Of a stretch of 64,000 bases of DNA, positions 1 to 64,000 are shown one piece after another. The stretch's first letter is position 1. Every line of letters begins with the position of its first letter. The translations under genes and the position numbers were made by a program. The stretch is from Paenarthrobacter nicotinovorans. GTDB taxonomy: Bacteria; Actinomycetota; Actinomycetes; Actinomycetales; Micrococcaceae. The notes under the pieces are model-generated. The model was not told the origin of the DNA. It made no database searches and saw only the letters and a list, made by a program, of their open reading frames with translations. The stretch spans positions 1,798,001-1,862,000 of the forward strand of contig NZ_CP089293.1 of the NCBI RefSeq assembly GCF_021919345.1, written 5' to 3'.

Positions 1-2
1 GT

Positions 3-422
3 ACTCTGCTGCTGACGCTGTTCTTCCGGTACATGCGGCCCATGGTCGAAGCCGGCCGGGTGTTCGCCGCAGTCCCGCCGCTGCACCGCGTGGAAGTCAT
101 CAACCCGGGCCAGAAGGCCAACGAGATGATCTATACCTACTCCGAAGCCGAGCTTCACGTGCTCCTCGCGAAGCTGGTCAAGGAAGGGAAACGGTATAAA
201 GAACCGATCCAGCGCTACAAGGGCCTTGGCGAGATGGACGCCCAGCAGTTGGCGGAGACCACCATGGATCCCCGGCACAGGACCTTGCGGAAAGTCGGTA
301 TTGACAGTGCGCAGCGGGCGGAAGAAGTCTTCGACCTGCTGATGGGCTCGGATGTGGCACCACGCAAGGAATTCATCATCGCCGGCGCAGCAACCTTGGA
401 CCGGGAGCGTATCGACGCTTAG
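3..422 (+). CDS. parE: DNA topoisomerase IV subunit B, C-terminal fragment (5' end outside window)
   Basis: This is the last 139 codons of a type IIA topoisomerase B subunit, the ATPase/TOPRIM partner that relaxes and decatenates DNA together with the A subunit. The reading frame is open from base 3 to the TAG at 420-422. The conserved TOPRIM-end motif RYKGLGEM is visible, followed by the usual short tail. The A subunit lies at 11698-14211, and its C-terminal domain has no canonical GyrA box, which favours ParE over GyrB. The neighbouring MFS gene converges on it with only 13 bases between the stop codons. Confidence 0.9.
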   Translation, partial: TLLLTLFFRYMRPMVEAGRVFAAVPPLHRVEVINPGQKANEMIYTYSEAELHVLLAKLVKEGKRYKEPIQRYKGLGEMDAQQLAETTMDPRHRTLRKVGIDSAQRAEEVFDLLMGSDVAPRKEFIIAGAATLDRERIDA

Positions 423-435
423 CCCCACCAGGGGA

Positions 436-1638
436 TCACCGTGGCTCCCGGGTGGACGATGCGTGGCTGGCGGCAGCGGCGGGGGCGGCGAACGCTGCCG
501 CTCCCACCAGAACTGCAAGCGCACCCAGCCCCCAGGGCAGCCCTGCGGCAACGGCGATACTACCCACCAGTAACGGACCCCCGGCGTCGCCGAGTTCCCG
601 CCCGAGCTCGGCCGAGCCCATGGTCCGGCCGAGCCTGGCCTTGGGTGTGGAATCTGCAAGATGGGCGACCGCTAGCGGCGTCGCCACGCCAATCCCGACT
701 CCAATGAGCAAGGCCGCAGCGTAGATCCAGAGTGCCCCTGGCAAGGTGGCCGCGATCAGGATCCCCACGGCGATGCATGACAGTCCGGCGATCATCCCCG
801 GCCTGTCGGTAAGTATGCCGCGATCCCGCAGGGCGCCAATACGTGGCTGGACTGCGGAGGACGCAAGGGCCAGGACAGTCACGACGGCGACGCTCCCGGC
901 AGTGCCCAGTCCGTCCCTGGCGGCAAGGGCCGGAAGGAAGCCAACAGCAGCCCCGAGCGCCCCTGTGGCCGCTGCGAGCACCAGTGTGGAGCCCAGGAAC
1001 GTCTTCCCGGTGCTCTGCCGCCACACGTCCGCCAGGGTGTACCGGGTCCTGGGCAATGGTTCCAAACGCGGCATGGAGATGAGGACCCATACGGCCACCA
1101 CAAGGGCTACGCCGGACAGGACGGAGAACAGGAGCCCGAAACCGCCCGCCAGGATGGCAAAGGCGCCCAATAGCGGCCCCAGGGCGTAGCCGAGGCCTTT
1201 CCAGGAGCCGTAACGCCCAAAATAGCGGCCGGTATTGTTGCCCGCGAGCCGGGCGACACTGGCGGAGGAAGCCGGTGAAAAGGCCGATGCTGCCACGCCT
1301 TGACCGAGCCTGGCCGCGGCGAGCATGCCGGGTTGTTCAGCCCAAAGACCCGCCAAAGACGCGGCGGCGAAGGCCAGAAGCCCGCCCACGATCACCGGCT
1401 TGGGCCCGATGCGGTCGCTCAGTGCGCCGAAGACAGGCTTGAGGAAGACTTCGGCAACGTCATACAAAGCGAGCAGAATACCCAGTCCGAGAAGGCTCAG
1501 TCCGATGTCCTGGCTTTCGGCGCCAAGACCTGCGGCAACAGCATGCGCCCCGAAAGCTGTAGTGAAGCCCGCAGCATAAAGGGGCCACCGCTGGTAGGGA
1601 GATCTGCGCGCAGGGCCGGTCTTTTCGGGCGGATTCAC
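436..1638 (-). CDS. MFS transporter (probable drug/metabolite exporter)
   Basis: The product is a 400-residue integral membrane protein of the major facilitator superfamily with about 12 hydrophobic segments. A motif-A-like loop between helices 2 and 3 (GALSDRIGPKP, residues 71-81) is clear. Such proteins are proton-coupled exporters or symporters; the substrate cannot be read from sequence. The only upstream start is GTG at 1638, which has no Shine-Dalgarno sequence. It sits inside a 23-bp repeat and overlaps the TGA of a short upstream reading frame as GTGA, so translation may be coupled. Upstream on the same strand lies the M56 protease gene, about 130 bases away. Confidence 0.85.
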   Translation of the reverse strand: MNPPEKTGPARRSPYQRWPLYAAGFTTAFGAHAVAAGLGAESQDIGLSLLGLGILLALYDVAEVFLKPVFGALSDRIGPKPVIVGGLLAFAAASLAGLWAEQPGMLAAARLGQGVAASAFSPASSASVARLAGNNTGRYFGRYGSWKGLGYALGPLLGAFAILAGGFGLLFSVLSGVALVVAVWVLISMPRLEPLPRTRYTLADVWRQSTGKTFLGSTLVLAAATGALGAAVGFLPALAARDGLGTAGSVAVVTVLALASSAVQPRIGALRDRGILTDRPGMIAGLSCIAVGILIAATLPGALWIYAAALLIGVGIGVATPLAVAHLADSTPKARLGRTMGSAELGRELGDAGGPLLVGSIAVAAGLPWGLGALAVLVGAAAFAAPAAAASHASSTREPR

Positions 1639-1700
1639 GCCGCTGAATGTAACGGATTCACGCCCCTAGATGTAACCGGATTCACGCCCCTAAATGTAAC
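1631..1700 (-). repeat. Three tandem copies of a 23-bp repeat carrying the MFS start codon
   Basis: Units lie at 1631-1653, 1654-1676 and 1678-1700, with one extra base before the last. They differ at only one to three positions. On the coding strand each unit contains a GTG; the GTG of the unit nearest the gene is the MFS start. The GTGs of the other two units are in frame with each other and give a leader of up to 16 codons ending at a TGA that overlaps the MFS GTG. Each unit also carries a TACATT-like element. Role unknown: slippage-prone leader, repeated operator or promoter. Confidence 0.75.
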
Positions 1701-1765
1701 AAGGCGCTGTGGTGTCCTTAGGAAGCTGCGCTGCTGGCACTGTGGGCGGAGCCCATCCCTGCCGG

Positions 1766-2752
1766 CTAACCGAGCAGACCGGGCACAATCAACAGTGCTG
1801 TGGGAACGGCCAGCAGCATCGCCGAGGCAGCAAGGACCAGTACCCTCAGCCCCTTGGTGAGGGGCGGCTGCGGCGAGAGCAGGCGGCTGACGCGTGACGC
1901 CGTCGTGCGCGGTGAATCGGCACCTCCGGTGGCGCTGACACCGTTGCCCTCGACGACGGCGCCACCACCCTTCAGCGCGGCGGCGCTGACGGCCGGCTGG
2001 GAGCTGCCGCTGGCTACGATGGCGATGGCCTTGATGAGCGTGCCCTTGCTTTCGGTCCGAAGCGCGACGTCGTCCGCCAGCATCTCGATCAGGGAGTTCA
2101 CGGCTGTCTGGGCGAGGCGGGTTGTGGGAAACCAGGGGAGGGCCTGGCGCCAGGCAGCGAAGGCCCACAGCAAGAGATCGTGCCGCTGGGAAAGATGGGC
2201 GTTCTCATGGATGAGGACGGCCCGCAGCTCGGCTGGATCGAGTGCGGCCATGAGGCCATCGGACAGGACCGTGACCGAACGGGCGCCGCCGGGCAGGCAG
2301 TAAGCAACCGGGGACTCATGGTTGATCACGACGGTCCCGGGACCGTCGTCGGAGGGTGATGCCAGCAGCGCGAGAAGTTCCCGGTGCCGGCGACGCTGGC
2401 GCTCGATCTTGTAGTACGTCAGCAACAGGGTGAAAACGAGATGCGCGGTCAGGAGTGCGGCGGCGGAGAGGGCAAAAAGGTGCCAGAAACCCAAAGCAGT
2501 GGTGGGCTCATTGTTGAACACCATTCCGGCCAGGCTCCTGAGGCCGGCAAGGAGGTTGTCGCCAATCGGTTCCAGACCGTAGACCAGCATGGCGCCGATC
2601 ATCGACAATCCACCGGCAAGGGCTATGGCCTGCCACAGCACCATGGCGGTGAAGGGCGACCGTGCCGGCCACTGTGCGCGCGACAGCAGGACGGGAACCG
2701 GCCACGCCAGAATCAATGCCAGGACCGCAAGCAGGTATGAGGTCCAGAACAT
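1766..2752 (-). CDS. M56 family (BlaR1-like) membrane metallopeptidase
   Basis: A 328-residue membrane protein with hydrophobic segments near 1-22, 35-58, 90-113 and 300-328, and a zinc protease motif HENAH at residues 182-186 in a cytoplasmic loop. In the BlaR1/MecR1 family this gluzincin-type site cleaves a cognate BlaI/MecI repressor after a signal is sensed. No extracellular beta-lactam-binding domain is present, so the signal is probably not a beta-lactam. The gene starts 5 bases after the stop of the BlaI-type gene at 2758-3144, so the two form a repressor-protease pair transcribed together. Confidence 0.88.
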   Translation of the reverse strand: MFWTSYLLAVLALILAWPVPVLLSRAQWPARSPFTAMVLWQAIALAGGLSMIGAMLVYGLEPIGDNLLAGLRSLAGMVFNNEPTTALGFWHLFALSAAALLTAHLVFTLLLTYYKIERQRRRHRELLALLASPSDDGPGTVVINHESPVAYCLPGGARSVTVLSDGLMAALDPAELRAVLIHENAHLSQRHDLLLWAFAAWRQALPWFPTTRLAQTAVNSLIEMLADDVALRTESKGTLIKAIAIVASGSSQPAVSAAALKGGGAVVEGNGVSATGGADSPRTTASRVSRLLSPQPPLTKGLRVLVLAASAMLLAVPTALLIVPGLLG

Positions 2753-2757
2753 AGTGG

Positions 2758-3144
2758 CTAATTGTAGCCGAGCAGTTTGCGCAGGGTAGCGGCTTCACTT
2801 TCGGTGACGGAGCCAATGAAGCGGGCAAGGACAGCCTCACGGTCCGGAGCGGAGCCCAGGACTTCGTGCATCAGTTCTGCAGTGTGGTCGGCGCGGCTGG
2901 AGACTGCCTGGTAACGGTGCGGGCGCGTTCCCCGCTCGCGTTCCACCAGACCCTTCTTTTCCAGGCGTGACAGCACGGTCAGGACGGTGGTTACTGCCAG
3001 GTCTTTGCCTTGATGGCCTGCGGTGCCGTCGCCGGCCTCCGAGTCCTGCGCCAGAAGATCGCGCAGCGTATTGGCGGTTGCAGCTTCCTGGCCTGCCCAG
3101 AGCAGATCCATCACTGCCCGTTCCAGTTCCCCAAGACTTGCCAT
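2758..3144 (-). CDS. BlaI/MecI-type transcriptional repressor
   Basis: This encodes a 128-residue winged-helix repressor beginning MASLGELERAVMDLLW, which matches the BlaI/MecI fold: an N-terminal winged helix (about 1-75, with VTTVLTVLSRLEKKGLV as recognition region) and a C-terminal dimerisation part. ATG at 3144 is chosen because it gives normal family length and follows a purine-rich ribosome site. Longer upstream reading would run through the operators. The divergent neighbour is cydA, and the intergenic region holds three dyads of the BlaI-binding type. Inference: it represses itself, the M56 gene and cytochrome bd, and is inactivated by M56 cleavage. Confidence 0.88.
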   Translation of the reverse strand: MASLGELERAVMDLLWAGQEAATANTLRDLLAQDSEAGDGTAGHQGKDLAVTTVLTVLSRLEKKGLVERERGTRPHRYQAVSSRADHTAELMHEVLGSAPDREAVLARFIGSVTESEAATLRKLLGYN

Positions 3145-3242
3145 CGTTACTTCCCTACCTTCCGCTTCCTGCTGCAGGGTTACTGCCGCAGGGAGCGATG
3201 ATCCAACATTCCACAATAAATCTACCGCTTTTCCTACGTTGA

Positions 3243-3259
3243 TTCTACGTGAGGTAGAA
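3243..3259. promoter_or_regulatory. BlaI-type operator 1 (repressor side)
   Basis: Perfect inverted repeat TTCTAC-N5-GTAGAA about 100 bases upstream of the repressor gene. On the minus strand it contains TAGAAT, a possible -10 element. The arms are the same as those of the two sites in front of cydA. Confidence 0.75.
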
Positions 3260-3341
3260 CTGTCGGCGCGCCGCCACGCCCGGTGACCTCTTGCGCGTGG
3301 CCGATGCCACTTGAAGAATGGGTTTCGTTGCCCGGCATTTG

Positions 3342-3358
3342 TTCTACACTGTGTAGAA
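3342..3358. promoter_or_regulatory. BlaI-type operator 2 (cyd side)
   Basis: Perfect inverted repeat TTCTAC-N5-GTAGAA located 66 bases before the cydA start codon. Its centre lies 25 bp from that of operator 3, so two dimers could bind side by side over the cyd promoter. Confidence 0.75.
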
Positions 3359-3366
3359 GAGAAGTT

Positions 3367-3383
3367 TTCTACGCCATGTAGAA
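3367..3383. promoter_or_regulatory. BlaI-type operator 3 (cyd side)
   Basis: Third perfect TTCTAC-N5-GTAGAA dyad, directly before a possible -10 element (TAACGT at 3385-3390) of the cyd operon. Occupancy would block RNA polymerase. Confidence 0.75.
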
Positions 3384-3424
3384 CTAACGTCATCGTACTT
3401 CGGTCCACCGCACAAAGGACAGCC

Positions 3425-5029
3425 ATGGACGCCTTGGAAATCGCACGCTGGCAATTCGGTATCACTACCGTTTACCACTTCATGATGGTGCCCCTCACCA
3501 TTGGGCTGGGTTTGGTCGTGGCCATCATCCAGACAATGTGGTACCGCACGGGCAAGCCCGAGTACCTGCGCATGACCAAGTTCTGGGGAAAGCTCTTCCT
3601 GATCAACTTCATCATGGGCGTGGCCACCGGCATCGTCCAGGAATTCCAGTTCGGCATGGCCTGGAGTGAGTACAGCCGCTTCGTCGGTGACGTGTTCGGG
3701 GCGCCCCTCGCTCTCGAAGCGCTGCTGGCATTCTTCGTGGAGTCCACGTTCCTTGGGCTTTGGATCTTTGGCTGGAAGCAACTGAAGCGCGGCGTCCACC
3801 TCGCCTGCCTGTGGATCGCGGTCATCGGCTCGGTCTTCTCTGCCTACTTCATCATTGTGGCCAACTCCTGGATGCAGCACCCCGTGGGAGTTGAAATGGT
3901 GGACGGACGCCCCGTCATGACCGACGCCTGGGCCGTCTTCACCAACAACACTGCCCTGGTAGCGGTGCCCCACACCCTGTTTGGTGCGCTGGCCGTCGCC
4001 GGAGCCTTCCTCCTGGGAATCGCCTGGTACCACCTGTGGCGTCGGCGCCACGATGGGATCGACACCGTGGGCAAGGACGGCCGGATCATTCCCGGTGATG
4101 CGCCGCAGATCCCCGGGCGGGACAAAGCCGACTACACAGTCTGGATGAAGTCCCTGCGCATCGGCGCCGTCGTGGCCATGATTTCCTTCGCAGGAACGGC
4201 CTTCACCGGCGACCTCCAAGGCAAGCTCATGTTCGAACAGCAGCCCATGAAGATGGCTGCAGCGGAAGCGGCCTGCCACGATGGAACAGGGTTCTCGATA
4301 CTGAGCGTCGGAAACGTGGGCTCCTCCAACTGTGAAGATGTCGTGGCCGTCATCGAAGTGCCGGGCATCCTCTCCTTCCTGGCCAAGGGAGACTTCACCA
4401 CCGAGGTCAAGGGAGTCAACAGCCTGCTCGGCGAGTACAAAGAGAAGTACGGCACCAATCTGCCGGACAACCCGCTCTACGGCGACCGCGCCGGACAGGA
4501 AATCCAATACGTTCCCGTCATGGAAGTGACCTACTGGGGCTTCCGCATGATGATCGGATTCGGCGGCGTCGCAGCCCTGGCCGCGCTGCTGGCCCTCTGG
4601 GTAACGCGTAAGGGCGTAGTCCCGGAGTCCAAGTGGCTCATGCGGATTGCGGTCTTCGGAATCCTGGCGCCCTTTGGCGCCAACGCCGCAGGCTGGATCT
4701 TCACCGAAATGGGCCGGCAGCCGTTCGTCGTTGCCCCTAATCCGGACATGAACGGCATCGACCAGGTCTTCATGTTCACCGCCGCTGCGGTGTCCCCAGG
4801 GGTCAGCGCAGGGGAGATCCTGACTTCGCTGGTAGTGCTTACGGCAATCTACGCGGTGCTGCTGGTGGTGGAAGTGAAGCTGCTGGTCAAATATGTCCGC
4901 GGTGGCGTTGCTTCCGCGATGCCGGAACTGGGGCATGGCAAAGACAAGGACGGGTCCCCGAACGGGGATGGCAAAGACAACGACACCCCGGACAAGTCCG
5001 GCGACGACGTCCTGGCATTCGCTTACTAG
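3425..5029 (+). CDS. cydA: Cytochrome bd ubiquinol/menaquinol oxidase subunit I
   Basis: A 534-residue membrane oxidase subunit that takes electrons from quinol and reduces oxygen at haem b595/d. Visible landmarks are the haem ligand His18, a second His in AVPHTLFG, the Q-loop segment EQQPMKMAAAE, the haem-ligating Met in FRMMIG and the signature GWIFTEMGRQPF. Two cysteines, residues 284 and 303, lie 19 apart in the Q-loop region, the spacing I recall for the disulfide pair of mycobacterial CydA. ATG at 3425 is preferred because MDALEIARWQF is the standard N-terminus and a good ribosome site (AAAGGA) precedes it. First gene of cydABDC, under BlaI-type operators. Confidence 0.97.
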   Translation: MDALEIARWQFGITTVYHFMMVPLTIGLGLVVAIIQTMWYRTGKPEYLRMTKFWGKLFLINFIMGVATGIVQEFQFGMAWSEYSRFVGDVFGAPLALEALLAFFVESTFLGLWIFGWKQLKRGVHLACLWIAVIGSVFSAYFIIVANSWMQHPVGVEMVDGRPVMTDAWAVFTNNTALVAVPHTLFGALAVAGAFLLGIAWYHLWRRRHDGIDTVGKDGRIIPGDAPQIPGRDKADYTVWMKSLRIGAVVAMISFAGTAFTGDLQGKLMFEQQPMKMAAAEAACHDGTGFSILSVGNVGSSNCEDVVAVIEVPGILSFLAKGDFTTEVKGVNSLLGEYKEKYGTNLPDNPLYGDRAGQEIQYVPVMEVTYWGFRMMIGFGGVAALAALLALWVTRKGVVPESKWLMRIAVFGILAPFGANAAGWIFTEMGRQPFVVAPNPDMNGIDQVFMFTAAAVSPGVSAGEILTSLVVLTAIYAVLLVVEVKLLVKYVRGGVASAMPELGHGKDKDGSPNGDGKDNDTPDKSGDDVLAFAY

Positions 5030-5047
5030 GAGCAGGGGAAACTGACA

Positions 5048-6130
5048 ATGGAACTGTTGCCAACCATTTGGTTCGTGGCCATCGCCGTCCTGTGGACCGG
5101 CTACCTCTTCCTTGAGGGCTTTGACCTCGGCGTGGGCATGCTCATGAAGCTGTTCGCACGAAACAACACCGACCGCCGGGTCCTGCTGAACACCATCGGT
5201 CCGGTCTGGGACGGAAACGAGGTGTGGTTGCTGACCGCAGCCGGCGCTACCTTCGCCGCCTTCCCGCTCTGGTACGCGTCTCTGTTCTCCGCCCTCTACC
5301 TGCCGCTCCTGGCAGTCCTGGTTGCCTTGATTTTCCGGGCCGTTGCCTTCGAATACCGGGGCAAGGTCGATTCCGAACGCTGGCGCAACCGCTGGGACTG
5401 GGCCATCGCCGTCGGCTCCTTCGTTGCCGCTTTCGGCATCGGTGCAGCACTTGCGCTCACCACTACGGGCCTGCCCCTGAACGCCAACGGAGACCGGGAG
5501 GGCGGCCCGATGTCCTGGTTCAGCGGCTACGCGCTGCTGGGTGGCTTCGGAGTGGTGGCCTTCGCCCTGGTGCACGCGCTGGCATTCCTTGCCCTCAAGA
5601 CCGACGGCGAGGTGCGGCACCGTGCCCGCCGCTGGTTTGTGCGGTTGGTCCCGGCCGCGGTTCTGCCGATGTTCGGGTGGATGGTGGCAGTCCAGTTCCT
5701 CAGCGGCAAGCCATGGACGTGGGCCCTGGTAGCTGCCGCCGTAATCGCAGTGGTCCTGGCCTGGGCACTGGCCCGCGCAGGCTCCGAGGGGCGGGCCTTT
5801 GGAGCCCTGGGTGCATTCATTGTCTGCGCCACCGCCTCAATCTTCGGGGCGGCCTTCCCGGTGGTTATTCCCTCCACGATCGATCCCGCCTTCAACCTGA
5901 CCATCTCCACGGCTTCTTCCTCGGACTACACGCTGGGCTTGATGAGCATTGTGGCTGCCGTGGGCCTGCCGTTGGTGATCGCCTACCAGGCCTGGACCTA
6001 CTGGGTCTTCCGGCGGCGTGTCAGCGCGGCACACATTCCTGAGGCACACGGCTTCCTCCCCGCCATCGCGGCAAAGGTACTCGTTTCCAAGGAAGGCGCC
6101 TCCTCCAACCCCGCGCAACCGGGAAAATAG
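5048..6130 (+). CDS. cydB: Cytochrome bd oxidase subunit II
   Basis: A 360-residue polytopic membrane protein that pairs with CydA in the bd oxidase. The N-terminus (LPTIWFVAIAVLWTGYLFLEGFDLG) is the conserved CydB start, and GPVWDGNEVWLL follows at about residues 53-64, as expected for the family. A ribosome site (AGCAGGGGAAA) precedes ATG. It begins 18 bases after the cydA stop and is followed at 7 bases by cydDC, so the genes form one operon. Confidence 0.96.
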   Translation: MELLPTIWFVAIAVLWTGYLFLEGFDLGVGMLMKLFARNNTDRRVLLNTIGPVWDGNEVWLLTAAGATFAAFPLWYASLFSALYLPLLAVLVALIFRAVAFEYRGKVDSERWRNRWDWAIAVGSFVAAFGIGAALALTTTGLPLNANGDREGGPMSWFSGYALLGGFGVVAFALVHALAFLALKTDGEVRHRARRWFVRLVPAAVLPMFGWMVAVQFLSGKPWTWALVAAAVIAVVLAWALARAGSEGRAFGALGAFIVCATASIFGAAFPVVIPSTIDPAFNLTISTASSSDYTLGLMSIVAAVGLPLVIAYQAWTYWVFRRRVSAAHIPEAHGFLPAIAAKVLVSKEGASSNPAQPGK

Positions 6131-6137
6131 CCGCCTC

Positions 6138-9100
6138 ATGAAACCGGTGTTTCCTTCCGGACAGGCCACCCGCTCGGCGCTCTACGTCCTGGGGCTGATG
6201 TCCGCGCTCAAAGCGCTGTCCCTTGTCCTGATGGCGCAGGCTGTGGCCGCAATGCTCGCCGGTCTCGCAGCGGGTTCCGGTGACTGGAACAGCGACCTGC
6301 TGTGGGGTGCGGCCGGGGCCGTGCTGCGGTCACTGACCGTGTGGGGACAAGGAATTGCGGCACGTCACGCCGCTCTGGGGGTCAAAGAGGAACTACGCGT
6401 GCGGCTGCTCAGGCGGTCCCTGGACGACGGCGGTTCGGCCCCTGTTGAAGGAATGAACAACGGCGGCCTGGCGATACTGGCGACGCGCGGGCTGGATGCG
6501 CTGGACGACTACTACACCCAGTACCTTCCCGCCTTGGTCAATTGCGCCACGGTTCCCTTATTGATCGGAGCGCGGATCCTCTTCGCCGACTGGGTAAGCG
6601 CCGTGGTCATCGTCCTGACTGTGCCGTTGGTGCCCCTGTTCATGGTGTTGATCGGACGACACACCGAAGACCGCGTCCGGGATGCGCAAACCACCCTGCG
6701 GAAACTCTCCGGCCACATCCTGGAACTGGCCAAGGGGCTGCCCGTATTGGTGGGGCTCGGCCGCGCCAGCGAGCAACGCGCCGCATTGGAAGACATCTCC
6801 GAGCAGTACCGCAGCAGGACCATGGGCACGCTCCGCACTGCTTTTCTCTCCGCGCTTGCCCTTGAACTCATCGCCACCATCTCGGTAGCCGTGGTTGCAG
6901 TATTCATCGGTGTCCGGCTCGTAGCAGGGGACATGGCCCTGGAAGCGGGCCTCCTGGCCTTGATCCTCGCCCCTGACTGCTACTTGCCACTGCGGGAGCT
7001 CGGCACCGCGCATCACGCCAGCGACGACGGCCGGGCAGCCCTCGAAACAACCAACGCCGTACTGGAAGCTCCCCGGCACCGACGCGTCACGGACGCGACG
7101 CGCCGTACGGAGCCCGCCGACGTCGTCGTCAGCGACTTGTCGGTGACGTACCGCGGCAGGACCGCTGCCGCCGTCGGACCGCTCGACTTCACTGCCCCGC
7201 AGGGGAGCATCACAGCCCTCGACGGCGACAGCGGCGCCGGAAAGAGCACCGTCCTGGGAGTGCTGGCGGGACTCATCGGCAACGGGCCGGGAGCCCGCGT
7301 CACAGGCACCGTGGCGGGGGTGGCTCCTGCAGCCGTGGCCTGGGTTCCGCAGCATCCCGTCATGGCAGCCGACAACGTGCAGAAGGAGATCGAGCTCTAC
7401 CTTGACGGGTTCGAAGGCAACACTGCCGAAGCGGTGGCCAAGATCCTCAGCAGGGCATCCGCCGGACACCTGGCAGCGAAGCACCCGGCTGAACTAAGCC
7501 CGGGCGAACTGCGCCGTGTGGCCTTGGCCCGCGGTCTGGCCCGCGTCGAGGCAGGCGCAACGCTGCTGCTCCTCGATGAGCCCACCGCTCACCTGGACGA
7601 CGACTCGGCCGCGGCCGTCCGTCGCGCCATCGAATCGCTTCGCGGCACGGCCACCGTCATCCTGGTGGCCCACGACTCCGCCACCCGTGCGCTCGCTGAC
7701 CACCTTGTAGCCATCGGACACAAGGCAACACCTGCCGGGACAGCCGCCGCGGCCGCCGCGCAGCCGGTCGCCTTGACCGCAACGGACACCGCACGGGACA
7801 CCGCGCGGGAACCGGCTGTGGCCCTCGGCAGTGCCGGGCCGTTCAACGTCACGGACCGGTCGCGTGCCGGCAGCGTTCGCCTCCTGGCGGGCATCCTCAA
7901 ACCCGTCCGCTGGAAGTTCGCAGCCGCCGGCGTCGTGGCGGTGCTGGCCGCACTGTTCGCCGTCGCCCTGTCCGGCCTGTCCGGTTGGCTCATCATCAGG
8001 GCCAGTCAGCAACCACCCATCCTCTACCTACTGGGCGCCATCGTTGGCGTCAGGTTCTTCGGCATCGGACGGGCCGTGCTGCGGTACTGCGAACGTCTCC
8101 TGACCCACGACGCCGTGTTCGCGGCCATGACACGGCTTCGCGGATCGCTCTGGTCAACCCTGAGCCTGCGGGCGTTGTCGCTGCGGCGCCTGCTGCAGGG
8201 CGGAAACGTTTTGGGATCGATCGTGGACGATGTCGATACACTCCGCGACCTCCTGCCCAGGGTGGCCCTGCCACCCCTTACTGCGGTAGGAGTTGGCGGC
8301 GCGGCCATCGCAGCGACCGCCATCGTCGTGCCTGCCGCGTTGCCCGCCGTGGTGATCGCCGCCGTGGTGGGACTGGTGGTTGCTCCTGCCCTGGCTGTCC
8401 TGGCTGACCGGAACGCCGCACAGGCCGAACGACAGCTGCGCTCGGTGGTGCTCCGGGGAGTTGCTGCGGCACTGGATGCGCGGGCTGAACTGAGTGCCAA
8501 CAACGTCAGCGAAACGGTGATCGGATCACTGGAGGGCAAAGACCGGGCCGCCACCGTGTCGGCCAAGCGCGCCGCATGGGCCGAGGGTCTGGGCCAGGCA
8601 GTGATCGTCCTCGCGTGTTCTTTGTCGGCACTCTGGGCAGGCGCCCTCAGCGCTCCCTCCGTGCTCGAGGGTACGGTGGCTCCGGAGCTCGCCGCTGTCA
8701 TTGTCCTGATGCTGCTGGCTCTGGTGGAACCCTTCGCGGGCATCGTCTCCGCGACGCGTCAGGCACCGGCGCTCGCGGCCGTCCTGGGAAAGGTGGCCTC
8801 CTCCGGCGCTTTGGACTCAACGGACGGTCCCCGGGGCCGGGAAAACCACGACGACGGTCCGCTGCCTTTGCCTGACCGGCCCGGCCGGGAGGGACTCGAG
8901 TTGCGCGGTGCGGCTGCAGCGTGGCCAGGAGGGCCCACCGTCATCTCCGGACTCGACGCCGTGGCCGCACCGGGCCGCTGGTTGGCCGTCACGGGACCGT
9001 CCGGGGCCGGCAAATCCACACTGCTCTCGGTCCTGCTGGGCTTCCTTCCCCTCACGGAAGGAACGGCAAAGCTGACCGGTACTGCCGCGTGGTGCCCGCA

Positions 9101-9557
9101 GGAAGCGCACCTCTTCGACTCCACGGTGCGGGGCAACCTCCTTCTTGGCCGGCCAGCGGCCGAAAAGCCCGGCGAAGCGGACATGTACAAGGCGCTGGCC
9201 GCCGTCGGGCTTGACGCCGTAGTGGCGGCCCTGCCGGGTGGCCTGGATGCGCGCATCGGGCCGGGTGGTTCATTCCTCAGCGGCGGCGAGCGGCAACGTC
9301 TCGCCATGGCCAGGACACTGCTGACGGGCGCCTCCGTCCTGTTGCTGGACGAACCAACAGCACATTTGGACGCAGGCTCTGCGCGGGAAATGATGGCTGT
9401 GCTTCGCAAGGGTCTGAAGGACGTCACCGTGGTCCTGGTGACCCACAACCCTGATGACATAGACCCCTCGGATGCGCGGCTTGAGCTGTCCGCCGCAGGA
9501 ACACCGGTGCGCAGGCCGGGCGCGGCGGAACTGGTGGGAGGGCCTACTGCTCAGTAA
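6138..9557 (+). CDS. cydDC: Fused CydDC thiol-reductant ABC exporter
   Basis: A single 1139-residue polypeptide contains two ABC half-transporters in series. The first (CydD) has Walker A GDSGAGKS near residue 364, a slightly divergent signature LSPGE near 452 and Walker B LLLLDEPTAHLDD near 475. The second (CydC) has Walker A GPSGAGKS near 953, signature LSGGE near 1047 and Walker B VLLLDEPTAHLDA near 1067. CydDC exports cysteine/glutathione-type thiols (or handles haem) and is needed to assemble cytochrome bd. ATG at 6138 is chosen over an in-frame start inside cydB because MKPVFPSGQATRSALYVLGL begins just before the first membrane helix. In enterobacteria CydD and CydC are separate proteins. 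Confidence 0.93.
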   Translation: MKPVFPSGQATRSALYVLGLMSALKALSLVLMAQAVAAMLAGLAAGSGDWNSDLLWGAAGAVLRSLTVWGQGIAARHAALGVKEELRVRLLRRSLDDGGSAPVEGMNNGGLAILATRGLDALDDYYTQYLPALVNCATVPLLIGARILFADWVSAVVIVLTVPLVPLFMVLIGRHTEDRVRDAQTTLRKLSGHILELAKGLPVLVGLGRASEQRAALEDISEQYRSRTMGTLRTAFLSALALELIATISVAVVAVFIGVRLVAGDMALEAGLLALILAPDCYLPLRELGTAHHASDDGRAALETTNAVLEAPRHRRVTDATRRTEPADVVVSDLSVTYRGRTAAAVGPLDFTAPQGSITALDGDSGAGKSTVLGVLAGLIGNGPGARVTGTVAGVAPAAVAWVPQHPVMAADNVQKEIELYLDGFEGNTAEAVAKILSRASAGHLAAKHPAELSPGELRRVALARGLARVEAGATLLLLDEPTAHLDDDSAAAVRRAIESLRGTATVILVAHDSATRALADHLVAIGHKATPAGTAAAAAAQPVALTATDTARDTAREPAVALGSAGPFNVTDRSRAGSVRLLAGILKPVRWKFAAAGVVAVLAALFAVALSGLSGWLIIRASQQPPILYLLGAIVGVRFFGIGRAVLRYCERLLTHDAVFAAMTRLRGSLWSTLSLRALSLRRLLQGGNVLGSIVDDVDTLRDLLPRVALPPLTAVGVGGAAIAATAIVVPAALPAVVIAAVVGLVVAPALAVLADRNAAQAERQLRSVVLRGVAAALDARAELSANNVSETVIGSLEGKDRAATVSAKRAAWAEGLGQAVIVLACSLSALWAGALSAPSVLEGTVAPELAAVIVLMLLALVEPFAGIVSATRQAPALAAVLGKVASSGALDSTDGPRGRENHDDGPLPLPDRPGREGLELRGAAAAWPGGPTVISGLDAVAAPGRWLAVTGPSGAGKSTLLSVLLGFLPLTEGTAKLTGTAAWCPQEAHLFDSTVRGNLLLGRPAAEKPGEADMYKALAAVGLDAVVAALPGGLDARIGPGGSFLSGGERQRLAMARTLLTGASVLLLDEPTAHLDAGSAREMMAVLRKGLKDVTVVLVTHNPDDIDPSDARLELSAAGTPVRRPGAAELVGGPTAQ

Positions 9558-9566
9558 CCTGAGGGC

Positions 9567-10577
9567 ATGCCTTTCAAAGATGCAAGCCATGCCATGCCCG
9601 ACCCGGAGGTCACCGGCCTCCAGTGGCGCCCTGCCAGCATGGCGGACCTGGACGGTTGGGCCGGACTGATCGCCAGGACGGCCGCCGTCGAACAACCGGT
9701 CTGGTATGAAAAACGCGGCGACCTCGTCCACATCCTGGAGTCCGGCAAGAATCCACCCCAAGCGAACACCCTGCTGGGCATGGACGCCAAGGGCGTGCCG
9801 CGTGCCTACGGCCGCATCGCCAAGAACCCCGGCGGCGACAAAGCAACCGGGATGGCGTGTGTTGACCCCGAATGGCAGCAACGTGGCATTGGCTCGGCGG
9901 TCCTTCTCTGGCAGGAAGAGCAAACGCGCAGCCGCTTCGAGGCGGACGCGGCCGCCGGCCATCCTGTAACCCCGCCCCGGCTCCGGGTCCAAACCGAAGA
10001 GAAGCACGAGCACCAGGCGAAACTCCTGATGGGGCGCGGTTATGGTGCCGTGCGCTGGTTCAACGAAATGCACAGACCGTTGGCTGGCCGGATCCCGGAT
10101 GCGCCGTTGCCCGCCGGGCTGGAACTCCGGACCCTGGATTCCTCCCTCTTCGAGCCAGTGCGCCTGGCCCACAACGATGCCTTCCGGGACCACTGGGGGA
10201 GTGAACCACGCGACGAGGAATCGTGGCGCTTCACCATCGAGGAACCCACAGGGCGGCACGACCTCAGCGCCGTAGTGATCGACAGTTCCACGGGTGCCGT
10301 GGCCGGGTATCAACTGACCAGCCATGATCCCCAGTCCGCCGTGGAGCGCGGCTTCAAGGAAGGCTACACCGAGCTCCTTGGCGTCCGACGCTCCTACCGG
10401 GGCCGTGGCATCGCCCAGGCTTTGCTCGCGGACGCCATGCGCCGCTACGCCCTGGCAGGGATGGACATAGCGTCCCTGGACGTTGACTCTGCGAATCCCA
10501 CGGGAGCGCTGCAACTGTACCTGGGCATGGGCTATGCCCCAGTGAACCGCAGCATGACGTGGGAAAAGATGCTCTGA
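9567..10577 (+). CDS. Tandem GNAT acetyltransferase, MshD-like architecture
   Basis: A 336-residue protein with two GNAT folds. The first has an acetyl-CoA-binding motif V-D-P-E-W-Q-Q-R-G-I-G near residue 107; the second has V-R-R-S-Y-R-G-R-G-I-A near 275, followed by DVDSANPTGALQLYLGMGY, the typical motif-B end. Two-domain GNATs of this length include mycothiol synthase MshD. I cannot say whether this is MshD itself or a paralogue, because the first domain differs from what I recall of MshD. It lies 10 bases behind cydDC on the same strand and converges on the DinB-like gene with 3 bases between stops. Confidence 0.8.
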   Translation: MPFKDASHAMPDPEVTGLQWRPASMADLDGWAGLIARTAAVEQPVWYEKRGDLVHILESGKNPPQANTLLGMDAKGVPRAYGRIAKNPGGDKATGMACVDPEWQQRGIGSAVLLWQEEQTRSRFEADAAAGHPVTPPRLRVQTEEKHEHQAKLLMGRGYGAVRWFNEMHRPLAGRIPDAPLPAGLELRTLDSSLFEPVRLAHNDAFRDHWGSEPRDEESWRFTIEEPTGRHDLSAVVIDSSTGAVAGYQLTSHDPQSAVERGFKEGYTELLGVRRSYRGRGIAQALLADAMRRYALAGMDIASLDVDSANPTGALQLYLGMGYAPVNRSMTWEKML

Positions 10578-10580
10578 CTG

Positions 10581-11099
10581 CTACCCATCCACGTCGTGAA
10601 GGTGATGGACAACGTCGTGCAGGAAGTACTGGGAGAACGTCAGCACAGTAAAAGCTGAACCGTTGCTCCGGGTCCCGGTGCGCTGCCAGTCGTCCTCCAC
10701 GACGCGCGCAAAGGACTCGGCGATCACGGTGCCTTCCGCCTCGAGTTCATCAGCCACGGCACGGGGATCAGCGGAATCGTATTCACCGTCGATCGCGGCC
10801 TGGTCCTGGTCCCAGTTGGCGAAACGGGCGTCGTCCTCTGCGAGCATCAGGTTCAGGCGCTGGTCGAAAAGGCTGAAGACGTCGCGGACGTGGCACGCGT
10901 ATTCCAGGGGCGACCACGTATGGTCGTTCGGGCGCACGGCTGCGTCTTCCCGCCGCAGGACGGCCCGCCACCGCGGAAGCATGTTCAGGACGGTGCCTGG
11001 CACCGTTGCAGGAGTCACCGTTGAGGGGTCGAAACCACATTCGGGGCAGGGCTCGGAGAGGACCCAGGTCCAGTCCTTTTCATCAGGGATGATCGGCAT
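10581..11099 (-). CDS. DinB-fold (mycothiol-dependent-enzyme-like) protein
   Basis: A 172-residue soluble protein with the four-helix DinB_2 look: WSPLEYACHVRDVFSLFDQRLNLML in the middle and FLHDVVHHLHDV at the C-terminus. The histidines in ACHVRD and HDVVHH are in the places where this superfamily binds a divalent metal. Members use mycothiol or bacillithiol as cofactor in transferase or isomerase reactions; the substrate here is unknown. It begins MPIIPDEKDWTW and carries CPECGF near the N-terminus, a possible metal or redox pair. It is the reverse-strand neighbour of the VOC gene. Confidence 0.72.
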   Translation of the reverse strand: MPIIPDEKDWTWVLSEPCPECGFDPSTVTPATVPGTVLNMLPRWRAVLRREDAAVRPNDHTWSPLEYACHVRDVFSLFDQRLNLMLAEDDARFANWDQDQAAIDGEYDSADPRAVADELEAEGTVIAESFARVVEDDWQRTGTRSNGSAFTVLTFSQYFLHDVVHHLHDVDG

Positions 11100-11228
11100 G
11101 CGGCCAGTCTAAGCTCATCCCGGCCACAGCCCGTTACAGGCCAGGAAATATGCTGCCCTATTGCGATTTCTTCCCATACCAGCCAGGAGTAAAGTTCGTT
11201 CCGGGGGGAGAGCCGGAAAGAGAAAACA

Positions 11229-11612
11229 ATGCTCAAGGATCAGCAGGTTGGTGCCGTTCTCCCGGCACAGGACATAGCCCGGGCCCGCGCTTACTACAGC
11301 GAGAAGCTCGGACTGGAACCCGAAAATCCGGACGCCGAGGACAACCTCCAATACAGGTGCGGCGACGGGACCGGATTCTTCGTGTATCAGACGCCGAATG
11401 CGGGGACGGCGAAGAACACCCAAATGGGCTGGACCGTCAGTGACGTCAGGGCCACGGTGGAGGAGTTGCGCGGCAAAGGAGTCACGTTCGAGGACTACGA
11501 CTTCCCCGGACTGAAGACCGAAGACGGCGTGGCGACCATGCCCGACGGCAGTGCCGCAGCGTGGTTCCTCGACAGCGAAGGAAACATACTGAGCATCAAC
11601 CAGAACGGCTAG
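11229..11612 (+). CDS. VOC (glyoxalase/bleomycin-resistance fold) family protein
   Basis: A 127-residue single VOC domain with two beta-alpha-beta-beta-beta repeats: the first starts QVGAVLPAQDIARARAYYSEKLGLEP, the second begins at MGWTVSDVRATVEELRGKGV and ends WFLDSEGNILSI. The closing D-S-E-G-N-I-L is the typical end of a VOC domain. Metal ligands are not all obvious, so the activity is open: lyase, dioxygenase-like or binding protein. A purine-rich site (GGAAAGAGAAAA) precedes ATG. A strong bidirectional hairpin follows. Confidence 0.8.
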   Translation: MLKDQQVGAVLPAQDIARARAYYSEKLGLEPENPDAEDNLQYRCGDGTGFFVYQTPNAGTAKNTQMGWTVSDVRATVEELRGKGVTFEDYDFPGLKTEDGVATMPDGSAAAWFLDSEGNILSINQNG

Positions 11613-11641
11613 CCCGGCTGGCGGCCCCGCGGCCGCTGCGA

Positions 11642-11681
11642 GGCAGAGGCTGGAGGTCGTCTGGAACCTCCGGCCTCTGCC
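11642..11681. terminator. Bidirectional terminator between the VOC gene and parC
   Basis: 16-bp stem (11642-11657 with 11666-11681, one T-G wobble) and 8-base loop, placed between two converging genes. No long T run, as is common in high-GC actinobacteria. Confidence 0.7.
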
Positions 11682-11697
11682 ATGCCCGGCGCGGGCA

Positions 11698-14211
11698 CTA
11701 TTCTGAGGCCTCAGCCCACGTCATGCTCGGACCAATGGCTTCAACCGGCTGTGACAACGGGACGCCGGAGCCATCGCGCCTTCCGTGCTCATGGGGGAGG
11801 GCGCGTGCCACCCCTGCCGCGGACGACGCCTTGGCCGGTCCATGCCCGGCCCACGCCAGAAGCAGAGTGTCTTCGCCCTTAAGGAAACGGTGGACGCGGA
11901 CGCCACCGGTGGCGCGGCCCTTGGCCGGATACTCCTCGAAAGCTGTCACCTTCGCGGTACCAGGGGCCGTGCCCGGCAGCGCACCCGTGGTGCCGGCGAT
12001 GGTCACCACGACGGCGGCGGAATCGTTGGTGCGCACGGCACCGAAGTGGACCACCTCGTCACCAGCGGCAAGCTTGATACCGGCCATGCCGCCGGCCGTG
12101 CGTCCCTGCGGGCGGACGTTGGAGGCACTGAACCGCAGCAACTGGGCTTGCCTGGTCACGAAGACGAGATCGACGTCGTCCTCCTGGGCGGGCTCCACAG
12201 CGAGAACCGAGTCCTTGTCCTTCAGGGCGATGATCTCCCAATCCTCGCGGTTCAGCGGGTAGTCCGGCTGAACGCGCTTCACCACTCCCTGCCGCGTACC
12301 GACGGCCAGAACCGCGTCCAAGGGGACAAACGCGATGAGCGTTTCTCCCTTGAGAAGCGTGATGAAGTCCTTGGCAGGAACGCCTCCAGCCAGGTTGGGA
12401 AGCCCTGAGACAGGCGGCAGCACCGGCATATCCATGACCTGCAGGCGCAGCATCCGCCCCTGCGATGTCACGGCACCGATTTCTCCACGGGCAGTGGTCT
12501 TGACCACGGAGCGGAACACATCGTGCTTGACGCGCGGACCGGCTTCAACCAACGGCTCCTGGTTGGAGGTCCTGGCAATCTGCCCCGAGGTGCTGAGCAA
12601 GGCCCAGCAGGGGTCGTCCGGAATCTCCAGGGGAAGGGCCGCTGCCTTCCCCTTGGGACCTGGCGCGGCGGCCAGGGCGGCGGCAACCGTGGGGGATACG
12701 GCCTCGGATTCCAGGAGCACAGTCCGCCGTGGCGTGCCGTACTTTTCGGCGACGACGCCCAGCTCTCCCGACACGAGGTCGCGAAGCAATTCGTCGGAGG
12801 CCAGGATGGCTTCGAGCGCCTCGATTTCCCGGCGCAGTTCGTCCTGTTCCTTCTCCAGTTCAAGCCGTGAATACTTGGTCAGCTGCCGCAACCGTAGCTC
12901 CAGGATGTAGTTCGCCTGGATCTCGGTGAGGTCGTAGATGGACATGAGCCGTTCGCGGGCGGCCGCTGCCTCATCCGAGGAGCGGATGATCTGGATGACC
13001 TCGTCGATGTCGACAATAGCGATCAGCAGACCTTCCACCAGGTGGAGGCGGTCCTTCTTCTTGCCGAGGCGGAAAGCTGTCCGCCGGCGGACCACGTTGA
13101 GGCGGTGTGCCACATAGACCTGGAGCAGTTCCAGCAGGCCGAGCGTCTGCGGTTGCCCATCCACCAGCGTGACATTGTTGATCCCGAAGGAATCTTCCAT
13201 GGGCGAGTAGCGGTACAACTGCTGCAGCACGGCATTGGGATTGAAGCCGTTTTTGAGCTCGATCACCAGACGCAGACCGTGGTTGCGGTCCGTGAGGTCC
13301 ACGACGTCGCTGATGCCTGTCAGCTTCTTGGCATTGACGGCATCCTTGATCTTCTCGATGACCTTTTCAGGGCCCACCATATAGGGGAGTTCCGTGACCA
13401 CCAGGCCGGTGCGGCGGGCGGACAACTGCTCCACCTCCACCTTGGCGCGTGTCTTGAAGGATCCACGACCGGTGGCATAGGCATCCCGGATCCCGTCCAG
13501 ACCCACGATGCGACCGCCCGTGGGCAGGTCCGGACCGGGGATGAAGCGCATGATCTCATCCAGGGTGGCGTCGGGGTTGGCGATCAGGTGCCGGGCGGCC
13601 GCAATGACTTCCACCAGGTTGTGCGGAGCCATGTTCGTCGCCATGCCAACGGCAATGCCGGTAGTGCCGTTGACCAGCAGGTTGGGGAAAGCTGCAGGAA
13701 GGACTTCGGGCTGCGTGAGCTGGTTGTCGTAGTTCGGGACGAAGTCCACCACGTCTTCATCGAGGTGGTCGGTCATGGTCAGCGCAGCAGCCGCCAGGCG
13801 TGCCTCGGTATAACGCGGAGCCGCCGGGCCGTCGTCGAGCGAGCCGAAGTTGCCGTGGCCATCGATCAGCGGCAGGCGGAGCGAAAAGTCCTGCGCCATG
13901 CGGACCATGGCGTCGTAGATGGCCGCGTCGCCGTGGGGGTGGAGCTTTCCCATGACCTCGCCCACAACACGGGCGCTCTTGACGTGACCCCGGTCAGGGC
14001 GCAGGCCCATGTCGGACATCATGTACAGAATTCGCCGTTGGACAGGCTTCAGGCCGTCGCGCGCGTCCGGAAGGGCGCGCGAGTAGATCACCGAGTAGGC
14101 GTACTCCAGGAAGGAGCCTTCCATCTCGGACGTGACGTCAATATCGACGATGTTCTCGGTGAAATCGCCGAGCGGTTCGGCTTTGCGTGCGGAAGATTGG
14201 CTGCGGGCCAT
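11698..14211 (-). CDS. parC: DNA topoisomerase IV subunit A
   Basis: An 837-residue type IIA topoisomerase A subunit that cuts and religates DNA for decatenation. The catalytic tyrosine lies in [11 protein letters not shown], and the quinolone-determining stretch around [19 protein letters not shown] is intact. The C-terminal pinwheel has [16 protein letters not shown] where gyrases carry the GyrA box, so the box is degenerate; this argues for ParC, and parE is at the window start. Gly-Pro/Ala-rich residues 530-545 form a linker. ATG at 14211 starts [17 protein letters not shown], with GGATCC rather than a strong ribosome site upstream. It diverges from pat. Confidence 0.93.
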
Positions 14212-14233
14212 GGGGTCGGTGGATCCTTGAGAG

Positions 14234-14267
14234 TTGTACTGCGGATGTTTTAGCTAGGCTAAGCCTA
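14234..14267 (+). promoter_or_regulatory. Possible pat promoter with DtxR/IdeR-like box; likely leaderless start
   Basis: A -10-like TAGGCT (14255-14260) lies six bases before the ATG and a weak -35-like TTGTAC at 14234, and no ribosome site is present, which points to a leaderless mRNA. The 19-mer 14249-14267 matches the DtxR/IdeR consensus at 13 of 19 positions by my count, including all eight central bases TAGGCTAA. Experimental proof is lacking. Confidence 0.4.
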
Positions 14268-16954
14268 TGGTGGATCAGCCCGGCGTCGGCATTTATCCGG
14301 AATATTGGGAGGCCGATGTCGTGCTGCGCGACGGCGGAACGGCCCACCTCCGCCCGATCAGGCCCGAGGACGCCGAGGCTTTGCAGGCTTTCCACGCAGG
14401 TCAGTCGCAGGCGTCCATCTACATGCGGTTCTTTTCCTTCAAGCCCAAACTGTCCGGCAAGGAAGTGCGGCGCTTCACCGAGGTCGACCACATCAACCGC
14501 GTGGCGTTCGTGATCACCATCGGTGGCGAAATCATGGGAATAGGCCGCTACGACCGGCTCGATGATCCCAGCGAAGCCGAGGTGGCCTTCAACATTTCCG
14601 ACGCCCACCAGGGGCGCGGCATCGGTTCGATTCTCCTGGAGCACCTCGCCGTGGCCGCCCGGGAGAACGGCATCCGGCGGTTCACCGCCGAGGTCCTGCC
14701 GGACAACCGCAAGATGCTGATGGTCTTCGCCGACGCCGGGTATGACCTCAAGCGCCACTTTGACGACGGCGTGGTGAGCGTCGAGTTCAACATCGACCCC
14801 ACGGAAAAATCGCGGGCAGTCATGGAGTCCCGTGAGCACCGCGCCGAGGCGCGCAGCGTACGCGACCTGTTGTCGCCGTCGTCGGTGGCTGTCATCGGTG
14901 CCAGCCGCAAATGGGGGACCGTCGGCTATCAACTGCTCGAGCACATCATTGAAGGCGGCTTCAAGGGACCTGTCTATGCAGTCAATCCGGAGGCGTTCGA
15001 GCTCGCCGGCATGATCTCGTTTTCGAAACTGTCCGAAATTCCGGGGCCCGTCCAGCTGGCCATCATCGCCGTTCCCTATGACGAAGTGCCCAAGGTGGTG
15101 GACGAATGTGCCGCCACAGGAGTCAAGGGGATCGTTGTGGCCACGGCAGGATTTGCCGACGACGGCGAGCGGGGCCTGGCACGCCAGCATGAGCTGGTAC
15201 GGCGGGCACGGGCCAACGGCATGCGCGTGATCGGTCCGGAGTCCCTCGGGATCCTGAACACCCACCCGGCCGTTTCCTTGAACGCGTCCATGGCCCCCGC
15301 CATGCCGCCCCGGGGAAGCCTTGGCCTGTTCAGCCAGTCGGCCGCCGTGGGTGTGGCGGTGTACGCGGCCGCCAGCCGCCGTCGATTGGGGTTGTCTTCG
15401 TTCCTGTCCGCAGGCAACCGCGCTGACGTTTCGGGTAACGACGTCATGCAGTACTGGGAGGACGACGCCGACACGTCCGCCGTGGGCCTCTACCTTGAGT
15501 CCATTGGCAACCCGCGCAAGTTTTCGCGGCTGGCGCGCCGCCTGTCGCGCAACAAGCCGGTGATCGTCGCCAAATCCGACGTCGCTGGCCTCAGCCTGCC
15601 GCCCGGGCATGAGGTCCGGACCACGCAGGCGCCCGCTGCGGCACTGGATGCCATGATGCGGCAGGCGGGCGTGATCCGCGTGGACACCATCGAGCAACTC
15701 ATGGACATCGCCCAGATCGCCTCCTCCCAAGCGCTGCCGCAGGGCCCGGGGTTGGCCGTGTATTCGAACTCGGTTGCGCTGGCGAAGGTGGTGGCGGACA
15801 GTGCCGTGCCACTGGGCCTGGACGTCAACCGCCTGGTGACCGACGTGGACCTCGATGCCGGGATGTCCCTCGCGCTGCCGGCGCTCAGGGCCAGCCTGCT
15901 GGAGAGCCTCGCGGACACCTCCGTCCATGCTGTGGTGGCTGCTCTCCTCCCGGCCCGCGGCCTGACAGTGGAGGCCCTGGCCAGCGTCCTGGCCGAGTGC
16001 GCTGCGGAGGCGGGAAAGCCCATCATCGCGGCTTTCACGGGAATCCTGGACCCCTCCGTCCACGTCGAAGGAATGGTGGGAGCTGACGGTAGGCCACTGT
16101 TGCCTTGTTACTCCAATGCCGGGGCAGCTGTAGCTGCGTTGGCGTCGATTGTCCGGTACGCCCAGTGGCGGGACCGCGACCAGGGACTCTTCGTGGAACC
16201 TGAAGGCTGCGATGTCGACGGCACCAGGGACACACTCGCGGCGATGCTCGCCGGTGTCACGGGTGAAAAGATCAGGAAGCTCGACGCCGGTGCAGCTGCG
16301 GCCCTGCTGGCCGGCTACGGTATCGAGGTGCTGCCCAGCTTCGGTTTCGGCACGGATGAGGAAGCCGTCAGTGCCGCGGACAAGGCGGGCTGGCCCGTGG
16401 TGCTGAAAACTACCGAGCCGGCGCTTCGACACCGGCTTGACCTGGGCGGCGTGCGGCTGGACATCCAGGATGCCGGATCCTTGCGCCAGAACATCGCACA
16501 GATGCGCCGGGCCCTGGAGCCCTACGGCTCTCCGTCGCTGGAAGTGCAAGCCATGGCCCCCGTGGGGCAGGCGTGTACCTTCCGTGCCATGGAGGACCCG
16601 CTCCTGGGGCCCGTCGTGTCGTTCGGACTGGCCGGTGACGCGGTGAACCTCCTGGATGACTGGGCCCACAGGGTGCCGCCACTTTCGGCCGCGGATCTTC
16701 ACGATGTCATTCGTTCGCCTCGTGCCTCCAGGAAGCTCTTCGGTTACCAGGGGCTCCCGGCCGTCGATGTCGCTGCCCTTGAAGACATCGCAGCCCGGCT
16801 CGCCAAACTCAAGGACGACCACCCTGGGATTGCATTGGTTGAGTTCAACCCCGTACTTGCAGGCCCGGCAGGCGCCACGATCCTCGGAGCCGAGGTGTGG
16901 ATCGGCAACGCGGCCCAGCGTACCGACAGTGCCCGCCGTGCGATGCGAAGTTAG
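14267..16954 (+). CDS. Pat-type GNAT/acyl-CoA-synthetase-like protein acetyltransferase
   Basis: An 895-residue protein. Residues 1-190 form a GNAT domain (HLRPIRPEDAEALQAF, then the CoA motif D-A-H-Q-G-R-G-I-G near 123). Next come a CoA-binding Rossmann domain (SVAVIGASRKWGTVGYQL), a succinyl-CoA-synthetase-like part and a C-terminal ATP-grasp part, as in ADP-forming acyl-CoA synthetases. This composition is that of Pat/PatZ enzymes, which acetylate lysines, for example to switch off acetyl-CoA synthetase. The catalytic His of true synthetases (usually in SHTG-x-x-AG) appears to be replaced by Thr in VRTTQAPAAALDAMMRQAG, so the large part is probably regulatory. The GNAT domain is N-terminal here, while in PatZ it is C-terminal. 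Confidence 0.85.
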   Translation: MVDQPGVGIYPEYWEADVVLRDGGTAHLRPIRPEDAEALQAFHAGQSQASIYMRFFSFKPKLSGKEVRRFTEVDHINRVAFVITIGGEIMGIGRYDRLDDPSEAEVAFNISDAHQGRGIGSILLEHLAVAARENGIRRFTAEVLPDNRKMLMVFADAGYDLKRHFDDGVVSVEFNIDPTEKSRAVMESREHRAEARSVRDLLSPSSVAVIGASRKWGTVGYQLLEHIIEGGFKGPVYAVNPEAFELAGMISFSKLSEIPGPVQLAIIAVPYDEVPKVVDECAATGVKGIVVATAGFADDGERGLARQHELVRRARANGMRVIGPESLGILNTHPAVSLNASMAPAMPPRGSLGLFSQSAAVGVAVYAAASRRRLGLSSFLSAGNRADVSGNDVMQYWEDDADTSAVGLYLESIGNPRKFSRLARRLSRNKPVIVAKSDVAGLSLPPGHEVRTTQAPAAALDAMMRQAGVIRVDTIEQLMDIAQIASSQALPQGPGLAVYSNSVALAKVVADSAVPLGLDVNRLVTDVDLDAGMSLALPALRASLLESLADTSVHAVVAALLPARGLTVEALASVLAECAAEAGKPIIAAFTGILDPSVHVEGMVGADGRPLLPCYSNAGAAVAALASIVRYAQWRDRDQGLFVEPEGCDVDGTRDTLAAMLAGVTGEKIRKLDAGAAAALLAGYGIEVLPSFGFGTDEEAVSAADKAGWPVVLKTTEPALRHRLDLGGVRLDIQDAGSLRQNIAQMRRALEPYGSPSLEVQAMAPVGQACTFRAMEDPLLGPVVSFGLAGDAVNLLDDWAHRVPPLSAADLHDVIRSPRASRKLFGYQGLPAVDVAALEDIAARLAKLKDDHPGIALVEFNPVLAGPAGATILGAEVWIGNAAQRTDSARRAMRS

Positions 16955-17011
16955 CCACAGGGGCACGGTGCGCGGTTAGGAAGTCACCATGCGATCTGTG
17001 AAAATGGGGGA

Positions 17012-17737
17012 ATGAGCACCCAGTCTCCGACGCCTCAGTCCCGCCCGTCCTCCACCGGGAACCACGCAGGACACCACCACAGTTCCCAAGGACAAAGCCT
17101 GGAGCAGGCCCTGCAGCAGGCAGGGTTCTACCCGCGTTTGGTGGCCGACGTCGTTGACGATGCCCTCGATGGCCGCGAGTGCTTGTCGCACCTGGTCCAC
17201 CTCGAGACGCACTTCGACCGTGCGGAGGTCCGCCGGCACATCACCGTGCTTGTCCTCACGGAGGACATGCTGGTGATTACCCATGTGGATGACCAGCAAC
17301 TGGACGAGGCCGGTGAGCAGATCGTTGCCCAGATCTCCACGGAGTCGGTACCTGTTGCCCAGATCCGTTCGGTGGTCCTTAGCTACATGTACTCCCAGCC
17401 GCAAAACTACAAACCATCCGATCCCGTGCGCGAGTTGACGGTATCCATAGCCTGGTCCGGCGGACAACGGCTGGACATGGGCCCTGCAAGCTGCGGAGAC
17501 CCCCAGTGCGAAGCTGACCACGGCTACAGCGGAACCATCGCCCAGGAAGACATCGTTCTGCGTATCAGTGCAGAAGCCGATGGACTGCAGGCCGTCCAGG
17601 ACGCCAAACTCTTCGCCAGGGCGCTGCGCGCAGTCAACACGGGAAATCCCGCCCCGGTCCAGCACTCCGGCATTCCGGCCCCCAGGCCGCGTTCGGGCGT
17701 CTTCAGCAGCCGCCTGAGCCGTGGGCACCAGCGTTGA
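17012..17737 (+). CDS. DUF5998 family protein
   Basis: A 241-residue soluble protein with a Ser/Pro/His-rich N-terminal tail (1-30) and a conserved core (35-210) containing LVHLETHFDRAEVRRHITVLVLTEDMLVITHVDD. It resembles the actinobacterial DUF5998 family, which I recognise from its position before an alkaline-phosphatase-fold gene and thymidine kinase. The function is unknown. The start has a strong GGGGGA site three bases upstream. Its TGA overlaps the TTG of the next gene (TTGA), so the two are translated together. Confidence 0.72.
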   Translation: MSTQSPTPQSRPSSTGNHAGHHHSSQGQSLEQALQQAGFYPRLVADVVDDALDGRECLSHLVHLETHFDRAEVRRHITVLVLTEDMLVITHVDDQQLDEAGEQIVAQISTESVPVAQIRSVVLSYMYSQPQNYKPSDPVRELTVSIAWSGGQRLDMGPASCGDPQCEADHGYSGTIAQEDIVLRISAEADGLQAVQDAKLFARALRAVNTGNPAPVQHSGIPAPRPRSGVFSSRLSRGHQR

Positions 17738-18954
17738 GGGACACCGCGCAGACCCCCGCGCCGGTGGACTCCGCGGCAGCTGACCTTCCAGCTCCACCCC
17801 TTTACGGGACAAAATCGATCGCTGAAGTCTTGACGAGTTCCGCGGCGGCGCTAGGGGTCCCCGGTTTCAGCAACCAGCTCCAGCTGCCGTCAACCCACCG
17901 GGTCTGTGTCGTGCTGGCCGACGGCTTGGGAAGGAGCCTGCTCAAGCAAAAGGCTTCCCACACGCCGTTCCTGCGCTCGGTCATTGCGGCGGGCCAGAGA
18001 AGCGTCCCGCAGTGGATTGACTCCGCCTTTCCGAGCACCACGGCCGCTTCCCTTGCCAGCCTTGGCACGGGGCTGGCCGCCGGGCAGCACGGGATGGTGG
18101 GGTACGACGTCCTGGACCCTGGACAGGACAAGGTGGTCAACCTCCTTGGGAACTGGGACCCCCAGGTGGATCCCGCTCTCTGGCAGCCCAATGCCACGGT
18201 CTTTGAACGCGTGGCCGCCGAGCTGGACGTTGTCACGGTCAGCCTGCCCCAGTTTGGGAATTCACCCATGACCCAGGCTGCGCTCCGGGGAAGCCGGTTC
18301 ATTGGAGGGACCAGCTTGCACGCAAGAACTGCCGCTGCGGCTGAAGCCATGTCCGGTGGTGGCCGGTCCTTGATGTACTTCTACGTCAATGAACTCGACA
18401 AAGCCGGTCACCGTTACGGCTGCCAGTCCGATCGCTGGGAGCACCAGCTCGAAGAGCTTGATTCCACGGTGAAGCGGCTTTCCGCCACGCTGCCGGCAGG
18501 GACCACCATCCTGTTGACCGGTGACCACGGCATGCTCGACGTCCCTGCATCCCAGCGGATCGACTACGCGGCCGATGCCTCGTTGGTGGCCGGTGTCCGG
18601 CACACAGCCGGGGAACCACGCATGGTGCACCTCTATCTGGAACCTGACGCCACAGAGGCACACCGTGATTCGCTGGTTGATGCCTGGCGCCGGCGCTTTG
18701 GCGAACGGATCTGGGTCTTCACCCGCGACCAGGCAGTGGCAGCCGGCTTGTTCGGCGACGTCCTTCCCGAGGTAGCTCCGCGCATTGGTGACATCATGAT
18801 TGCCGCCAGGGACACCTTGGCCCTGTACGACACCCGCCGTGCCCGACCAGCCTCGCTTGAGGTGGTGGGCCAGCACGGTTCACTGACCCGCGCCGAACGC
18901 GAAGTGCCGCTTCTCTGCTTCCCTGCGGCGGGCAGGCAGGGCAAACGTGGCTGA
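17734..18954 (+). CDS. Alkaline phosphatase-fold phosphodiesterase (NPP-like)
   Basis: A 406-residue protein of the nucleotide pyrophosphatase/phosphodiesterase group: VVLADGLGRSLL near the N-terminus, the nucleophile region FPSTTAASLASLGTG, and the metal ligands TGDHGMLDVP and GQHGSLTRAE. It should hydrolyse phosphodiester or phosphonate bonds using two metals; no signal peptide is visible, so it is likely cytoplasmic. The start is TTG, overlapping the DUF5998 stop. Its own stop overlaps the tdk GTG by 8 bases, which makes DUF5998, this gene and tdk one operon. Confidence 0.85.
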   Translation: MRDTAQTPAPVDSAAADLPAPPLYGTKSIAEVLTSSAAALGVPGFSNQLQLPSTHRVCVVLADGLGRSLLKQKASHTPFLRSVIAAGQRSVPQWIDSAFPSTTAASLASLGTGLAAGQHGMVGYDVLDPGQDKVVNLLGNWDPQVDPALWQPNATVFERVAAELDVVTVSLPQFGNSPMTQAALRGSRFIGGTSLHARTAAAAEAMSGGGRSLMYFYVNELDKAGHRYGCQSDRWEHQLEELDSTVKRLSATLPAGTTILLTGDHGMLDVPASQRIDYAADASLVAGVRHTAGEPRMVHLYLEPDATEAHRDSLVDAWRRRFGERIWVFTRDQAVAAGLFGDVLPEVAPRIGDIMIAARDTLALYDTRRARPASLEVVGQHGSLTRAEREVPLLCFPAAGRQGKRG

Positions 18955-19669
18955 GCTGGTCTTCTTCTCCGGCACGATGGACTGCGGAAAATCGACGTTG
19001 GCCCTCCAAATGGACCACAACCACCGTGCCCGGGGCCGCGGTGGGGTCCGGTTCAGCTGCAACGACAGGGCAGGTGATTCCACGATTTCCAGCAGGCTGG
19101 GGCTCCAGACCGATGCCGTGGAGGTGGGGGGCGACACGGACTTCTGGGACGAAGTCGTGATCCGCCGCACCAGCGGACTTCGCGTGGATTACCTCATCTG
19201 CGACGAAGCACAGTTCTACTCACCGGTCCAGGTGGAGCAGCTGGCGCGGGTAGTGGACGAGATGGACGTCGACGTTTTCGCTTTTGGAATCACGTCCGAT
19301 TTCCGCACCAGGCTGTTCCCGGGATCCCAGCGGCTCATCGAGTTGGCCGACAAGGTTCAGGTCCTGCAGGTCGAGGCACTCTGTTGGTGTGGCCGCCGGG
19401 CAACCCAGAATGCGCGCACACTCAACGGCATCATGGTGGTGGAAGGCGAACAGGTCATGGTGGGTGATGTCGCTCCCACCGCCTCAGACGCCGATGCGCA
19501 AGACCGGGCCGATGCCGGCGTCGTCGGTTACGAGACTCTGTGCCGACGCCATTACATGCGAAGGGTCACGGCCCACGGGGCCAACCTCATGGCGGGCGGC
19601 GATCAGCCGTTGCCGTTCGACATCGATGCGTGCCTCTGGCCGGGAGCCGGACAACAGGCCCAGCGCTAG
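18947..19669 (+). CDS. tdk: Thymidine kinase
   Basis: A 240-residue type II thymidine kinase for the pyrimidine salvage pathway. The P-loop GTMDCGKST is at residues 9-17, the Mg-binding/Walker B stretch YLICDEAQFY near 80-90, the zinc ligands come in CWCGRRA and in ETLCRRHYM. GTG at 18947 is used. Its TAG (19667-19669) shares bases with the stop codon of sepH on the other strand, so the two converging genes have no space for a terminator between them. Compared with the usual 190-200 residues, the C-terminus is about 40 residues longer. Confidence 0.93.
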   Translation: MAELVFFSGTMDCGKSTLALQMDHNHRARGRGGVRFSCNDRAGDSTISSRLGLQTDAVEVGGDTDFWDEVVIRRTSGLRVDYLICDEAQFYSPVQVEQLARVVDEMDVDVFAFGITSDFRTRLFPGSQRLIELADKVQVLQVEALCWCGRRATQNARTLNGIMVVEGEQVMVGDVAPTASDADAQDRADAGVVGYETLCRRHYMRRVTAHGANLMAGGDQPLPFDIDACLWPGAGQQAQR

Positions 19670-20991
19670 TCTCCGCGCGCTCCGAACACGATCTCATCCC
19701 AGCTGGGGATGCTGGACCTCTTGGGGCGTGCTGGTTGGCGTTCGGCTGGGGCGTCGGCGGGTTGCGGTGCCCCGGGCTCGGTGGATTCATCCGCCGCTGT
19801 TTCGTCCGTGGACGTGTCCTGCTGGCGCCCGGCAGCAGGGGCTGGAGTTTCGCTGCCCGGGCCGCCACCCAGGAGCTCGTCGAGACCGGCCGGCTTACGG
19901 CCGGTCAGTGAAGTAACAGGACGAACCGGGCCGGCCACCACCGTGATTTCGCGGGTGTCAGTGCTGACGCCGTTGTGAAGCTTCAGGGAATCGTCATCGT
20001 CATCAGCCTCGACGTGCCGGGGGGCAAGGCTCAGCCGGGAAAGCATTGAGGGCCGTCCGTCCTTGCGTGCGGGTTCCTCGGCAACGGGGACACTGGAAGC
20101 GCCCTGGGAAAGACCGTCGTCCTCGGGGGCATCAGTAGTGTCGTCGCCAGGTCGGGGATGGGCCGCAGGCACGTTGCTCAACAAGACGGCCAACGCGTCG
20201 TCGCCGTCTTCGTCGACGCCCAAGCGCTGTCCCCGGCGTGAACGGAGCATTTCCAGGAGGCTGTCCGATTCCTTCGCCGAGGCACGGGCGGCAGTTTCGG
20301 CATCGGTCTCAAAATCGAAAGGGCGGTCCGAGACGGCGGCGAGCCGTCGGGCAGGCACCGGGCCATCCAGTGGTTCAAGTTCGCTGAGCTGCTGGGCCCA
20401 ACGGTTTGCGTTTTGCAGTGACTTGCGTTGCGGACTGAACGTCCACATGGCGGGAGGTTCCTCACCAATGCTGGCGTGCGAGCCTGGAGCGGTCTCGAAC
20501 CTGGCAACCACTGTCCAGGAACCATCAGGGCGGCGCCAGGAATCCCACTCGAGCGTCGATGAGTCGATGCCGTGGGCAGACAGCCTGTGGTCCACCATTT
20601 CACCAAGGGTGGCGGGGGCATCCCCGAAAGCCGAACGGTAGGCGTCGTGGCCCGGAGCGGGGGACGCCACTTCGATGGCACGCGCTTGCCGGGCAACGTA
20701 CTCGCGCTCCGCGAGGACGGGTCCCTCGTAACGCTGGACATTGGCAAGAGGGAGCCCTGACAACTCGGAGACTTCAGCTGCTGTTGCGCCGCTGCGGATC
20801 CTGGCCTGGATGTCCCTGGGGGACATGGCGATCGGCGTGTTGGAGGCGCGGGCGGCCACCTGTGCCGGGGTACGGCTCGCGGCCGCCCTCAGAGCTTCGT
20901 CGATCGGCAGCTGGAACATCGCACCGCCCGGGCCGCTTAAGAGCAGGTGCCCGCCGTCGTCGTGGACGCCTACCAGCCGTAGATCCTGCAT
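19666..20991 (-). CDS. sepH: Septation protein SepH (DUF3071)
   Basis: A 441-residue actinobacterial cell-division protein. The N-terminal DUF3071 domain (1-165) begins MQDLRLVGVHDDGGHLLLS and includes a helix-turn-helix-like part (ATAAEVSELSGLPLANVQRYEGPVLAEREYVARQARA). The rest is acidic, low-complexity and probably disordered, ending PKRSSIPSWDEIVFGARGD, a conserved tail. SepH is known to stimulate FtsZ assembly in Streptomyces and mycobacteria. ATG at 20991 is taken rather than an earlier in-frame start because it follows GGAGGG and gives the standard N-terminus. Confidence 0.9.
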   Translation of the reverse strand: MQDLRLVGVHDDGGHLLLSGPGGAMFQLPIDEALRAAASRTPAQVAARASNTPIAMSPRDIQARIRSGATAAEVSELSGLPLANVQRYEGPVLAEREYVARQARAIEVASPAPGHDAYRSAFGDAPATLGEMVDHRLSAHGIDSSTLEWDSWRRPDGSWTVVARFETAPGSHASIGEEPPAMWTFSPQRKSLQNANRWAQQLSELEPLDGPVPARRLAAVSDRPFDFETDAETAARASAKESDSLLEMLRSRRGQRLGVDEDGDDALAVLLSNVPAAHPRPGDDTTDAPEDDGLSQGASSVPVAEEPARKDGRPSMLSRLSLAPRHVEADDDDDSLKLHNGVSTDTREITVVAGPVRPVTSLTGRKPAGLDELLGGGPGSETPAPAAGRQQDTSTDETAADESTEPGAPQPADAPAERQPARPKRSSIPSWDEIVFGARGD

Positions 20992-21191
20992 AACACCCTC
21001 CACCACATGGCATAACTGACATTCGAAACTCTGCCATCAGCGGGGGCCTTTTCCTACTAGGAGCGAGGGCGTGCCGTGATATTCCGCAGAAACCGGCCGG
21101 ATTCGACCCCATGCTGTGCTGCGGCGGGGGGCTATGGACTTTTGCCGGACGCCGGAGGACAATCTGGCCGATATCGGGCACAAATCCCGTG

Positions 21192-21226
21192 TGTCCGGTG
21201 TTGCACCCATACACCGGTGGCGGACA
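21192..21226 (+). other. Hairpin in the DUF4193 upstream region
   Basis: Arms TGTCCGGTGT (21192-21201) and ACACCGG plus GGACA (21211-21217, 21222-21226), giving a 12-bp stem with a four-base bulge, about 50 bases before the start codon. The 288 bases between sepH and DUF4193 hold this hairpin and divergent promoters that I could not define. Confidence 0.35.
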
Positions 21227-21278
21227 AGGAGCCGTCCCGGATCCCACCCAGAGCAGGTATGGAGGACGAAGAAAGACC

Positions 21279-21578
21279 ATGGCCACGGATTACGATGCTC
21301 CTCGAAAGACCGAGGAAGACGTCAGCGAGGATTCCCTGGAGGAACTCAAGACGCGCCAATCGGGGAAACAGTCCTCAGCAGTGGACGTCGATGAGACCGA
21401 TCTTGCCGATGGGTTCGAACTCCCGGGAGCCGACCTCTCCGGAGAAGAGCTCCTGATTCAAGTCATGCCACCGCAACCTGACGAGTTCACCTGTTTCAAC
21501 TGTTTCCTGGTCAAGCACAGGTCCCAGATCGCTGCAGAACGGGGCGGTCACCTGTACTGCACGGAATGTGAAAGCTAG
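21279..21578 (+). CDS. DUF4193 zinc-ribbon-like protein
   Basis: A 99-residue acidic protein with a C-terminal C-x2-C...C-x2-C pair (FTCFNCFLV and YCTEC) that should bind zinc. The N-terminus MATDYDAPRKT and the length fit the DUF4193 family, which is conserved across Actinobacteria and strongly expressed in several of them; its role is unknown. ATG at 21279 is chosen for family length; GGAGGA lies 12 bases upstream, a long spacing, with GAAAGA closer. It points towards the DUF3093 gene, which converges on it. Confidence 0.82.
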   Translation: MATDYDAPRKTEEDVSEDSLEELKTRQSGKQSSAVDVDETDLADGFELPGADLSGEELLIQVMPPQPDEFTCFNCFLVKHRSQIAAERGGHLYCTECES

Positions 21579-21602
21579 GCGGCCCGTGCCCGCGGGCAGG
21601 AA

Positions 21603-22100
21603 CTAGGCGCGGGGTGTGCTGAGGGCAGCGACGAGCTCGTCGGGCCGGCGGGAGGAAGCGAGCCAGTAAGGGGTGCGGTCGGCCGGGTCCGTGATTTCGA
21701 TCTTGACCACGGGGTCGATCCAACCCCTGAAGCACATGTAGGCCAGCCCGTTCAGGCGCGGTCCGCGTTCGGCGGTTGCTTCGGCTTGCTTGAACGCCTG
21801 GACCGAACCCACGAACGCGCGGTCGATGCTGGCACGCCCCACGCGCACAGTGTCTGCGGTGACGGTGATGGTGGGAGTGGAAAGTACCAGCATGGTGGTC
21901 ATGATGGCCAGCAAGGCGAGGGCTGCGATAATTCCGGCCATAGGGCTGATCGGTCCGAACATCAGCAGGCCTGCGCTTGACAGGCCCAGGACCACAATCC
22001 AGATCCACAACGACGGCCACAGCTTCTCCGTGTACAGGACCCCGGAAGTTGCTGGGGTGTTCCGGGCAGGCACGGGGGAAGACTGGTCAGGCGTAGGCAT
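21603..22100 (-). CDS. DUF3093 membrane protein
   Basis: A 165-residue protein with two adjacent transmembrane segments (about residues 27-48 and 52-75) followed by a small soluble beta-rich domain (ITVTADTVRVGRASIDRAFVGSVQAF). This matches the actinobacterial DUF3093 family, always found near dut; its biochemical role is unknown. The gene faces away from dut, with a 94-base divergent promoter region between them. Confidence 0.8.
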   Translation of the reverse strand: MPTPDQSSPVPARNTPATSGVLYTEKLWPSLWIWIVVLGLSSAGLLMFGPISPMAGIIAALALLAIMTTMLVLSTPTITVTADTVRVGRASIDRAFVGSVQAFKQAEATAERGPRLNGLAYMCFRGWIDPVVKIEITDPADRTPYWLASSRRPDELVAALSTPRA

Positions 22101-22180
22101 GTACCCAGCTTATCCGGCGGCTGACACCACTGCGTGCATGCCTGCGGGGCCGCAACCGGAGCAGGCAGCGCCAATAACAG

Positions 22181-22195
22181 TAGAATGAACCACTG
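22181..22195 (+). promoter_or_regulatory. dut -10 element, leaderless start
   Basis: TAGAAT at 22181-22186 is a good -10 hexamer, and the GTG start comes only 8 bases later with no ribosome site, so transcription would begin at or next to the start codon. A -35 box is not convincing. Confidence 0.55.
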
Positions 22196-22725
22196 TGAGT
22201 AACGAGACCGCAGTATTCAGTACAGACACCGCCAGCCCTGATGCGGAGACCACCGCAGCGTACGGTGCCCCGACCCTGGACGTGCAGCTGAAAATGCTCG
22301 ACGCCGGCCTGGAAGCCCCGTCCTACGCCCACCCAGGCGATGCCGGAGCCGACCTCCGCGCCCGCGAGGACGTGCATCTGGCCCCGGGGGAACGGAAGCT
22401 CGTTCCGACGGGGGTCTCCATCGCCTTGCCCGACGGCTTCGTCGCCCTCATCCATCCGAGGTCGGGACTCGCCACCAAACACGGGCTGACTGTCGTCAAT
22501 GCTCCGGGAACCGTCGATGCCGGATACCGCGGCGAGATTGCCGTGACACTGCTCAATACCGATCAAAACAGCGCCATCAGCCTCAAGCGCGGCGATAGAA
22601 TTGCACAGATGGTGATTCAGCGTGTGGAGTACGCGCGGTTCGTTACCGTGGACCAGTTGTCCGATTCCGTCCGCGGCACCGGCGGCTTCGGTTCCACGGG
22701 CGGATTCAACGCACCGAAGGCCTGA
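22195..22725 (+). CDS. dut: dUTP diphosphatase (dUTPase)
   Basis: A 176-residue trimeric dUTPase that cleaves dUTP to dUMP and so keeps uracil out of DNA and feeds dTMP synthesis. All five motifs are visible: HPGDAGADL, HPRSGLA, NAPGTVDAGYRGEI, RGDRIAQMVI and the C-terminal RGTGGFGSTGG that closes over the site. The GTG at 22195 lacks a ribosome site and sits 8 bases after a -10 element. The first 30 residues are an extension before the conserved core. Confidence 0.96.
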   Translation: MSNETAVFSTDTASPDAETTAAYGAPTLDVQLKMLDAGLEAPSYAHPGDAGADLRAREDVHLAPGERKLVPTGVSIALPDGFVALIHPRSGLATKHGLTVVNAPGTVDAGYRGEIAVTLLNTDQNSAISLKRGDRIAQMVIQRVEYARFVTVDQLSDSVRGTGGFGSTGGFNAPKA

Positions 22726-22779
22726 GCCGACTACTCAATCGGCGCGTGCTGCCGACTGCCCTCTGACGCTGTTGCGCGG

Positions 22780-22798
22780 TTAACGTGGATTAACGTGG
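22780..22798. repeat. 10-bp-period direct repeat before DUF3710
   Basis: TTAACGTGG occurs at 22780-22788 and again at 22790-22798, one helical turn apart, 45 bases before the DUF3710 start. Such paired half-sites on one DNA face are typical of response-regulator binding; no regulator is identified. Confidence 0.4.
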
Positions 22799-22842
22799 TT
22801 GCGGTTTACTTGGGGACAGACCACTACTAAGGAGAAAACCCA

Positions 22843-23601
22843 ATGCTTTTTGGGCGCGGCAAGAAGTCCAAGGCCGAGCGGTCTGACACCGCCGGCACCG
22901 TCGAGGAATCCGGTGCCGAGGCGCAAGATCCCCAAACCAGTGAGTCCCCGGCGCGGGGTGACTTCCGTCTGGGCAAAGGTCCCCTGGACGTGGATGAAAT
23001 CGACAGCCGCGAGGGGTACGTTGACCTGGGTGCCCTGCTGATCGCGCCTGCTGAAGGTCTACAGCTCCGCCTTGAGGTGGAAGAAGCAACCCAACGCGTG
23101 GTGGCAGTGACGCTGGATCTGGCAGGTTCCAGCCTGCAGTTGCAGGCATTTGCTGCACCACGTTCGGAAGGATTGTGGGATGAAATCCGGGAACAGATCA
23201 CCCAGTCCGTAGCAAGCCAGGGCGGCGAAACGGAAGAAATCCAGGGAGACTTCGGTACCGAACTCGTAGCCAAGCTGCCGGCCGAGGCCGCCGATGGAAG
23301 CAAGGGATTCCGCGCAGCCCGCTTCATGGGCGTGGACGGGCCCCGCTGGTTCCTGCGCGGCGTGCTCGGTGGGCAGGCTGCCCTGGAACGTGACGCCGCA
23401 GCAGGCCTGGAGGAGCTCTTCCGCCGCGTAGTAGTGGTCCGCGGCGACAATCCGATGCCGCCACGAGAACTGCTGCAGCTGCGCTTGCCCAAGGATGCAG
23501 CCGTTCCCGGCCCGGCCGCCGCTCCCCAGGGAGCCGTGCCGCCGTCGGACTCCACCCTTCAGCAGCCCGAGCGAGGCCCGGAGATCACCCAGATTGGCTG
23601 A
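22843..23601 (+). CDS. DUF3710 family protein
   Basis: A 252-residue soluble protein with a charged, disordered N-terminus (MLFGRGKKSKAERS) and a conserved middle (GPLDVDEIDSREGYVDLGALLIAP through ELFRRVVVVRGDNPMPPRELLQLRLP). This is the actinobacterial DUF3710 family; the function is unknown. The ribosome site AAGGAG is strong. The following OB-fold gene starts 19 bases after its stop, and that gene overlaps DUF3159, so DUF3710, OB and DUF3159 form an operon. Confidence 0.82.
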   Translation: MLFGRGKKSKAERSDTAGTVEESGAEAQDPQTSESPARGDFRLGKGPLDVDEIDSREGYVDLGALLIAPAEGLQLRLEVEEATQRVVAVTLDLAGSSLQLQAFAAPRSEGLWDEIREQITQSVASQGGETEEIQGDFGTELVAKLPAEAADGSKGFRAARFMGVDGPRWFLRGVLGGQAALERDAAAGLEELFRRVVVVRGDNPMPPRELLQLRLPKDAAVPGPAAAPQGAVPPSDSTLQQPERGPEITQIG

Positions 23602-23620
23602 CTCGCCGGGCCACGGGGGA

Positions 23621-23971
23621 GTGGCGTCGCAGCGCCCCGGGGACCGGGGGATCCGTGATCTTCCCGAGCGGGGAAGGGCAGTATGCACGGGGATCATCGA
23701 GTCGGTGACGCACCAGCCACCCAGCGAACAGCCATTTTTCTCCGCTATGGTGGTGGACGCCCTCAGGCCGGGAATCCAGCCCTCCGCGACGAGCGGGGGA
23801 GCCAGGAAGCCCTACGACCGCCTGCGCGTCATCTGGCTCGGCCGGACACGTGTACCGGGAATCGAAGCCGGCGTGGAACTTCGCCTCAACGGCATGGTGA
23901 CGCAGCTTGACGGTTTCCCGGCAATGTTCAACCCGCGCTACGAAATACTTTCCCGTCAGGAGCACCTATGA
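23621..23971 (+). CDS. OB-fold nucleic-acid-binding domain protein
   Basis: A 116-residue protein with a single OB-like core (GRAVCTGIIESVTHQPPSEQPFFSAMVVD ... LRVIWLGRTRVPGIEAGVELRLNGMV), common between DUF3710 and DUF3159 genes in Arthrobacter relatives. GTG at 23621 is taken as start because the frame upstream runs inside DUF3710 and is low-complexity; a GGGGGA tract directly precedes it, closer than usual, so the true start could differ. It ends in an ATGA overlap with DUF3159. Confidence 0.68.
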   Translation: MASQRPGDRGIRDLPERGRAVCTGIIESVTHQPPSEQPFFSAMVVDALRPGIQPSATSGGARKPYDRLRVIWLGRTRVPGIEAGVELRLNGMVTQLDGFPAMFNPRYEILSRQEHL

Positions 23972-24750
23972 CCGTCGCCAACGGATCAGACCCCAAGGAC
24001 ACCGGACCGTCTTCGCCCCAACGCGGCGAGGGGCCTGGTCTGGAGGCACCGGCGCCCGACACGGATAAGCCGCGCATGTCCGACATCGCCGCCGGATACG
24101 CCGAAAAAGCAGGACTTCACCGCAACAGCGCCGGCCACGTGGACATGTTGAAGTCGGCCGGTGGTGTGCAAGGCATTGCCGAGAGTATCCTGCCGGGGCT
24201 TGTCTTCCTGGTGACCTTTACCATCACCCGGGACCTGACGCCGTCGCTTGTTGCCGCCCTGGCGACTGCAGCAGTCTTTACCGTCGTCCGCCTGATCCAG
24301 CGGCGCCCCCTGACACAGGCGCTGGCAGGCGTGGTTGGAGTCGGTATTTCCGCCTGGCTCGCGAACACCACCGGGAAGGCCGAGGACTTCTACGTGCTCG
24401 GGTTCTTCACCAACCTCGCGTACATCGCCGCCATGGTCCTTTCCATCGTGCTCAAATGGCCCGTGGCCGGCCTGCTCTTCGGGTTCGTCCGCAATGAGGG
24501 CCTTGAATGGCGGAAGGATCCTGAGCGGCTCCGTGCTTACAAGCTCGGCACCTGGATCGTGGTGGCTGTGCTCGCCCTGCGCCTGGTAGTGCAGGTTCCC
24601 CTGTACTTCATGGGCGAGGACGGGTTGACCGCACTTGCCACCACCCGGCTCCTGATGGGTGCCCCGCTCTACATCCTGGGGTTGTGGGTGGCGTGGCTGG
24701 TCACCAAGCCCGGAGTTCAGCCGTCGAAGCCGTCGTCGTCGGACGCTTGA
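23968..24750 (+). CDS. DUF3159 membrane protein
   Basis: A 260-residue protein with a disordered N-terminus of about 55 residues (proline- and aspartate-rich) and five to six membrane helices (about 75-250). It matches DUF3159, an actinobacterial family with a VanZ/Tic20-like appearance whose function is not known. The ATG overlaps the OB-gene stop as ATGA, so expression is coupled. Its last 34 bases overlap the 3' end of ceoC on the other strand. Confidence 0.8.
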   Translation: MTVANGSDPKDTGPSSPQRGEGPGLEAPAPDTDKPRMSDIAAGYAEKAGLHRNSAGHVDMLKSAGGVQGIAESILPGLVFLVTFTITRDLTPSLVAALATAAVFTVVRLIQRRPLTQALAGVVGVGISAWLANTTGKAEDFYVLGFFTNLAYIAAMVLSIVLKWPVAGLLFGFVRNEGLEWRKDPERLRAYKLGTWIVVAVLALRLVVQVPLYFMGEDGLTALATTRLLMGAPLYILGLWVAWLVTKPGVQPSKPSSSDA

Positions 24751-25451
24751 GCCGTTTCCGCGGCGTGTTCGCCGGAGTCTTCGCCGGCGCCTGAATTCTT
24801 CGACAACAGTGCCCGCAGACCATCTTCCGCCGCGATGGTGGTGACGAAGAAGAGCTCGTCGCCACCATCGAGGACGTCGTCCCGCGTGGGGGTGATGGGG
24901 GCCTGGTCGCGCAAAATGGCCACAAGTGTTGAATCTTCGGGCCATTCAATCGCACCCACGGTGCTCCCAATCACATGGGAGTCGTGCGGAACCGTGAACT
25001 CCACGATTGATGCCACACCCGTTTGCAGGGTCAGCAGGCGCACGATGTCGCCAATCTCCACGGCTTCCTCGACGAGGGCCGTCATGAGCTGGGGAGTATT
25101 GACCGCGACGTCAACACCCCAGGAGTCGTTGAACATCCAGTCATTCTTCGGGTTGTTGACGCGTCCGACGGTGCGTCCGACGCCGAACTCGGTCTTGGCG
25201 AGAAGCGACACGACCAGATTTACTTTGTCGTCGCCTGTGGCTGAAACCACGACGTCGGCATCGTCAAGTTTGGCGTCCTGCAAGGTGCTTAGCTCACAGG
25301 CGTCGCCCACCAGCCACCGGGCACCGCGGAGTCCGCTGCGTCCGATGACCTCGGGTTTGAGATCGATGAGCAGGATCTGGTGATGGTGGGCCAGGAGCTC
25401 GCGCGCAATGGACGAGCCGACGCTGCCTGCGCCAACAATGACAACTTTCAC
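24717..25451 (-). CDS. ceoC: RCK/TrkA-N potassium-channel regulator CeoC
   Basis: A 244-residue protein with an N-terminal Rossmann RCK domain (VVIVGAGSVGSSIARELLAHHHQILLID) and a TrkA_C domain (about 140-210). RCK proteins bind NAD(H) or ATP/ADP and gate K+ channels or transporters. It starts with GTG that shares one base with the ceoB stop (TAGTG), so it is translated directly after CeoB. A disordered acidic tail of 25 residues (EDSGEHAAETAQASDDDGFDG-like) ends it. The pair is the actinobacterial CeoB/CeoC system. Confidence 0.88.
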   Translation of the reverse strand: MKVVIVGAGSVGSSIARELLAHHHQILLIDLKPEVIGRSGLRGARWLVGDACELSTLQDAKLDDADVVVSATGDDKVNLVVSLLAKTEFGVGRTVGRVNNPKNDWMFNDSWGVDVAVNTPQLMTALVEEAVEIGDIVRLLTLQTGVASIVEFTVPHDSHVIGSTVGAIEWPEDSTLVAILRDQAPITPTRDDVLDGGDELFFVTTIAAEDGLRALLSKNSGAGEDSGEHAAETAQASDDDGFDG

Positions 25452-26125
25452 TAAGACTCCTTGGCGGGTGCTTTGGCGAGGATCCGGCTGATCTCGGATG
25501 TTCGGTCCAGGCTCAGCATGGCGTGGACCGTGTCGCCTTCCTGGTAGGCGGTGCCGGCCTGCGGAAGCAGGCCCTCTCCGAAGCGGGTAAGAAAGGCGAT
25601 GCGTATACCGGCGGCCTCTTCGATGGAGCTGAGCCTGTGGCCGATCCAATCCTGGTGCAGGTCCACTTCAGCCAGGACCAAACGGCCTGAGGGTTCGCGG
25701 TAATCGCCCGCCAGGTGTTGTTCGGGCAGGATGCGGCGAAGGACCTGATCCGCACTCCAACGCACGGCGGCAACCGTGGGGATGCCCAGACGCTGGTAGA
25801 TTTCGGCGCGTCCCGGGTCGTAGATGCGGGCCACCACGTGGGCAACGTGGAAGGTCTCGCGGGCCACCCGGGTGGCCAGGATGTTCGAGTTATCGCCGCT
25901 GGAGACCGCTGCGAAAGCGTAGGCTTCCTCCACGCCGGCCTGCTTGAGGGTGTCCCGGTCAAAGCCCACTCCGGTGACCTTGCGCCCGGTAAAGGACTTC
26001 CGCAACCGGCGGAAGGCCCGCTCGTCCTGATCGATGATGGCCACGGAATGGCCTGCATCCTCCAAAGTGTGTGCCAGAGTTGCGCCAACACGCCCGCAAC
26101 CCATGATCACGAAGTGAGCCACCAT
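25451..26125 (-). CDS. ceoB: RCK/TrkA-N potassium-uptake regulator CeoB
   Basis: A 224-residue RCK protein: GCGRVGATLAHTLEDAGHSVAIIDQDERAFRRL is the nucleotide-binding Rossmann start, and residues 140-218 form the TrkA_C ligand domain. No membrane segments. It lies upstream of ceoC and diverges from the KimA-like transporter gene with 111 bases between starts, which suggests that CeoB/CeoC control K+ flux through this transporter or another one. Confidence 0.88.
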   Translation of the reverse strand: MVAHFVIMGCGRVGATLAHTLEDAGHSVAIIDQDERAFRRLRKSFTGRKVTGVGFDRDTLKQAGVEEAYAFAAVSSGDNSNILATRVARETFHVAHVVARIYDPGRAEIYQRLGIPTVAAVRWSADQVLRRILPEQHLAGDYREPSGRLVLAEVDLHQDWIGHRLSSIEEAAGIRIAFLTRFGEGLLPQAGTAYQEGDTVHAMLSLDRTSEISRILAKAPAKES

Positions 26126-26201
26126 GTCTCCTAATGTGTGTTGTCCCTGCCGCTCGGTATGACTTTACCGTCGCCGGCCGGCTAAGCACGCCTTCGTCGT
26201 C

Positions 26202-26230
26202 ATGACATCGCAGGGTATTCAGAGTAGCTT
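26202..26230 (+). promoter_or_regulatory. Promoter of the KimA-like gene (leaderless)
   Basis: ATGACA (26202-26207), 17-base spacer, TAGCTT (26225-26230). The GTG start at 26237 lies six bases after the -10 element, so the mRNA is probably leaderless. No c-di-AMP riboswitch is seen in the 111-base gap. Confidence 0.5.
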
Positions 26231-26236
26231 TGCGGA

Positions 26237-28213
26237 GTGCTGACAATTTTGAATGCCGCGAAGCGGGTGCTGGTGGGCCGGCCTGTCCGGAACGACCGCC
26301 TGTCCCACACGCTGTTGCCCAAACGCATCGCATTGCCGATCTTCGCCTCGGACGCCCTGTCGTCGGTGGCGTACGCCCCGGATGAAATCCTGCTTACGCT
26401 CGCCTTGGCCGGGGTCAGCGCCGTGGCGTTCTCGCCCTTGGTTGGCCTCGCCGTCATGGTGGTGTTGCTCACAGTGGTGGCCTCGTACCGCCAAAACGTC
26501 CATGCCTACCCGTCCGGTGGCGGCGACTATGAGATCGCGAACGTCAACCTCGGCAAGTATGCGGGCCTTACGGTTGCGTCGGCCCTGCTGGTTGACTACG
26601 TCCTCACCGTCGCGGTGTCCATGTCCTCGGCTGCGACGTACCTGACCACCGCCATCCCCTCGCTCCACGGCCAGCAGGCGTTGATCGCCACCATAGGTGT
26701 CACCATCCTTGCGTTGGTCAACCTGCGGGGAATCAAGGAAGCCGGCACGGTCTTCGCCATTCCTACCTACATCTTCATGGCGTCCATCCTGGGCATGACG
26801 GCCGTTGGAATCTTCCAGGCGGCGACCGGACAACTGGGGGAGGCCCCGTCAGCCAACTTCACAATCGTTCCCGCGCCCGGATTCGATGAAGGCCTGGTGG
26901 GACTTGCCGGCGCCTTCCTGCTGCTTCGGGCCTTCTCCTCGGGAGCCGCGGCCCTCACCGGCGTCGAAGCCATCAGCAACGGCGTACCCAACTTCAAGAA
27001 GCCCAAGAGCAAGAATGCAGCGACGACGCTGCTGCTCCTGGGTGTCATTGCCGCTTCGATGCTGGCTGGAATCCTCTACCTGGCCAATGCCACGAAGGTG
27101 CACATCGTCCTGGACCCGGCAAAGGAGTTCCTGGTGGACGGCAAGCCGCTTCCCGAGGGCTACATCCAAACCCCGGCCATCAGCCAGATCGCCGATACGA
27201 TCTTCGGCTCCGGCTCCATCCTCTTCTACATCGTCGTTGCAGCCACCGGCATCATCCTGGTGTTTGCCTCCAACACCGCCTTCAACGGATTTCCCGTACT
27301 GGGCTCCATCCTTGCGCAGGACGGATACCTTCCCCGCCAGTTGCGCACCAGGGGCGACAGGTTGGCTTTCAGCAACGGTGTCCTGGCCTTGGCAGCCGGA
27401 GCCTTGGTCCTCATCCTCGCGTTCAACGCCGATGTCACCAAGCTGATCCAGCTCTACATCGTGGGCGTTTTCATCTCCTTCACGGCAAGCCAGCTGGGCA
27501 TGATCCGCCACTGGGGCCGTGAGCTGAAGCTGGCCAAGGACAAGGTTGTCCGGCGCCGCATCATCAAATCCCGCACCATCAACATGATGGGCTTCGGGAT
27601 GACGGCACTGGTGCTGGTGATTGTCCTCATCACAAAGTTTGAACAGGGTGCCTGGATCGCCCTGCTCGCGATGTTCATCCTCTTCCTCATCATGTGGAGC
27701 ATCCGGGCCCACTATGACAATGTCGCCAAGGAACTCGCAGTCGACGAAGACTCCTCTCCCCGCGCACTGCCTACCCGGGTCCACGCCGTACTTCTCGTCT
27801 CGCACGTGCGCAAACCGGTCCTGAGGGCGCTGGCCTATGCCCGCGCCTCAAGGCCTTCGCGTCTGGACGCCGTCACCGTGGACATCAACTCCGAAGAGAC
27901 GGAACACACCGTCAGGGACTGGGAAAAACTGGAAATTCCCGTTCCCTTGACTGTTTTGGCCAGCCCCTACCGTGAAACTGTCACGCCCATCATGGACTAC
28001 ATCAAAACCATGCGCCGGGACTCTCCACGCGACCTCATCGTCGTGTACATCCCGGAGTATGTGGTGGGCAAGTGGTGGGAACAGCTGGTCCACAACCAGA
28101 CAGCACTCAGAATCAAGACGAGGCTCCACTTTGAACCCGGAGTCATGGTTGCCAGCGTTCCGTGGCAACTGAAGTCGTCAGAAGAAGCAAAGGCACTGCA
28201 GGATACCCAATGA
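26237..28213 (+). CDS. KimA-like APC-superfamily potassium transporter
   Basis: A 658-residue membrane protein: twelve or so helices of the APC fold (residues 30-480) and a cytosolic C-terminal domain (490-655) including LVSHVRKPVLRALAYARASRP and YIPEYVVGKWWEQLVHNQTALRIKTRLHF. The opening RIALPIFASDALSSVAYAPDEILL and the length are typical of the KimA (YdaO) type of H+/K+ symporter, whose cytosolic domain in Bacillus binds c-di-AMP. It lies divergent from ceoB/ceoC, supporting potassium as substrate. GTG start. Stop overlaps the methyltransferase gene as ATGA. Confidence 0.82.
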   Translation: MLTILNAAKRVLVGRPVRNDRLSHTLLPKRIALPIFASDALSSVAYAPDEILLTLALAGVSAVAFSPLVGLAVMVVLLTVVASYRQNVHAYPSGGGDYEIANVNLGKYAGLTVASALLVDYVLTVAVSMSSAATYLTTAIPSLHGQQALIATIGVTILALVNLRGIKEAGTVFAIPTYIFMASILGMTAVGIFQAATGQLGEAPSANFTIVPAPGFDEGLVGLAGAFLLLRAFSSGAAALTGVEAISNGVPNFKKPKSKNAATTLLLLGVIAASMLAGILYLANATKVHIVLDPAKEFLVDGKPLPEGYIQTPAISQIADTIFGSGSILFYIVVAATGIILVFASNTAFNGFPVLGSILAQDGYLPRQLRTRGDRLAFSNGVLALAAGALVLILAFNADVTKLIQLYIVGVFISFTASQLGMIRHWGRELKLAKDKVVRRRIIKSRTINMMGFGMTALVLVIVLITKFEQGAWIALLAMFILFLIMWSIRAHYDNVAKELAVDEDSSPRALPTRVHAVLLVSHVRKPVLRALAYARASRPSRLDAVTVDINSEETEHTVRDWEKLEIPVPLTVLASPYRETVTPIMDYIKTMRRDSPRDLIVVYIPEYVVGKWWEQLVHNQTALRIKTRLHFEPGVMVASVPWQLKSSEEAKALQDTQ

Positions 28214-29586
28214 CCCCCCACAGCAATCCGCCCCGCACGGGGCACAGCGACACTCACGGAGCCCAGGCAGCGGACGGTGATGAACTCGTCGTCAGCGTCG
28301 GTCCGATCGCCCACGGCGGGCATTTCGTCGCACGTCACGAGGGCCGCGTTATTTTCGTCCGGCATGCCATCCCCGGTGAGAAGGTCCGCGTCCGGTTGAC
28401 CGACTCGGGTGACTCGTCGCGCTTCTGGCGCGCCGACGTCGTGGAGGTCCTGGACGCTTCGCCCGACCGCGTTCCGCACTTTTGGAAGGCGGCGGACTCC
28501 CTGGCGTCCTGGAACCGGGGTGCCCCGCCGGTCGGCGGCGCCGAACTGGGGCACATCTCGCTCGAGCGGCAGCGTGGCCTGAAAGCAGAGGTTCTCGCCG
28601 AACAGCTGAAACGGCTGGCCGGCCTGGATCTCGCCACCGAGGTGGAGGCAGTCGGCGGGAACCACGACGACGGACTCGGCTGGCGTACGCGCGCCAGCTT
28701 CGCGGTGACCTCCAATGGACGCTTGGGCATGCATGCCCACCGCTCGGACATGGTGCTTCCGGTCAAGGAAATGCCGTTGGCCCTGCAGGGGATCAACGAC
28801 CTCCGGCTATGGGACATTGACCTTTCCGGCATAGCCCGTGTGGAGGTCGCTGTCCCAGCCAACGGTTCCAGGCCCCTGATCCTCCTGGCTCCGGAGGAAG
28901 GCACCAGCCCCAAACGCTTGCACAGCATCGTCTCCCAACTGCCAGGCGACGTCTCCGTGGCGGGTTTCGATCCCCTTAAGGGCGAGGTCCAGCAACTGCG
29001 GGGGAGGACCTGGGTCCAGGAGAGTGCCGCAGGCCACGACTACCGGGTAACAGGAGAGGGTTTCTGGCAAATCCATAAGGACGCACCGAACACCCTGGTT
29101 GGAGCTGTGACGGACTATCTTTCCCGCGGCGGGTATCTGGAGCACTGTGCGGCTGTCGCCGATCTCTACGCCGGCGCCGGGCTGTTTACGGCCCCTCTGG
29201 CGGACGCCGTAGGGATCACTGGTTCGGTCCTCTCTGTCGAGGGCTCGCCGGGCACCAGCCGGGACGCCCGCAAGAACCTCCATGGATCGCCCCAGGTGGA
29301 AATAGTCCAGGGCCGCGTGGAGCGGGTCCTGCACCAGCGGTCCCGCAGCTTCGACTCCTTGGTGCTGGATCCGCCCAGGGCCGGCGCAGGCAAAACCGTG
29401 GTCAAGCAATTGATGGCCACCGGCCCGCGTGCAATCGCCTATGTGTCCTGCGATCCCGCTTCCTTTGCGCGTGATCTGGGTTACTTCCATCAGGGCGGAT
29501 GGCGGCTGGAGTCGCTGCGGGCTTTTGATCTCTACCCCAACACCCACCATCTCGAAACGGTTGGCCTGATCGTTCCGGCCGCCTAG
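28210..29586 (+). CDS. TRAM-domain RNA m5U methyltransferase (RumA/TrmA family)
   Basis: A 458-residue SAM-dependent methyltransferase. Residues 25-85 form a TRAM RNA-binding domain (VGPIAHGGHFVARHEGRVIFVRHAIPGEKV), followed by a central domain and the Rossmann fold: SAM motif LYAGAGLFT, catalytic DPPRAG, and the catalytic Cys in YVSCDPASFARDL, six residues before the usual Leu. It methylates uridine in rRNA or tRNA; I cannot tell which base. It lacks the four-cysteine iron-sulfur cluster of E. coli RlmD. ATG overlaps the transporter stop, so the two are co-translated. Confidence 0.88.
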   Translation: MTPHSNPPRTGHSDTHGAQAADGDELVVSVGPIAHGGHFVARHEGRVIFVRHAIPGEKVRVRLTDSGDSSRFWRADVVEVLDASPDRVPHFWKAADSLASWNRGAPPVGGAELGHISLERQRGLKAEVLAEQLKRLAGLDLATEVEAVGGNHDDGLGWRTRASFAVTSNGRLGMHAHRSDMVLPVKEMPLALQGINDLRLWDIDLSGIARVEVAVPANGSRPLILLAPEEGTSPKRLHSIVSQLPGDVSVAGFDPLKGEVQQLRGRTWVQESAAGHDYRVTGEGFWQIHKDAPNTLVGAVTDYLSRGGYLEHCAAVADLYAGAGLFTAPLADAVGITGSVLSVEGSPGTSRDARKNLHGSPQVEIVQGRVERVLHQRSRSFDSLVLDPPRAGAGKTVVKQLMATGPRAIAYVSCDPASFARDLGYFHQGGWRLESLRAFDLYPNTHHLETVGLIVPAA

Positions 29587-29596
29587 CTGGGCCGGT

Positions 29597-29624
29597 CCCC
29601 GTCCGCGCGAGACTGCGGACGGGG
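29597..29624 (+). terminator. Terminator after the RNA methyltransferase gene
   Basis: 10-bp perfect stem CCCCGTCCGC/GCGGACGGGG (29597-29606, 29615-29624), 8-base loop, followed by CGGCTTT, eleven bases after the stop codon. Confidence 0.65.
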
Positions 29625-29663
29625 CGGCTTTGGCGGATGGCTGCCCGTGGCGGAGACAATGCC

Positions 29664-29680
29664 ACTACGATGGGCGTAGT
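29664..29680. promoter_or_regulatory. Palindrome over a possible acnA -10 element
   Basis: ACTACG-N5-CGTAGT (29664-29680) overlaps TACGAT, which fits a -10 hexamer. The half-site CTAC/GTAG resembles the BlaI-type dyads before cydA but the spacing is two bases longer, so a different regulator is more likely. Confidence 0.4.
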
Positions 29681-29741
29681 AGTCCCGCTCCGCAGGAATG
29701 AACACCCCCGGGGTGGGGTGACCAACAGAGATGCCGCCCGG

Positions 29742-29760
29742 CTAAGTAAGGTCCACCTAA
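29742..29760. promoter_or_regulatory. DtxR/IdeR-like iron box before acnA
   Basis: The 19-mer at 29742-29760 matches the DtxR consensus at 13 of 19 positions, including the last six bases (ACCTAA). It lies 57 bases before the acnA start, a place where an iron-dependent repressor could act on an iron-sulfur enzyme. Motif match only. Confidence 0.4.
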
Positions 29761-29816
29761 CTGGCTAGCGGCCAACCACGCGACAAAGATGAAACTGTTG
29801 CGAGAGGAGTCCTGCC

Positions 29817-32624
29817 ATGAGCACTGTGGACAGCTTCGGTTCCAAAGGCGTACTGAATGTAGCCGGCACCGACTATGAAATTTTCCGGTTGAACTCCGTA
29901 GAGGGCGCAGACAGCCTTCCGTTCAGCCTCAAGGTATTGCTTGAAAACCTCCTGCGGACTGAGGATGGCGCCAATATAACGGCTGACCATGTCCGCGCCC
30001 TGGCCGGTTGGGATCCCAACGCGGAGCCCGACACGGAAATCCAGTTCACCCCGGCACGTGTCATCATGCAGGACTTCACTGGCGTTCCCTGCGTTGTTGA
30101 CCTGGCCACCATGCGTGAAGCCGTCAAGGAACTTGGCGGCGACCCCAAGCGCGTCAACCCGTTGGCGCCTGCGGAAATGGTTATCGACCACTCCGTCCAG
30201 ATCGACGCGTTCGGTAACTCGGGCGCGCTGGAACGCAACATGGAGATCGAGTACCAGCGCAATGGTGAGCGCTACCAGTTCCTTCGCTGGGGCCAGACCG
30301 CGTTCGACGACTTCAAGGTCGTTCCCCCGGGAACCGGTATTGTCCACCAGGTCAACATCGAGTACCTGGCACGCACCGTGATGACCCGCGAGGTTGACGG
30401 CGTCGTCCGTGCCTATCCCGACACCTGTGTGGGCACTGACTCCCACACGACCATGGTCAACGGCCTTGGCATCCTGGGTTGGGGCGTCGGTGGCATCGAA
30501 GCCGAGGCAGCAATGCTCGGCCAGCCGGTCTCCATGCTCATTCCGCGTGTTGTCGGCTTCAAGCTCAACGGCAGCATTCCGGCCGGCGCAACCGCTACGG
30601 ACGTCGTCCTGACCATCACCGAAATGCTGCGCAAGCACGGTGTTGTGGGCAAGTTCGTCGAGTTCTACGGCGAAGGCGTTGCGGCTGTGCCGCTGGCCAA
30701 CCGCGCCACCATCGGCAACATGAGCCCGGAATTCGGTTCCACGGCCGCCATGTTCCCGATCGACGACGTCACCTTGGACTACCTGCGCCTGACGGGCCGC
30801 TCAGAAGAGAACGTCGCCCTGGTGGAGGCGTACACCAAGGAGCAGGGCCTCTGGCACGACCCTTCCCGCGAACTGCGTTTCTCCGAGTTCCTCGAGCTGG
30901 ACCTCTCCACGGTTGTTCCGTCGATCTCCGGCCCGAAGCGTCCCCAGGACCGCATCGAGCTCACGGATGCCAAGGAGCAGTTCCGCAAGGACATCCACAA
31001 CTACGTCTCCATCGAAGACGGCAGCGTGGACGAGGCCTTGGACGAATCCTTCCCCGCTTCCGATTCGCCGTCCTTCACGCACGCCGACTCGCACACCACG
31101 GAGACGGCACGCGTTGCGTCCGCCGCCAATGGTGCGAACGGCCGTCCGTCGTCGCCGGTTCACGTGAAGACCGCTGACGGACGCGAATTCGAACTGGACC
31201 ACGGCGCAGTGTCGATCGCCTCGATCACGTCCTGCACCAACACGTCCAACCCTTCCGTCATGCTGGCTGCCGCCCTCCTGGCACGCAACGCCGTGGACAA
31301 GGGCCTCACCTCCAAGCCGTGGGTCAAGACGTCCGTCGCCCCCGGCTCCAAGGTGGTCACGGACTACTACGAAAAGTCCGGCCTGACCCCGTACCTCGAG
31401 AAGCTCGGCTTCTACATCGTGGGTTACGGCTGCGCCACGTGCATCGGCAACTCCGGCCCGCTTGAGCCGGAAATCTCCGAAGCAATCCAGGCCAACGACC
31501 TCTCCGTGACGGCAGTCCTCTCGGGCAACCGCAACTTCGAAGGCCGCATCAACCCGGACGTAAAGATGAACTACCTGGCTTCGCCGCCGCTGGTCATCGC
31601 TTACGCACTGGCTGGTTCCATGGACTTCGACTTCGACACCGATGCCCTGGGCACCGACTCCGAAGGCAACGAGGTGTTCCTGAAGGACATCTGGCCGAAC
31701 CCGACCGAGGTGCAGGAAGTCATTGACTCCTCCATCGACGAGGCCATGTTCGCCAAGGGTTATGAAGGCGTCTTCGACGGCGACGACCGCTGGAAGGCAC
31801 TCGACACCCCTGCCGGTGACACCTTCGCCTGGGCTGAGGACTCCACCTACGTGCGGAAGCCCCCATACTTCGAGGGCATGAAGGCGCAGCCGGATCCCGT
31901 CAAGGACATCTCGGGTGCCCGCGTGCTCCTGAAGCTTGGCGATTCCGTCACCACGGACCACATCTCCCCGGCCGGCTCCTTCAAGTCGGACACCCCCGCT
32001 GGCCAGTACCTCCTGGCCAACGGTGTGGAGCGCAAGGACTTCAACTCCTACGGCTCACGCCGTGGCAACCACGAAGTCATGATCCGCGGTACCTTCGCCA
32101 ACATCCGCATCAAGAACCAGCTCCTGGACGGCGTCGAAGGTGGCTTCACCCGCGACTTCAGCCAGGAAGGCGCACCGCAGGCCTACGTCTACGACGCAGC
32201 CCAGAACTACCAGGCTGCGGGAACGCCGCTGGTTGTCCTGGCAGGCAAGGAATACGGTTCCGGTTCGTCCCGTGACTGGGCAGCCAAGGGCACTGCGCTC
32301 CTGGGTGTCAAGGCAGTCATCGCCGAGAGCTACGAGCGCATCCACCGCTCCAACCTGATCGGCATGGGTGTCCTTCCGCTCCAGTTCCCGGCCGGCGAGT
32401 CGGCTGCAACGCTGGGCCTGACCGGTACGGAAACCTTTGCAGTTGAGGGCGTCACCGAGCTGAACAACGGCACCACGCCGAAGACGCTCAAGGTCACGGC
32501 AACGGCTGAGGACGGCACGTCCAAGTCCTTCGATGCTGTGCTGCGTATCGATACCCCGGGCGAAGCGGACTACTACCGCAACGGTGGCATCCTGCAGTAC
32601 GTTCTGCGTCAGATCTCCGCATAA
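29817..32624 (+). CDS. acnA: Aconitate hydratase
   Basis: A 935-residue aconitase that converts citrate to isocitrate in the TCA cycle. The three 4Fe-4S cysteines are in [11 protein letters not shown] and in [14 protein letters not shown]; the substrate-binding and swivel-domain motifs ([15 protein letters not shown]) are present. A segment of about 60 residues near 395-455 ([21 protein letters not shown]...) is inserted before the cysteine region and is longer than in E. coli AcnA. A GAGAGGAG ribosome site precedes ATG. Flanked by terminators on both sides, so it is a single-gene unit. Confidence 0.96.
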
Positions 32625-32653
32625 CGTAATCCGGCTGGTTTCAGCCGATTACG
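32625..32653 (+). terminator. First acnA terminator
   Basis: Hairpin starting at the base after the stop codon: CGTAAT+CGGCTG (32625-32637, one C bulge) pairs with CAGCCG+ATTACG (32642-32653), 4-base loop. Confidence 0.6.
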
Positions 32654-32660
32654 GTGCCAT

Positions 32661-32696
32661 GCAGCCCCGGCTGGTCGATTGACCGGCCGGGGCTGC
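32661..32696 (+). terminator. Second acnA terminator
   Basis: 16-bp stem with one T-G wobble (32661-32676 with 32681-32696) and tetraloop GATT, following the first hairpin directly. A tandem arrangement between two highly expressed genes. Confidence 0.65.
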
Positions 32697-32802
32697 TGGC
32701 GTCCGGGATAATTCCGCCCCGCCGAATCGGTGGCCGGGGGAACGCGCGGCACCGGGCACGCGCTAAAGTTAACGAGCACGTCATTCACCCTAAGGAGGGC
32801 CG

Positions 32803-34776
32803 TTGGGACTTTTGGAAACCGTCAAGGATCCACAGGACCTGGCCAAACTGTCCGGCAAAGAGCTGGAAGAATTGGCTGGCGAAATCAGGAAGTTCCTGAT
32901 CACCAACGTCGCCGCGACAGGCGGCCACCTCGGTCCGAACCTGGGCGTGGTTGAACTTACCCTTGCAGTCCACCGGATGTTCGATTCGCCGCGCGACAGC
33001 ATCGTCTTTGATACCGGCCACCAGTCCTATGTCCATAAACTTCTGACGGGTCGCCAGGACTTCAGTACCCTCCGTCAACAGGGTGGGCTCTCCGGCTACC
33101 CGGAGCGGGCCGAGTCCGAACACGACATCGTGGAAAGCTCCCACGCCTCGTCATCCTTGTCCTGGGCCGACGGAATTTCCCGCGCCCGCCAGCTCACCGG
33201 TGAAGGTGACCGATTCGTCGTCGCGGTTGTCGGCGATGGTGCGCTGACAGGTGGCATGACATGGGAGGCCATCAACAACATTGCCGCTGACAAGCGGCGA
33301 CGCGTCGTGATCGTGGTCAACGACAACGGACGTTCCTACGCGCCCACTGTCGGTGGTTTTGCCGACTACCTTGCCTCGTTGCGCCCCACGATCGATTCGC
33401 TCCGCACTGCCCCCGCGTACGAGCGGATGCTCGACTGGTGGAAGAAGAAGCTGCAGAACGGCGGCCCGGCCGGCCAGTTCACCTACAAGAGCCTGCACGC
33501 CATGAAGAAGGGCATCAAGGACTGGTGGGCCCCGCAGGGCATGTTCGAGGACCTGGGGATGAAGTACATCGGCCCCGTCGACGGACACAACCTCCAGGCC
33601 ATGGAGCATGCCCTCAACACGGCGAAAGCCTACGGCGGGCCTGTCATTGTGCATGCCATGACCGAGAAGGGGCACGGGTACGCACCCGCCCTCGCCAACG
33701 AGGCGGACCAGTTCCACGCCGTGGGCATCATCGACCCCGAAACAGGGGAGTCCACTGAAATCCCCGGTGCCAGGTCGTGGACCTCGGTGTTCGCCGAGGA
33801 GATCGCGGACATTGCTGACGAGCGCGAGGACATCGTCGGCATCACCGGCGCCATGCTCATCCCGGTGGGGCTGCATAAGTTCGCTGAGCGCCATCCTGAA
33901 CGCGTCATCGATGTCGGCATCGCCGAGCAACATGCCCTGACCTCGGCCGCAGGAATGGCCTTCGGCGGCCTGCACCCTGTGGTTGCCGTGTACGCAACCT
34001 TCCTGAACCGTGCCTTCGACCAGCTCCTGATGGACGTTGCGTTGCACAAAGCCGGTGTCACCATTGTCCTGGACCGCGCCGGAGTGACCGGTCCGGACGG
34101 GCCCAGCCACCACGGCATGTGGGATATGGCCATGGTCCAGATTGTTCCTGGCCTCCATTTGGCTGCCCCCCGCGATGCAACCCGGCTCCGCGAAGAACTC
34201 CGTGAGGCTGTTGCCATCAACGATGCTCCCACCGTTGTGCGCTTCTCCAAGGGCAGTGTCGGTTCCGAAGTTGAAGCCATCGAACGGCTCCACGACGGCG
34301 TGGACATCCTTGCGCGCAGGCCTGCAGGCTCCACTGAGAACGACGTCCTGATCGTCAGCGTAGGTGCGATGTCCGAGTTGGCCTTGGACGTGGCCGACCG
34401 CCTGGGCGCCCAAGGCATCAGTTCAACAGTGGTGGATCCGCGGTGGGTCCTTCCGGTCCGGAAATCAATCATCGCCCTCGCAGCCCGTCACCGCTTGGTG
34501 ATCTGCATCGAGGACGGCGTACGCGCCGGTGGCGTTGGTTCCCGCATCCGCCAGGAAATGCGTGCAGCCGGCGTGGATACTGCCCTGAACGAGGTCGGCT
34601 TGCCGGTGGAGTTCCTGGTGCACGGTTCCCGGAGCCAGGTGCTGGAACGCGTCGGGCTCACCGCGCAAAAGATAACGCACGACGTCGTTGCCCAGGTTTT
34701 GGGGACCAAGGTCCCCTTTGCACGCCCCCTCCCGGGTCAGGAGCACCCCACTACAGGCAGCTTGCCCACCCTGTGA
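32803..34776 (+). CDS. dxs: 1-deoxy-D-xylulose-5-phosphate synthase
   Basis: A 657-residue thiamine-diphosphate enzyme that makes DXP from pyruvate and glyceraldehyde 3-phosphate, the first step of the MEP isoprenoid pathway. Visible: [13 protein letters not shown] near residue 41, the ThDP motif [16 protein letters not shown] near 145, the transketolase centre ([15 protein letters not shown]) and the C-terminal transketolase-C region. TTG at 32803 follows AAGGAGGG. The C-terminus overlaps the DUF402 start as GTGA. Confidence 0.96.
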
Positions 34777-35342
34777 GGGACGATCGCGGACCGGGCGCCC
34801 TGCAGCCTGGAGACCTTGTTGTGGCGCGGAACAGGAAGTGGGACGGCACCGCCCACTGGGTTGTTCCCGGCCGTTATCTTGGTGAGGACATTTACGGCTG
34901 GTGGATATTCCAGGGCGCAGGGGAGTTCTGTTCCCGCCCGGGGGCGGCGTTCTACACCGCTTCTGATGCCATCTTGCTTGTACCCAGGACAGGCGAGTAC
35001 GTGGCAACGTTCTACGATGACAGCTACCCGGGCGACTTCCGCATTTATGTGGACCTGGCCACCGCCCACGCCTGGACTCCCATCAAAGCCGGTGTGACCG
35101 AGTTCCACATGATCGACATGGACCTGGACGTCATCCGTTCCACCACGCACGGGGTGTTTGTTGATGATGAGGACGAGTTCGAGGAACACCGGGCAGCCAT
35201 GGTCTATCCGGGACAAACAGTGGACGCCATGCGTACCGAATGCGCAGCGCTATACGAAGCAGTGGACACCATGAAACCACCGTTCGACGTTCTGGGGTCC
35301 AGCAGTCCCAGCGCCGAGTGGTTCAGGAAAGGACGCGCATGA
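34773..35342 (+). CDS. DUF402 domain protein
   Basis: A 189-residue protein with a DUF402 fold: [26 protein letters not shown], then [30 protein letters not shown]402 members include phosphatases acting on nucleoside di/triphosphates in Gram-positives and RNA-linked FAU-1-type proteins; acidic clusters here could bind metal. Which activity applies cannot be read from sequence. The GTG start at 34773 overlaps the dxs stop (GTGA), and the TGA overlaps the next ATG, so dxs and two unknown genes are translated in series. Confidence 0.75.
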
Positions 35343-35899
35343 CCGGGATTATCCGGACGTACAAGACAGACGACGAGGGTGTACTGCACTTTCGCGAAGC
35401 CTGGTACGACGACGAAGACCAGCAGTTCGTGGTTAACCACGGGGTAGTTGGCCACCAGAGCAAGACCAACGAAACCGGAGTGGATGACGAGTCCGCTGTC
35501 GAAGGTTTGATGACCGCCTTTGCCGCCCAGTGCGAGGAAGACGGCTACGCCGAGATTCCCGAGTCCGAGCAGTTCTGGGTGGTGGCGCAGATTGCGCTGA
35601 AGACCAAGGACGGCACAGAACGCGACCGCCATCTGGAAAGGAAGGCGAAAGCGGCCCTTACCGGCGAACTGGCGTGGCGTGGACTGGGGATCGTGGACCG
35701 CTCTGAGATCGGCAACGGCCACCTCAACATTTTTTGCCTGTGCCCGGATGTCAACAAAGCCGTCAACGCCGTCAAGATCTGTGTCCGCGGCGAAGACCTG
35801 GACTTCACGAAGCTCACCGTGGCTGCCGCGCCCCATGGAGATCCCGCAGCGTTCAAGGTGAAGCACTCGCCGAAGCAAGGTATGGGCTTTAGTCTCTAA
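35339..35899 (+). CDS. Conserved hypothetical protein downstream of DUF402
   Basis: I do not recognise a family. The product has 186 residues, is acidic and soluble without a signal peptide or membrane segment, and begins [30 protein letters not shown]. It has a beta-rich middle, two cysteines in FCLCPDV and no catalytic motif I can name. It overlaps the DUF402 gene (ATGA) and is followed 30 bases later by the HhH gene. The tight overlap suggests that it works with the DUF402 protein. Confidence 0.7.
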   Translation: MTGIIRTYKTDDEGVLHFREAWYDDEDQQFVVNHGVVGHQSKTNETGVDDESAVEGLMTAFAAQCEEDGYAEIPESEQFWVVAQIALKTKDGTERDRHLERKAKAALTGELAWRGLGIVDRSEIGNGHLNIFCLCPDVNKAVNAVKICVRGEDLDFTKLTVAAAPHGDPAAFKVKHSPKQGMGFSL

Positions 35900-35929
35900 G
35901 TAGCACCCAATGCACGAGGAGGGAACCCC

Positions 35930-36154
35930 ATGTCGTCCAAGAGCAACTGGCCCGGACATACACCTTTGCCCAAGGGCCTGGCAGCACCGGCCAAGCGCGC
36001 ACTGGCCCATCAGGGCATAGAAACATTGGAGCAGCTGGCCGAGTACGGTGAGGGCCAGGTTTCCAAGCTCCACGGCATGGGTCCAGTGGCCATCGCCCAG
36101 CTTGAGGATGCCATGGAGGAATCGGGAATCACCTACGGTACTGCCGGCGGCTAG
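35930..36154 (+). CDS. Small helix-hairpin-helix protein
   Basis: A 74-residue protein containing one helix-hairpin-helix unit similar to that of the RNA polymerase alpha C-terminal domain: ALAHQGIETLEQLAEYGEGQVSKLHGMGPVAIAQLEDAM. HhH units bind nucleic acid backbones non-specifically. A GAGGAGGGAA ribosome site precedes ATG. It may be part of the dxs-DUF402 operon or of its own unit. Partner unknown. Confidence 0.75.
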   Translation: MSSKSNWPGHTPLPKGLAAPAKRALAHQGIETLEQLAEYGEGQVSKLHGMGPVAIAQLEDAMEESGITYGTAGG

Positions 36155-36208
36155 GGTTTTGTTGCCCGGGGTGACTATCTTCCCGTGGGAGCGGGATAGG
36201 GTGAATTC

Positions 36209-37186
36209 ATGACTGAATACCGACGCCTTGGCCATTCCGGACTGACCGTCTCAGCTGTAGGGCTGGGCTGCAACAACCTGGGGCGTGCCAATACGCCCAC
36301 GGAGTCCCAGGAAGGCACTGACGCAGTTGTCCACGCCGCCGTTGAAGCAGGGGTGACGTTCTTCGACGTCGCCGATGTCTACGGACGCGAGCCGGGGCTC
36401 AGCGAAACCATGCTGGGAAAGGCTCTGAAGGGCCGCCGGGACGATGTCGTGATCGGCACTAAGTTCGGCATGGACATGCGCGGGGTGAACGGCAATGACT
36501 TCGATGCCCGTGGTTCGCGGCGGTACATCGTCAAGGCCGTCGAAGCCTCCCTGCGCCGGCTGGACACTGACTGGATCGACCTTTACCAGTTCCACACGCC
36601 GGATCCCCGGACGCCGATTGAGGAAACCCTGGCTGCCCTGGATGACCTGGTCTCCAGCGGCAAAGTTCGTTACATCGGGCATTCCAACTTTGCCGGCTGG
36701 CAAATAGCGCAGGCCGAGTATGTGGGACGCGAATCAGGTGGTGTCCGCTTCATTTCCACGCAGAACCACTACAACCTGCTGGACCGCCGCGCCGAGCTCG
36801 AGGTCCTGCCCGCGGCACAGGCGTTCTCCCTGGGCGTGTTGCCGTACTTCCCCCTCGCCAACGGGCTGCTCACGGGAAAGTATTCGGCGGGCAAGGCGCC
36901 GGAGGGCTCCAGGCTGAGCCATACGCGGACCAACCTGGTGCACGACGCCGACTGGGAGCAGCTGGGCCGCTTCGGCCAGTTCGCCAAGGAGCGCGGCATC
37001 AGCGAGTTGCAGTTGGCTTTCTCCTGGCTCGCTGCCCAACCCGGAGTCAGCAGCGTTATCGCCGGTGCGACGCGGCCCGAACAGGTCCGCGAGAATGCTG
37101 AAGCGGTCTGCTGGGTACCAACCCAGGAAGACCGTGACGAGCTGGACGACATCTTCCCGAAGTCGCCCAAGGTGGCGCTCTTCTGA
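36209..37186 (+). CDS. Aldo/keto reductase
   Basis: A 325-residue NADPH-dependent aldo/keto reductase of the AKR11-13-like type. Catalytic residues are in place: Asp and Tyr in FDVADVYG (about 51-57), Lys in VIGTKFG (about 82), and His in LYQFHTPDP. The cofactor end (VIAGATRPEQVRENAEA) is intact. It reduces carbonyl compounds; the substrate is unknown. A long GC-rich hairpin follows, facing the fadB gene. Confidence 0.88.
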   Translation: MTEYRRLGHSGLTVSAVGLGCNNLGRANTPTESQEGTDAVVHAAVEAGVTFFDVADVYGREPGLSETMLGKALKGRRDDVVIGTKFGMDMRGVNGNDFDARGSRRYIVKAVEASLRRLDTDWIDLYQFHTPDPRTPIEETLAALDDLVSSGKVRYIGHSNFAGWQIAQAEYVGRESGGVRFISTQNHYNLLDRRAELEVLPAAQAFSLGVLPYFPLANGLLTGKYSAGKAPEGSRLSHTRTNLVHDADWEQLGRFGQFAKERGISELQLAFSWLAAQPGVSSVIAGATRPEQVRENAEAVCWVPTQEDRDELDDIFPKSPKVALF

Positions 37187-37200
37187 TCCGATACAGAACT

Positions 37201-37234
37201 GGCCGGCCCCGGAGCAACTGCTCCGGGGCCGGCC
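37201..37234. terminator. Bidirectional terminator between aldo/keto reductase and fadB
   Basis: Perfect 15-bp stem GGCCGGCCCCGGAGC with loop AACT (37201-37215, 37220-37234), between two converging genes, followed by TGTTCT. Confidence 0.75.
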
Positions 37235-37267
37235 TGTTCTACTGTTTGGCCTGTTCCACTCTTTGGA

Positions 37268-39412
37268 TTAGGCCGGTGCGGAAGCTACGCCAGGCGCCAG
37301 GAAGCGCTTGCCGTTGACCCGCTCGGAGGCACCCACCCGGTCCAGGTAAGGGGTGATGCCGCCCAGGAACATTGGCCATCCCGCACCCATGATGACGCAC
37401 AGGTCGATGTCCTCGGGGCCGGCCACGACGCCCTCTTCGAGCATGAGCCCGATTTCTTCGGCCAGGGCATCCTGAGTGCGGCGAAGCACTTCTTCCCCGG
37501 TGGAGGGGGTGTTGCCGAACGACATGATGGCCAGCGTCTCAGCGGGAATGACCGGTTTCCCATCGGATCCCGGGACCCACAAGGACTTCACGCCGTTGTC
37601 GATCAGTTTTTGCAGGTTCTGCGAAACCGGGAAGCGGTCCCCGAATGCCGTGTGCAAGGATTCCTGGACGTGCTGGGCCACCGGAAGCCCCACCATGGCG
37701 CTGAGGGTGAACGGGGACATGGGCAAGCCCATCGGACGCAGTGCGGTATCGGCAACCTCTGCCGGGGTTCCCTCGTCGAACGCTGCGATGACCTCGCCCA
37801 TGAGGCGAAGCAGGATACGGTTCACAACAAAGGCGGCCGCGTCCTTGACCAGCACTGCGGTCTTCTTTAGTCCCTTAGCCAGTTCGAAGGCTGTAGCGAG
37901 GACAGGGTCGTCGGTCTTCGGTGCCTTCACGATCTCAAGAAGGGGCATGACGGCCACCGGGTTGAAGAAGTGGAAGCCGACCAGGCGCTCCGGATGCTTC
38001 AGGTCTTCGGCCATGGCGGTCACGGACAGCGACGACGTATTGGTGGCCAAAATGCACTCCGGGGAGACAATTTCTTCCACCTCTGCGAAGACCTGCTTCT
38101 TGATATGCAGTTCTTCGAAGACGGCTTCAATCACGAAATCGGCGTCGGCAAAGGCTTCCTTGGAGACGGAGCCTGTGACCAGGGCCTTGGTCCTGTTCGC
38201 GGCGTCAGGCTTGATCCGCTTCTTCGCCAGCATTTTGTCCACCTCGGAGTGGACGTACGCTACTCCCTTGTCCACGCGCGCCTGGTCGATGTCCGTCATG
38301 ACCACGGGGACCTTCAGCTGCCGCGCGAACAGCAATGCCAACTGGCTGGCCATGAGGCCCGCACCCACGACGCCGATCTTGGTGACAGGACGTGCCAACT
38401 TGCGGTCCGGGGCTCCGGCCGGGCGCTTGGAACGCTTCTGCACCAGGTCCAGGAAGGCGTACACGGTGGAACGGAACTCATCGGTCTGCATGAGGCCGGC
38501 GAGGGTTTCGCATTCGAGCTCTGCCGACTCCTGCTGCGTCATGGTCCTGTTGGCTTCCATGACGTCCAGTACCTTGGCCGGTGCAGGCGAGGCGTTGGAG
38601 GTTTTGGCCTCATCGAAGGCACGTCCTGCCGCGACCGCAGCGGCCCAGCGGGCGGCCACCGCATCATCGCTTGCCTCAACGGCGTTCTTGCGCTCCGGCA
38701 CCTCTTCACCTGAGATGACGCGTGCAGCCCAGGCCAGGGACTGTTCCACGAAGTCGGCGGGCTCAAAGATGGCGTCGGCTATCCCCAGCTCGTAGGCCTG
38801 AGGCCCGGTGAGCGTCCTGTTGTTGCTCAGCGGGTTCTCGATCATCACCTTGACCGCATTCTCCGGCCCGATCAGGCGCGGGAGGATGTAGACGCCGCCC
38901 CATCCCGGGACCAGGCCGATGAAGGCTTCCGGAAGCGCCAGCGCGCCGGCACCCGTGGAGACGGTTCTGTACGTGGACTGGAGGGCGATCTCCAGGCCAC
39001 CGCCGAGGGCCAGGCCGTTGATGAACGCGAAACTCGGGACGCCGAGATCGGCCAAGGTTGCGTAGACGGCGTGCCCGAGCTGGGCCATCCAGAGACCGTG
39101 TTCGCGCTCCTTGAGGGTTTTCACGGCCGAGAGGTCGGCGCCGGCAACCAGGAAATACGGCTTGCCTGTGACACCGACCCCCACGATTTCGCCCCGCGAG
39201 GCCCGTTCTTTGAGACCGTCAAGGACGCTGCCGAGCTCTACCAGCGTGTTGGGGCCGAGGGTGGTGGGCTTGGAGTGGTCCAGGCCGTTGTCCAGGGTGA
39301 TGAGGGCGAAGGTGCCCACCCCGCCCGGGAGCTGGATGTCCTGGACATAGGAGTGTGTGACGACCTCGTCGGGAAACAGTGCGGCGAGCTTCTGGAATTC
39401 TGCGGCGCTCAT
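37268..39412 (-). CDS. fadB: Multifunctional beta-oxidation enzyme (enoyl-CoA hydratase / 3-hydroxyacyl-CoA dehydrogenase)
   Basis: A 714-residue FadB-type protein. Residues 15-200 are crotonase-like (FAFINGLALGGGLEIAL with the oxyanion hole, and LPEAFIGLVPGWGG), and residues 335-620 a 3-hydroxyacyl-CoA dehydrogenase with NAD site IGVVGAGLMASQLALLF and the His in VGFHFFNPV. It carries out two steps of fatty acid beta-oxidation; FadA does the thiolysis. It shares an ATGA overlap with the thiolase, forming fadA-fadB transcribed from the fadA side. Confidence 0.93.
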   Translation of the reverse strand: MSAAEFQKLAALFPDEVVTHSYVQDIQLPGGVGTFALITLDNGLDHSKPTTLGPNTLVELGSVLDGLKERASRGEIVGVGVTGKPYFLVAGADLSAVKTLKEREHGLWMAQLGHAVYATLADLGVPSFAFINGLALGGGLEIALQSTYRTVSTGAGALALPEAFIGLVPGWGGVYILPRLIGPENAVKVMIENPLSNNRTLTGPQAYELGIADAIFEPADFVEQSLAWAARVISGEEVPERKNAVEASDDAVAARWAAAVAAGRAFDEAKTSNASPAPAKVLDVMEANRTMTQQESAELECETLAGLMQTDEFRSTVYAFLDLVQKRSKRPAGAPDRKLARPVTKIGVVGAGLMASQLALLFARQLKVPVVMTDIDQARVDKGVAYVHSEVDKMLAKKRIKPDAANRTKALVTGSVSKEAFADADFVIEAVFEELHIKKQVFAEVEEIVSPECILATNTSSLSVTAMAEDLKHPERLVGFHFFNPVAVMPLLEIVKAPKTDDPVLATAFELAKGLKKTAVLVKDAAAFVVNRILLRLMGEVIAAFDEGTPAEVADTALRPMGLPMSPFTLSAMVGLPVAQHVQESLHTAFGDRFPVSQNLQKLIDNGVKSLWVPGSDGKPVIPAETLAIMSFGNTPSTGEEVLRRTQDALAEEIGLMLEEGVVAGPEDIDLCVIMGAGWPMFLGGITPYLDRVGASERVNGKRFLAPGVASAPA

Positions 39413-40689
39413 GCGGCGGCTCCTTCAGTGGGGGCGGTGGTTGCGGTCGTGACCGGCTCAGGGGTGGACGATGCGTAGTCGGCGTGGTGGGGGTTCTCCC
39501 AGATCACCGTTGCGCCCATTCCCAGGCCGATGCACATGGTGGTGATGCCGTAGCGGACGGACGGGTCCTCTTCGAACTGGCGCGCGAGCTGGTTCATCAG
39601 CCTGACGCCTGAGGAAGCCAGCGGATGTCCGACGGCGATCGCCCCGCCATAGCGGTTGACGCGCGGGTCGTCATCGGCAATCCCGAAGTGGTCCAGGAAG
39701 CTCAGTACCTGGACGGCGAATGCCTCGTTGATTTCGAACAGGCCGATGTCCTCGATGCCCAGCCCGGCGTTCTTCAGTGCCTTCTCGGTGGCTGGGACAG
39801 GGCCGATGCCCATGACTTCGGGCTCGACGCCGGCGAAAGCGTAGGATACGAGGCGCATTTTGACGGAAAGCCCGAGTTCCTCGGCGGCTTCCGCTGAGGC
39901 CAGGACGGCGGCCGTGGCCCCGTCGTTCAACCCTGCGGCATTTCCCGCAGTGACGCGGCCGTGTGCGCGGAACGGAGTGCGCAGTTCAGCCAGGTCCTCA
40001 ACGGTGGTGCCTGGACGCGGCGGTTCGTCCGTGGTGTGCAGCGCCCATCCCTGACCGGGTTTCATGGTGGCGACGGGCACGAGGTCTTGCTGGATCTGTT
40101 CGTTGCTGTAGGCGGCGGCCAGCTTGGCCTGCGAGGCTGCTGCGTAAGCGTCCGTCCGGTCCTTGGTGATCGCCGGGAAGCGGTCGTGCAGGTTTTCGGC
40201 GGTGTTGCCCATGTTCAAGGCTGCAGGGTCAACCAGTCGCTCGGACATGAAACGCGGGTTGGGATCAGCTCCCGCGCCCATGGGGTGGTTGCCCATGTGT
40301 TCCACGCCGCCTGCGATGACGACGTCGTAGGCGCCGAAGCCGATGCCGCTCGCCGTCGTCGTTACCGCGGTCATGGCACCTGCGCACATGCGGTCGATGG
40401 CGAAGCCTGGAACGGAACGGGGGAGGCCGGCCAGGAGGGCCGCCGTGCGGCCGATGGTCAGGCCTTGATCTCCGGTCTGGGTGGTGGCGGCGATGGCTAC
40501 TTCGTCGACGCGCTCCGCGGGAAGCGAGGGGTTTCGCCTCATGAGTTCGCGGATGCATTTCACTACCAGGTCATCGGCGCGGGTCCCGGCGTAGATACCC
40601 TTTTCGCCGGCTTTGCCAAAGGGCGTGCGGACACCGTCCACGAAGACGACGTCCCGGACGTTGCGCTGGGCAGTGCGTGATGGACTCAT
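39409..40689 (-). CDS. fadA: Acetyl-CoA acetyltransferase / 3-ketoacyl-CoA thiolase
   Basis: A 426-residue thiolase that cleaves 3-ketoacyl-CoA with CoA in the last step of beta-oxidation. The nucleophile Cys is in DRMCAGAMTAV (near 98), the His in AVGHPLASSG and the second Cys in CIGLGMGATV. It starts MSPSRTAQRNVRDVVFVDGVRTPFGKAG, after a good AGGAG site. It is first in the operon with fadB, under a promoter whose spacer holds a palindrome. Confidence 0.93.
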   Translation of the reverse strand: MSPSRTAQRNVRDVVFVDGVRTPFGKAGEKGIYAGTRADDLVVKCIRELMRRNPSLPAERVDEVAIAATTQTGDQGLTIGRTAALLAGLPRSVPGFAIDRMCAGAMTAVTTTASGIGFGAYDVVIAGGVEHMGNHPMGAGADPNPRFMSERLVDPAALNMGNTAENLHDRFPAITKDRTDAYAAASQAKLAAAYSNEQIQQDLVPVATMKPGQGWALHTTDEPPRPGTTVEDLAELRTPFRAHGRVTAGNAAGLNDGATAAVLASAEAAEELGLSVKMRLVSYAFAGVEPEVMGIGPVPATEKALKNAGLGIEDIGLFEINEAFAVQVLSFLDHFGIADDDPRVNRYGGAIAVGHPLASSGVRLMNQLARQFEEDPSVRYGITTMCIGLGMGATVIWENPHHADYASSTPEPVTTATTAPTEGAAA

Positions 40690-40755
40690 GTATTTACTCC
40701 TCGTTGAGACATGGCACCGTGTCCCGCGGGGCGGGGTCCGGTTGGCATTACTGCA

Positions 40756-40784
40756 ATGTTACTCATGGGTAACTTAGCGTGCAA
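40756..40784 (-). promoter_or_regulatory. fadAB promoter with operator palindrome
   Basis: On the minus strand TTGCAC (-35, 40779-40784), 17-base spacer and TAACAT (-10, 40756-40761). The palindrome GTTAC-N6-GTAAC (40758-40773) lies in the spacer and -10 box, so a bound repressor would block polymerase. Symmetry resembles sites of TetR-type beta-oxidation regulators; the regulator gene is not in the window. Confidence 0.6.
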
Positions 40785-40819
40785 GGCCATGGGCTTCTGC
40801 CCGCCGCATCCGGCACGCA

Positions 40820-40862
40820 AATGGCCCGCCGCCACGAACGTACGTTCGGGCAACGGGCCATT
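40820..40862 (-). terminator. Probable rnd terminator
   Basis: Nested hairpin: outer arms AATGGCCCG/CGGGCCATT (40820-40828, 40854-40862) and an inner 14-bp perfect palindrome at 40835-40848, just after the rnd stop codon and upstream of the fadA promoter. Confidence 0.5.
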
Positions 40863-40878
40863 GCGACGGCGGTGACCA

Positions 40879-42219
40879 CTAGGAGTCCTTGGACTGCTGT
40901 GCTTCGTTGGCCTTGGATTCCTTGGTTGGCAGCGGGCTCGGGTTTAAGCAGGCCTCGGTCAGGATGGGGGCGGCGATGGCGATTTGCCACTCCCTTGCGC
41001 CAAGCGTCCGAAGTTCCTGCGAAACGGTCTCCAGCGATACATCCGTTGGTGGCCGCCAGGCTATGCGCCTGAGGTAGTCCGGAGTCAGCAGGTTCTCCAC
41101 GGGCAAGTTGAGTTCGTCAGCCTTGGCTTGGAGGGCCGGCCTTGCCGTGGCCAGCCGCGCTGCTGCCTCCGGGTCCCGGTCTGCCCAGACCCGGGGAGGC
41201 GGCGGGGCATTTGTGGGCAGATGCAGCGGAGGAAGGTCCGTCATGGATCTGGCGTTCGTGATGCAGCGCAGCCATCGGGGAGCTTCCCGTTGCGCTGACC
41301 TGCCGTGGAACCCCTTTGTGGCCAGAAGCTGGGGGACTGTGGTTGGCATGGCCTTGGCGGCGGCCACCAGGGCTGAATCAGGGATGAGCCGGCCAGGTGC
41401 GACGTCGCGCTTGCGGGCCAGCTGGTCGCGTTCCTGCCACAGTTCCCGGACGGCTGCCAGCTGGCGGCGGTCACGGATCTGATGGAGACCGGAGGTCTTA
41501 CGCCATGGTTCGACCCTGGGTGCCGGGACACCTGCGGCGAGGATGCCGGCGAATTCCTGTTCGGCGTACTCCAGCTTGCCGTCGGCCTCCAGGAGTTCAA
41601 TAAGTTCTTCGCGCAGCTCGGCGAGGACTTCGACGTCGAGCGCTGCGTACCGCAACCAGGGTTCGGGCAGTGGCCGAGTCGACCAGTCAGCGGCAGAGTG
41701 TTCTTTGGCGAGACCGAAACCGAGAAGTTGTTCGATAACAGCCGCCAGGCCGACGCGGGGGAGCCCTGCGAGCCGCGCCGCGAGTTCAGTATCGAACAGC
41801 TTGTCCGGCCACATGCCGAGCTCGGACAGGCAAGGCAGGTCCTGGGTGGCGGCGTGAAGGATCCATTCCACCCCGCGCAGGGCGTCGTTGACGATGTCCA
41901 GGTTGTCGAACGGTTCGGGGTCGATGAGCCAGGTCCCGGCTCCTTCGCGACGGATCTGCACCAGGAAGGCTCGCTGGCCGTAGCGGAACCCGGAAGCCCG
42001 CTCGGCATCGACGCCGGCAGGTCCGGTGCCGGCTGCTATTGCGGCTGCGCATCGTTCAAGTCCGGCAGGTGTGTCGATGACCAGGGGTACGCCCTCGCGT
42101 GGGGTGTCGAGATCAATGACTTCAGGGACGTGGCTGTCAAAGCCGTCAACCTTGATGTGGGTGGTGGGATCAGCAACCGGATCGCCGGCTGTGGTGTTTT
42201 CCAGGTTTTCAGGGGTCAT
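40879..42219 (-). CDS. rnd: Ribonuclease D-type 3'-5' exonuclease with HRDC domain
   Basis: A 446-residue DEDD exonuclease for RNA 3'-end processing. The exonuclease motifs are GVDAERASGFRYG (Exo I, near 79), HAATQDLPCL (Exo II, near 142) and YAALDVEVLAELREEL (Exo III). An HRDC helical domain follows (WRKTSGLHQIRDRRQLAAVRELWQERDQLARK), then a second C-terminal helical part. It lies behind the DUF3000 gene on the same strand, 80 bases away, an arrangement common in Actinobacteria. The function in Arthrobacter is inferred from the fold. Confidence 0.87.
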   Translation of the reverse strand: MTPENLENTTAGDPVADPTTHIKVDGFDSHVPEVIDLDTPREGVPLVIDTPAGLERCAAAIAAGTGPAGVDAERASGFRYGQRAFLVQIRREGAGTWLIDPEPFDNLDIVNDALRGVEWILHAATQDLPCLSELGMWPDKLFDTELAARLAGLPRVGLAAVIEQLLGFGLAKEHSAADWSTRPLPEPWLRYAALDVEVLAELREELIELLEADGKLEYAEQEFAGILAAGVPAPRVEPWRKTSGLHQIRDRRQLAAVRELWQERDQLARKRDVAPGRLIPDSALVAAAKAMPTTVPQLLATKGFHGRSAQREAPRWLRCITNARSMTDLPPLHLPTNAPPPPRVWADRDPEAAARLATARPALQAKADELNLPVENLLTPDYLRRIAWRPPTDVSLETVSQELRTLGAREWQIAIAAPILTEACLNPSPLPTKESKANEAQQSKDS

Positions 42220-42299
42220 GGTGGCTTAAGCTTACCGATTTGTCGCGTATCGGGGCGCTTTTGCCTTCGCCAGCGCAGCGGTCACGGCGCGGGTGGCCG

Positions 42300-42956
42300 T
42301 CAATTGCGCCTCCTGTTGGCCAGGCCGGTGACCCCGGGTGGCAGTGGAGGCAGTCCGGCGAAAGTGCACACCATGTCGGACCAGGCTTCCAGATGCGATT
42401 GGACATCCGCGCCGTCAGGCGTCCAGGAGGCCCGGAGTTCTATGTCGATGGTGTCGGGCCGCTCAGCCAGGGTGCCGAAGCTTTCGGAAAGGATCCGGGT
42501 AGCAGTGCCGCCGGCAGCCCGGTAAGGGGCTGAACGGTGTTCCAGGGCTTCGACGAGCCACGTCCAGGCCACGGAACCGAGCATGGAGTCGTTGCCCATT
42601 TCCGCATCCATTTGGGCCCGGATATACGTGACGATCCTGAATTCGCCCTCCCACACGGCCGATCCGTCCGGATCGTAGAGCAGGATGAAGCGGCCTGTGG
42701 CCAGTTCGTCCTCGTCTTCGCTGGAGGGGCTTCCGGCCTGGCTCTTGGCAAAGGCCTTGGCTGCCGGTCCATGCACGGGAACCTGGCGGGTGGCGGCGGT
42801 GGGGCTGAAGACTTCAGCGCCCAAGGCCACTGCATAAGGGGCCAAACGTGCGGGGGCGGGGATCTCATCAAGCCGCAACTCGCTGCGGCACTGGGCTTTT
42901 CGTAGCGTTCCCAAGGCGAAGAGAAAGTCCTGGGGAACTTGTGCGAGGGCGTTCAC
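42300..42956 (-). CDS. DUF3000 family protein
   Basis: A 218-residue soluble protein matching actinobacterial DUF3000, the usual neighbour of RNase D. Core: FRIVTYIRAQMDAEMGNDSMLGSVAWTWLVEALEHRSAPYRAAGGTATRIL and IELRASWTP. An insertion of about 25 Ser/Glu/Asp-rich residues lies near 70-95. No catalytic motif is recognised. Conserved linkage with rnd suggests RNA metabolism, but this is not shown. Confidence 0.8.
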   Translation of the reverse strand: MNALAQVPQDFLFALGTLRKAQCRSELRLDEIPAPARLAPYAVALGAEVFSPTAATRQVPVHGPAAKAFAKSQAGSPSSEDEDELATGRFILLYDPDGSAVWEGEFRIVTYIRAQMDAEMGNDSMLGSVAWTWLVEALEHRSAPYRAAGGTATRILSESFGTLAERPDTIDIELRASWTPDGADVQSHLEAWSDMVCTFAGLPPLPPGVTGLANRRRN

Positions 42957-43027
42957 ACTCGCAGATTATGCGTCCGGGGCGGCGAACCTGTGCAGGCTCG
43001 CCGCCCCGGACGGCAGGCGTATCAGCG

Positions 43028-44134
43028 TTACGCCAGTTCCTGCTTGATCGCCGCAACGAAGGTGTCGATGTCTTCTTCGGTGGTGTCGAACGAGCACATC
43101 CAGCGGACCTCGCGCCGGGCGGCATCCCAATCGTAGAACGCGAAGGACTTCCGCAGGCGGTCGGCAGCGCCTTCCGGGAGGATGGCGAAGACGCCGTTGG
43201 ACTGCGTCGCCTGGGTGGGCTCGACGCCGTCGATCCCTTCAACGGCACTCCGCAGGCGGGTGGCCATGGCGTTGGCGTGAGCGGCGGACCGCAGCCACAG
43301 CCCGTCCTCCAGGAGTGCGATGAACTGGGCGGAGATGAAGCGCATCTTGGAAGCCAGCTGCATGTTCATCTTCCGCAGGAACTTCAGGCCGTCGGCGGCT
43401 TCAGGGTTGAGGGCCACCACCACTTCGCCGAAGAGCAGACCGTTCTTGGTCCCTCCGAATGAGAGGATGTCCACGCCGGCGTCGCGGGTAAATGCACGCA
43501 AGGGAACGTCCAGGTGGGCAGCGGCGTTTGCCAGCCGCGCGCCGTCCATGTGCAGCTTCATGCCCTTGGAGTGGGCGTGGTCGGCAATGGCGCGAACTTC
43601 TTCCGGCGTGTAGCAGGTGCCGAGTTCCGTTGTCTGCGTGATGGAAACAACCAGGGGTTGTGCACGGTGCTCGTCGCCCCAGCCCCAGGCTTCACGATCG
43701 ATGAGCTCCGGGGTGAGTTTTCCGTCCTCAGTGGGGACCTGCAGGAGCTTGATCCCGCCGATACGTTCCGGGGCCCCGTTCTCGTCCATGTTGATGTGTG
43801 CGGTGGAGGCGCAGATAACGGCCCCCCAGCGCGGCAGCAGCGACTGCAGCGACAGGACATTGGCGCCGGTGCCGTTGAAAACCGGGAAGGTCTCGATGCC
43901 TTCGCCGAACTGCTGCTCCAGGACGGCCTGCAGCCGGGCCGTGTATACGTCCTCGCCATAGGAAACCTGGTGTCCACCGTTGGCGGCCGCCAAGGCCGCA
44001 AGGATCTCCGGGTGCACGCCTGAGTAGTTGTCGGAAGCAAAACCCCTGACCGTGGGGTCGTGCAGCCGGCTGCCCTCGGAAATGTGGCCCGTGCTGGGCA
44101 TTGCCTCTGTTGTGCTCGTCACTTGTTCATTCAC
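43028..44134 (-). CDS. Threonine aldolase / beta-eliminating lyase family PLP enzyme
   Basis: A 368-residue fold-type I PLP enzyme of the low-specificity L-threonine aldolase type. Visible: RGFASDNYSGVHPEI near the N-terminus, VFNGTGANVLSLQSLL, the cofactor-stacking and Asp region KLHMDGARLANA, and the Lys in LSFGGTKNGLLFGEVV. It would cleave beta-hydroxy amino acids, but its place in an operon with an SDR and DUF6421 suggests a dedicated substrate. GTG start at 44134, ten bases after the SDR stop. Confidence 0.85.
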   Translation of the reverse strand: MNEQVTSTTEAMPSTGHISEGSRLHDPTVRGFASDNYSGVHPEILAALAAANGGHQVSYGEDVYTARLQAVLEQQFGEGIETFPVFNGTGANVLSLQSLLPRWGAVICASTAHINMDENGAPERIGGIKLLQVPTEDGKLTPELIDREAWGWGDEHRAQPLVVSITQTTELGTCYTPEEVRAIADHAHSKGMKLHMDGARLANAAAHLDVPLRAFTRDAGVDILSFGGTKNGLLFGEVVVALNPEAADGLKFLRKMNMQLASKMRFISAQFIALLEDGLWLRSAAHANAMATRLRSAVEGIDGVEPTQATQSNGVFAILPEGAADRLRKSFAFYDWDAARREVRWMCSFDTTEEDIDTFVAAIKQELA

Positions 44135-44144
44135 GCTTTCAAGT

Positions 44145-44870
44145 CTATTTGGCCAGCAGGATCCGCTGGCCGTTCAGGATGGAGGCAGGTTGATCGAAAA
44201 GGCCGACGGCGGCAGCGGCCAGTTCTTCGACGTCGGTATGTCCGGGGAACCGCCGTTCGGGATGTGCGCGCCTCATGGTTTCGTCCACGAGCGCCTTGAC
44301 CACGAACACCACGGCGGCACTGTGCTGTCCGCTGGCGTCTGTGTCGACGGACTGGGCGCGCTGGAAGCCATCAGCCACCGCAAGTGTCCAAGCTTCTGCA
44401 GCGGCCTTCGCAGCAGCGTAACTGGCTGCGGCCGCGGTTGGGCTGGATACCGCGGTTGACGACACCATGGCGAACCGGCCATGCGGCGACGCTTCGAGTT
44501 GGCTGTAGAACACCCTGGTCACATTCCGCAGCGTGGTAACCGCGCTGTGTTCCAGCGCCTCCCAATCAGCATCCGTCTGGTCTTCGATGCCCTTGGCCCC
44601 GCGCCAACCACCGACGAGGTGGATTACTCCGTCGACGCCCCCAAAGCCGCTGTCCGCGATCATCGAAGCCAGCCCACGAACGGATTCCAGGTCGCCGAGA
44701 TCGCACACGAGGGGAGTCACAGCGTCGCCGGCCTCCCGCGCGGCCGCCTCGATCCGGGTCTGGTCCGAACCAACAGTCAGGACCCGGTGGCCGGCAGTGG
44801 ACAAGGCCCGGGCGGCAGCGACGCCCGAAGCGCCGCTGCCGCCCGTTACCAAAACTGTCAGTGGGGACAT
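44145..44870 (-). CDS. SDR family oxidoreductase
   Basis: A 241-residue short-chain dehydrogenase. The nucleotide-binding glycine motif TGGSGASG is at residues 9-16, the catalytic Ser near 137, Tyr151 and Lys155 in YAAAK. D-L-G-D at 57-60 is where adenine binds. Substrate not known. Its ATG overlaps the DUF6421 stop by one base (TGATG), so it is translated with that gene, and the threonine aldolase-like gene follows closely. Confidence 0.85.
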   Translation of the reverse strand: MSPLTVLVTGGSGASGVAAARALSTAGHRVLTVGSDQTRIEAAAREAGDAVTPLVCDLGDLESVRGLASMIADSGFGGVDGVIHLVGGWRGAKGIEDQTDADWEALEHSAVTTLRNVTRVFYSQLEASPHGRFAMVSSTAVSSPTAAAASYAAAKAAAEAWTLAVADGFQRAQSVDTDASGQHSAAVVFVVKALVDETMRRAHPERRFPGHTDVEELAAAAVGLFDQPASILNGQRILLAK

Positions 44871-46237
44871 CAGGCCGCCGTGGCGCCCGTGATGCCGGTG
44901 GTGGATTCGATGACGGGGCGCATCTTCTTCTCCAAGGCTTCGTAGAACATGGACAGGGGGAACTCATCGTCCAGGACCTGGTCGGTTAGCCCGCGGGGGG
45001 CGCCGTCCAAGGGCAGGGCGTCCGGGCCCTTTGCCCAGACCGAAGCCGGGTGCGGGGTGACGGTGCTTGAGATCAGCTCATAGGCGGCCAGCCAGTGGGC
45101 AGCCTTGGGACGATCAATGGAACGCCAGTATAGTTCCTCGATTTTGGCGCCGAGTTCAACGACGACAGCCGCTGCGTCATCCCAGTCGATGGAGAGCTTG
45201 CTGTCGGTCCAGTGGAGTACGTGGTGCTGGTGCATCCAGGCGAACAGGAGCTGCCCGCCCAGGCCGTCGTAGTTGCGGACGCGGTTGCCGGTGATGGCGA
45301 AGCGGAAGATCCGGTCGAAGATGACTGCGTACTGGACAAGCTTTGCGTGCTTGCGGGCATCGGGGTCGGCGTTCTCGTCCTTTTCGATCAGGACGGATTC
45401 GCGGAAGGCGGTCAGGTCGCAGCGCAGTTCTTCAAGGGAGTAGAGGAAGAAGGGCATCCGCTGCTTGATCATGAACGGATCAAACGGAAGGTCGCCGCGC
45501 ATGTGGGTGCGGTCGTGGATCAGGTCCCACATGACGAACGTTCGCTGGGTGAGCTCCTGGTCCTCGATCAGCTGGGCAGCGTCCTCGGGCAGTTCCAGAG
45601 AGGTTGTTTCCGCGGCAGCCTTGAGCACCCGGCGGAAGCGGGCGGCCTCGCGGTCGGCGAAGATGGCTCCCCACGTGAACGTGGGTGTCTCGCGCACCGC
45701 CACGGTCTCCGGGAAGAGCACTGCGGAGTTGGTGTCATAGCCGGGCGTGAAGTCAACGAACCGGATGGGGACGAAGAGCTTGTTGGAGTACTCCCCGGCC
45801 TCCAGGCCGTCAATGAATTCCGGCCAGATGACCTCGATCAGTACAGCTTCGACCAAGCGGTTGGTGCTGCCATTCTGCGTGTACATGGGGAAGACCACCA
45901 GATGCTGGAGGCCGTCGATGCGCTGTTTCTGTGGTTGGAAAGCCTGGAGGGAATCCAGGAAGTCCGGGACGCCGAAGCCTTTGCCGGCCCAACGCTTGAA
46001 GTCCTCCACGAGCAGCGCCAGGTACTGGGCGTCGTGATCGAAGCTGGGGGCGAGGGCCGTGATGGACTTGGTGATGGTGGCTACGAGCCTTGCCGCCTCA
46101 TCGTGGGCAGAGGGATCGGCGATGGATCCGTCCTGCTCCTGGTACCCCTGGAGGGACGTGGCAGCGGCTTTGAGGGCTACCCATTCAGCGTTGTCGGCGG
46201 TGACACGCGGGAGGGTGGCGATAGCGGTGGTGGTCAT
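44870..46237 (-). CDS. DUF6421 family protein, possible metalloenzyme
   Basis: A 455-residue soluble protein that fits DUF6421, an actinobacterial family without a described function. Striking motifs: HDRTH at 241-245, LEELRCD at 268-274, and a His cluster AWMHQHHVLHW near 340. These look like a metal site but match no enzyme that I know. It is first in a three-gene operon with an SDR and a threonine aldolase-like enzyme. ATG at 46237 is preceded by a stable hairpin (46241-46281) over the ribosome site. Confidence 0.75.
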   Translation of the reverse strand: MTTTAIATLPRVTADNAEWVALKAAATSLQGYQEQDGSIADPSAHDEAARLVATITKSITALAPSFDHDAQYLALLVEDFKRWAGKGFGVPDFLDSLQAFQPQKQRIDGLQHLVVFPMYTQNGSTNRLVEAVLIEVIWPEFIDGLEAGEYSNKLFVPIRFVDFTPGYDTNSAVLFPETVAVRETPTFTWGAIFADREAARFRRVLKAAAETTSLELPEDAAQLIEDQELTQRTFVMWDLIHDRTHMRGDLPFDPFMIKQRMPFFLYSLEELRCDLTAFRESVLIEKDENADPDARKHAKLVQYAVIFDRIFRFAITGNRVRNYDGLGGQLLFAWMHQHHVLHWTDSKLSIDWDDAAAVVVELGAKIEELYWRSIDRPKAAHWLAAYELISSTVTPHPASVWAKGPDALPLDGAPRGLTDQVLDDEFPLSMFYEALEKKMRPVIESTTGITGATAA

Positions 46238-46240
46238 GGT

Positions 46241-46281
46241 GCTCGGCCCTTTCCGAAGTTGTTATTGCTTCTGGGCCGAGC
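46241..46281 (-). promoter_or_regulatory. 5'-UTR hairpin before DUF6421
   Basis: In the mRNA, GCTCGGCCC (46273-46281) pairs perfectly with GGGCCGAGC (46241-46249), and inner bases GAAG/CTTC (46268-46271, 46255-46258) can extend it. The structure ends three bases before the start codon and covers part of the GGAAAGGG ribosome site. Possible translational control. Confidence 0.55.
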
Positions 46282-46290
46282 GTAGCAAGC

Positions 46291-46308
46291 GAATAGCATC
46301 GCTAATTC
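46291..46308. promoter_or_regulatory. Near-palindrome upstream of the DUF6421 operon
   Basis: GAATAGCATCGCTAATTC reads as an imperfect dyad (GAATAGC, 3-base centre, GCT-A-ATTC), about 55-70 bases before the start codon. It may be an operator, for example of an Lrp/AsnC protein. I could not place the promoter with confidence. Confidence 0.4.
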
Positions 46309-46344
46309 AAGAATGGACTGAGCATAAGAAACTCTTGCTCATAG

Positions 46345-46379
46345 CCCCCGAACTTGGACCTTTAGATCCAGTTCGGGGG
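46345..46379 (-). terminator. Terminator after msrB
   Basis: Stem CCCCCGAACT(T)GGA with TCCAGTTCGGGGG (46345-46358, 46367-46379), one T bulge, downstream of the msrB stop on the minus strand. Confidence 0.6.
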
Positions 46380-46391
46380 ACACAGAGCCGC

Positions 46392-46832
46392 CTACCGCTC
46401 TTCCGGGTCGACCAGACGGAGCGATATGGAGTTGATGCAGAACCGCTGGTCCGTCGGCGTGCCATAACCTTCGCCCTCGAAAACGTGTCCCAGGTGCGAA
46501 TCACAGTTGGCACACCGTACTTCCACCCGGTCCATGCCCATGGTGCGGTCGTGCAGGTACCTGACAGTACCTTCGGCCAACGGCGCCCAGAAGGACGGCC
46601 ACCCGCAGTGCGAGTCAAACTTCTCCTTGCTGGTGAACAACTCGCTGCCGCAGGCCCGGCACTGGTAGACACCCTCGGTGTGCGTGTCCCAGTACTCGCC
46701 CGTATAAGGGCGCTCAGTGCCGGCCTGGCGCAGCACGCGGTATTCCTCAGGGGTCAACTCCTCGCGCCACTGGGCATCGCTCTTCTCCAGTGGCACTGAA
46801 GGTGTCTTGCTGATGTTTTCAGGAGTGTTCAT
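46392..46832 (-). CDS. msrB: Peptide-methionine (R)-S-oxide reductase
   Basis: A 146-residue MsrB that reduces methionine-R-sulfoxide in proteins. Zinc is held by CRAC (YQCRACGSELF) and CANC (EVRCANCDSHLGHVF); the catalytic Cys is in RFCINSISL near the C-terminus. GWPSFW is the conserved substrate-side motif. A longer N-terminus (25 residues) precedes the family start. It is last after the small conserved gene upstream, 14 bases away. Confidence 0.95.
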   Translation of the reverse strand: MNTPENISKTPSVPLEKSDAQWREELTPEEYRVLRQAGTERPYTGEYWDTHTEGVYQCRACGSELFTSKEKFDSHCGWPSFWAPLAEGTVRYLHDRTMGMDRVEVRCANCDSHLGHVFEGEGYGTPTDQRFCINSISLRLVDPEER

Positions 46833-46846
46833 GTCTTATGCAACGC

Positions 46847-47338
46847 TCACGAGTCGCCGATAAATCCCGAACCCGCGTACAAGTGGAGCACCGGAAGCCC
46901 CAACTGGTCCTGGGCCTTGTTGGCCCAATCCGTGTGGAGCGTGTCAGAGATGGCATGGGGCCGGGTAATGACCACTGCCTGCGCCGCATCCACCTCCCGG
47001 ACCTTGGCCACCAAGCCGTCGACAGCACCGCCGTCGACGATTTCGCCGGTAACACCGCCACCCAGGCCTTCCAGCGCTGCCAGGGAAGTCGACAACGTCA
47101 CCGCGGCTTCCGCACGCTCAGCCGCTGGATCCGGTGACTGGGCAGTAAGTTCCCGGAACGCCTTCGCCACATCAAGCAACGAAAGGTTCTCGAGGAAATC
47201 CACCAAAAGGTGGCGCTCAGTATTGGCAGGCACCAGCACTACCAACGGCGCGTCCCCGCCGTCGATCAGTTTGGCGATGTTCACGCGGTCGTCGGGGCCA
47301 AGGGGCTCTTCAGTCAGGATGACTATGGGATCACTCAT
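46847..47338 (-). CDS. Conserved hypothetical protein (USP-like appearance)
   Basis: A 163-residue soluble protein starting MSDPIVILTEEPLGPDDRVNIAKL and ending LGLPVLHLYAGSGFIGDS. It resembles universal-stress-type alpha/beta folds (VLVPANTERHLLVDFLEN; AVVITRPHAISDTLHTDW) but lacks the usual G-x2-G-x9-G(S/T) nucleotide motif. I do not recognise the family with certainty. ATG at 47338 is the first natural start; earlier codons would run into the divergent gene region. It is 14 bases upstream of msrB and probably transcribed with it. Confidence 0.68.
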   Translation of the reverse strand: MSDPIVILTEEPLGPDDRVNIAKLIDGGDAPLVVLVPANTERHLLVDFLENLSLLDVAKAFRELTAQSPDPAAERAEAAVTLSTSLAALEGLGGGVTGEIVDGGAVDGLVAKVREVDAAQAVVITRPHAISDTLHTDWANKAQDQLGLPVLHLYAGSGFIGDS

Positions 47339-47457
47339 GGCTACAGCGTAGTCCCGGGGAACGGCGTCCGCAGGGTTTCCGCGCCCGATTCGGCCCAACC
47401 TTCGCCGCGCGGGCCCAGCCTGCACCAGCCCACGCCGACTCACGGCAAAATGGAACC

Positions 47458-48744
47458 ATGGCATCAATGACAACGCCAGCGAGCGACGCTGCTGAGAAAA
47501 AACTGTCCCCCCGCACCAAGTGGGCCATTGGAGGTTTTCTTGCCGGCGCCACCATCGCGGGACTTGTCGGCGCCGGTTCCTCTGCGCTCGCCGTCTACTT
47601 TGCCCGCCGGGTCATCACGCCCGCCGCACGGCACGAGGACCAGGAAGTCCTGGCCGTCATCCGGGGAGACAACGGCCTGCAGGTCATCCTGGCTGCCACG
47701 CCCGACTCGACCATCGACGGCGTCTTCAGCCTGTTCTTCTCAGGTGGAAAGGGACACGCCAGGATAGGCCGGATCGTCTCCTACCTGCCCGCCGAACAGA
47801 CCGTCCTCCGGGAAGTCGAGGAGGTCTACAGCGGCGATCTTTCGGAAGCACGCCGGGCGTGGTGGAGCGGCGCTACCTACCCCGACCCGTCCGCGATCGG
47901 CCTTGCGGCCGAAGATGTTGAGATCGACGTCGACGGCGGGAAGGCGCCTGCGTGGTTGATCCGCGCCGATGCCTCGTCACCGGCGCCGGTCTGGGCGATC
48001 ATGGTCCATGGCCGGGGAGCCACCCGGCTCGAAGGTCTCCGGGCAGTCCGCACCGCCCGGGAACTTGGCCTGGACAGTCTGCTCATCTCCTACCGGAACG
48101 ACGGACTGGCACCTTCGGCCCTGGACGGCCGCTACGGTCTGGGCTCCACGGAATGGCGTGATGTGGAGTCAGCCATCGAATACGCCTTGGAGAACGGCGC
48201 ACGTGAAGTGGTGCTTTTCGGTTGGTCCATGGGCGGTGCGATCAGCCTGCAGACTGCGGACCTTTCCAAATACCGGCAAGTCATCAGGGCCTTGGTTTTG
48301 GATGCTCCGGTGATCAACTGGGTGGACGTCATGGCCCACCACGCCGAAATGAACAGGATCCCCTATACCGTGGGGCGTTACGGGCAACTGATGCTGGGCC
48401 ATCCCCTGGGACGCAGGCTGACTGGGCTCGCAGCACCCGTGGACCTCAAAGCAATGGACTGGGACAGCCGCGCCGTTGAGTTGCGCACTCCAACGTTGCT
48501 GATCCACAGTGTGGACGACGACTACGTTCCTTTCGGGCCCTCGGCCAGTCTCGCCGAAAAGAACCCCGAGATGGTGACATTCGAGCCGTTCCACGGTGCC
48601 CGCCACACCAAGGAATGGAACGTCGATCCGGAGCGTTGGGAGCGGCTGGTGCGCTCCTGGCTCCAAGCCCAACTCGCACCCCGGAGGAACCCGGGCCAAT
48701 CGGGCGAAGCCGGCGGTGCTGCTGCCGCGGGGCCCGCAGCCTGA
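47458..48744 (+). CDS. Membrane-anchored alpha/beta hydrolase
   Basis: A 428-residue protein with one hydrophobic anchor (residues 23-48, AIGGFLAGATIAGLVGAG...) and an alpha/beta hydrolase domain. The nucleophile Ser is in the elbow FGWSMGGA, the Asp in HSVDDDYVPFG and the His in GARHTKEW. A region of about 90 residues lies between the anchor and the fold. Likely an esterase or peptidase; substrate unknown. It converges with ybaK, with 3 bases between stops. Ends in an Ala/Gly-rich tail. Confidence 0.85.
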   Translation: MASMTTPASDAAEKKLSPRTKWAIGGFLAGATIAGLVGAGSSALAVYFARRVITPAARHEDQEVLAVIRGDNGLQVILAATPDSTIDGVFSLFFSGGKGHARIGRIVSYLPAEQTVLREVEEVYSGDLSEARRAWWSGATYPDPSAIGLAAEDVEIDVDGGKAPAWLIRADASSPAPVWAIMVHGRGATRLEGLRAVRTARELGLDSLLISYRNDGLAPSALDGRYGLGSTEWRDVESAIEYALENGAREVVLFGWSMGGAISLQTADLSKYRQVIRALVLDAPVINWVDVMAHHAEMNRIPYTVGRYGQLMLGHPLGRRLTGLAAPVDLKAMDWDSRAVELRTPTLLIHSVDDDYVPFGPSASLAEKNPEMVTFEPFHGARHTKEWNVDPERWERLVRSWLQAQLAPRRNPGQSGEAGGAAAAGPAA

Positions 48745-48747
48745 GGG

Positions 48748-49245
48748 TCAGTTGCTTCCCGTGCCGATCGGCCCGGTGACGCCGTTGGTGAGCCGGAGCA
48801 GGTCCGCAGGAGCAAGCTCTATATCCAGGCCCCGACGGCCACCGGAGACCAGGATGGTGTCAAAAGCCAGCGCTGATTCGTCCAGGACCGTGGGGGAGGG
48901 CTGGCGTTGCCCCAGCGGTGATATACCGCCCAGGACGTAGCCAGTGCGGCGTTCAGCAGCTTTGGGATCTGCCATCGCCGCTTTCTTGGACCCGAGGGCC
49001 GCAGCTGCGGCCTTCAGGTCCAGGTTCCCGGACACGGGGACAATGGCAACGGCCAACTTGCCTTCCACCTCCACCATCAGCGTCTTGAAGACACGGTCGG
49101 GATCAATGCCCAGGACCTCCGCCGCTTCCAGCCCGTAGCTGCTTGCAGCGGGATCATGCGCGTAGGGGTGCAGGACGAAGGGAACGCCGGCCGCAGCGAG
49201 TGCTGCTGTTGCCGGCGTTCCCTGTGAAGCCATTTTCCTTGCCAT
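48748..49245 (-). CDS. ybaK: Cys-tRNA(Pro) deacylase YbaK/EbsC family
   Basis: A 165-residue YbaK-type editing protein that hydrolyses mischarged Cys-tRNA(Pro). Landmarks: DPDRVFKTLMVEV with the catalytic-region Lys, VPVSGNLDLKAAAAALGSKKAAMADPKAAERRTGYVLGGISPLG and a conserved C-terminal part. It follows sufE by 18 bases and is the third gene after sseA; the grouping concerns sulfur and cysteine chemistry. An alternative ATG at residue 5 (MASQGTP) is possible. Confidence 0.9.
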   Translation of the reverse strand: MARKMASQGTPATAALAAAGVPFVLHPYAHDPAASSYGLEAAEVLGIDPDRVFKTLMVEVEGKLAVAIVPVSGNLDLKAAAAALGSKKAAMADPKAAERRTGYVLGGISPLGQRQPSPTVLDESALAFDTILVSGGRRGLDIELAPADLLRLTNGVTGPIGTGSN

Positions 49246-49263
49246 ACCGAGTGGCGTTGCCTT

Positions 49264-49722
49264 TCAGTGTTCCAAACGGCTTGCGGCCGCAACCTTCCGC
49301 TTGATGCGGCCGAGCATCGCCGTCATTCCCCGCATCCGCAAGGGCGTGATGGCCCGGGTCAGGCCCAGGAGCTCGGGCATGTCGTCAGGCACCGCAAGGA
49401 TCTCCTTGGCAGTCAGTCCGTCCAGTCCCTCATGCAGCACCCCTGCGAAACCCCGGGTAGTCGGTGCTTCCGGCGGCGCTTTGAAGAAGAGACGGTATGA
49501 ACGCTCGCCGTCGGCGTTCTTCTCTGACTCAATTGTCAGGAACAGCGGGGACTGGCATTCCACGACCTGCTCCAGCAGTTCCGGGTGGTCCTTCAGACGC
49601 TCCGGCAGCTCAGGCAGGCCTCTGGAGAACTCCAGGAGGAGCTGGAGGCGGTCAGGTTCCGTCAACGCCTGGAAGTCGTCAACAATTTCCGCCAGGGCGG
49701 TGGGCAAGGTGTTCGTACTCAT
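49264..49722 (-). CDS. sufE: SufE-type cysteine-desulfurase partner
   Basis: A 152-residue SufE protein that accepts persulfide sulfur from a cysteine desulfurase. The sulfur-accepting Cys lies in LEQVVECQSPLFLTIE near residue 51. The C-terminal stretch (ITPLRMRGMTAMLGRIKRKVAAASRL) is typical of the actinobacterial form. ATG at 49722 is preferred to an earlier start as it gives MSTNTLPTALAEIV. It lies 39 bases after sseA, so the partner may be the rhodanese rather than SufS. Confidence 0.9.
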   Translation of the reverse strand: MSTNTLPTALAEIVDDFQALTEPDRLQLLLEFSRGLPELPERLKDHPELLEQVVECQSPLFLTIESEKNADGERSYRLFFKAPPEAPTTRGFAGVLHEGLDGLTAKEILAVPDDMPELLGLTRAITPLRMRGMTAMLGRIKRKVAAASRLEH

Positions 49723-49761
49723 CTCTTCCAGCTTACGCACAAAGGTGCTGAGAGCGCGGTA

Positions 49762-50688
49762 CTAGCTGTGGACCAAGGCGGAGGGAACTGTACCCCGTTC
49801 GGCTCCCTTGACGATGGGAACCCGCACTGCGTTGCCCCACTCGGTCCACGAGCCGTCGTAGTTGCGCACTGTGTCGAAGCCCAGGAGGTACTTCAGGGCG
49901 AACCAGGTGTGGCTGGACCGCTCGCCGATGCGGCAGTACGCCACGACATCGTCGCCCGGCTTCAGCCCCGCCTCGCCCAGGTAGAGGGCTTCAAGTTCTT
50001 CGCGGCTGCGGTAGGTGCCGTCTTCCGCTGCAGCCCGGGCCCACGGAATTGAGGCGGCCGTGGGAATGTGGCCGCCACGCAAGGCGCCCTCTTCGGGGTA
50101 GGCAGGCATGTGGGTGCGCTGGCCGGTGTATTCCTCGGGGGAGCGGACGTCGATCAAGGGGTTGCCCAAATGTGCCAGGACATCCTCCTTGAAGGCCCGG
50201 ATGGGAGCGTCGTCGCGCTCGACCTCGGGGTATTCGCCCGCAGCAGGCCGGGAGACCTCAGTAGTCAGCTCGCGGCCCTCGGCGATCCATTTGTCGCGTC
50301 CGCCATCAAGGAGGCGGACATCCTGGTGACCGAACAACGTGAAGACCCACAGGGCGTAGGCAGCCCACCAGTTGGACTTGTCGCCGTAGATCACCACAGT
50401 GCTGTCGCGCGAGATGCCCTTGGAAGCGGCGAGGGCAGCGAAGGCTGCCCCGTCGACGTAGTCCCGGGTGACTTCATCGTTCAGGTCGGTGTGCCAGTCG
50501 ATCTTGACTGCTCCCGGGATGTGCCCGGTTTCGTACAGCAGGACGTCCTCGTCCGACTCGACCAGCACCAACTTGCCGTCGGCTACAGCGCCGTCGGCAA
50601 TTGCTGCCGCGAGCCAGTCGCTGGAAACGAGGCGTTCAGGGTTCGCGTAAGAGGCAAACTTTTCGTTTTGTTCAACGGGGTAGGACAT
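49762..50688 (-). CDS. sseA: Thiosulfate/3-mercaptopyruvate sulfurtransferase
   Basis: A 308-residue protein with two rhodanese domains. The catalytic Cys is in [18 protein letters not shown] of the second domain; the first has no catalytic Cys ([17 protein letters not shown]). The active loop CRIGERS fits thiosulfate:cyanide sulfurtransferases. It transfers sulfane sulfur to thiols. It heads an operon with sufE and ybaK, and the first gene diverges from zapE. Confidence 0.92.
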
Positions 50689-50873
50689 GATGGCCTTTCA
50701 CTGACAACGGACGGAGCCAGGCCGTGGAAGGTGGTGCAGGTGCGGGCCCGGCCTGCTTCAACACTAACCACGGGCTGCGCGGATTGCTTCCCGGCGGTCA
50801 TACGGTGAAACATGGGCTTGGTCACGTGTCAGTTACCGTGGCGTCCGTTGCCGGTATTCTTGCTGGGGACCCA

Positions 50874-51935
50874 ATGCCGAAGGAACGGACCACCGTGGTA
50901 AAGATCGAACAACTGGCTGCCCGCACGCCGGCAGTTTCCGTGGAGGAACTCCTCAAGGGTTTCTACCCGTCTCCCCGGTTCGGAGAGGTGTCGTTCGACA
51001 GTTACAGGCCCGATCCTTCCCAACCAAGCCAGGCCAACGCCGTGAAACTCCTGTCGGCATTTGCCGATGGCGTAGGCAACGGCAATGACGCTGGACTCTT
51101 CAAGAAGCTCTTCGCCAAGAAGGCACCGGCCACGAGGGCCGGGATCTACCTCGATGGTGGATTCGGTGTGGGTAAGACCCACCTCCTGGCGTCCCTTTGG
51201 CACAGGTCTCCAGGCCCCAAGGCGTTTGGAACGTTCGTGGAATACACCAACCTGGTGGGGGCGTTGTCGTTCCGCAAGACCGTGGAAGCGCTGAGCAACT
51301 ACAAACTGGTGTGCATCGACGAATTCGAACTCGATGATCCCGGAGACACGGTGCTGATGTCCCGCCTCATGCGGGAACTCGCCGACGCCGGTGTGAAGCT
51401 TGCTGCCACATCGAACACCCTGCCTGGTTCACTGGGCGAAGGCCGCTTCGCCGCCGTCGACTTCCAGCGGGAAATCCAGGTACTCGCGGACCAATTCGAC
51501 GTCGTCAGGATCGACGGCGAGGACTTCCGCCACCGTGGCCTTCCCGCCGCGCCGGCACCGCTCAAGACCGAAGAACTCAAGCACCGGATGCGGACTGAGT
51601 TCGACGGGAAGACCGTGGCGGTGGATGATTTCCGCACCTTGGTCAACCATCTGGCTGCGGTGCACCCCAGCCGGTACCGTCAACTCATTTCCGGCGTGGA
51701 GGCCGTGGTGTGGAGCGGCGTCGAAACCATTACGGAACAGGCCGTCGCGCTCCGTTTCGTGGTGCTGGCCGACCGGCTCTATGACAAAGATGTGCCCATT
51801 CTGGCCAGTGGCGTTCCCTTCGACCAGCTTTTCACCGAAGAAATGATGACGGGCGGATACATGAAGAAGTACTTCCGCGCCGTTTCGCGCCTGACCGCTC
51901 TGGCCCGCGAAGCACAAAATCACGAACCTGCCTGA
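50874..51935 (+). CDS. zapE: ZapE/AFG1-like ATPase
   Basis: A 353-residue AAA-type ATPase of the ZapE/AFG1 family, linked to cell division in proteobacteria and to mitochondrial protein quality in eukaryotes. Walker A GGFGVGKTH is near residue 95, Walker B CIDEFELDD follows, then the sensor region TSNTLPGSLGEGRF. ATG at 50874 is used; GTG at 50895 (MVKIEQLAAR) is a real alternative with a better spaced AAGGA site. A TATTCT -10-like element lies at 50855-50860. Confidence 0.87.
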   Translation: MPKERTTVVKIEQLAARTPAVSVEELLKGFYPSPRFGEVSFDSYRPDPSQPSQANAVKLLSAFADGVGNGNDAGLFKKLFAKKAPATRAGIYLDGGFGVGKTHLLASLWHRSPGPKAFGTFVEYTNLVGALSFRKTVEALSNYKLVCIDEFELDDPGDTVLMSRLMRELADAGVKLAATSNTLPGSLGEGRFAAVDFQREIQVLADQFDVVRIDGEDFRHRGLPAAPAPLKTEELKHRMRTEFDGKTVAVDDFRTLVNHLAAVHPSRYRQLISGVEAVVWSGVETITEQAVALRFVVLADRLYDKDVPILASGVPFDQLFTEEMMTGGYMKKYFRAVSRLTALAREAQNHEPA

Positions 51936-51936
51936 A

Positions 51937-53154
51937 TCAGACCGCTTTTCGGGGTTCGCGGTCCTTCAACACCCAGCGGATAACGATTCCGCCTGCCAAG
52001 GCCCAGAACGCTGCGCCGACACCGGCGAAAGCAATTCCTGAAGCTGCCAGCAGGAAAGTGATGCAGGCCGGTATCCTCTCCTCAGCCACTGCCAGCGCAG
52101 ACGAGATCGAGGCTGCCAAAGTACCCAGCAACGCGAGGCCCGCGACGGCCTCAAGAAGTCCCGGGGGCGCTGCCGCGACAACCGTAACGAGCGCTGCCGA
52201 CGCCGCCGCGAGGACCAGATACGCCAAACCGGAGACGAAGGCGGCGATCCAGCGCCGGCCGTGATCCTTGCCTGCTTCCTCCCCGGCGGCAAGCGCGGCG
52301 CTCAGCGCTGCCAGGTTGATCGCATGGCCGCCGAACGGTGCGCCGGCAATGGTTCCGGCTCCGGTCACCAGCATGGACGGCCGCCACGGGGTGGTGTATC
52401 CAAAGGACTTCAAGACAGCTACGCCGGGAATGTTTTGCGACGCCATGGTGACCACGAACAACGGCAGCGCCAAGCCGATGGCGGCCTCCACGGAGAACAC
52501 CGGCGTTGTCCATTCCAGCCGCGGGAGGAGGCTCTCAGCCGGGATCTGTACGCCCGAGGACATGATGTGGATCCCAATCACCGCCAGTGCCACCAGCAGC
52601 GATGCAGGAACGGACCAGCGTGGCGCGAATTTCATCAGCACGATCCAGCACAACAGCACCGGGGCGATCAACGCCGGTGCCGTACCCAGCGACTTGAAGG
52701 GTGCAAGGCACAAGGGGAGCAGGACACCTGCGAGCATGGCCTGGGCCAAGGCCGTGGGAATCTTTGCCATCAACCTCCCGAGCAACGGAACCAACCCCGT
52801 GAGGACGATCAGCACCCCGACCAACAGGAAGGCACCCACGGCCGCCGGCCACCCGCCGTCGACCGTTCCTGCGGTCGCAAGGAGCGCCGCACCGGGAGTT
52901 GACCACGCGAGGGTCACCGGCATCCTGCTCCGCCAGGACAGCCAGAGGATGCCCAGACCAAAAGTCAGGGTCAGGGCCAGCAAGCCGCTGGAGGCTTGTC
53001 CTTGATCCGCGCCTACTGCCCTGAGTCCAGCAAGGACGACAGCGAATGATGAAGTGAACCCGACCAAGGCTGTGACGATGCCTGCAGTGATCGGCGGTCC
53101 CAAAGCGTCCCGGGTGGCACGGCTGTTGGTGGTTGTCGGGGAGGCTGAAGGCAT
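51937..53154 (-). CDS. BenE-type benzoate/H+ symporter family protein
   Basis: A 405-residue membrane protein with about 12 helices. It resembles the BenE family (GIVTALVGFTSSFAVVLAGLRAVGA, SWRSRMPVTLAWSTPGAALLA, VVTMASQNIPGVAVLKSFGY, APFGGHAINLAALSAAL), whose E. coli YdcO and benzoate symporters take up aromatic acids. Substrate is not established here as no aromatic catabolism gene is close. ATG at 53154 follows GGAGC; earlier starts would only add a non-conserved segment. One base separates its stop from that of zapE. Confidence 0.85.
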   Translation of the reverse strand: MPSASPTTTNSRATRDALGPPITAGIVTALVGFTSSFAVVLAGLRAVGADQGQASSGLLALTLTFGLGILWLSWRSRMPVTLAWSTPGAALLATAGTVDGGWPAAVGAFLLVGVLIVLTGLVPLLGRLMAKIPTALAQAMLAGVLLPLCLAPFKSLGTAPALIAPVLLCWIVLMKFAPRWSVPASLLVALAVIGIHIMSSGVQIPAESLLPRLEWTTPVFSVEAAIGLALPLFVVTMASQNIPGVAVLKSFGYTTPWRPSMLVTGAGTIAGAPFGGHAINLAALSAALAAGEEAGKDHGRRWIAAFVSGLAYLVLAAASAALVTVVAAAPPGLLEAVAGLALLGTLAASISSALAVAEERIPACITFLLAASGIAFAGVGAAFWALAGGIVIRWVLKDREPRKAV

Positions 53155-53287
53155 AAGCTCCAAAATACCTGACCTGTTGGCGGCCGTTGCAAACGCCAAC
53201 AGCACCGGTTAAACGCCAAGGGCACCGGTGGCGCCTCTCGGCGGGACCGGTGCCCCCTTGACGTATCTGGTACGGCGGCTCAGGCAG

Positions 53288-53515
53288 CTACGGCTGCTTC
53301 GGCTCATCCGTGACGGGAGCCTGCTCAGGCTGACCGTCGTTCTTGGCCACGAAGTCGGAAGCGGCGTTCTGGACCTTGTCGACGTGACCGGCGTACTTGC
53401 CGCCCGTCTTTTCGTCCACAAAATCCCCGGCCTTTTCGATGCCATTCTTGATGGCTTCTTCGTTGCCTTGAATGAGACCCTGAGCCTTGCCCTTCAGGTC
53501 GTCAATTAAACCCAC
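53288..53515 (-). CDS. Rv0909-type (MT0933-like) antitoxin family protein
   Basis: A 75-residue acidic/amphipathic protein: MGLIDDLKGKAQGLIQGNEEAIKNGIEKAGDFVDEKTGGKYAGHVDKVQ. The pattern ...K-A-G-D-x-V-D-E-K-T-G-G-K-Y is the signature of the MT0933-like antitoxin family, also found as orphan stress proteins. GTG at 53515 lies behind GGGAGG. No toxin gene is adjacent: neighbours are a transporter and a permease, so it may act without a partner. Confidence 0.8.
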   Translation of the reverse strand: MGLIDDLKGKAQGLIQGNEEAIKNGIEKAGDFVDEKTGGKYAGHVDKVQNAASDFVAKNDGQPEQAPVTDEPKQP

Positions 53516-53615
53516 GGGCACCTCCCTTCCATCGCGGAGCCAGTTCGCTCCTCCGCGTCCGACCCTAACACCAGTTCCCTGAGGTGCCAAGGGCTCAAAC
53601 GCGGCCTGTGGATAA

Positions 53616-55070
53616 CTAGGCCAACGGTTCGTTGGCGACCTTGTGCCGCGGGCTGTCCGGGTTCATCAGGGAATGCTTGCGGCCGTAGGCGAAATAGATC
53701 ACCAGGCCGATGATGAGCCAGACGCCGAACCGTACCCAGGTTTCCCAGTGGAGCTGGAACATCAGGAACGCCGATGCCAGCACGCCGAAGGCGGGAACAA
53801 GGGGCATGAGCGGCAGGCGGAAGGTACGCGCTGCGTTCGGCTTGGTGTACCGGAAGACGATCACCGAAACACAGACCACGACGAAGGCTGCCAGGATGCC
53901 GATGTTGGTCAGGTCCGCAACTTCCTTGATTGGGAAGACACCAGCCAGGAAGGCCGAGGCGATGCCTGCGATCCACGTGACACGCTGCGGGGTGCCGTGG
54001 CGGTCAGTCTTGGCAAACCAGCCGGGCAGCAGCCCGTCGCGGCTCATGGAGAACCAAACGCGGGTGACACCCAGGAGGAACGTCAGCATCACGGTCAGGA
54101 TGGACAGCACCGCGAACACCGAAATGATGGTGGCAATGACCGGGAGGCCGACGCCGGTGAACGCCGAGGCGAAGCCGGCGGTCGGGTTGATGTCCTTGTA
54201 GTTCTGCATTCCTGTAAGGACGAGCGTGGCGGCAACATAGAGCAGCATGGCGATGATCAGCGACAGGATGATGGCCTTGGGCATGTGCTTCTTGCCGTCC
54301 TTGGCTTCCTCAGCTGCAGTACTCATGGCGTCGTAACCAAAGACCGCGAAGAAGACGGTCGCGGCACCAGCCACAACGGGGCCGAAACCGCTGGGCATGA
54401 ACGGGTTGTAGTTCTCGGTGTTCACGTAGAAGATGCCGAGCCCGATGATGAACAGGATCAGGATGACCTTGATGGCCACGGCCACCAGTTCGAATCGGCC
54501 GAACGCCTTGGTTCCACGGCTCAGGATCCAGGTCACCAGAAGGCAGACGAGGATGGCGGGAAGGTTGATGATGCCGCCCTTGCCTTCATCGGCAGTGGAC
54601 GTCATCCAGGTTGGCATGTGGATGCCAATGCCGGAGAGGAAGGCGTCGAAGTAGCCGGAAATGCCGATGGCTACCACCGCCACGATGGCGATGTATTCAA
54701 GCAGCAAGTCCCAGCCGATGAACCAGCCGATGATCTCGCCCAGCGCAACGTAGCCGTAGGTGTAGGCCGATCCGGCACGGGGGATCATGCCGGCAAATTC
54801 GGCATAGGACAAGGCGGCCGCCCCGGAGGCGAGTCCGGCGATCAGGAAGGAAAACAGGACGGCCGGGCCCACGCCCGGGTTGCTCTCGCTGCCGTGGGCA
54901 ACCAGGCCCGCCAGGGAGAAAATTCCGACGCCGATAATTCCGCCGACGCCGATGGCCGTCAGCTGCCAAAGGCCAAGACTCTTAAAGAGCCCGCTGTGCT
55001 TGCTTTCTTCCTCGATATCGTCGATGGGCTTGCGCCTCAGGACGGACTGTGAAGCCGTCTTTACATTCAT
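53616..55070 (-). CDS. APC-type amino acid permease
   Basis: A 484-residue amino acid permease of the cationic amino acid/YfnA type, with 12 membrane helices. The first helix motif GVGGIIGVGIFSLAG and the conserved VFFAVFGYDAMSTAAEEAKDGKKHMPKAI are visible. It begins with a 30-residue cytosolic tail. It probably exchanges or imports neutral or cationic amino acids with protons. The promoter region contains a 20-bp dyad (55109-55128). Confidence 0.88.
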   Translation of the reverse strand: MNVKTASQSVLRRKPIDDIEEESKHSGLFKSLGLWQLTAIGVGGIIGVGIFSLAGLVAHGSESNPGVGPAVLFSFLIAGLASGAAALSYAEFAGMIPRAGSAYTYGYVALGEIIGWFIGWDLLLEYIAIVAVVAIGISGYFDAFLSGIGIHMPTWMTSTADEGKGGIINLPAILVCLLVTWILSRGTKAFGRFELVAVAIKVILILFIIGLGIFYVNTENYNPFMPSGFGPVVAGAATVFFAVFGYDAMSTAAEEAKDGKKHMPKAIILSLIIAMLLYVAATLVLTGMQNYKDINPTAGFASAFTGVGLPVIATIISVFAVLSILTVMLTFLLGVTRVWFSMSRDGLLPGWFAKTDRHGTPQRVTWIAGIASAFLAGVFPIKEVADLTNIGILAAFVVVCVSVIVFRYTKPNAARTFRLPLMPLVPAFGVLASAFLMFQLHWETWVRFGVWLIIGLVIYFAYGRKHSLMNPDSPRHKVANEPLA

Positions 55071-55108
55071 GGGGGTACTCCTGCCGGTAGGCGTGGAACG
55101 GTGATGAG

Positions 55109-55128
55109 CTCGCAGTACATTATGCGAG
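55109..55128. promoter_or_regulatory. Dyad over the permease promoter
   Basis: CTCGCA-N8-TGCGAG. On the minus strand the N8 contains TAATGT, a possible -10 element with TTATCT 18 bases upstream. A repressor at this site would control the permease. Confidence 0.4.
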
Positions 55129-55213
55129 CGGAATCACATTAGATAAAGCGACTTCTTCCGAGGGGTATCGGTTACTTCTCATGATGAATTGGGTCGCAGG
55201 TAAATGAGGGCAT

Positions 55214-55242
55214 AAAAAAAGCAGCTCCTGGGAGCTGCTTTT
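55214..55242 (-). terminator. Intrinsic terminator of the tRNA operon
   Basis: Stem AGCAGCTCC/GGAGCTGCT flanked by A and T runs (minus strand ends in seven T). It directly follows the last tRNA-Gly gene and is the clearest intrinsic terminator in the window. Confidence 0.85.
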
Positions 55243-55244
55243 CG

Positions 55245-55320
<76 letters not shown>

Positions 55321-55376
55321 ACATGTTGCCTGCCAGACTGGGTCTGGCTTTCAACAACAAACAAGTTGCCTTGTTC

Positions 55377-55451
55377 TGGTGGGCGATACTGGGATCGAAC
55401 CAGTGACCTCTTCCGTGTCAGGGAAGCGCGCTACCGCTGCGCCAATCGCCC
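55377..55451 (-). tRNA. tRNA-Val(GAC), copy 1
   Basis: Acceptor GGGCGAT/ATCGCCC, anticodon loop CTGACAC giving GAC, T-loop TTCGATC, discriminator A, CCA encoded. Confidence 0.94.
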
Positions 55452-55475
55452 GTTACCGGGTCCTGCAATGAGGAG

Positions 55476-55548
<73 letters not shown>

Positions 55549-55604
55549 ACATGTTGCCTGCCAGACCGGGTCCGGCTTTCAACAACAAACAAGTTGCCTT
55601 GTTC

Positions 55605-55679
55605 TGGTGGGCGATACTGGGATCGAACCAGTGACCTCTTCCGTGTCAGGGAAGCGCGCTACCGCTGCGCCAATCGCCC
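55605..55679 (-). tRNA. tRNA-Val(GAC), copy 2
   Basis: Identical to copy 1, CCA encoded. Confidence 0.94.
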
Positions 55680-55717
55680 ATGCATCCAGCAAAAGCCGGA
55701 AGACATGGTTTTCACCG

Positions 55718-55788
55718 AGGTGGGTACGGGATTCGAACCCGTGTATACGGCTTTGCAGGCCGCTGCCTCGCCTCTCGGCCAACCCACC
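55718..55788 (-). tRNA. tRNA-Cys(GCA)
   Basis: 71 bases; acceptor GGTGGGT/ACCCACC, anticodon loop CTGCAAA (GCA), T-loop TTCGAAT, discriminator T as required for cysteine tRNA. CCA not encoded. Confidence 0.95.
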
Positions 55789-55834
55789 GTGTAAGCAGGA
55801 TTCCGGGGAATACTTGCCTTGACAGTGCCTTGCG

Positions 55835-55907
<73 letters not shown>

Positions 55908-55965
55908 AGTGCGGTTCCGACGGGCAACCCTGTAGGCATTCCGTCGCTTTCCGACGAGTAAAAAC

Positions 55966-55993
55966 TCTATAGGAGGTTCCTGCATTCTCCAAA
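55966..55993 (-). promoter_or_regulatory. Promoter of the tRNA cluster
   Basis: Minus strand TTTGGA (55988-55993), 16-base spacer and TATAGA (55966-55971), about 60 bases before the first tRNA. The 240-base space between the two tRNA units holds this and the tRNA-Val(CAC) promoter; nothing else is evident. Confidence 0.6.
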
Positions 55994-56115
55994 TCGGTAG
56001 CTTGGATCCGGGTGCGGCGGGCCTTGGTTCCTTGTACTGACGCGGATTCGGGCGAGTTTCACTGCTGTAATTCCACAGCTGTAGTTCACCGGCCTTCGGC
56101 AGCCTTCCGCTCGTT

Positions 56116-56143
56116 TTGCAATCCGGCCCGGGTCCGTTAGTGT
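56116..56143 (+). promoter_or_regulatory. Promoter of tRNA-Val(CAC)
   Basis: TTGCAA (56116-56121), 16-base spacer, TAGTGT (56138-56143); the predicted start is just before the tRNA 5' end at 56157. Confidence 0.5.
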
Positions 56144-56156
56144 TTTCTATGCACCC

Positions 56157-56231
56157 GGGCGATTGGCGCAGTGGTAGCGCGCTTCGTTCACACCGAAGAG
56201 GTCACTGGTTCGAACCCAGTATCGCCCACCA
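56157..56231 (+). tRNA. tRNA-Val(CAC)
   Basis: 75 bases, acceptor GGGCGAT/ATCGCCC, anticodon loop TTCACAC, T-loop TTCGAAC, discriminator A and encoded CCA. It stands alone on the plus strand with its own promoter and terminator. It complements the tRNA-Val(GAC) copies and shares their acceptor and T-arm sequences. Confidence 0.95.
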
Positions 56232-56235
56232 AAAG

Positions 56236-56263
56236 AAGGCCCCCGGAGAACCGGGGGCCTTTT
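56236..56263 (+). terminator. Terminator after tRNA-Val(CAC)
   Basis: 11-bp stem AAGGCCCCCGG/CCGGGGGCCTT, loop AGAA, then TTTT. Confidence 0.85.
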
Positions 56264-56329
56264 GGGTTTCTGGGCCTTTCCACAAATTCCTGGTAGCTGC
56301 GCGGGACTCGTGACCGGGTTTCCTGGTCT

Positions 56330-56474
56330 GGGATGTATGGCGATTGCCGCAGAGGCGGTATGCGTGCCGGAAGACCCTGTCACGGTGCCGATCGAACAGT
56401 ACGCCGAATGCTGCACCGTCACCAGTCAGACTCCGCGTCCATAATCCGGCATCGTGAGATTCCAAGTTCCCCAT
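56330..56474 (-). pseudogene. Remnant of an ECF sigma-70 factor (N-terminal region 2 only)
   Basis: About 47 codons starting MGNLESHDAGLWTRSLTGDG and continuing through AFGVLFDRHRDRVFRHAYRLCGN match the start of region 2 of an ECF sigma factor. After CGNR the reading frame continues into unrelated residues (HTSQTRKPGH) and runs into the tRNA terminator. Region 2.3/2.4 and region 4 are missing, so it cannot be functional. The rest of 56475-56627 shows no gene. Its position next to a tRNA suggests loss by a recombination or integration event; an assembly error is less likely. Confidence 0.6.
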
Positions 56475-56627
56475 AACCTGTAGTGTCCGCAAGATCACAA
56501 AGGGTTTCACGATTGCGCAAAAAAGTTTTGAACTGGTGAATCAGGCGTCGCCTCCAGCGGGCACATGCTTGGCACAAGGATCTCATCGGCAGCATCATGA
56601 ATTGCCTTGCTTCAGCACATACCTAGC

Positions 56628-56795
56628 ATGCAGGAACCTGAGGATGCTGAACAGCTTCGCACCGCGGAGAGACCCCGCCCGCCGTTTGAGGAGCTGGCCC
56701 GGAGCGCGCCCGTCCTTGCCGGCAAGCTTGCCCGGCTCTCTCCGGAGCAGCTCCTCAGGATCTTCCCGCCGGAGAATTCTGTCGGTCCTCTATGA
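56628..56795 (+). CDS. Small hypothetical protein upstream of the nuclease
   Basis: Possible 55-residue protein beginning MQEPEDAEQLRTAERPRPPFEELARSAP, no recognisable family. A TTG seven codons upstream is another start. No clear ribosome site precedes either. It has a Leu-rich amphipathic segment (VLAGKLARLSPEQLLRIF). It ends 12 bases before the nuclease start, which is the main reason for listing it. It may be a real small gene or chance. Confidence 0.35.
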   Translation: MQEPEDAEQLRTAERPRPPFEELARSAPVLAGKLARLSPEQLLRIFPPENSVGPL

Positions 56796-56807
56796 CAAAG
56801 TCTTTAT

Positions 56808-57710
56808 ATGACTGCTCCACTGCTTGCCCACGCTACTGACTACGGCCGGATGTATGCCCGCTCCACCACAGAGCAATTCTCCGTGCCATCCATCACGACG
56901 GTGATCGGCCAACAGGCCCATGCACTGGACGGTTGGTTCAGCTACATGGGGGCAAGCAGCCTGGCGGCGGACCCTGAGCTCCCGGCGATCCTCGGAAGTC
57001 CGGCAAAAGTGCGGCAAGCAGTCAATAAGGCATCCAAGGCAGCCGAGGTGTACCGGGACGCGGCTGCGGCGCGTGGTGATCGCGTCCATACATACTGCGA
57101 GCAGGTAGCTTTGCGGGCCCTGGGACGCCCGCACCGCATGCAGGAATGCAGGGACGAACTTGCAGCCAACGGTGAGCAGGCGTTTGCGGCCCGCTTCGAT
57201 GAATGGTGGGAGTTGTACCGGGTGGAGCCGCTGGCGCCCGAGATTACGGTGTGGAACAAGACAGTGGGCTATGCGGGGACGCTGGACCTGGTGGCCAAAA
57301 TCAATGGACGTATTTGTCTCATTGACTACAAAACCAAGGGCACCACCCGTGACGGAACGGTTAAATCCCTTGACGACAAAGTGGTCATGCAGCTTACGGC
57401 CGGGATGAAAGCCGAAGAAAGCCTGGTGGACCCCGTTTCGGGTGAGTGGGAACCCTGGAGGTACGGGGACAATCCCATGTTGCTGGCTGTTGCCATCGGA
57501 GAAACCGAGGTGAGGCCCATGCGGGCAAACCCGGAGATTCTCAAGCACCACTGGTGGAAGTTCTGTGCCCTTCGGCGGGTGTGGGAGATGTCGGCGGATG
57601 TCACTGCTGCCGGACAAGCCCTGCTGCCGGTTGCGCCACCGGTGTTTACTGCGGCCGGTGCCGCGCCGGCCAACAGCGGCGGTGCCATGACCTCAACTAA
57701 ACTGGCTTAG
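56808..57710 (+). CDS. PD-(D/E)XK (Cas4/RecB-type) nuclease, phage-like
   Basis: A 300-residue nuclease. The RecB-type motif set is visible: His94 in GDRVHTYCEQ, Asp160 in YAGTLDLVAKI, and the D-x-K pair Asp173/Lys175 in LIDYKTKG, followed by a helix with Gln. The N-terminus (FSVPSITTVIGQQAHALDGWFSYMGA) is of the type seen in mycobacteriophage Cas4/RecB-like exonucleases. It lies between tRNA genes and def in otherwise core DNA, with no phage genes around. DNA degradation is likely; whether it is a domesticated repair or defence nuclease is unknown. Start ATG has a weak ribosome site. Confidence 0.78.
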   Translation: MTAPLLAHATDYGRMYARSTTEQFSVPSITTVIGQQAHALDGWFSYMGASSLAADPELPAILGSPAKVRQAVNKASKAAEVYRDAAAARGDRVHTYCEQVALRALGRPHRMQECRDELAANGEQAFAARFDEWWELYRVEPLAPEITVWNKTVGYAGTLDLVAKINGRICLIDYKTKGTTRDGTVKSLDDKVVMQLTAGMKAEESLVDPVSGEWEPWRYGDNPMLLAVAIGETEVRPMRANPEILKHHWWKFCALRRVWEMSADVTAAGQALLPVAPPVFTAAGAAPANSGGAMTSTKLA

Positions 57711-57759
57711 GCTCCGCAACGCGAGGGCCGGGTTCGACGATCGTGAGGACAGGCAAAGC

Positions 57760-58332
57760 ATGGCAATTTTGAGTATCCGAATCATCGGGGATCCGGTGCT
57801 GCGCACCGTGGCCGACCCCGTCACCGACTTCGGTCCGGAGCTCGCCAAGCTGGTAGCTGACATGACAGAAACCATGGAGGACGTTGAGGGCGCAGGCCTG
57901 GCCGCTCCGCAGGTCGGCGTCAGCCAGCGCGTCTTCACTTACCGCATTGGCGGAGTGGAGGGCCACATCATCAATCCGGTCCTGGAAAACAGCGAAGACT
58001 TCCAGCCTGACGAGGTAGAGGGTTGCCTCTCGATTCCCGGCCTTGGATTCCCCGTGCGCCGCTACAGGGCCACCCGGGCAACTGGCGTGGACCTGAACGG
58101 CAACCCGGTGTCGGTGGAGGCCGAAGGCATGCTGGCGCGCTGTTTCCAGCACGAGACCGATCACCTTGACGGCGTGCTGTACACAGACAGGTTGGAAGGG
58201 GAGGACCGCAAGGCTGCCCTTCGCGCCATCAGAAACGCCAACTACCACGCCATAACCGAAAAGACGACGTCGAAGCGTGCTAACAGTGTGGGTTCAAGCT
58301 TCGGTGGGGGCAGTTTCGGGGTTCCCGAGTGA
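57760..58332 (+). CDS. def: Peptide deformylase
   Basis: A 190-residue metalloenzyme that removes the N-formyl group from new proteins. The three motifs are intact: GAGLAAPQVG, EGCLSIPG and QHETDHLDG (metal ligands Cys, His, His). The C-terminal 25 residues are Gly/Ser-rich. ATG overlaps nothing upstream; the stop overlaps the fmt GTG (GTGA). First gene of def-fmt-rsmB. Confidence 0.96.
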   Translation: MAILSIRIIGDPVLRTVADPVTDFGPELAKLVADMTETMEDVEGAGLAAPQVGVSQRVFTYRIGGVEGHIINPVLENSEDFQPDEVEGCLSIPGLGFPVRRYRATRATGVDLNGNPVSVEAEGMLARCFQHETDHLDGVLYTDRLEGEDRKAALRAIRNANYHAITEKTTSKRANSVGSSFGGGSFGVPE

Positions 58333-59249
58333 GGGTACTCTTCGCGGGGACGCCGGCCGTAGCTGTACCGTCGCTGGACGCTTTGGTTAAGGCCGGTTTC
58401 GACGTCGTTGCCGTCCTGACCCGCCCGGACGCTCCACTGGGCCGCAAACGCGTCATGACTCCCTCTCCAGTAGCGGCCCGCGCCGGGGAATTGGGCATCG
58501 AGGTCATTCGCGCGGCCAAGGTTGACGCCGATACCACGGCCCGCATCGCGGGTTATGCGCCTGATGTGGCCGCCATCGTTGCCTACGGCGGGATTGTTCC
58601 GCGCGCTGCCCTGGGCGTCCCCACGCATGGCTGGGTCAATCTGCACTTCTCTTTGTTGCCGGCCTGGCGCGGTGCTGCTCCTGTTCAGCGTTCCATCATT
58701 GCCGGAGACGACGTCACTGGCGCCGCAACGTTCCAGCTCGAAGAGGGCCTCGATACCGGGCCCGTGTTTGGAACCCTCACGGAAACTGTCCGGCCGGAAG
58801 ATACTGCCGGCGATCTCCTTGAGCGGTTGTCCATCAGCGGAGCCGTGCTGCTGAGCCAGACGCTCTCCGCCATCGACGCCGGACAGGCTGCTCCGCAACC
58901 GCAGTCAGGAGAGGTGTCATTGGCTCCCAAGCTGACATTGGATGACGGGCGCCTGGACTGGAGGCAGCCGGCGCTGGCACTGAACCGCCGTTCCAGGGGA
59001 GTGACCCCGGAACCGGGAGCATGGACAACATTGGAAGGCCAGCGGGTCAAACTGGAACCTGTGACGTTGAGGCCCGGGATCGACGATCTCGCGCCCGGAA
59101 CCATCCGGGTGGATGGCAAATCCGTACTCGTGGGCACCGGTTCCCACGCCGTAGAGCTTGGCCGGATTCAACCGGCCGGCAAGAAAATGATGTCGCCGGC
59201 CGATTGGGCCCGCGGCTTGGCAGCACCTGAGAGAGTGGTATTCAAATGA
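58329..59249 (+). CDS. fmt: Methionyl-tRNA formyltransferase
   Basis: A 306-residue enzyme that formylates Met-tRNAi from 10-formyl-THF. The folate-binding motif WVNLHFSLLPAWRGAAPVQ is at about 98-116, with the catalytic Asn/His/Asp set (Asp in LDTGPVF). GTG at 58329 overlaps the def stop, and the stop overlaps rsmB (ATGA). Adds the formyl group that Def removes. Confidence 0.96.
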   Translation: MRVLFAGTPAVAVPSLDALVKAGFDVVAVLTRPDAPLGRKRVMTPSPVAARAGELGIEVIRAAKVDADTTARIAGYAPDVAAIVAYGGIVPRAALGVPTHGWVNLHFSLLPAWRGAAPVQRSIIAGDDVTGAATFQLEEGLDTGPVFGTLTETVRPEDTAGDLLERLSISGAVLLSQTLSAIDAGQAAPQPQSGEVSLAPKLTLDDGRLDWRQPALALNRRSRGVTPEPGAWTTLEGQRVKLEPVTLRPGIDDLAPGTIRVDGKSVLVGTGSHAVELGRIQPAGKKMMSPADWARGLAAPERVVFK

Positions 59250-60796
59250 GTGAGTCCGGCCGTCGAGGCCCCAACAACAGCGGGAGCCGGGACGGCGGCG
59301 GGCAGGGCAACCGCGGGGCCAGGGGCGGTAGCCAACGCAACGCCCAAGGCAGGGAGCGGAACAGGGGACCCCAGCGCGGATTCACCAACAATGCGCCGTC
59401 GCAGCGTACCCGCCGGGCCGACCCTGCGCGCTTGGTCGCATTCGAGGTACTCCGGGCTGTCGCCTCGGAGGACGCCTACGCCAACCTGGTCCTCCCCGCG
59501 AGAATCCGGGAGCACCGCCTGGACCGTCGAGATGCCGGGTTCGCCACCGAGCTGAGCTACGGGGCACTGCGTGGCCAGGGTACCTATGACGCCATTCTGG
59601 CCCGTTGTGTTGACCGGCCGCTGGAGCAGCTGGACCCCGCGATCCTGGATGCCCTGCGGATCGGTGCGCACCAGCTACTGTCGATGCGGGTTCCTGCCCA
59701 TGCCGCGTTGGACCAAACAGTAGGTTTGGCCCGTGCAGTCATTGGCGCCGGTCCATCGGCCCTGATCAACGCGGTACTCCGCAAGGTCACTGCCCACAGC
59801 ATGGACGAGTGGTTGGATATCCTGCTGGACCAGGAAACCGACGAGACCAAGATCGCTGCCCTCCGCCATGCACACCCTGAGTGGATCGTCCGCGCGCTGC
59901 GGCAGTCACTGGTGAACCACGGCAGGCCCAAGGCCGAGATCGACGACCTCCTGGAAGCCGACAACGCGGCGCCGGTGGTCAACCTGGTGGCTCTACCGGG
60001 TCTGGGTGACTTGGATGAGGCCTTTGACAACGGAGCCACTCCCGGTGAACTCGTAGAAGGCTCGGCGCTCTCCGCAGGCGGGGACCTTGGCCGCTTCGAA
60101 TCAGTACGGCGTGGCACCACGCGTGTCCAGGACGTGGGATCCCAGCTTGTTGCACGTGCGTTGGCCGGCGTAGAGCTCGGGGAGCGTGCCGCCCATGGCG
60201 AGAAATGGCTGGATCTTTGCGCAGGTCCCGGTGGCAAGGCGGCGCTGCTGGCCGCCCTTGCCTATCGCGACGGAGCTACCCTCCTGGCAAACGAGCCGGC
60301 ACCCCACCGGGCCAAGCTTGTCCAACAGGCGCTGTCCGCTGTGCCCACGGAATCCTGGAGTGTGCGCACGGGCGACGGGCGCGAAGTCGGCGCCGAGCAG
60401 CCAGAAGCTTTTGATCGTGTCCTGGTGGATGTTCCGTGCAGCGGCCTTGGCGCCCTGCGCAGGAGGCCGGAGTCACGTTGGCGTCGCTCGCCCAAGGACA
60501 TCGGCGATCTCGGTCCGCTGCAGCGGGATCTCCTGAAATCGGCGATCGACGCCGTCAAGCCCGGCGGCGTCGTGGCCTACGTGACGTGTTCTCCCCACCC
60601 TGCTGAGACCACCGCAGTGGTTGGCGACGTACTTTACAAGCGGGACGACCTCGAATTGCTCGACTCCGGGCAGGCACTCGACCATGTCAGCCTGACCGGA
60701 AATCTGGGTGCGGGACATGAGCTCACTGCCCAGCTGTGGCCGCACATCCACCAGACGGATGCCATGTTCATGGCCATTATCCGAAAGAAGCCGTAG
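59246..60796 (+). CDS. rsmB: 16S rRNA (cytosine-C5) methyltransferase RsmB family
   Basis: A 516-residue m5C methyltransferase: NusB-like N-terminal domain (75-205) and SAM domain with LCAGPGGKAALLAALA, VDVPCSGLGALRRRPESRW (release Cys in PCSG) and YVTCSPHPAETTAVV (nucleophile Cys in TCSPHP). The first 60 residues form an Arg/Gly/Asn-rich disordered tail with RGG-like repeats, unlike E. coli RsmB. It overlaps fmt by ATGA. Confidence 0.92.
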   Translation: MSESGRRGPNNSGSRDGGGQGNRGARGGSQRNAQGRERNRGPQRGFTNNAPSQRTRRADPARLVAFEVLRAVASEDAYANLVLPARIREHRLDRRDAGFATELSYGALRGQGTYDAILARCVDRPLEQLDPAILDALRIGAHQLLSMRVPAHAALDQTVGLARAVIGAGPSALINAVLRKVTAHSMDEWLDILLDQETDETKIAALRHAHPEWIVRALRQSLVNHGRPKAEIDDLLEADNAAPVVNLVALPGLGDLDEAFDNGATPGELVEGSALSAGGDLGRFESVRRGTTRVQDVGSQLVARALAGVELGERAAHGEKWLDLCAGPGGKAALLAALAYRDGATLLANEPAPHRAKLVQQALSAVPTESWSVRTGDGREVGAEQPEAFDRVLVDVPCSGLGALRRRPESRWRRSPKDIGDLGPLQRDLLKSAIDAVKPGGVVAYVTCSPHPAETTAVVGDVLYKRDDLELLDSGQALDHVSLTGNLGAGHELTAQLWPHIHQTDAMFMAIIRKKP

Positions 60797-60877
60797 CCGC
60801 TACATCCCCTGGCTGCGGCGGAACCATTCCTTTCGCTGCAGCCGTACCATGACCCATACCGACCCGAAGGGGCTGCC

Positions 60878-61546
60878 TTGTCTCAGTGCTGTATCAACCC
60901 GAGCATCTTGTCCGCGGACTTCGTCAACCTTGAGGCGGAGTTGCAGAGGATCAGCAACGCCGACGCCGTCCACGTCGACGTCATGGACAACCACTTCGTG
61001 CCCAACCTGACGCTCGGATTGCCGGTGGTACAGCGGATTCAGGCCGTAAGCCCCGTTCCGCTGGACGCGCATCTGATGATTTCCGACGTCGACCGCTGGG
61101 CGCCTGCCTACGCAGACGCCGGCGTCGCGTCCGTGACGTTCCACGCCGAGGCCGCCATGGCCCCGGTGAAACTGGCCCGTGAACTGCGGGAACGGGGATC
61201 CAAAGCAGGCATGGCCTTACGGCCTGCGACACCGGTAGAGCCCTACCTGGACATGCTCAGTGAGTTGGACATGCTGTTGATCATGACGGTGGAGCCCGGC
61301 TTCGGCGGGCAATCGTTCCTTGACATCACCCTGCCCAAGATCCGCCGCGCCCGTGCTGCCATCGAGGGTTCGGGCATTGCTGTAGCGATCCAGGTGGACG
61401 GCGGCATTACGGAGGAGACCATCGTCCGGGCTGCTGAGGCCGGCGCCAACGTCTTTGTTGCGGGCTCGGCTGTCTACGGTCACGAGGACCCGGCTGCGGC
61501 GATCGATCGGCTGCGTGCAGCAGGCCAGGCCGCGACGGCGGCCTAG
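60878..61546 (+). CDS. rpe: Ribulose-phosphate 3-epimerase
   Basis: A 222-residue TIM-barrel enzyme of the pentose phosphate pathway that interconverts ribulose 5-phosphate and xylulose 5-phosphate. Motifs: [48 protein letters not shown] and QVDGGI. TTG at 60878 follows AAGGGG. It lies 81 bases after rsmB. Confidence 0.95.
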
Positions 61547-61630
61547 GCCTTTACGCCGTCATGGGATATTACGAAGATGGCCGGGAATAGCCTGGTCATC
61601 GCTCTGGTTATGGCACAATAACAACACACA

Positions 61631-61785
61631 TACGTGCTCCGGGGTCGGTGTAAGTCCGAACCGGCGGTTATAGTCCGCGACCCGCGAGCCACCGATTTCC
61701 TGAGCAATCCGGATAGAGGTGGCGGACGGTTGAACCGGTGGAATTCCGGTACCGACAGTTAAAGTCTGGATGGGAGAAGCACGTA
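61631..61785 (+). ncRNA. FMN riboswitch (RFN element)
   Basis: Helix P1 is TACGTGCT (61631-61638) with AGCACGTA (61778-61785). Conserved RFN blocks are visible: GGGGTCGGTGTAAGTCCGAACCGGC, TTATAGTCCGCGA, GGTTGAACCGGTGGAATTCCGGTACCGACAG, TTAAAGTCTGGATGGGAGA. It should sense FMN and switch the ribM-ribD-ribE operon. The structure fits the class closely. Confidence 0.95.
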
Positions 61786-61790
61786 CAGTC

Positions 61791-61824
61791 ATGCCGTGGG
61801 CGTTCCTTCAGTGACGCCCGGCAT
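61791..61824 (+). promoter_or_regulatory. Expression-platform hairpin of the FMN riboswitch
   Basis: ATGCC-(gt)-GGGCGT pairs with ACGCCCGGCAT (61791-61803 with 61814-61824), 10-base loop. There is no U run, so it may control translation or Rho-dependent termination rather than act as an intrinsic terminator. About 50 bases lie between it and the ribM start. Confidence 0.5.
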
Positions 61825-61875
61825 TGCGCTGTCGTACACCCCCGGAGTCATCGCGGCTTACTGGGAAGGAACGGC

Positions 61876-62568
61876 ATGGATTTTCTGCGATGGCTCTTCG
61901 AAGCACAGATCCCCGTTGGAGGATCTGCTCTTGTCTTACGCGAAGTGCTTGGAAACATCTTTGGGTTACTCAGCGCCCTCGGCGGAATGCGCCGGAAAGT
62001 CTGGGCTTGGCCGGTAGGAATCATCGGCAACATCCTTTTGCTCACCGTGTTCCTCGGCAACGTATTCGGTGCTGCTGCGCCCGCAACCCTCTGGGGACAG
62101 GCCGGCCGGCAGGTGATGTTCATCGCCGTTGCACTTTATGGCTGGTACCGGTGGCGTCAAGGCCGGCAGTCGAGCACCCAGGGCCGGGCCGTGGTCCCCG
62201 GCTGGGCCGGTAACAAGGTGCGCCTGGTTCTGATCGGCGCGATGGTAGCCGGTACTGCGGCCCTGACGCCCCTGTTTGACGCCCTCGGCTCCTACCCGCC
62301 TGTGTGGGCAGACGCCTGGACCTTCATGGGCTCCCTCCTGGCCACTTACGGCATGGCCCGGGGATGGACTGAATTCTGGTTGATCTGGGTTGCCGTGGAC
62401 ATCGTGGGCGTGCCTCTGCTGTTCAGTGCCGGCTATTACGCCAGTGCTGTGATGTACCTGTTCTACGGGTTCTTTACCCTGACCGGATTCTTCGTGTGGT
62501 GGCGGGCCGAAAAGCGTGAGCGTGGCGCTGTTCAACCACTTCCGGCGCCCGCAGGAGCCGTGCGATGA
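61876..62568 (+). CDS. ribM: PnuC/RibM-type riboflavin transporter
   Basis: A 230-residue membrane protein of the PnuC family with about seven helices. Its position directly behind an FMN riboswitch and before ribD makes riboflavin (RibM/PnuX) the likely substrate rather than nicotinamide riboside. ATG at 61876 is chosen as it follows GGAAGGAA and gives the helical start MDFLRWLFEAQIPVGGS. The stop overlaps ribD (ATGA). Confidence 0.87.
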   Translation: MDFLRWLFEAQIPVGGSALVLREVLGNIFGLLSALGGMRRKVWAWPVGIIGNILLLTVFLGNVFGAAAPATLWGQAGRQVMFIAVALYGWYRWRQGRQSSTQGRAVVPGWAGNKVRLVLIGAMVAGTAALTPLFDALGSYPPVWADAWTFMGSLLATYGMARGWTEFWLIWVAVDIVGVPLLFSAGYYASAVMYLFYGFFTLTGFFVWWRAEKRERGAVQPLPAPAGAVR

Positions 62569-63704
62569 GCGCGCAGGCCGTTGAGTTTTCGGCTACTGAA
62601 AAGGCCGCCATGGACGCAGCTCTCACCGCCGCCCTGGCTGGCCCGCGAGGAGCGAATCCGCTGGTTGGCGCAGTGATCCTCGGCGCGGAAGGCGAGCAAC
62701 TTGCCACCGGCTACCATCGCGGTGCCGGAACGGCCCATGCGGAGGCCGACGCCATCTCCGAAGCCCGGCGCCAGGGAATCGACACCAAGGGCACCACCAT
62801 GGTGGTCACCCTGGAGCCTTGCAACCATGTAGGCCGGACAGGTCCCTGTGCCCAGGCGATCATTGCAGCCGGCATCGCAAAGGTGATCTACGCCGTCGAC
62901 GATCCGCACGACCCCGCCGCCGGCGGTGCCAAGACGCTGCGCGCGGCAGGAATCGATGTCACGTCCGGGCTCGGCTACGACGAATCCCTGGACCTGAACC
63001 GGGAATGGTTCGACGCCGTTGCCGCCAAACGCCCGTTCGTCACCTTGCATATTGCACAGACCCTGGACAGCCGGATCGCTGCGGTTGACGGCACCAGCCA
63101 GTGGATCTCCAGCGCAGAGTCGCTGGCAGACAACCACGCCTTGCGGCGCCTGATCGACGCGATCCTCGTAGGGACCGGAACCGTGCTCATCGACAACCCC
63201 CGGCTGACGGCGCGCACTCCTGACGGTGAACTTTCCCAACGCCAGCCCGTCCGGGCAGTCATGGGCCTGCGGGATGTCCCGGAGGGGGCAGCGGTACGGG
63301 GAACCGACGGCCGCTTCAGGCATCTGCCAACCCGGGATCCAGCAGAGGCCCTGGGCATGCTCTTCGAAGAGGGTGTCCGGCATGTGATGGTCGAAGGGGG
63401 TTCGAGCATTCTGAGTACCTTCCTTGCGGCGGAGTTGGTGGACGAGTTGATTGTCTACCTGGCGCCGACCCTGCTGGGGTCCGGTACTCCGGCGCTGAAC
63501 GACTTGGGTATCGGCACGCTCGCCGAAGCCCAGCACTGGGCGTGGGACGAGGCATCAGGGGGTCCGGTACGGACCCTCGGCAACGACCTGCGGCTCCATC
63601 TCCGTCCAGCCGGACGTGCTGCCAACACCACTAAGAATTCGATTCCGCAGAAGAATATGGTTTCACGCAGTGACGCCGCGGAATATGTCACAGGAGGACA
63701 CTGA
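62565..63704 (+). CDS. ribD: Bifunctional riboflavin-pathway deaminase/reductase
   Basis: A 379-residue RibD. N-terminal deaminase (about 10-155) has the zinc motif HAEADAI and PCNHVGRTGPCAQAI; the C-terminal reductase (160-365) has VTLHIAQTLDSRIA and VEGGSSILSTFL. It converts the GTP-cyclohydrolase-II product to 5-amino-6-ribitylaminouracil phosphate. Overlaps ribM and ribE, so it is translated in series with them. Confidence 0.95.
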   Translation: MSAQAVEFSATEKAAMDAALTAALAGPRGANPLVGAVILGAEGEQLATGYHRGAGTAHAEADAISEARRQGIDTKGTTMVVTLEPCNHVGRTGPCAQAIIAAGIAKVIYAVDDPHDPAAGGAKTLRAAGIDVTSGLGYDESLDLNREWFDAVAAKRPFVTLHIAQTLDSRIAAVDGTSQWISSAESLADNHALRRLIDAILVGTGTVLIDNPRLTARTPDGELSQRQPVRAVMGLRDVPEGAAVRGTDGRFRHLPTRDPAEALGMLFEEGVRHVMVEGGSSILSTFLAAELVDELIVYLAPTLLGSGTPALNDLGIGTLAEAQHWAWDEASGGPVRTLGNDLRLHLRPAGRAANTTKNSIPQKNMVSRSDAAEYVTGGH

Positions 63705-64000
63705 TGTTTACCGGAATCGTTGCAGAACAAGGCACTGTCCTGGGTATTGAGCATGACGGCGATGCCAGCGCAACACTGCGCTTGAAGGCCCCCACCACTA
63801 CCGGGGACCTGCCGTTGGGCGGCTCCATTGCCGTCAACGGTGTCTGCCTCACGGCCACCCGCATTGATGGACAGGACTTCAGCGTCGATGTCATGGGCGA
63901 GACCCTGACGCGCACCACCATCGGGGAATTGGCTGCGGGAGACACCGTGAACCTGGAACGCTGTGTTCCTGCCGGCGGACGGCTGGATGGCCACGTCGTG
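63704..64000 (+). CDS. ribE: Riboflavin synthase alpha chain (3' end outside window)
   Basis: First 99 codons of riboflavin synthase, which makes riboflavin from two 6,7-dimethyl-8-ribityllumazine molecules. The N-terminus MFTGIVAEQGTV and the lumazine-binding repeat SIAVNGVCLTATRI...VDVMGETLTRTTIG are canonical. Ribosome site AGGAGGA is excellent and the ATG shares a base with the ribD stop (TGATG). The frame is open to the end of the window. Confidence 0.95.
   Translation, partial: MFTGIVAEQGTVLGIEHDGDASATLRLKAPTTTGDLPLGGSIAVNGVCLTATRIDGQDFSVDVMGETLTRTTIGELAAGDTVNLERCVPAGGRLDGHVV

Follow-up and report, generated by a model that had tools for sequence, protein, structure and literature searches.

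A BlaI repressor and an M56 protease without a drug sensor appear to switch cytochrome bd through one conserved palindrome in Arthrobacter-related soil bacteria and many other Actinomycetes

Results

The blaI-cydA region contains three identical operator-like dyads

Genomes of Arthrobacter-related soil bacteria and of many other Actinomycetes suggest that a BlaI-type repressor and an M56 protease switch cytochrome bd through one conserved palindrome and that, near the Arthrobacter group, they also switch genes for haem synthesis and nitric-oxide defence. Our preferred reading, to which we assign a probability of about 80%, is that BlaI represses a regulon of respiration and haem genes via TTCTAC-N5-GTAGAA operators, and that the M56 protease, which lacks a sensor domain, relieves this repression in response to a respiratory or membrane signal. 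We observed the operators, their conservation, targets that recur between genomes, covariation of the operator with the BlaI recognition helix, and an intact protease motif. The window, the whole 64-kb stretch of DNA analysed here, contains the following features, with gene identities taken from Pfam and NCBIfam profiles.

1766..2752, minus strand: M56 membrane metalloprotease (BlaR1-like), 328 aa; PF05569, PF01435, HENAH motif
2758..3144, minus strand: blaI, BlaI-type winged-helix repressor, 128 aa; PF03965
3243..3259, unstranded: predicted operator dyad A, blaI side; perfect TTCTAC-N5-GTAGAA
3342..3358, unstranded: predicted operator dyad B, cydA side; perfect TTCTAC-N5-GTAGAA
3367..3383, unstranded: predicted operator dyad C, cydA side; perfect, 25 bp from B, start to start
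3425..5029, plus strand: cydA; PF01654, 506.7 bits
5048..6130, plus strand: cydB; PF02322, 342 bits
6138..9557 (start inferred), plus strand: fused cydD-cydC exporter in a single ORF; TIGR02857, 677.6 bits, and TIGR02868, 588.3 bits

The repressor belongs to the Penicillinase_R family (PF03965, 73.9 bits against a cut-off of 22.6), has 2g9w as its nearest solved structure (58.4 bits), and is 99-100% identical to the BlaI of several Paenarthrobacter strains. Since the whole genome (4.48 Mb) encodes one BlaI and one M56 protein, there is one obvious candidate binder for the dyad.

The initial annotation had described three perfect dyads of one layout between blaI-M56 and cydABDC, and this description was exact. 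Dyads A to C are the sole matches to TTCTAC-N5-GTAGAA in the window, even when two mismatches are allowed. Dinucleotide shuffles of the window gave 0.46 expected matches with up to two mismatches, and 3 of 100 shuffles reached three. Genome-wide, there are eight perfect dyads, compared with one match for a reversed control pattern. The dyads in the blaI-cydA region are not due to chance. A sigma-70 scan around them recognised no promoter-like site.

The dyads are invariant within the Arthrobacter group

We analysed the best 80 of 164 BlaI-encoding named loci from Arthrobacter, Paenarthrobacter and Pseudarthrobacter, with BlaI proteins 88-100% identical. The blaI-side dyad was perfect in all 80. 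The initial annotation had proposed looking for the dyad upstream of cydA in relatives; it is kept there together with the gene order, and both cydA-side dyads were perfect in 78/78 loci with cydA in reach. L077 and L079, where cydA is absent from the fetched stretch, have a single dyad each. Dyads with one or two mismatches did not occur in the scanned intervals of the 80 loci, and the half-site bases are therefore invariant across 236 sites. Conservation of the flanking columns mostly dropped to 0.3-0.8, the exceptions being a TG preceding dyad B, invariant in 78 loci, and a few columns beside A. The spacing of the twin dyads B and C varied from 23 to 26 bp. In L080 and L081, blaI and cydA are 3.5-3.8 kb apart, the twin dyads remain at cydA, and both operator sets are kept.

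The operator accompanies blaI-linked cydA across the class

We next asked how far the arrangement extends. In an order-level sample of 119 genomes, cydA was present in 110 and a BlaI domain in 60. Counting co-occurrence on the 70 strong of 92 BlaI rows only, 49 genomes encode both genes, within 8 kb of each other in 41 and unlinked in 8. The 41 close pairs comprise 35 that are divergent within 1 kb and 6 with other arrangements. In five of these six, all from family f16, cydA, cydB and cydDC pieces, in this order, precede blaI in the same orientation; M56 comes next on that strand in four and is on the opposite strand in G090. The sixth (L346) encodes, all in one direction, a cydA paralog, a cydB-like gene, blaI and M56, and a TTCTAC dyad lies upstream. 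In a class-level sample of 158 genomes, BlaI was found in 97 and CydA in 102, and divergent blaI-cydA pairs recur in families f35, f40 and f42.

We generalised the pattern by eye from the order-level loci to TWCKAC-N5-GTMGWA, extended it to the class-level loci, and scored a site when at least 11 of 12 positions matched within 400 bp upstream of cydA. A cydA start was present in 110 of 120 fetched loci (L129-L248). Loci with blaI in the stretch had a site before cydA in 52/55 cases, 51 of them at 12/12, compared with 11/55 for loci without blaI in the stretch; mononucleotide shuffles gave about 0.2-0.3 expected sites per 55 loci for either set. In the class-level linked loci, which are independent of the pattern definition, the site was present in 19/20. 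The 11 unlinked sites are accounted for by f21 (9/9 regions) and f32 (2/2 regions), and every one of these genomes holds a BlaI. Where blaI lies downstream, the cydA operator is kept as well, at 12/12 in L163, L164 and L166 and at 11/12 in L167.

BlaI might autoregulate blaI-M56 only, the intergenic region being shared because cydA is transcribed divergently next to it. As 35 of the 49 genomes have the divergent arrangement, such a shared region is common. However, this explanation does not account for cydA operators where 3.5-3.8 kb separate the gene from blaI (L080, L081), where blaI lies downstream (L163, L164, L166, L167) or where it is elsewhere in the genome (f21, f32). Nor does it account for G036 (family f18), where cydDC is separated from cydAB by blaI-M56 and has a dyad of its own; the identification of this cydDC gene comes from a fragment scoring 379.9 bits with TIGR02857, against a cut-off of 435. 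A gene 76% identical to it in G107 also has its own dyad. We therefore consider pure autoregulation very improbable.

The operator was absent at three linked loci: L150, L151 and L207. L150 and L151, both from family f6, have divergent blaI//cydA without a dyad of this class, unlike other f6 genomes. At least 12 genomes encode BlaI elsewhere and have no cydA dyad (G001, G041, G084, G089, G098, G129, G133, G157, G162, G207, G242 and G258), three of them from f34; in G089 a dyad is present at a cydA paralog and none at the main cydA. These counter-examples rule out that BlaI anywhere in a genome predicts a cyd dyad; BlaI thus does not regulate cyd universally. A universal TTCTAC half-site was likewise ruled out, as other families use TACKAC.

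The dyad class changes with the BlaI recognition helix

We compared 70 BlaI proteins, of which 66 came from the window, from linked loci or from f21 and four were added. The dyad class of each was set by all 12/12 sites in the fetched stretch, giving 17 TTC-class loci, 46 TAC-class loci and 7 without a 12/12 site. Residue 51 is tyrosine in 46/46 TAC-class and 0/17 TTC-class loci, and residue 55 is methionine in 46/46 TAC-class loci and leucine or histidine in the 17 TTC-class loci. Columns 24, 25, 62, 75 and 107 also separate both classes fully, and kinship is ignored in all of these counts. Positions 51 and 55 fall in a stretch aligned with 2g9w and MecI that we take to be the recognition helix.

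G117 has two BlaI paralogs, and both obey the same residue rule, with the cyd-linked BlaI (L144) in the TAC class and the other (L347) in the TTC class. The second blaI-M56 pair (L347, G117:C20:113000-121500) lies, as judged by eye, beside an HMA-type metal-ATPase-like ORF, with TTCTAC twin dyads at 5014 and 5046 and another dyad at 7530, which suggests that dyads of this class also work with a metal-linked paralog.

A different regulator could bind the dyads and BlaI be incidental; other regulators of cydAB are known, for example SenX3-RegX3 in mycobacteria (PMC5874750). Against this stand the presence of the dyads at blaI itself, the change of dyad class with recognition-helix residues, and the lack of a cydA site in all 32 regions whose genomes have no strong BlaI match, so that it would be most surprising if BlaI were a bystander. 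The control of cytochrome bd by BlaI/M56 advanced in the initial annotation gains from the same data: the dyads are conserved, remain at cydA even in loci with a distant or downstream blaI, and covary with the helix.

The dyad marks cydA, blaI and ATP synthase genes in mycobacteria-like genomes

The seven fetched f21 blaI loci encode BlaI proteins 79-94% identical to the 2g9w stretch. Because of this identity, and because 2g9w is M. tuberculosis BlaI, we take f21 to be mycobacterial. All seven blaI promoters carry the dyad, one at 11/12, and blaI is unlinked to the dyad-bearing cydA regions of this family. In four f21 genomes, TACTAC-N5-GTMGTA occurs at three or four places per genome: at cydA in 4/4, at blaI in 3/4, and upstream of the ATP synthase subunit a gene in 4/4, the latter gene sharing 79-80% identity with the one of L277 in two genomes but only 24% in G213. 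The dyads of L281 and L282 from the same scan had no clear tie to a gene.

In three papers (PMC5473688, PMC5874750, PMC7924339), the targets of M. tuberculosis BlaI are given as blaC, ATP synthase and cytochrome bd; PMC5473688 (2017) cites Sala 2009 for binding to the cytochrome bd and ATP synthase promoters. The f21 dyads thus fall on published BlaI targets and serve as an independent positive control. A direct link to cytochrome bd, which the initial annotation had offered as new, was already in print for M. tuberculosis (PMC5473688, citing Sala 2009). Among the literature matches listed, which mostly fall outside subscription papers, we found neither the divergent blaI-M56//cyd arrangement and its spread nor a hemQ/hmp/ResA regulon described, and the relevant excerpts of PMC8765290 and PMC7058343 do not mention BlaI control. 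Both the wiring across the class and the regulon of haem and NO genes look new.

Among the closest known systems, M. tuberculosis BlaI/BlaR (Rv1846c/Rv1845c) has the same repressor family, a membrane protease without an extracellular sensor domain, and reported targets that include cytochrome bd and ATP synthase; N5 dyads stand at blaI, cydA and atp in the mycobacteria-like genomes. It differs from the window, where blaI-M56 is divergent from cydABDC, the half-site is TTCTAC instead of TACKAC, and BlaI is 41% identical to 2g9w over the aligned stretch. Unlike in the M. tuberculosis system, dyads in the window's family mark hemQ-hemH, hmp and a ResA-like gene, and none of the eight perfect dyads of the window's genome lies at the ATP synthase operon.

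Dyads mark haem, NO and cytochrome genes in the window's family

Elsewhere in the window's genome, perfect dyads lie 81 bp before hmp (flavohaemoglobin), between an Rrf2-like gene and hmp (L002); 46 bp before hemQ, with hemH next (L006); 40 bp before a His_Phos gene, with a ResA-like gene behind it and YceI in divergent orientation (L007); and 42 bp before a small membrane protein gene (L008). The dyad of L001, near CopC-like and, by eye, TetR-like genes, did not recur in other genomes. Of the one-mismatch dyads in this genome, we looked at L010, L012 and L016 alone. Recurring small membrane proteins are encoded immediately 3' of the dyad in L265 (1104-1448), L012 (1129-1479) and L008 (1115-1459), and these had no Pfam match above cut-off.

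Perfect dyads occur in 21/119 order-level genomes. All 20 listed non-cyd dyads of G081, G005, G023, G095, G036, G107 and G065, genomes that belong to f1 and f18, stand at recurring targets; the list lacks one dyad of G095. Each of the 20 lies 2-91 bp before hemQ, hmp, His_Phos, cydD, a PNPOx-like gene or one of two kinds of small membrane protein gene. Because these loci also supplied some of the query genes, two or three loci support recurrence for the smaller targets, and the neighbourhood sample leaves out some dyads of G038, G109, G067 and G031 and most of those of G117. HemQ is encoded in 41/41 family genomes and the site is upstream in 20 of the 30 loci fetched and missing in 10; for hmp, the site is upstream in 16 of 26 family loci with a clear hmp and missing in 10. 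At L333 the hmp site is 246 bp away and matches at 11/12 positions. Missing sites are mostly found at less similar HemQ or Hmp proteins.

In family f6, only 2 of 19 non-cyd dyads from five genomes mark a gene that is a target in the window's family; both precede ResA-like genes (55 and 62 bp) and come from one genome. This rules out for f6 that the hemQ/hmp targets hold across the order. The remaining f6 dyads have their own recurring neighbours, as judged by eye, with some dyads inside predicted ORFs, hinting that the f6 regulon is rewired. These neighbours (L350-L368) include stress-protein-like, copper-protein-like and membrane ORFs.

The M56 protein resembles BlaR1 without its drug sensor

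The M56 protein matches PF05569 barely above the cut-off (31.4 against 31 bits) and PF01435 (M48) with a higher score (37.7 bits). It has a HENAH motif, HExxH being present in 65/65 relatives; E223 is invariant, and the cysteine of an AYC-x-P motif (C152) occurs in 61/66 sequences. Hydrophobic segments at about residues 6-24, 34-60, 89-111 and 298-323 point to roughly four membrane helices; the protease domain probably lies between the third and fourth, and the chain ends 5 residues past the last segment. There was no Pfam match to a C-terminal extracellular penicillin-binding sensor domain, in agreement with the earlier remark that this protein lacks a beta-lactam-binding domain. The layout suggests what we take to be the BlaR1 topology minus the sensor. 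A solved-structure search with M56 returned nothing at E values up to 1, and a structure model based on 17 close relatives had a mean pLDDT of 42.5, too low for use.

S. aureus BlaI/BlaR1 and MecI/MecR1 combine a Penicillinase_R repressor with an M56 HExxH membrane protease in one locus and use palindromic operators. The window's pair shares repressor, HExxH protease and palindromes with them, but differs in that its M56 protein has no match to a penicillin-binding domain and in that the linked target is respiration instead of beta-lactamase; MecI matches the window's BlaI at 17.5 bits only. The CopY/TcrY copper repressors are related and have TAC/GTA-type operators. The window's BlaI scores 26.9 bits with the CopY/TcrY equivalog model TIGR02698, well below the cut-off of 121.95, and its 128 residues include no cysteine and therefore no CopY metal motif.

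The pair could instead answer cell-wall or beta-lactam stress, with induction of cytochrome bd contributing to antibiotic tolerance. This would fit a statement in PMC5473688 that a beta-lactam combined with an inhibitor raised blaI-blaR and cydAB transcripts in M. tuberculosis. On the other side are the M56 protein without a penicillin-binding domain match and the targets in the window's family, which, among the dyad neighbourhoods inspected, are haem, NO and cytochrome genes. We regard a role in cell-wall stress as unlikely for the window's pair.

Discussion

Our preferred reading remains control of a respiration and haem regulon, and we infer binding, repression, cleavage and the signal from the features described above. 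BlaI dimers would occupy the operators of both the blaI-M56 and the cydABDC promoter and repress the two, and likewise bind and repress hemQ-hemH, hmp, the operon with the His_Phos and ResA-like genes, and the small membrane protein gene. Once a respiratory or membrane signal arrives, M56 would inactivate BlaI, presumably by cleavage, and cytochrome bd, haem supply and NO detoxification would rise together. The list of targets, with an oxidase that needs haem, the last haem enzyme, a ResA-like thiol protein and an NO dioxygenase, suggests that the signal may be NO, cyanide, low oxygen or failing cytochromes. Cytochrome bd aids survival of low oxygen, NO, cyanide and respiratory inhibitors.

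More tentatively, and with somewhat more doubt than belief, we propose that respiratory and haem homeostasis is the ancestral and dominant job of actinobacterial BlaI-M56 pairs, and that beta-lactamase control was recruited later. The sensor-less protease might read the respiratory chain or the membrane directly, perhaps via C152 near the active site. The partners coupled to cytochrome bd would depend on lineage: HemQ, NO removal and the ResA-like gene for the Arthrobacter family, ATP synthase for mycobacteria. Already on the preferred reading, a protein family named for penicillin resistance is recast as mainly a respiratory switch in many Actinomycetes. A conserved operator together with a one-gene sensor candidate makes it directly testable, in harmless soil bacteria, what a BlaR1-like protease without a drug sensor senses.

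One genome of the window's family, G067, has no cydA match and 15 perfect dyads genome-wide. At its locus L345 (G067:C11:9300-15600), blaI-M56 adjoins a gyrA/parC-like ORF, as judged by eye. The regulon of G067 could reveal a cyd-independent role of the pair.
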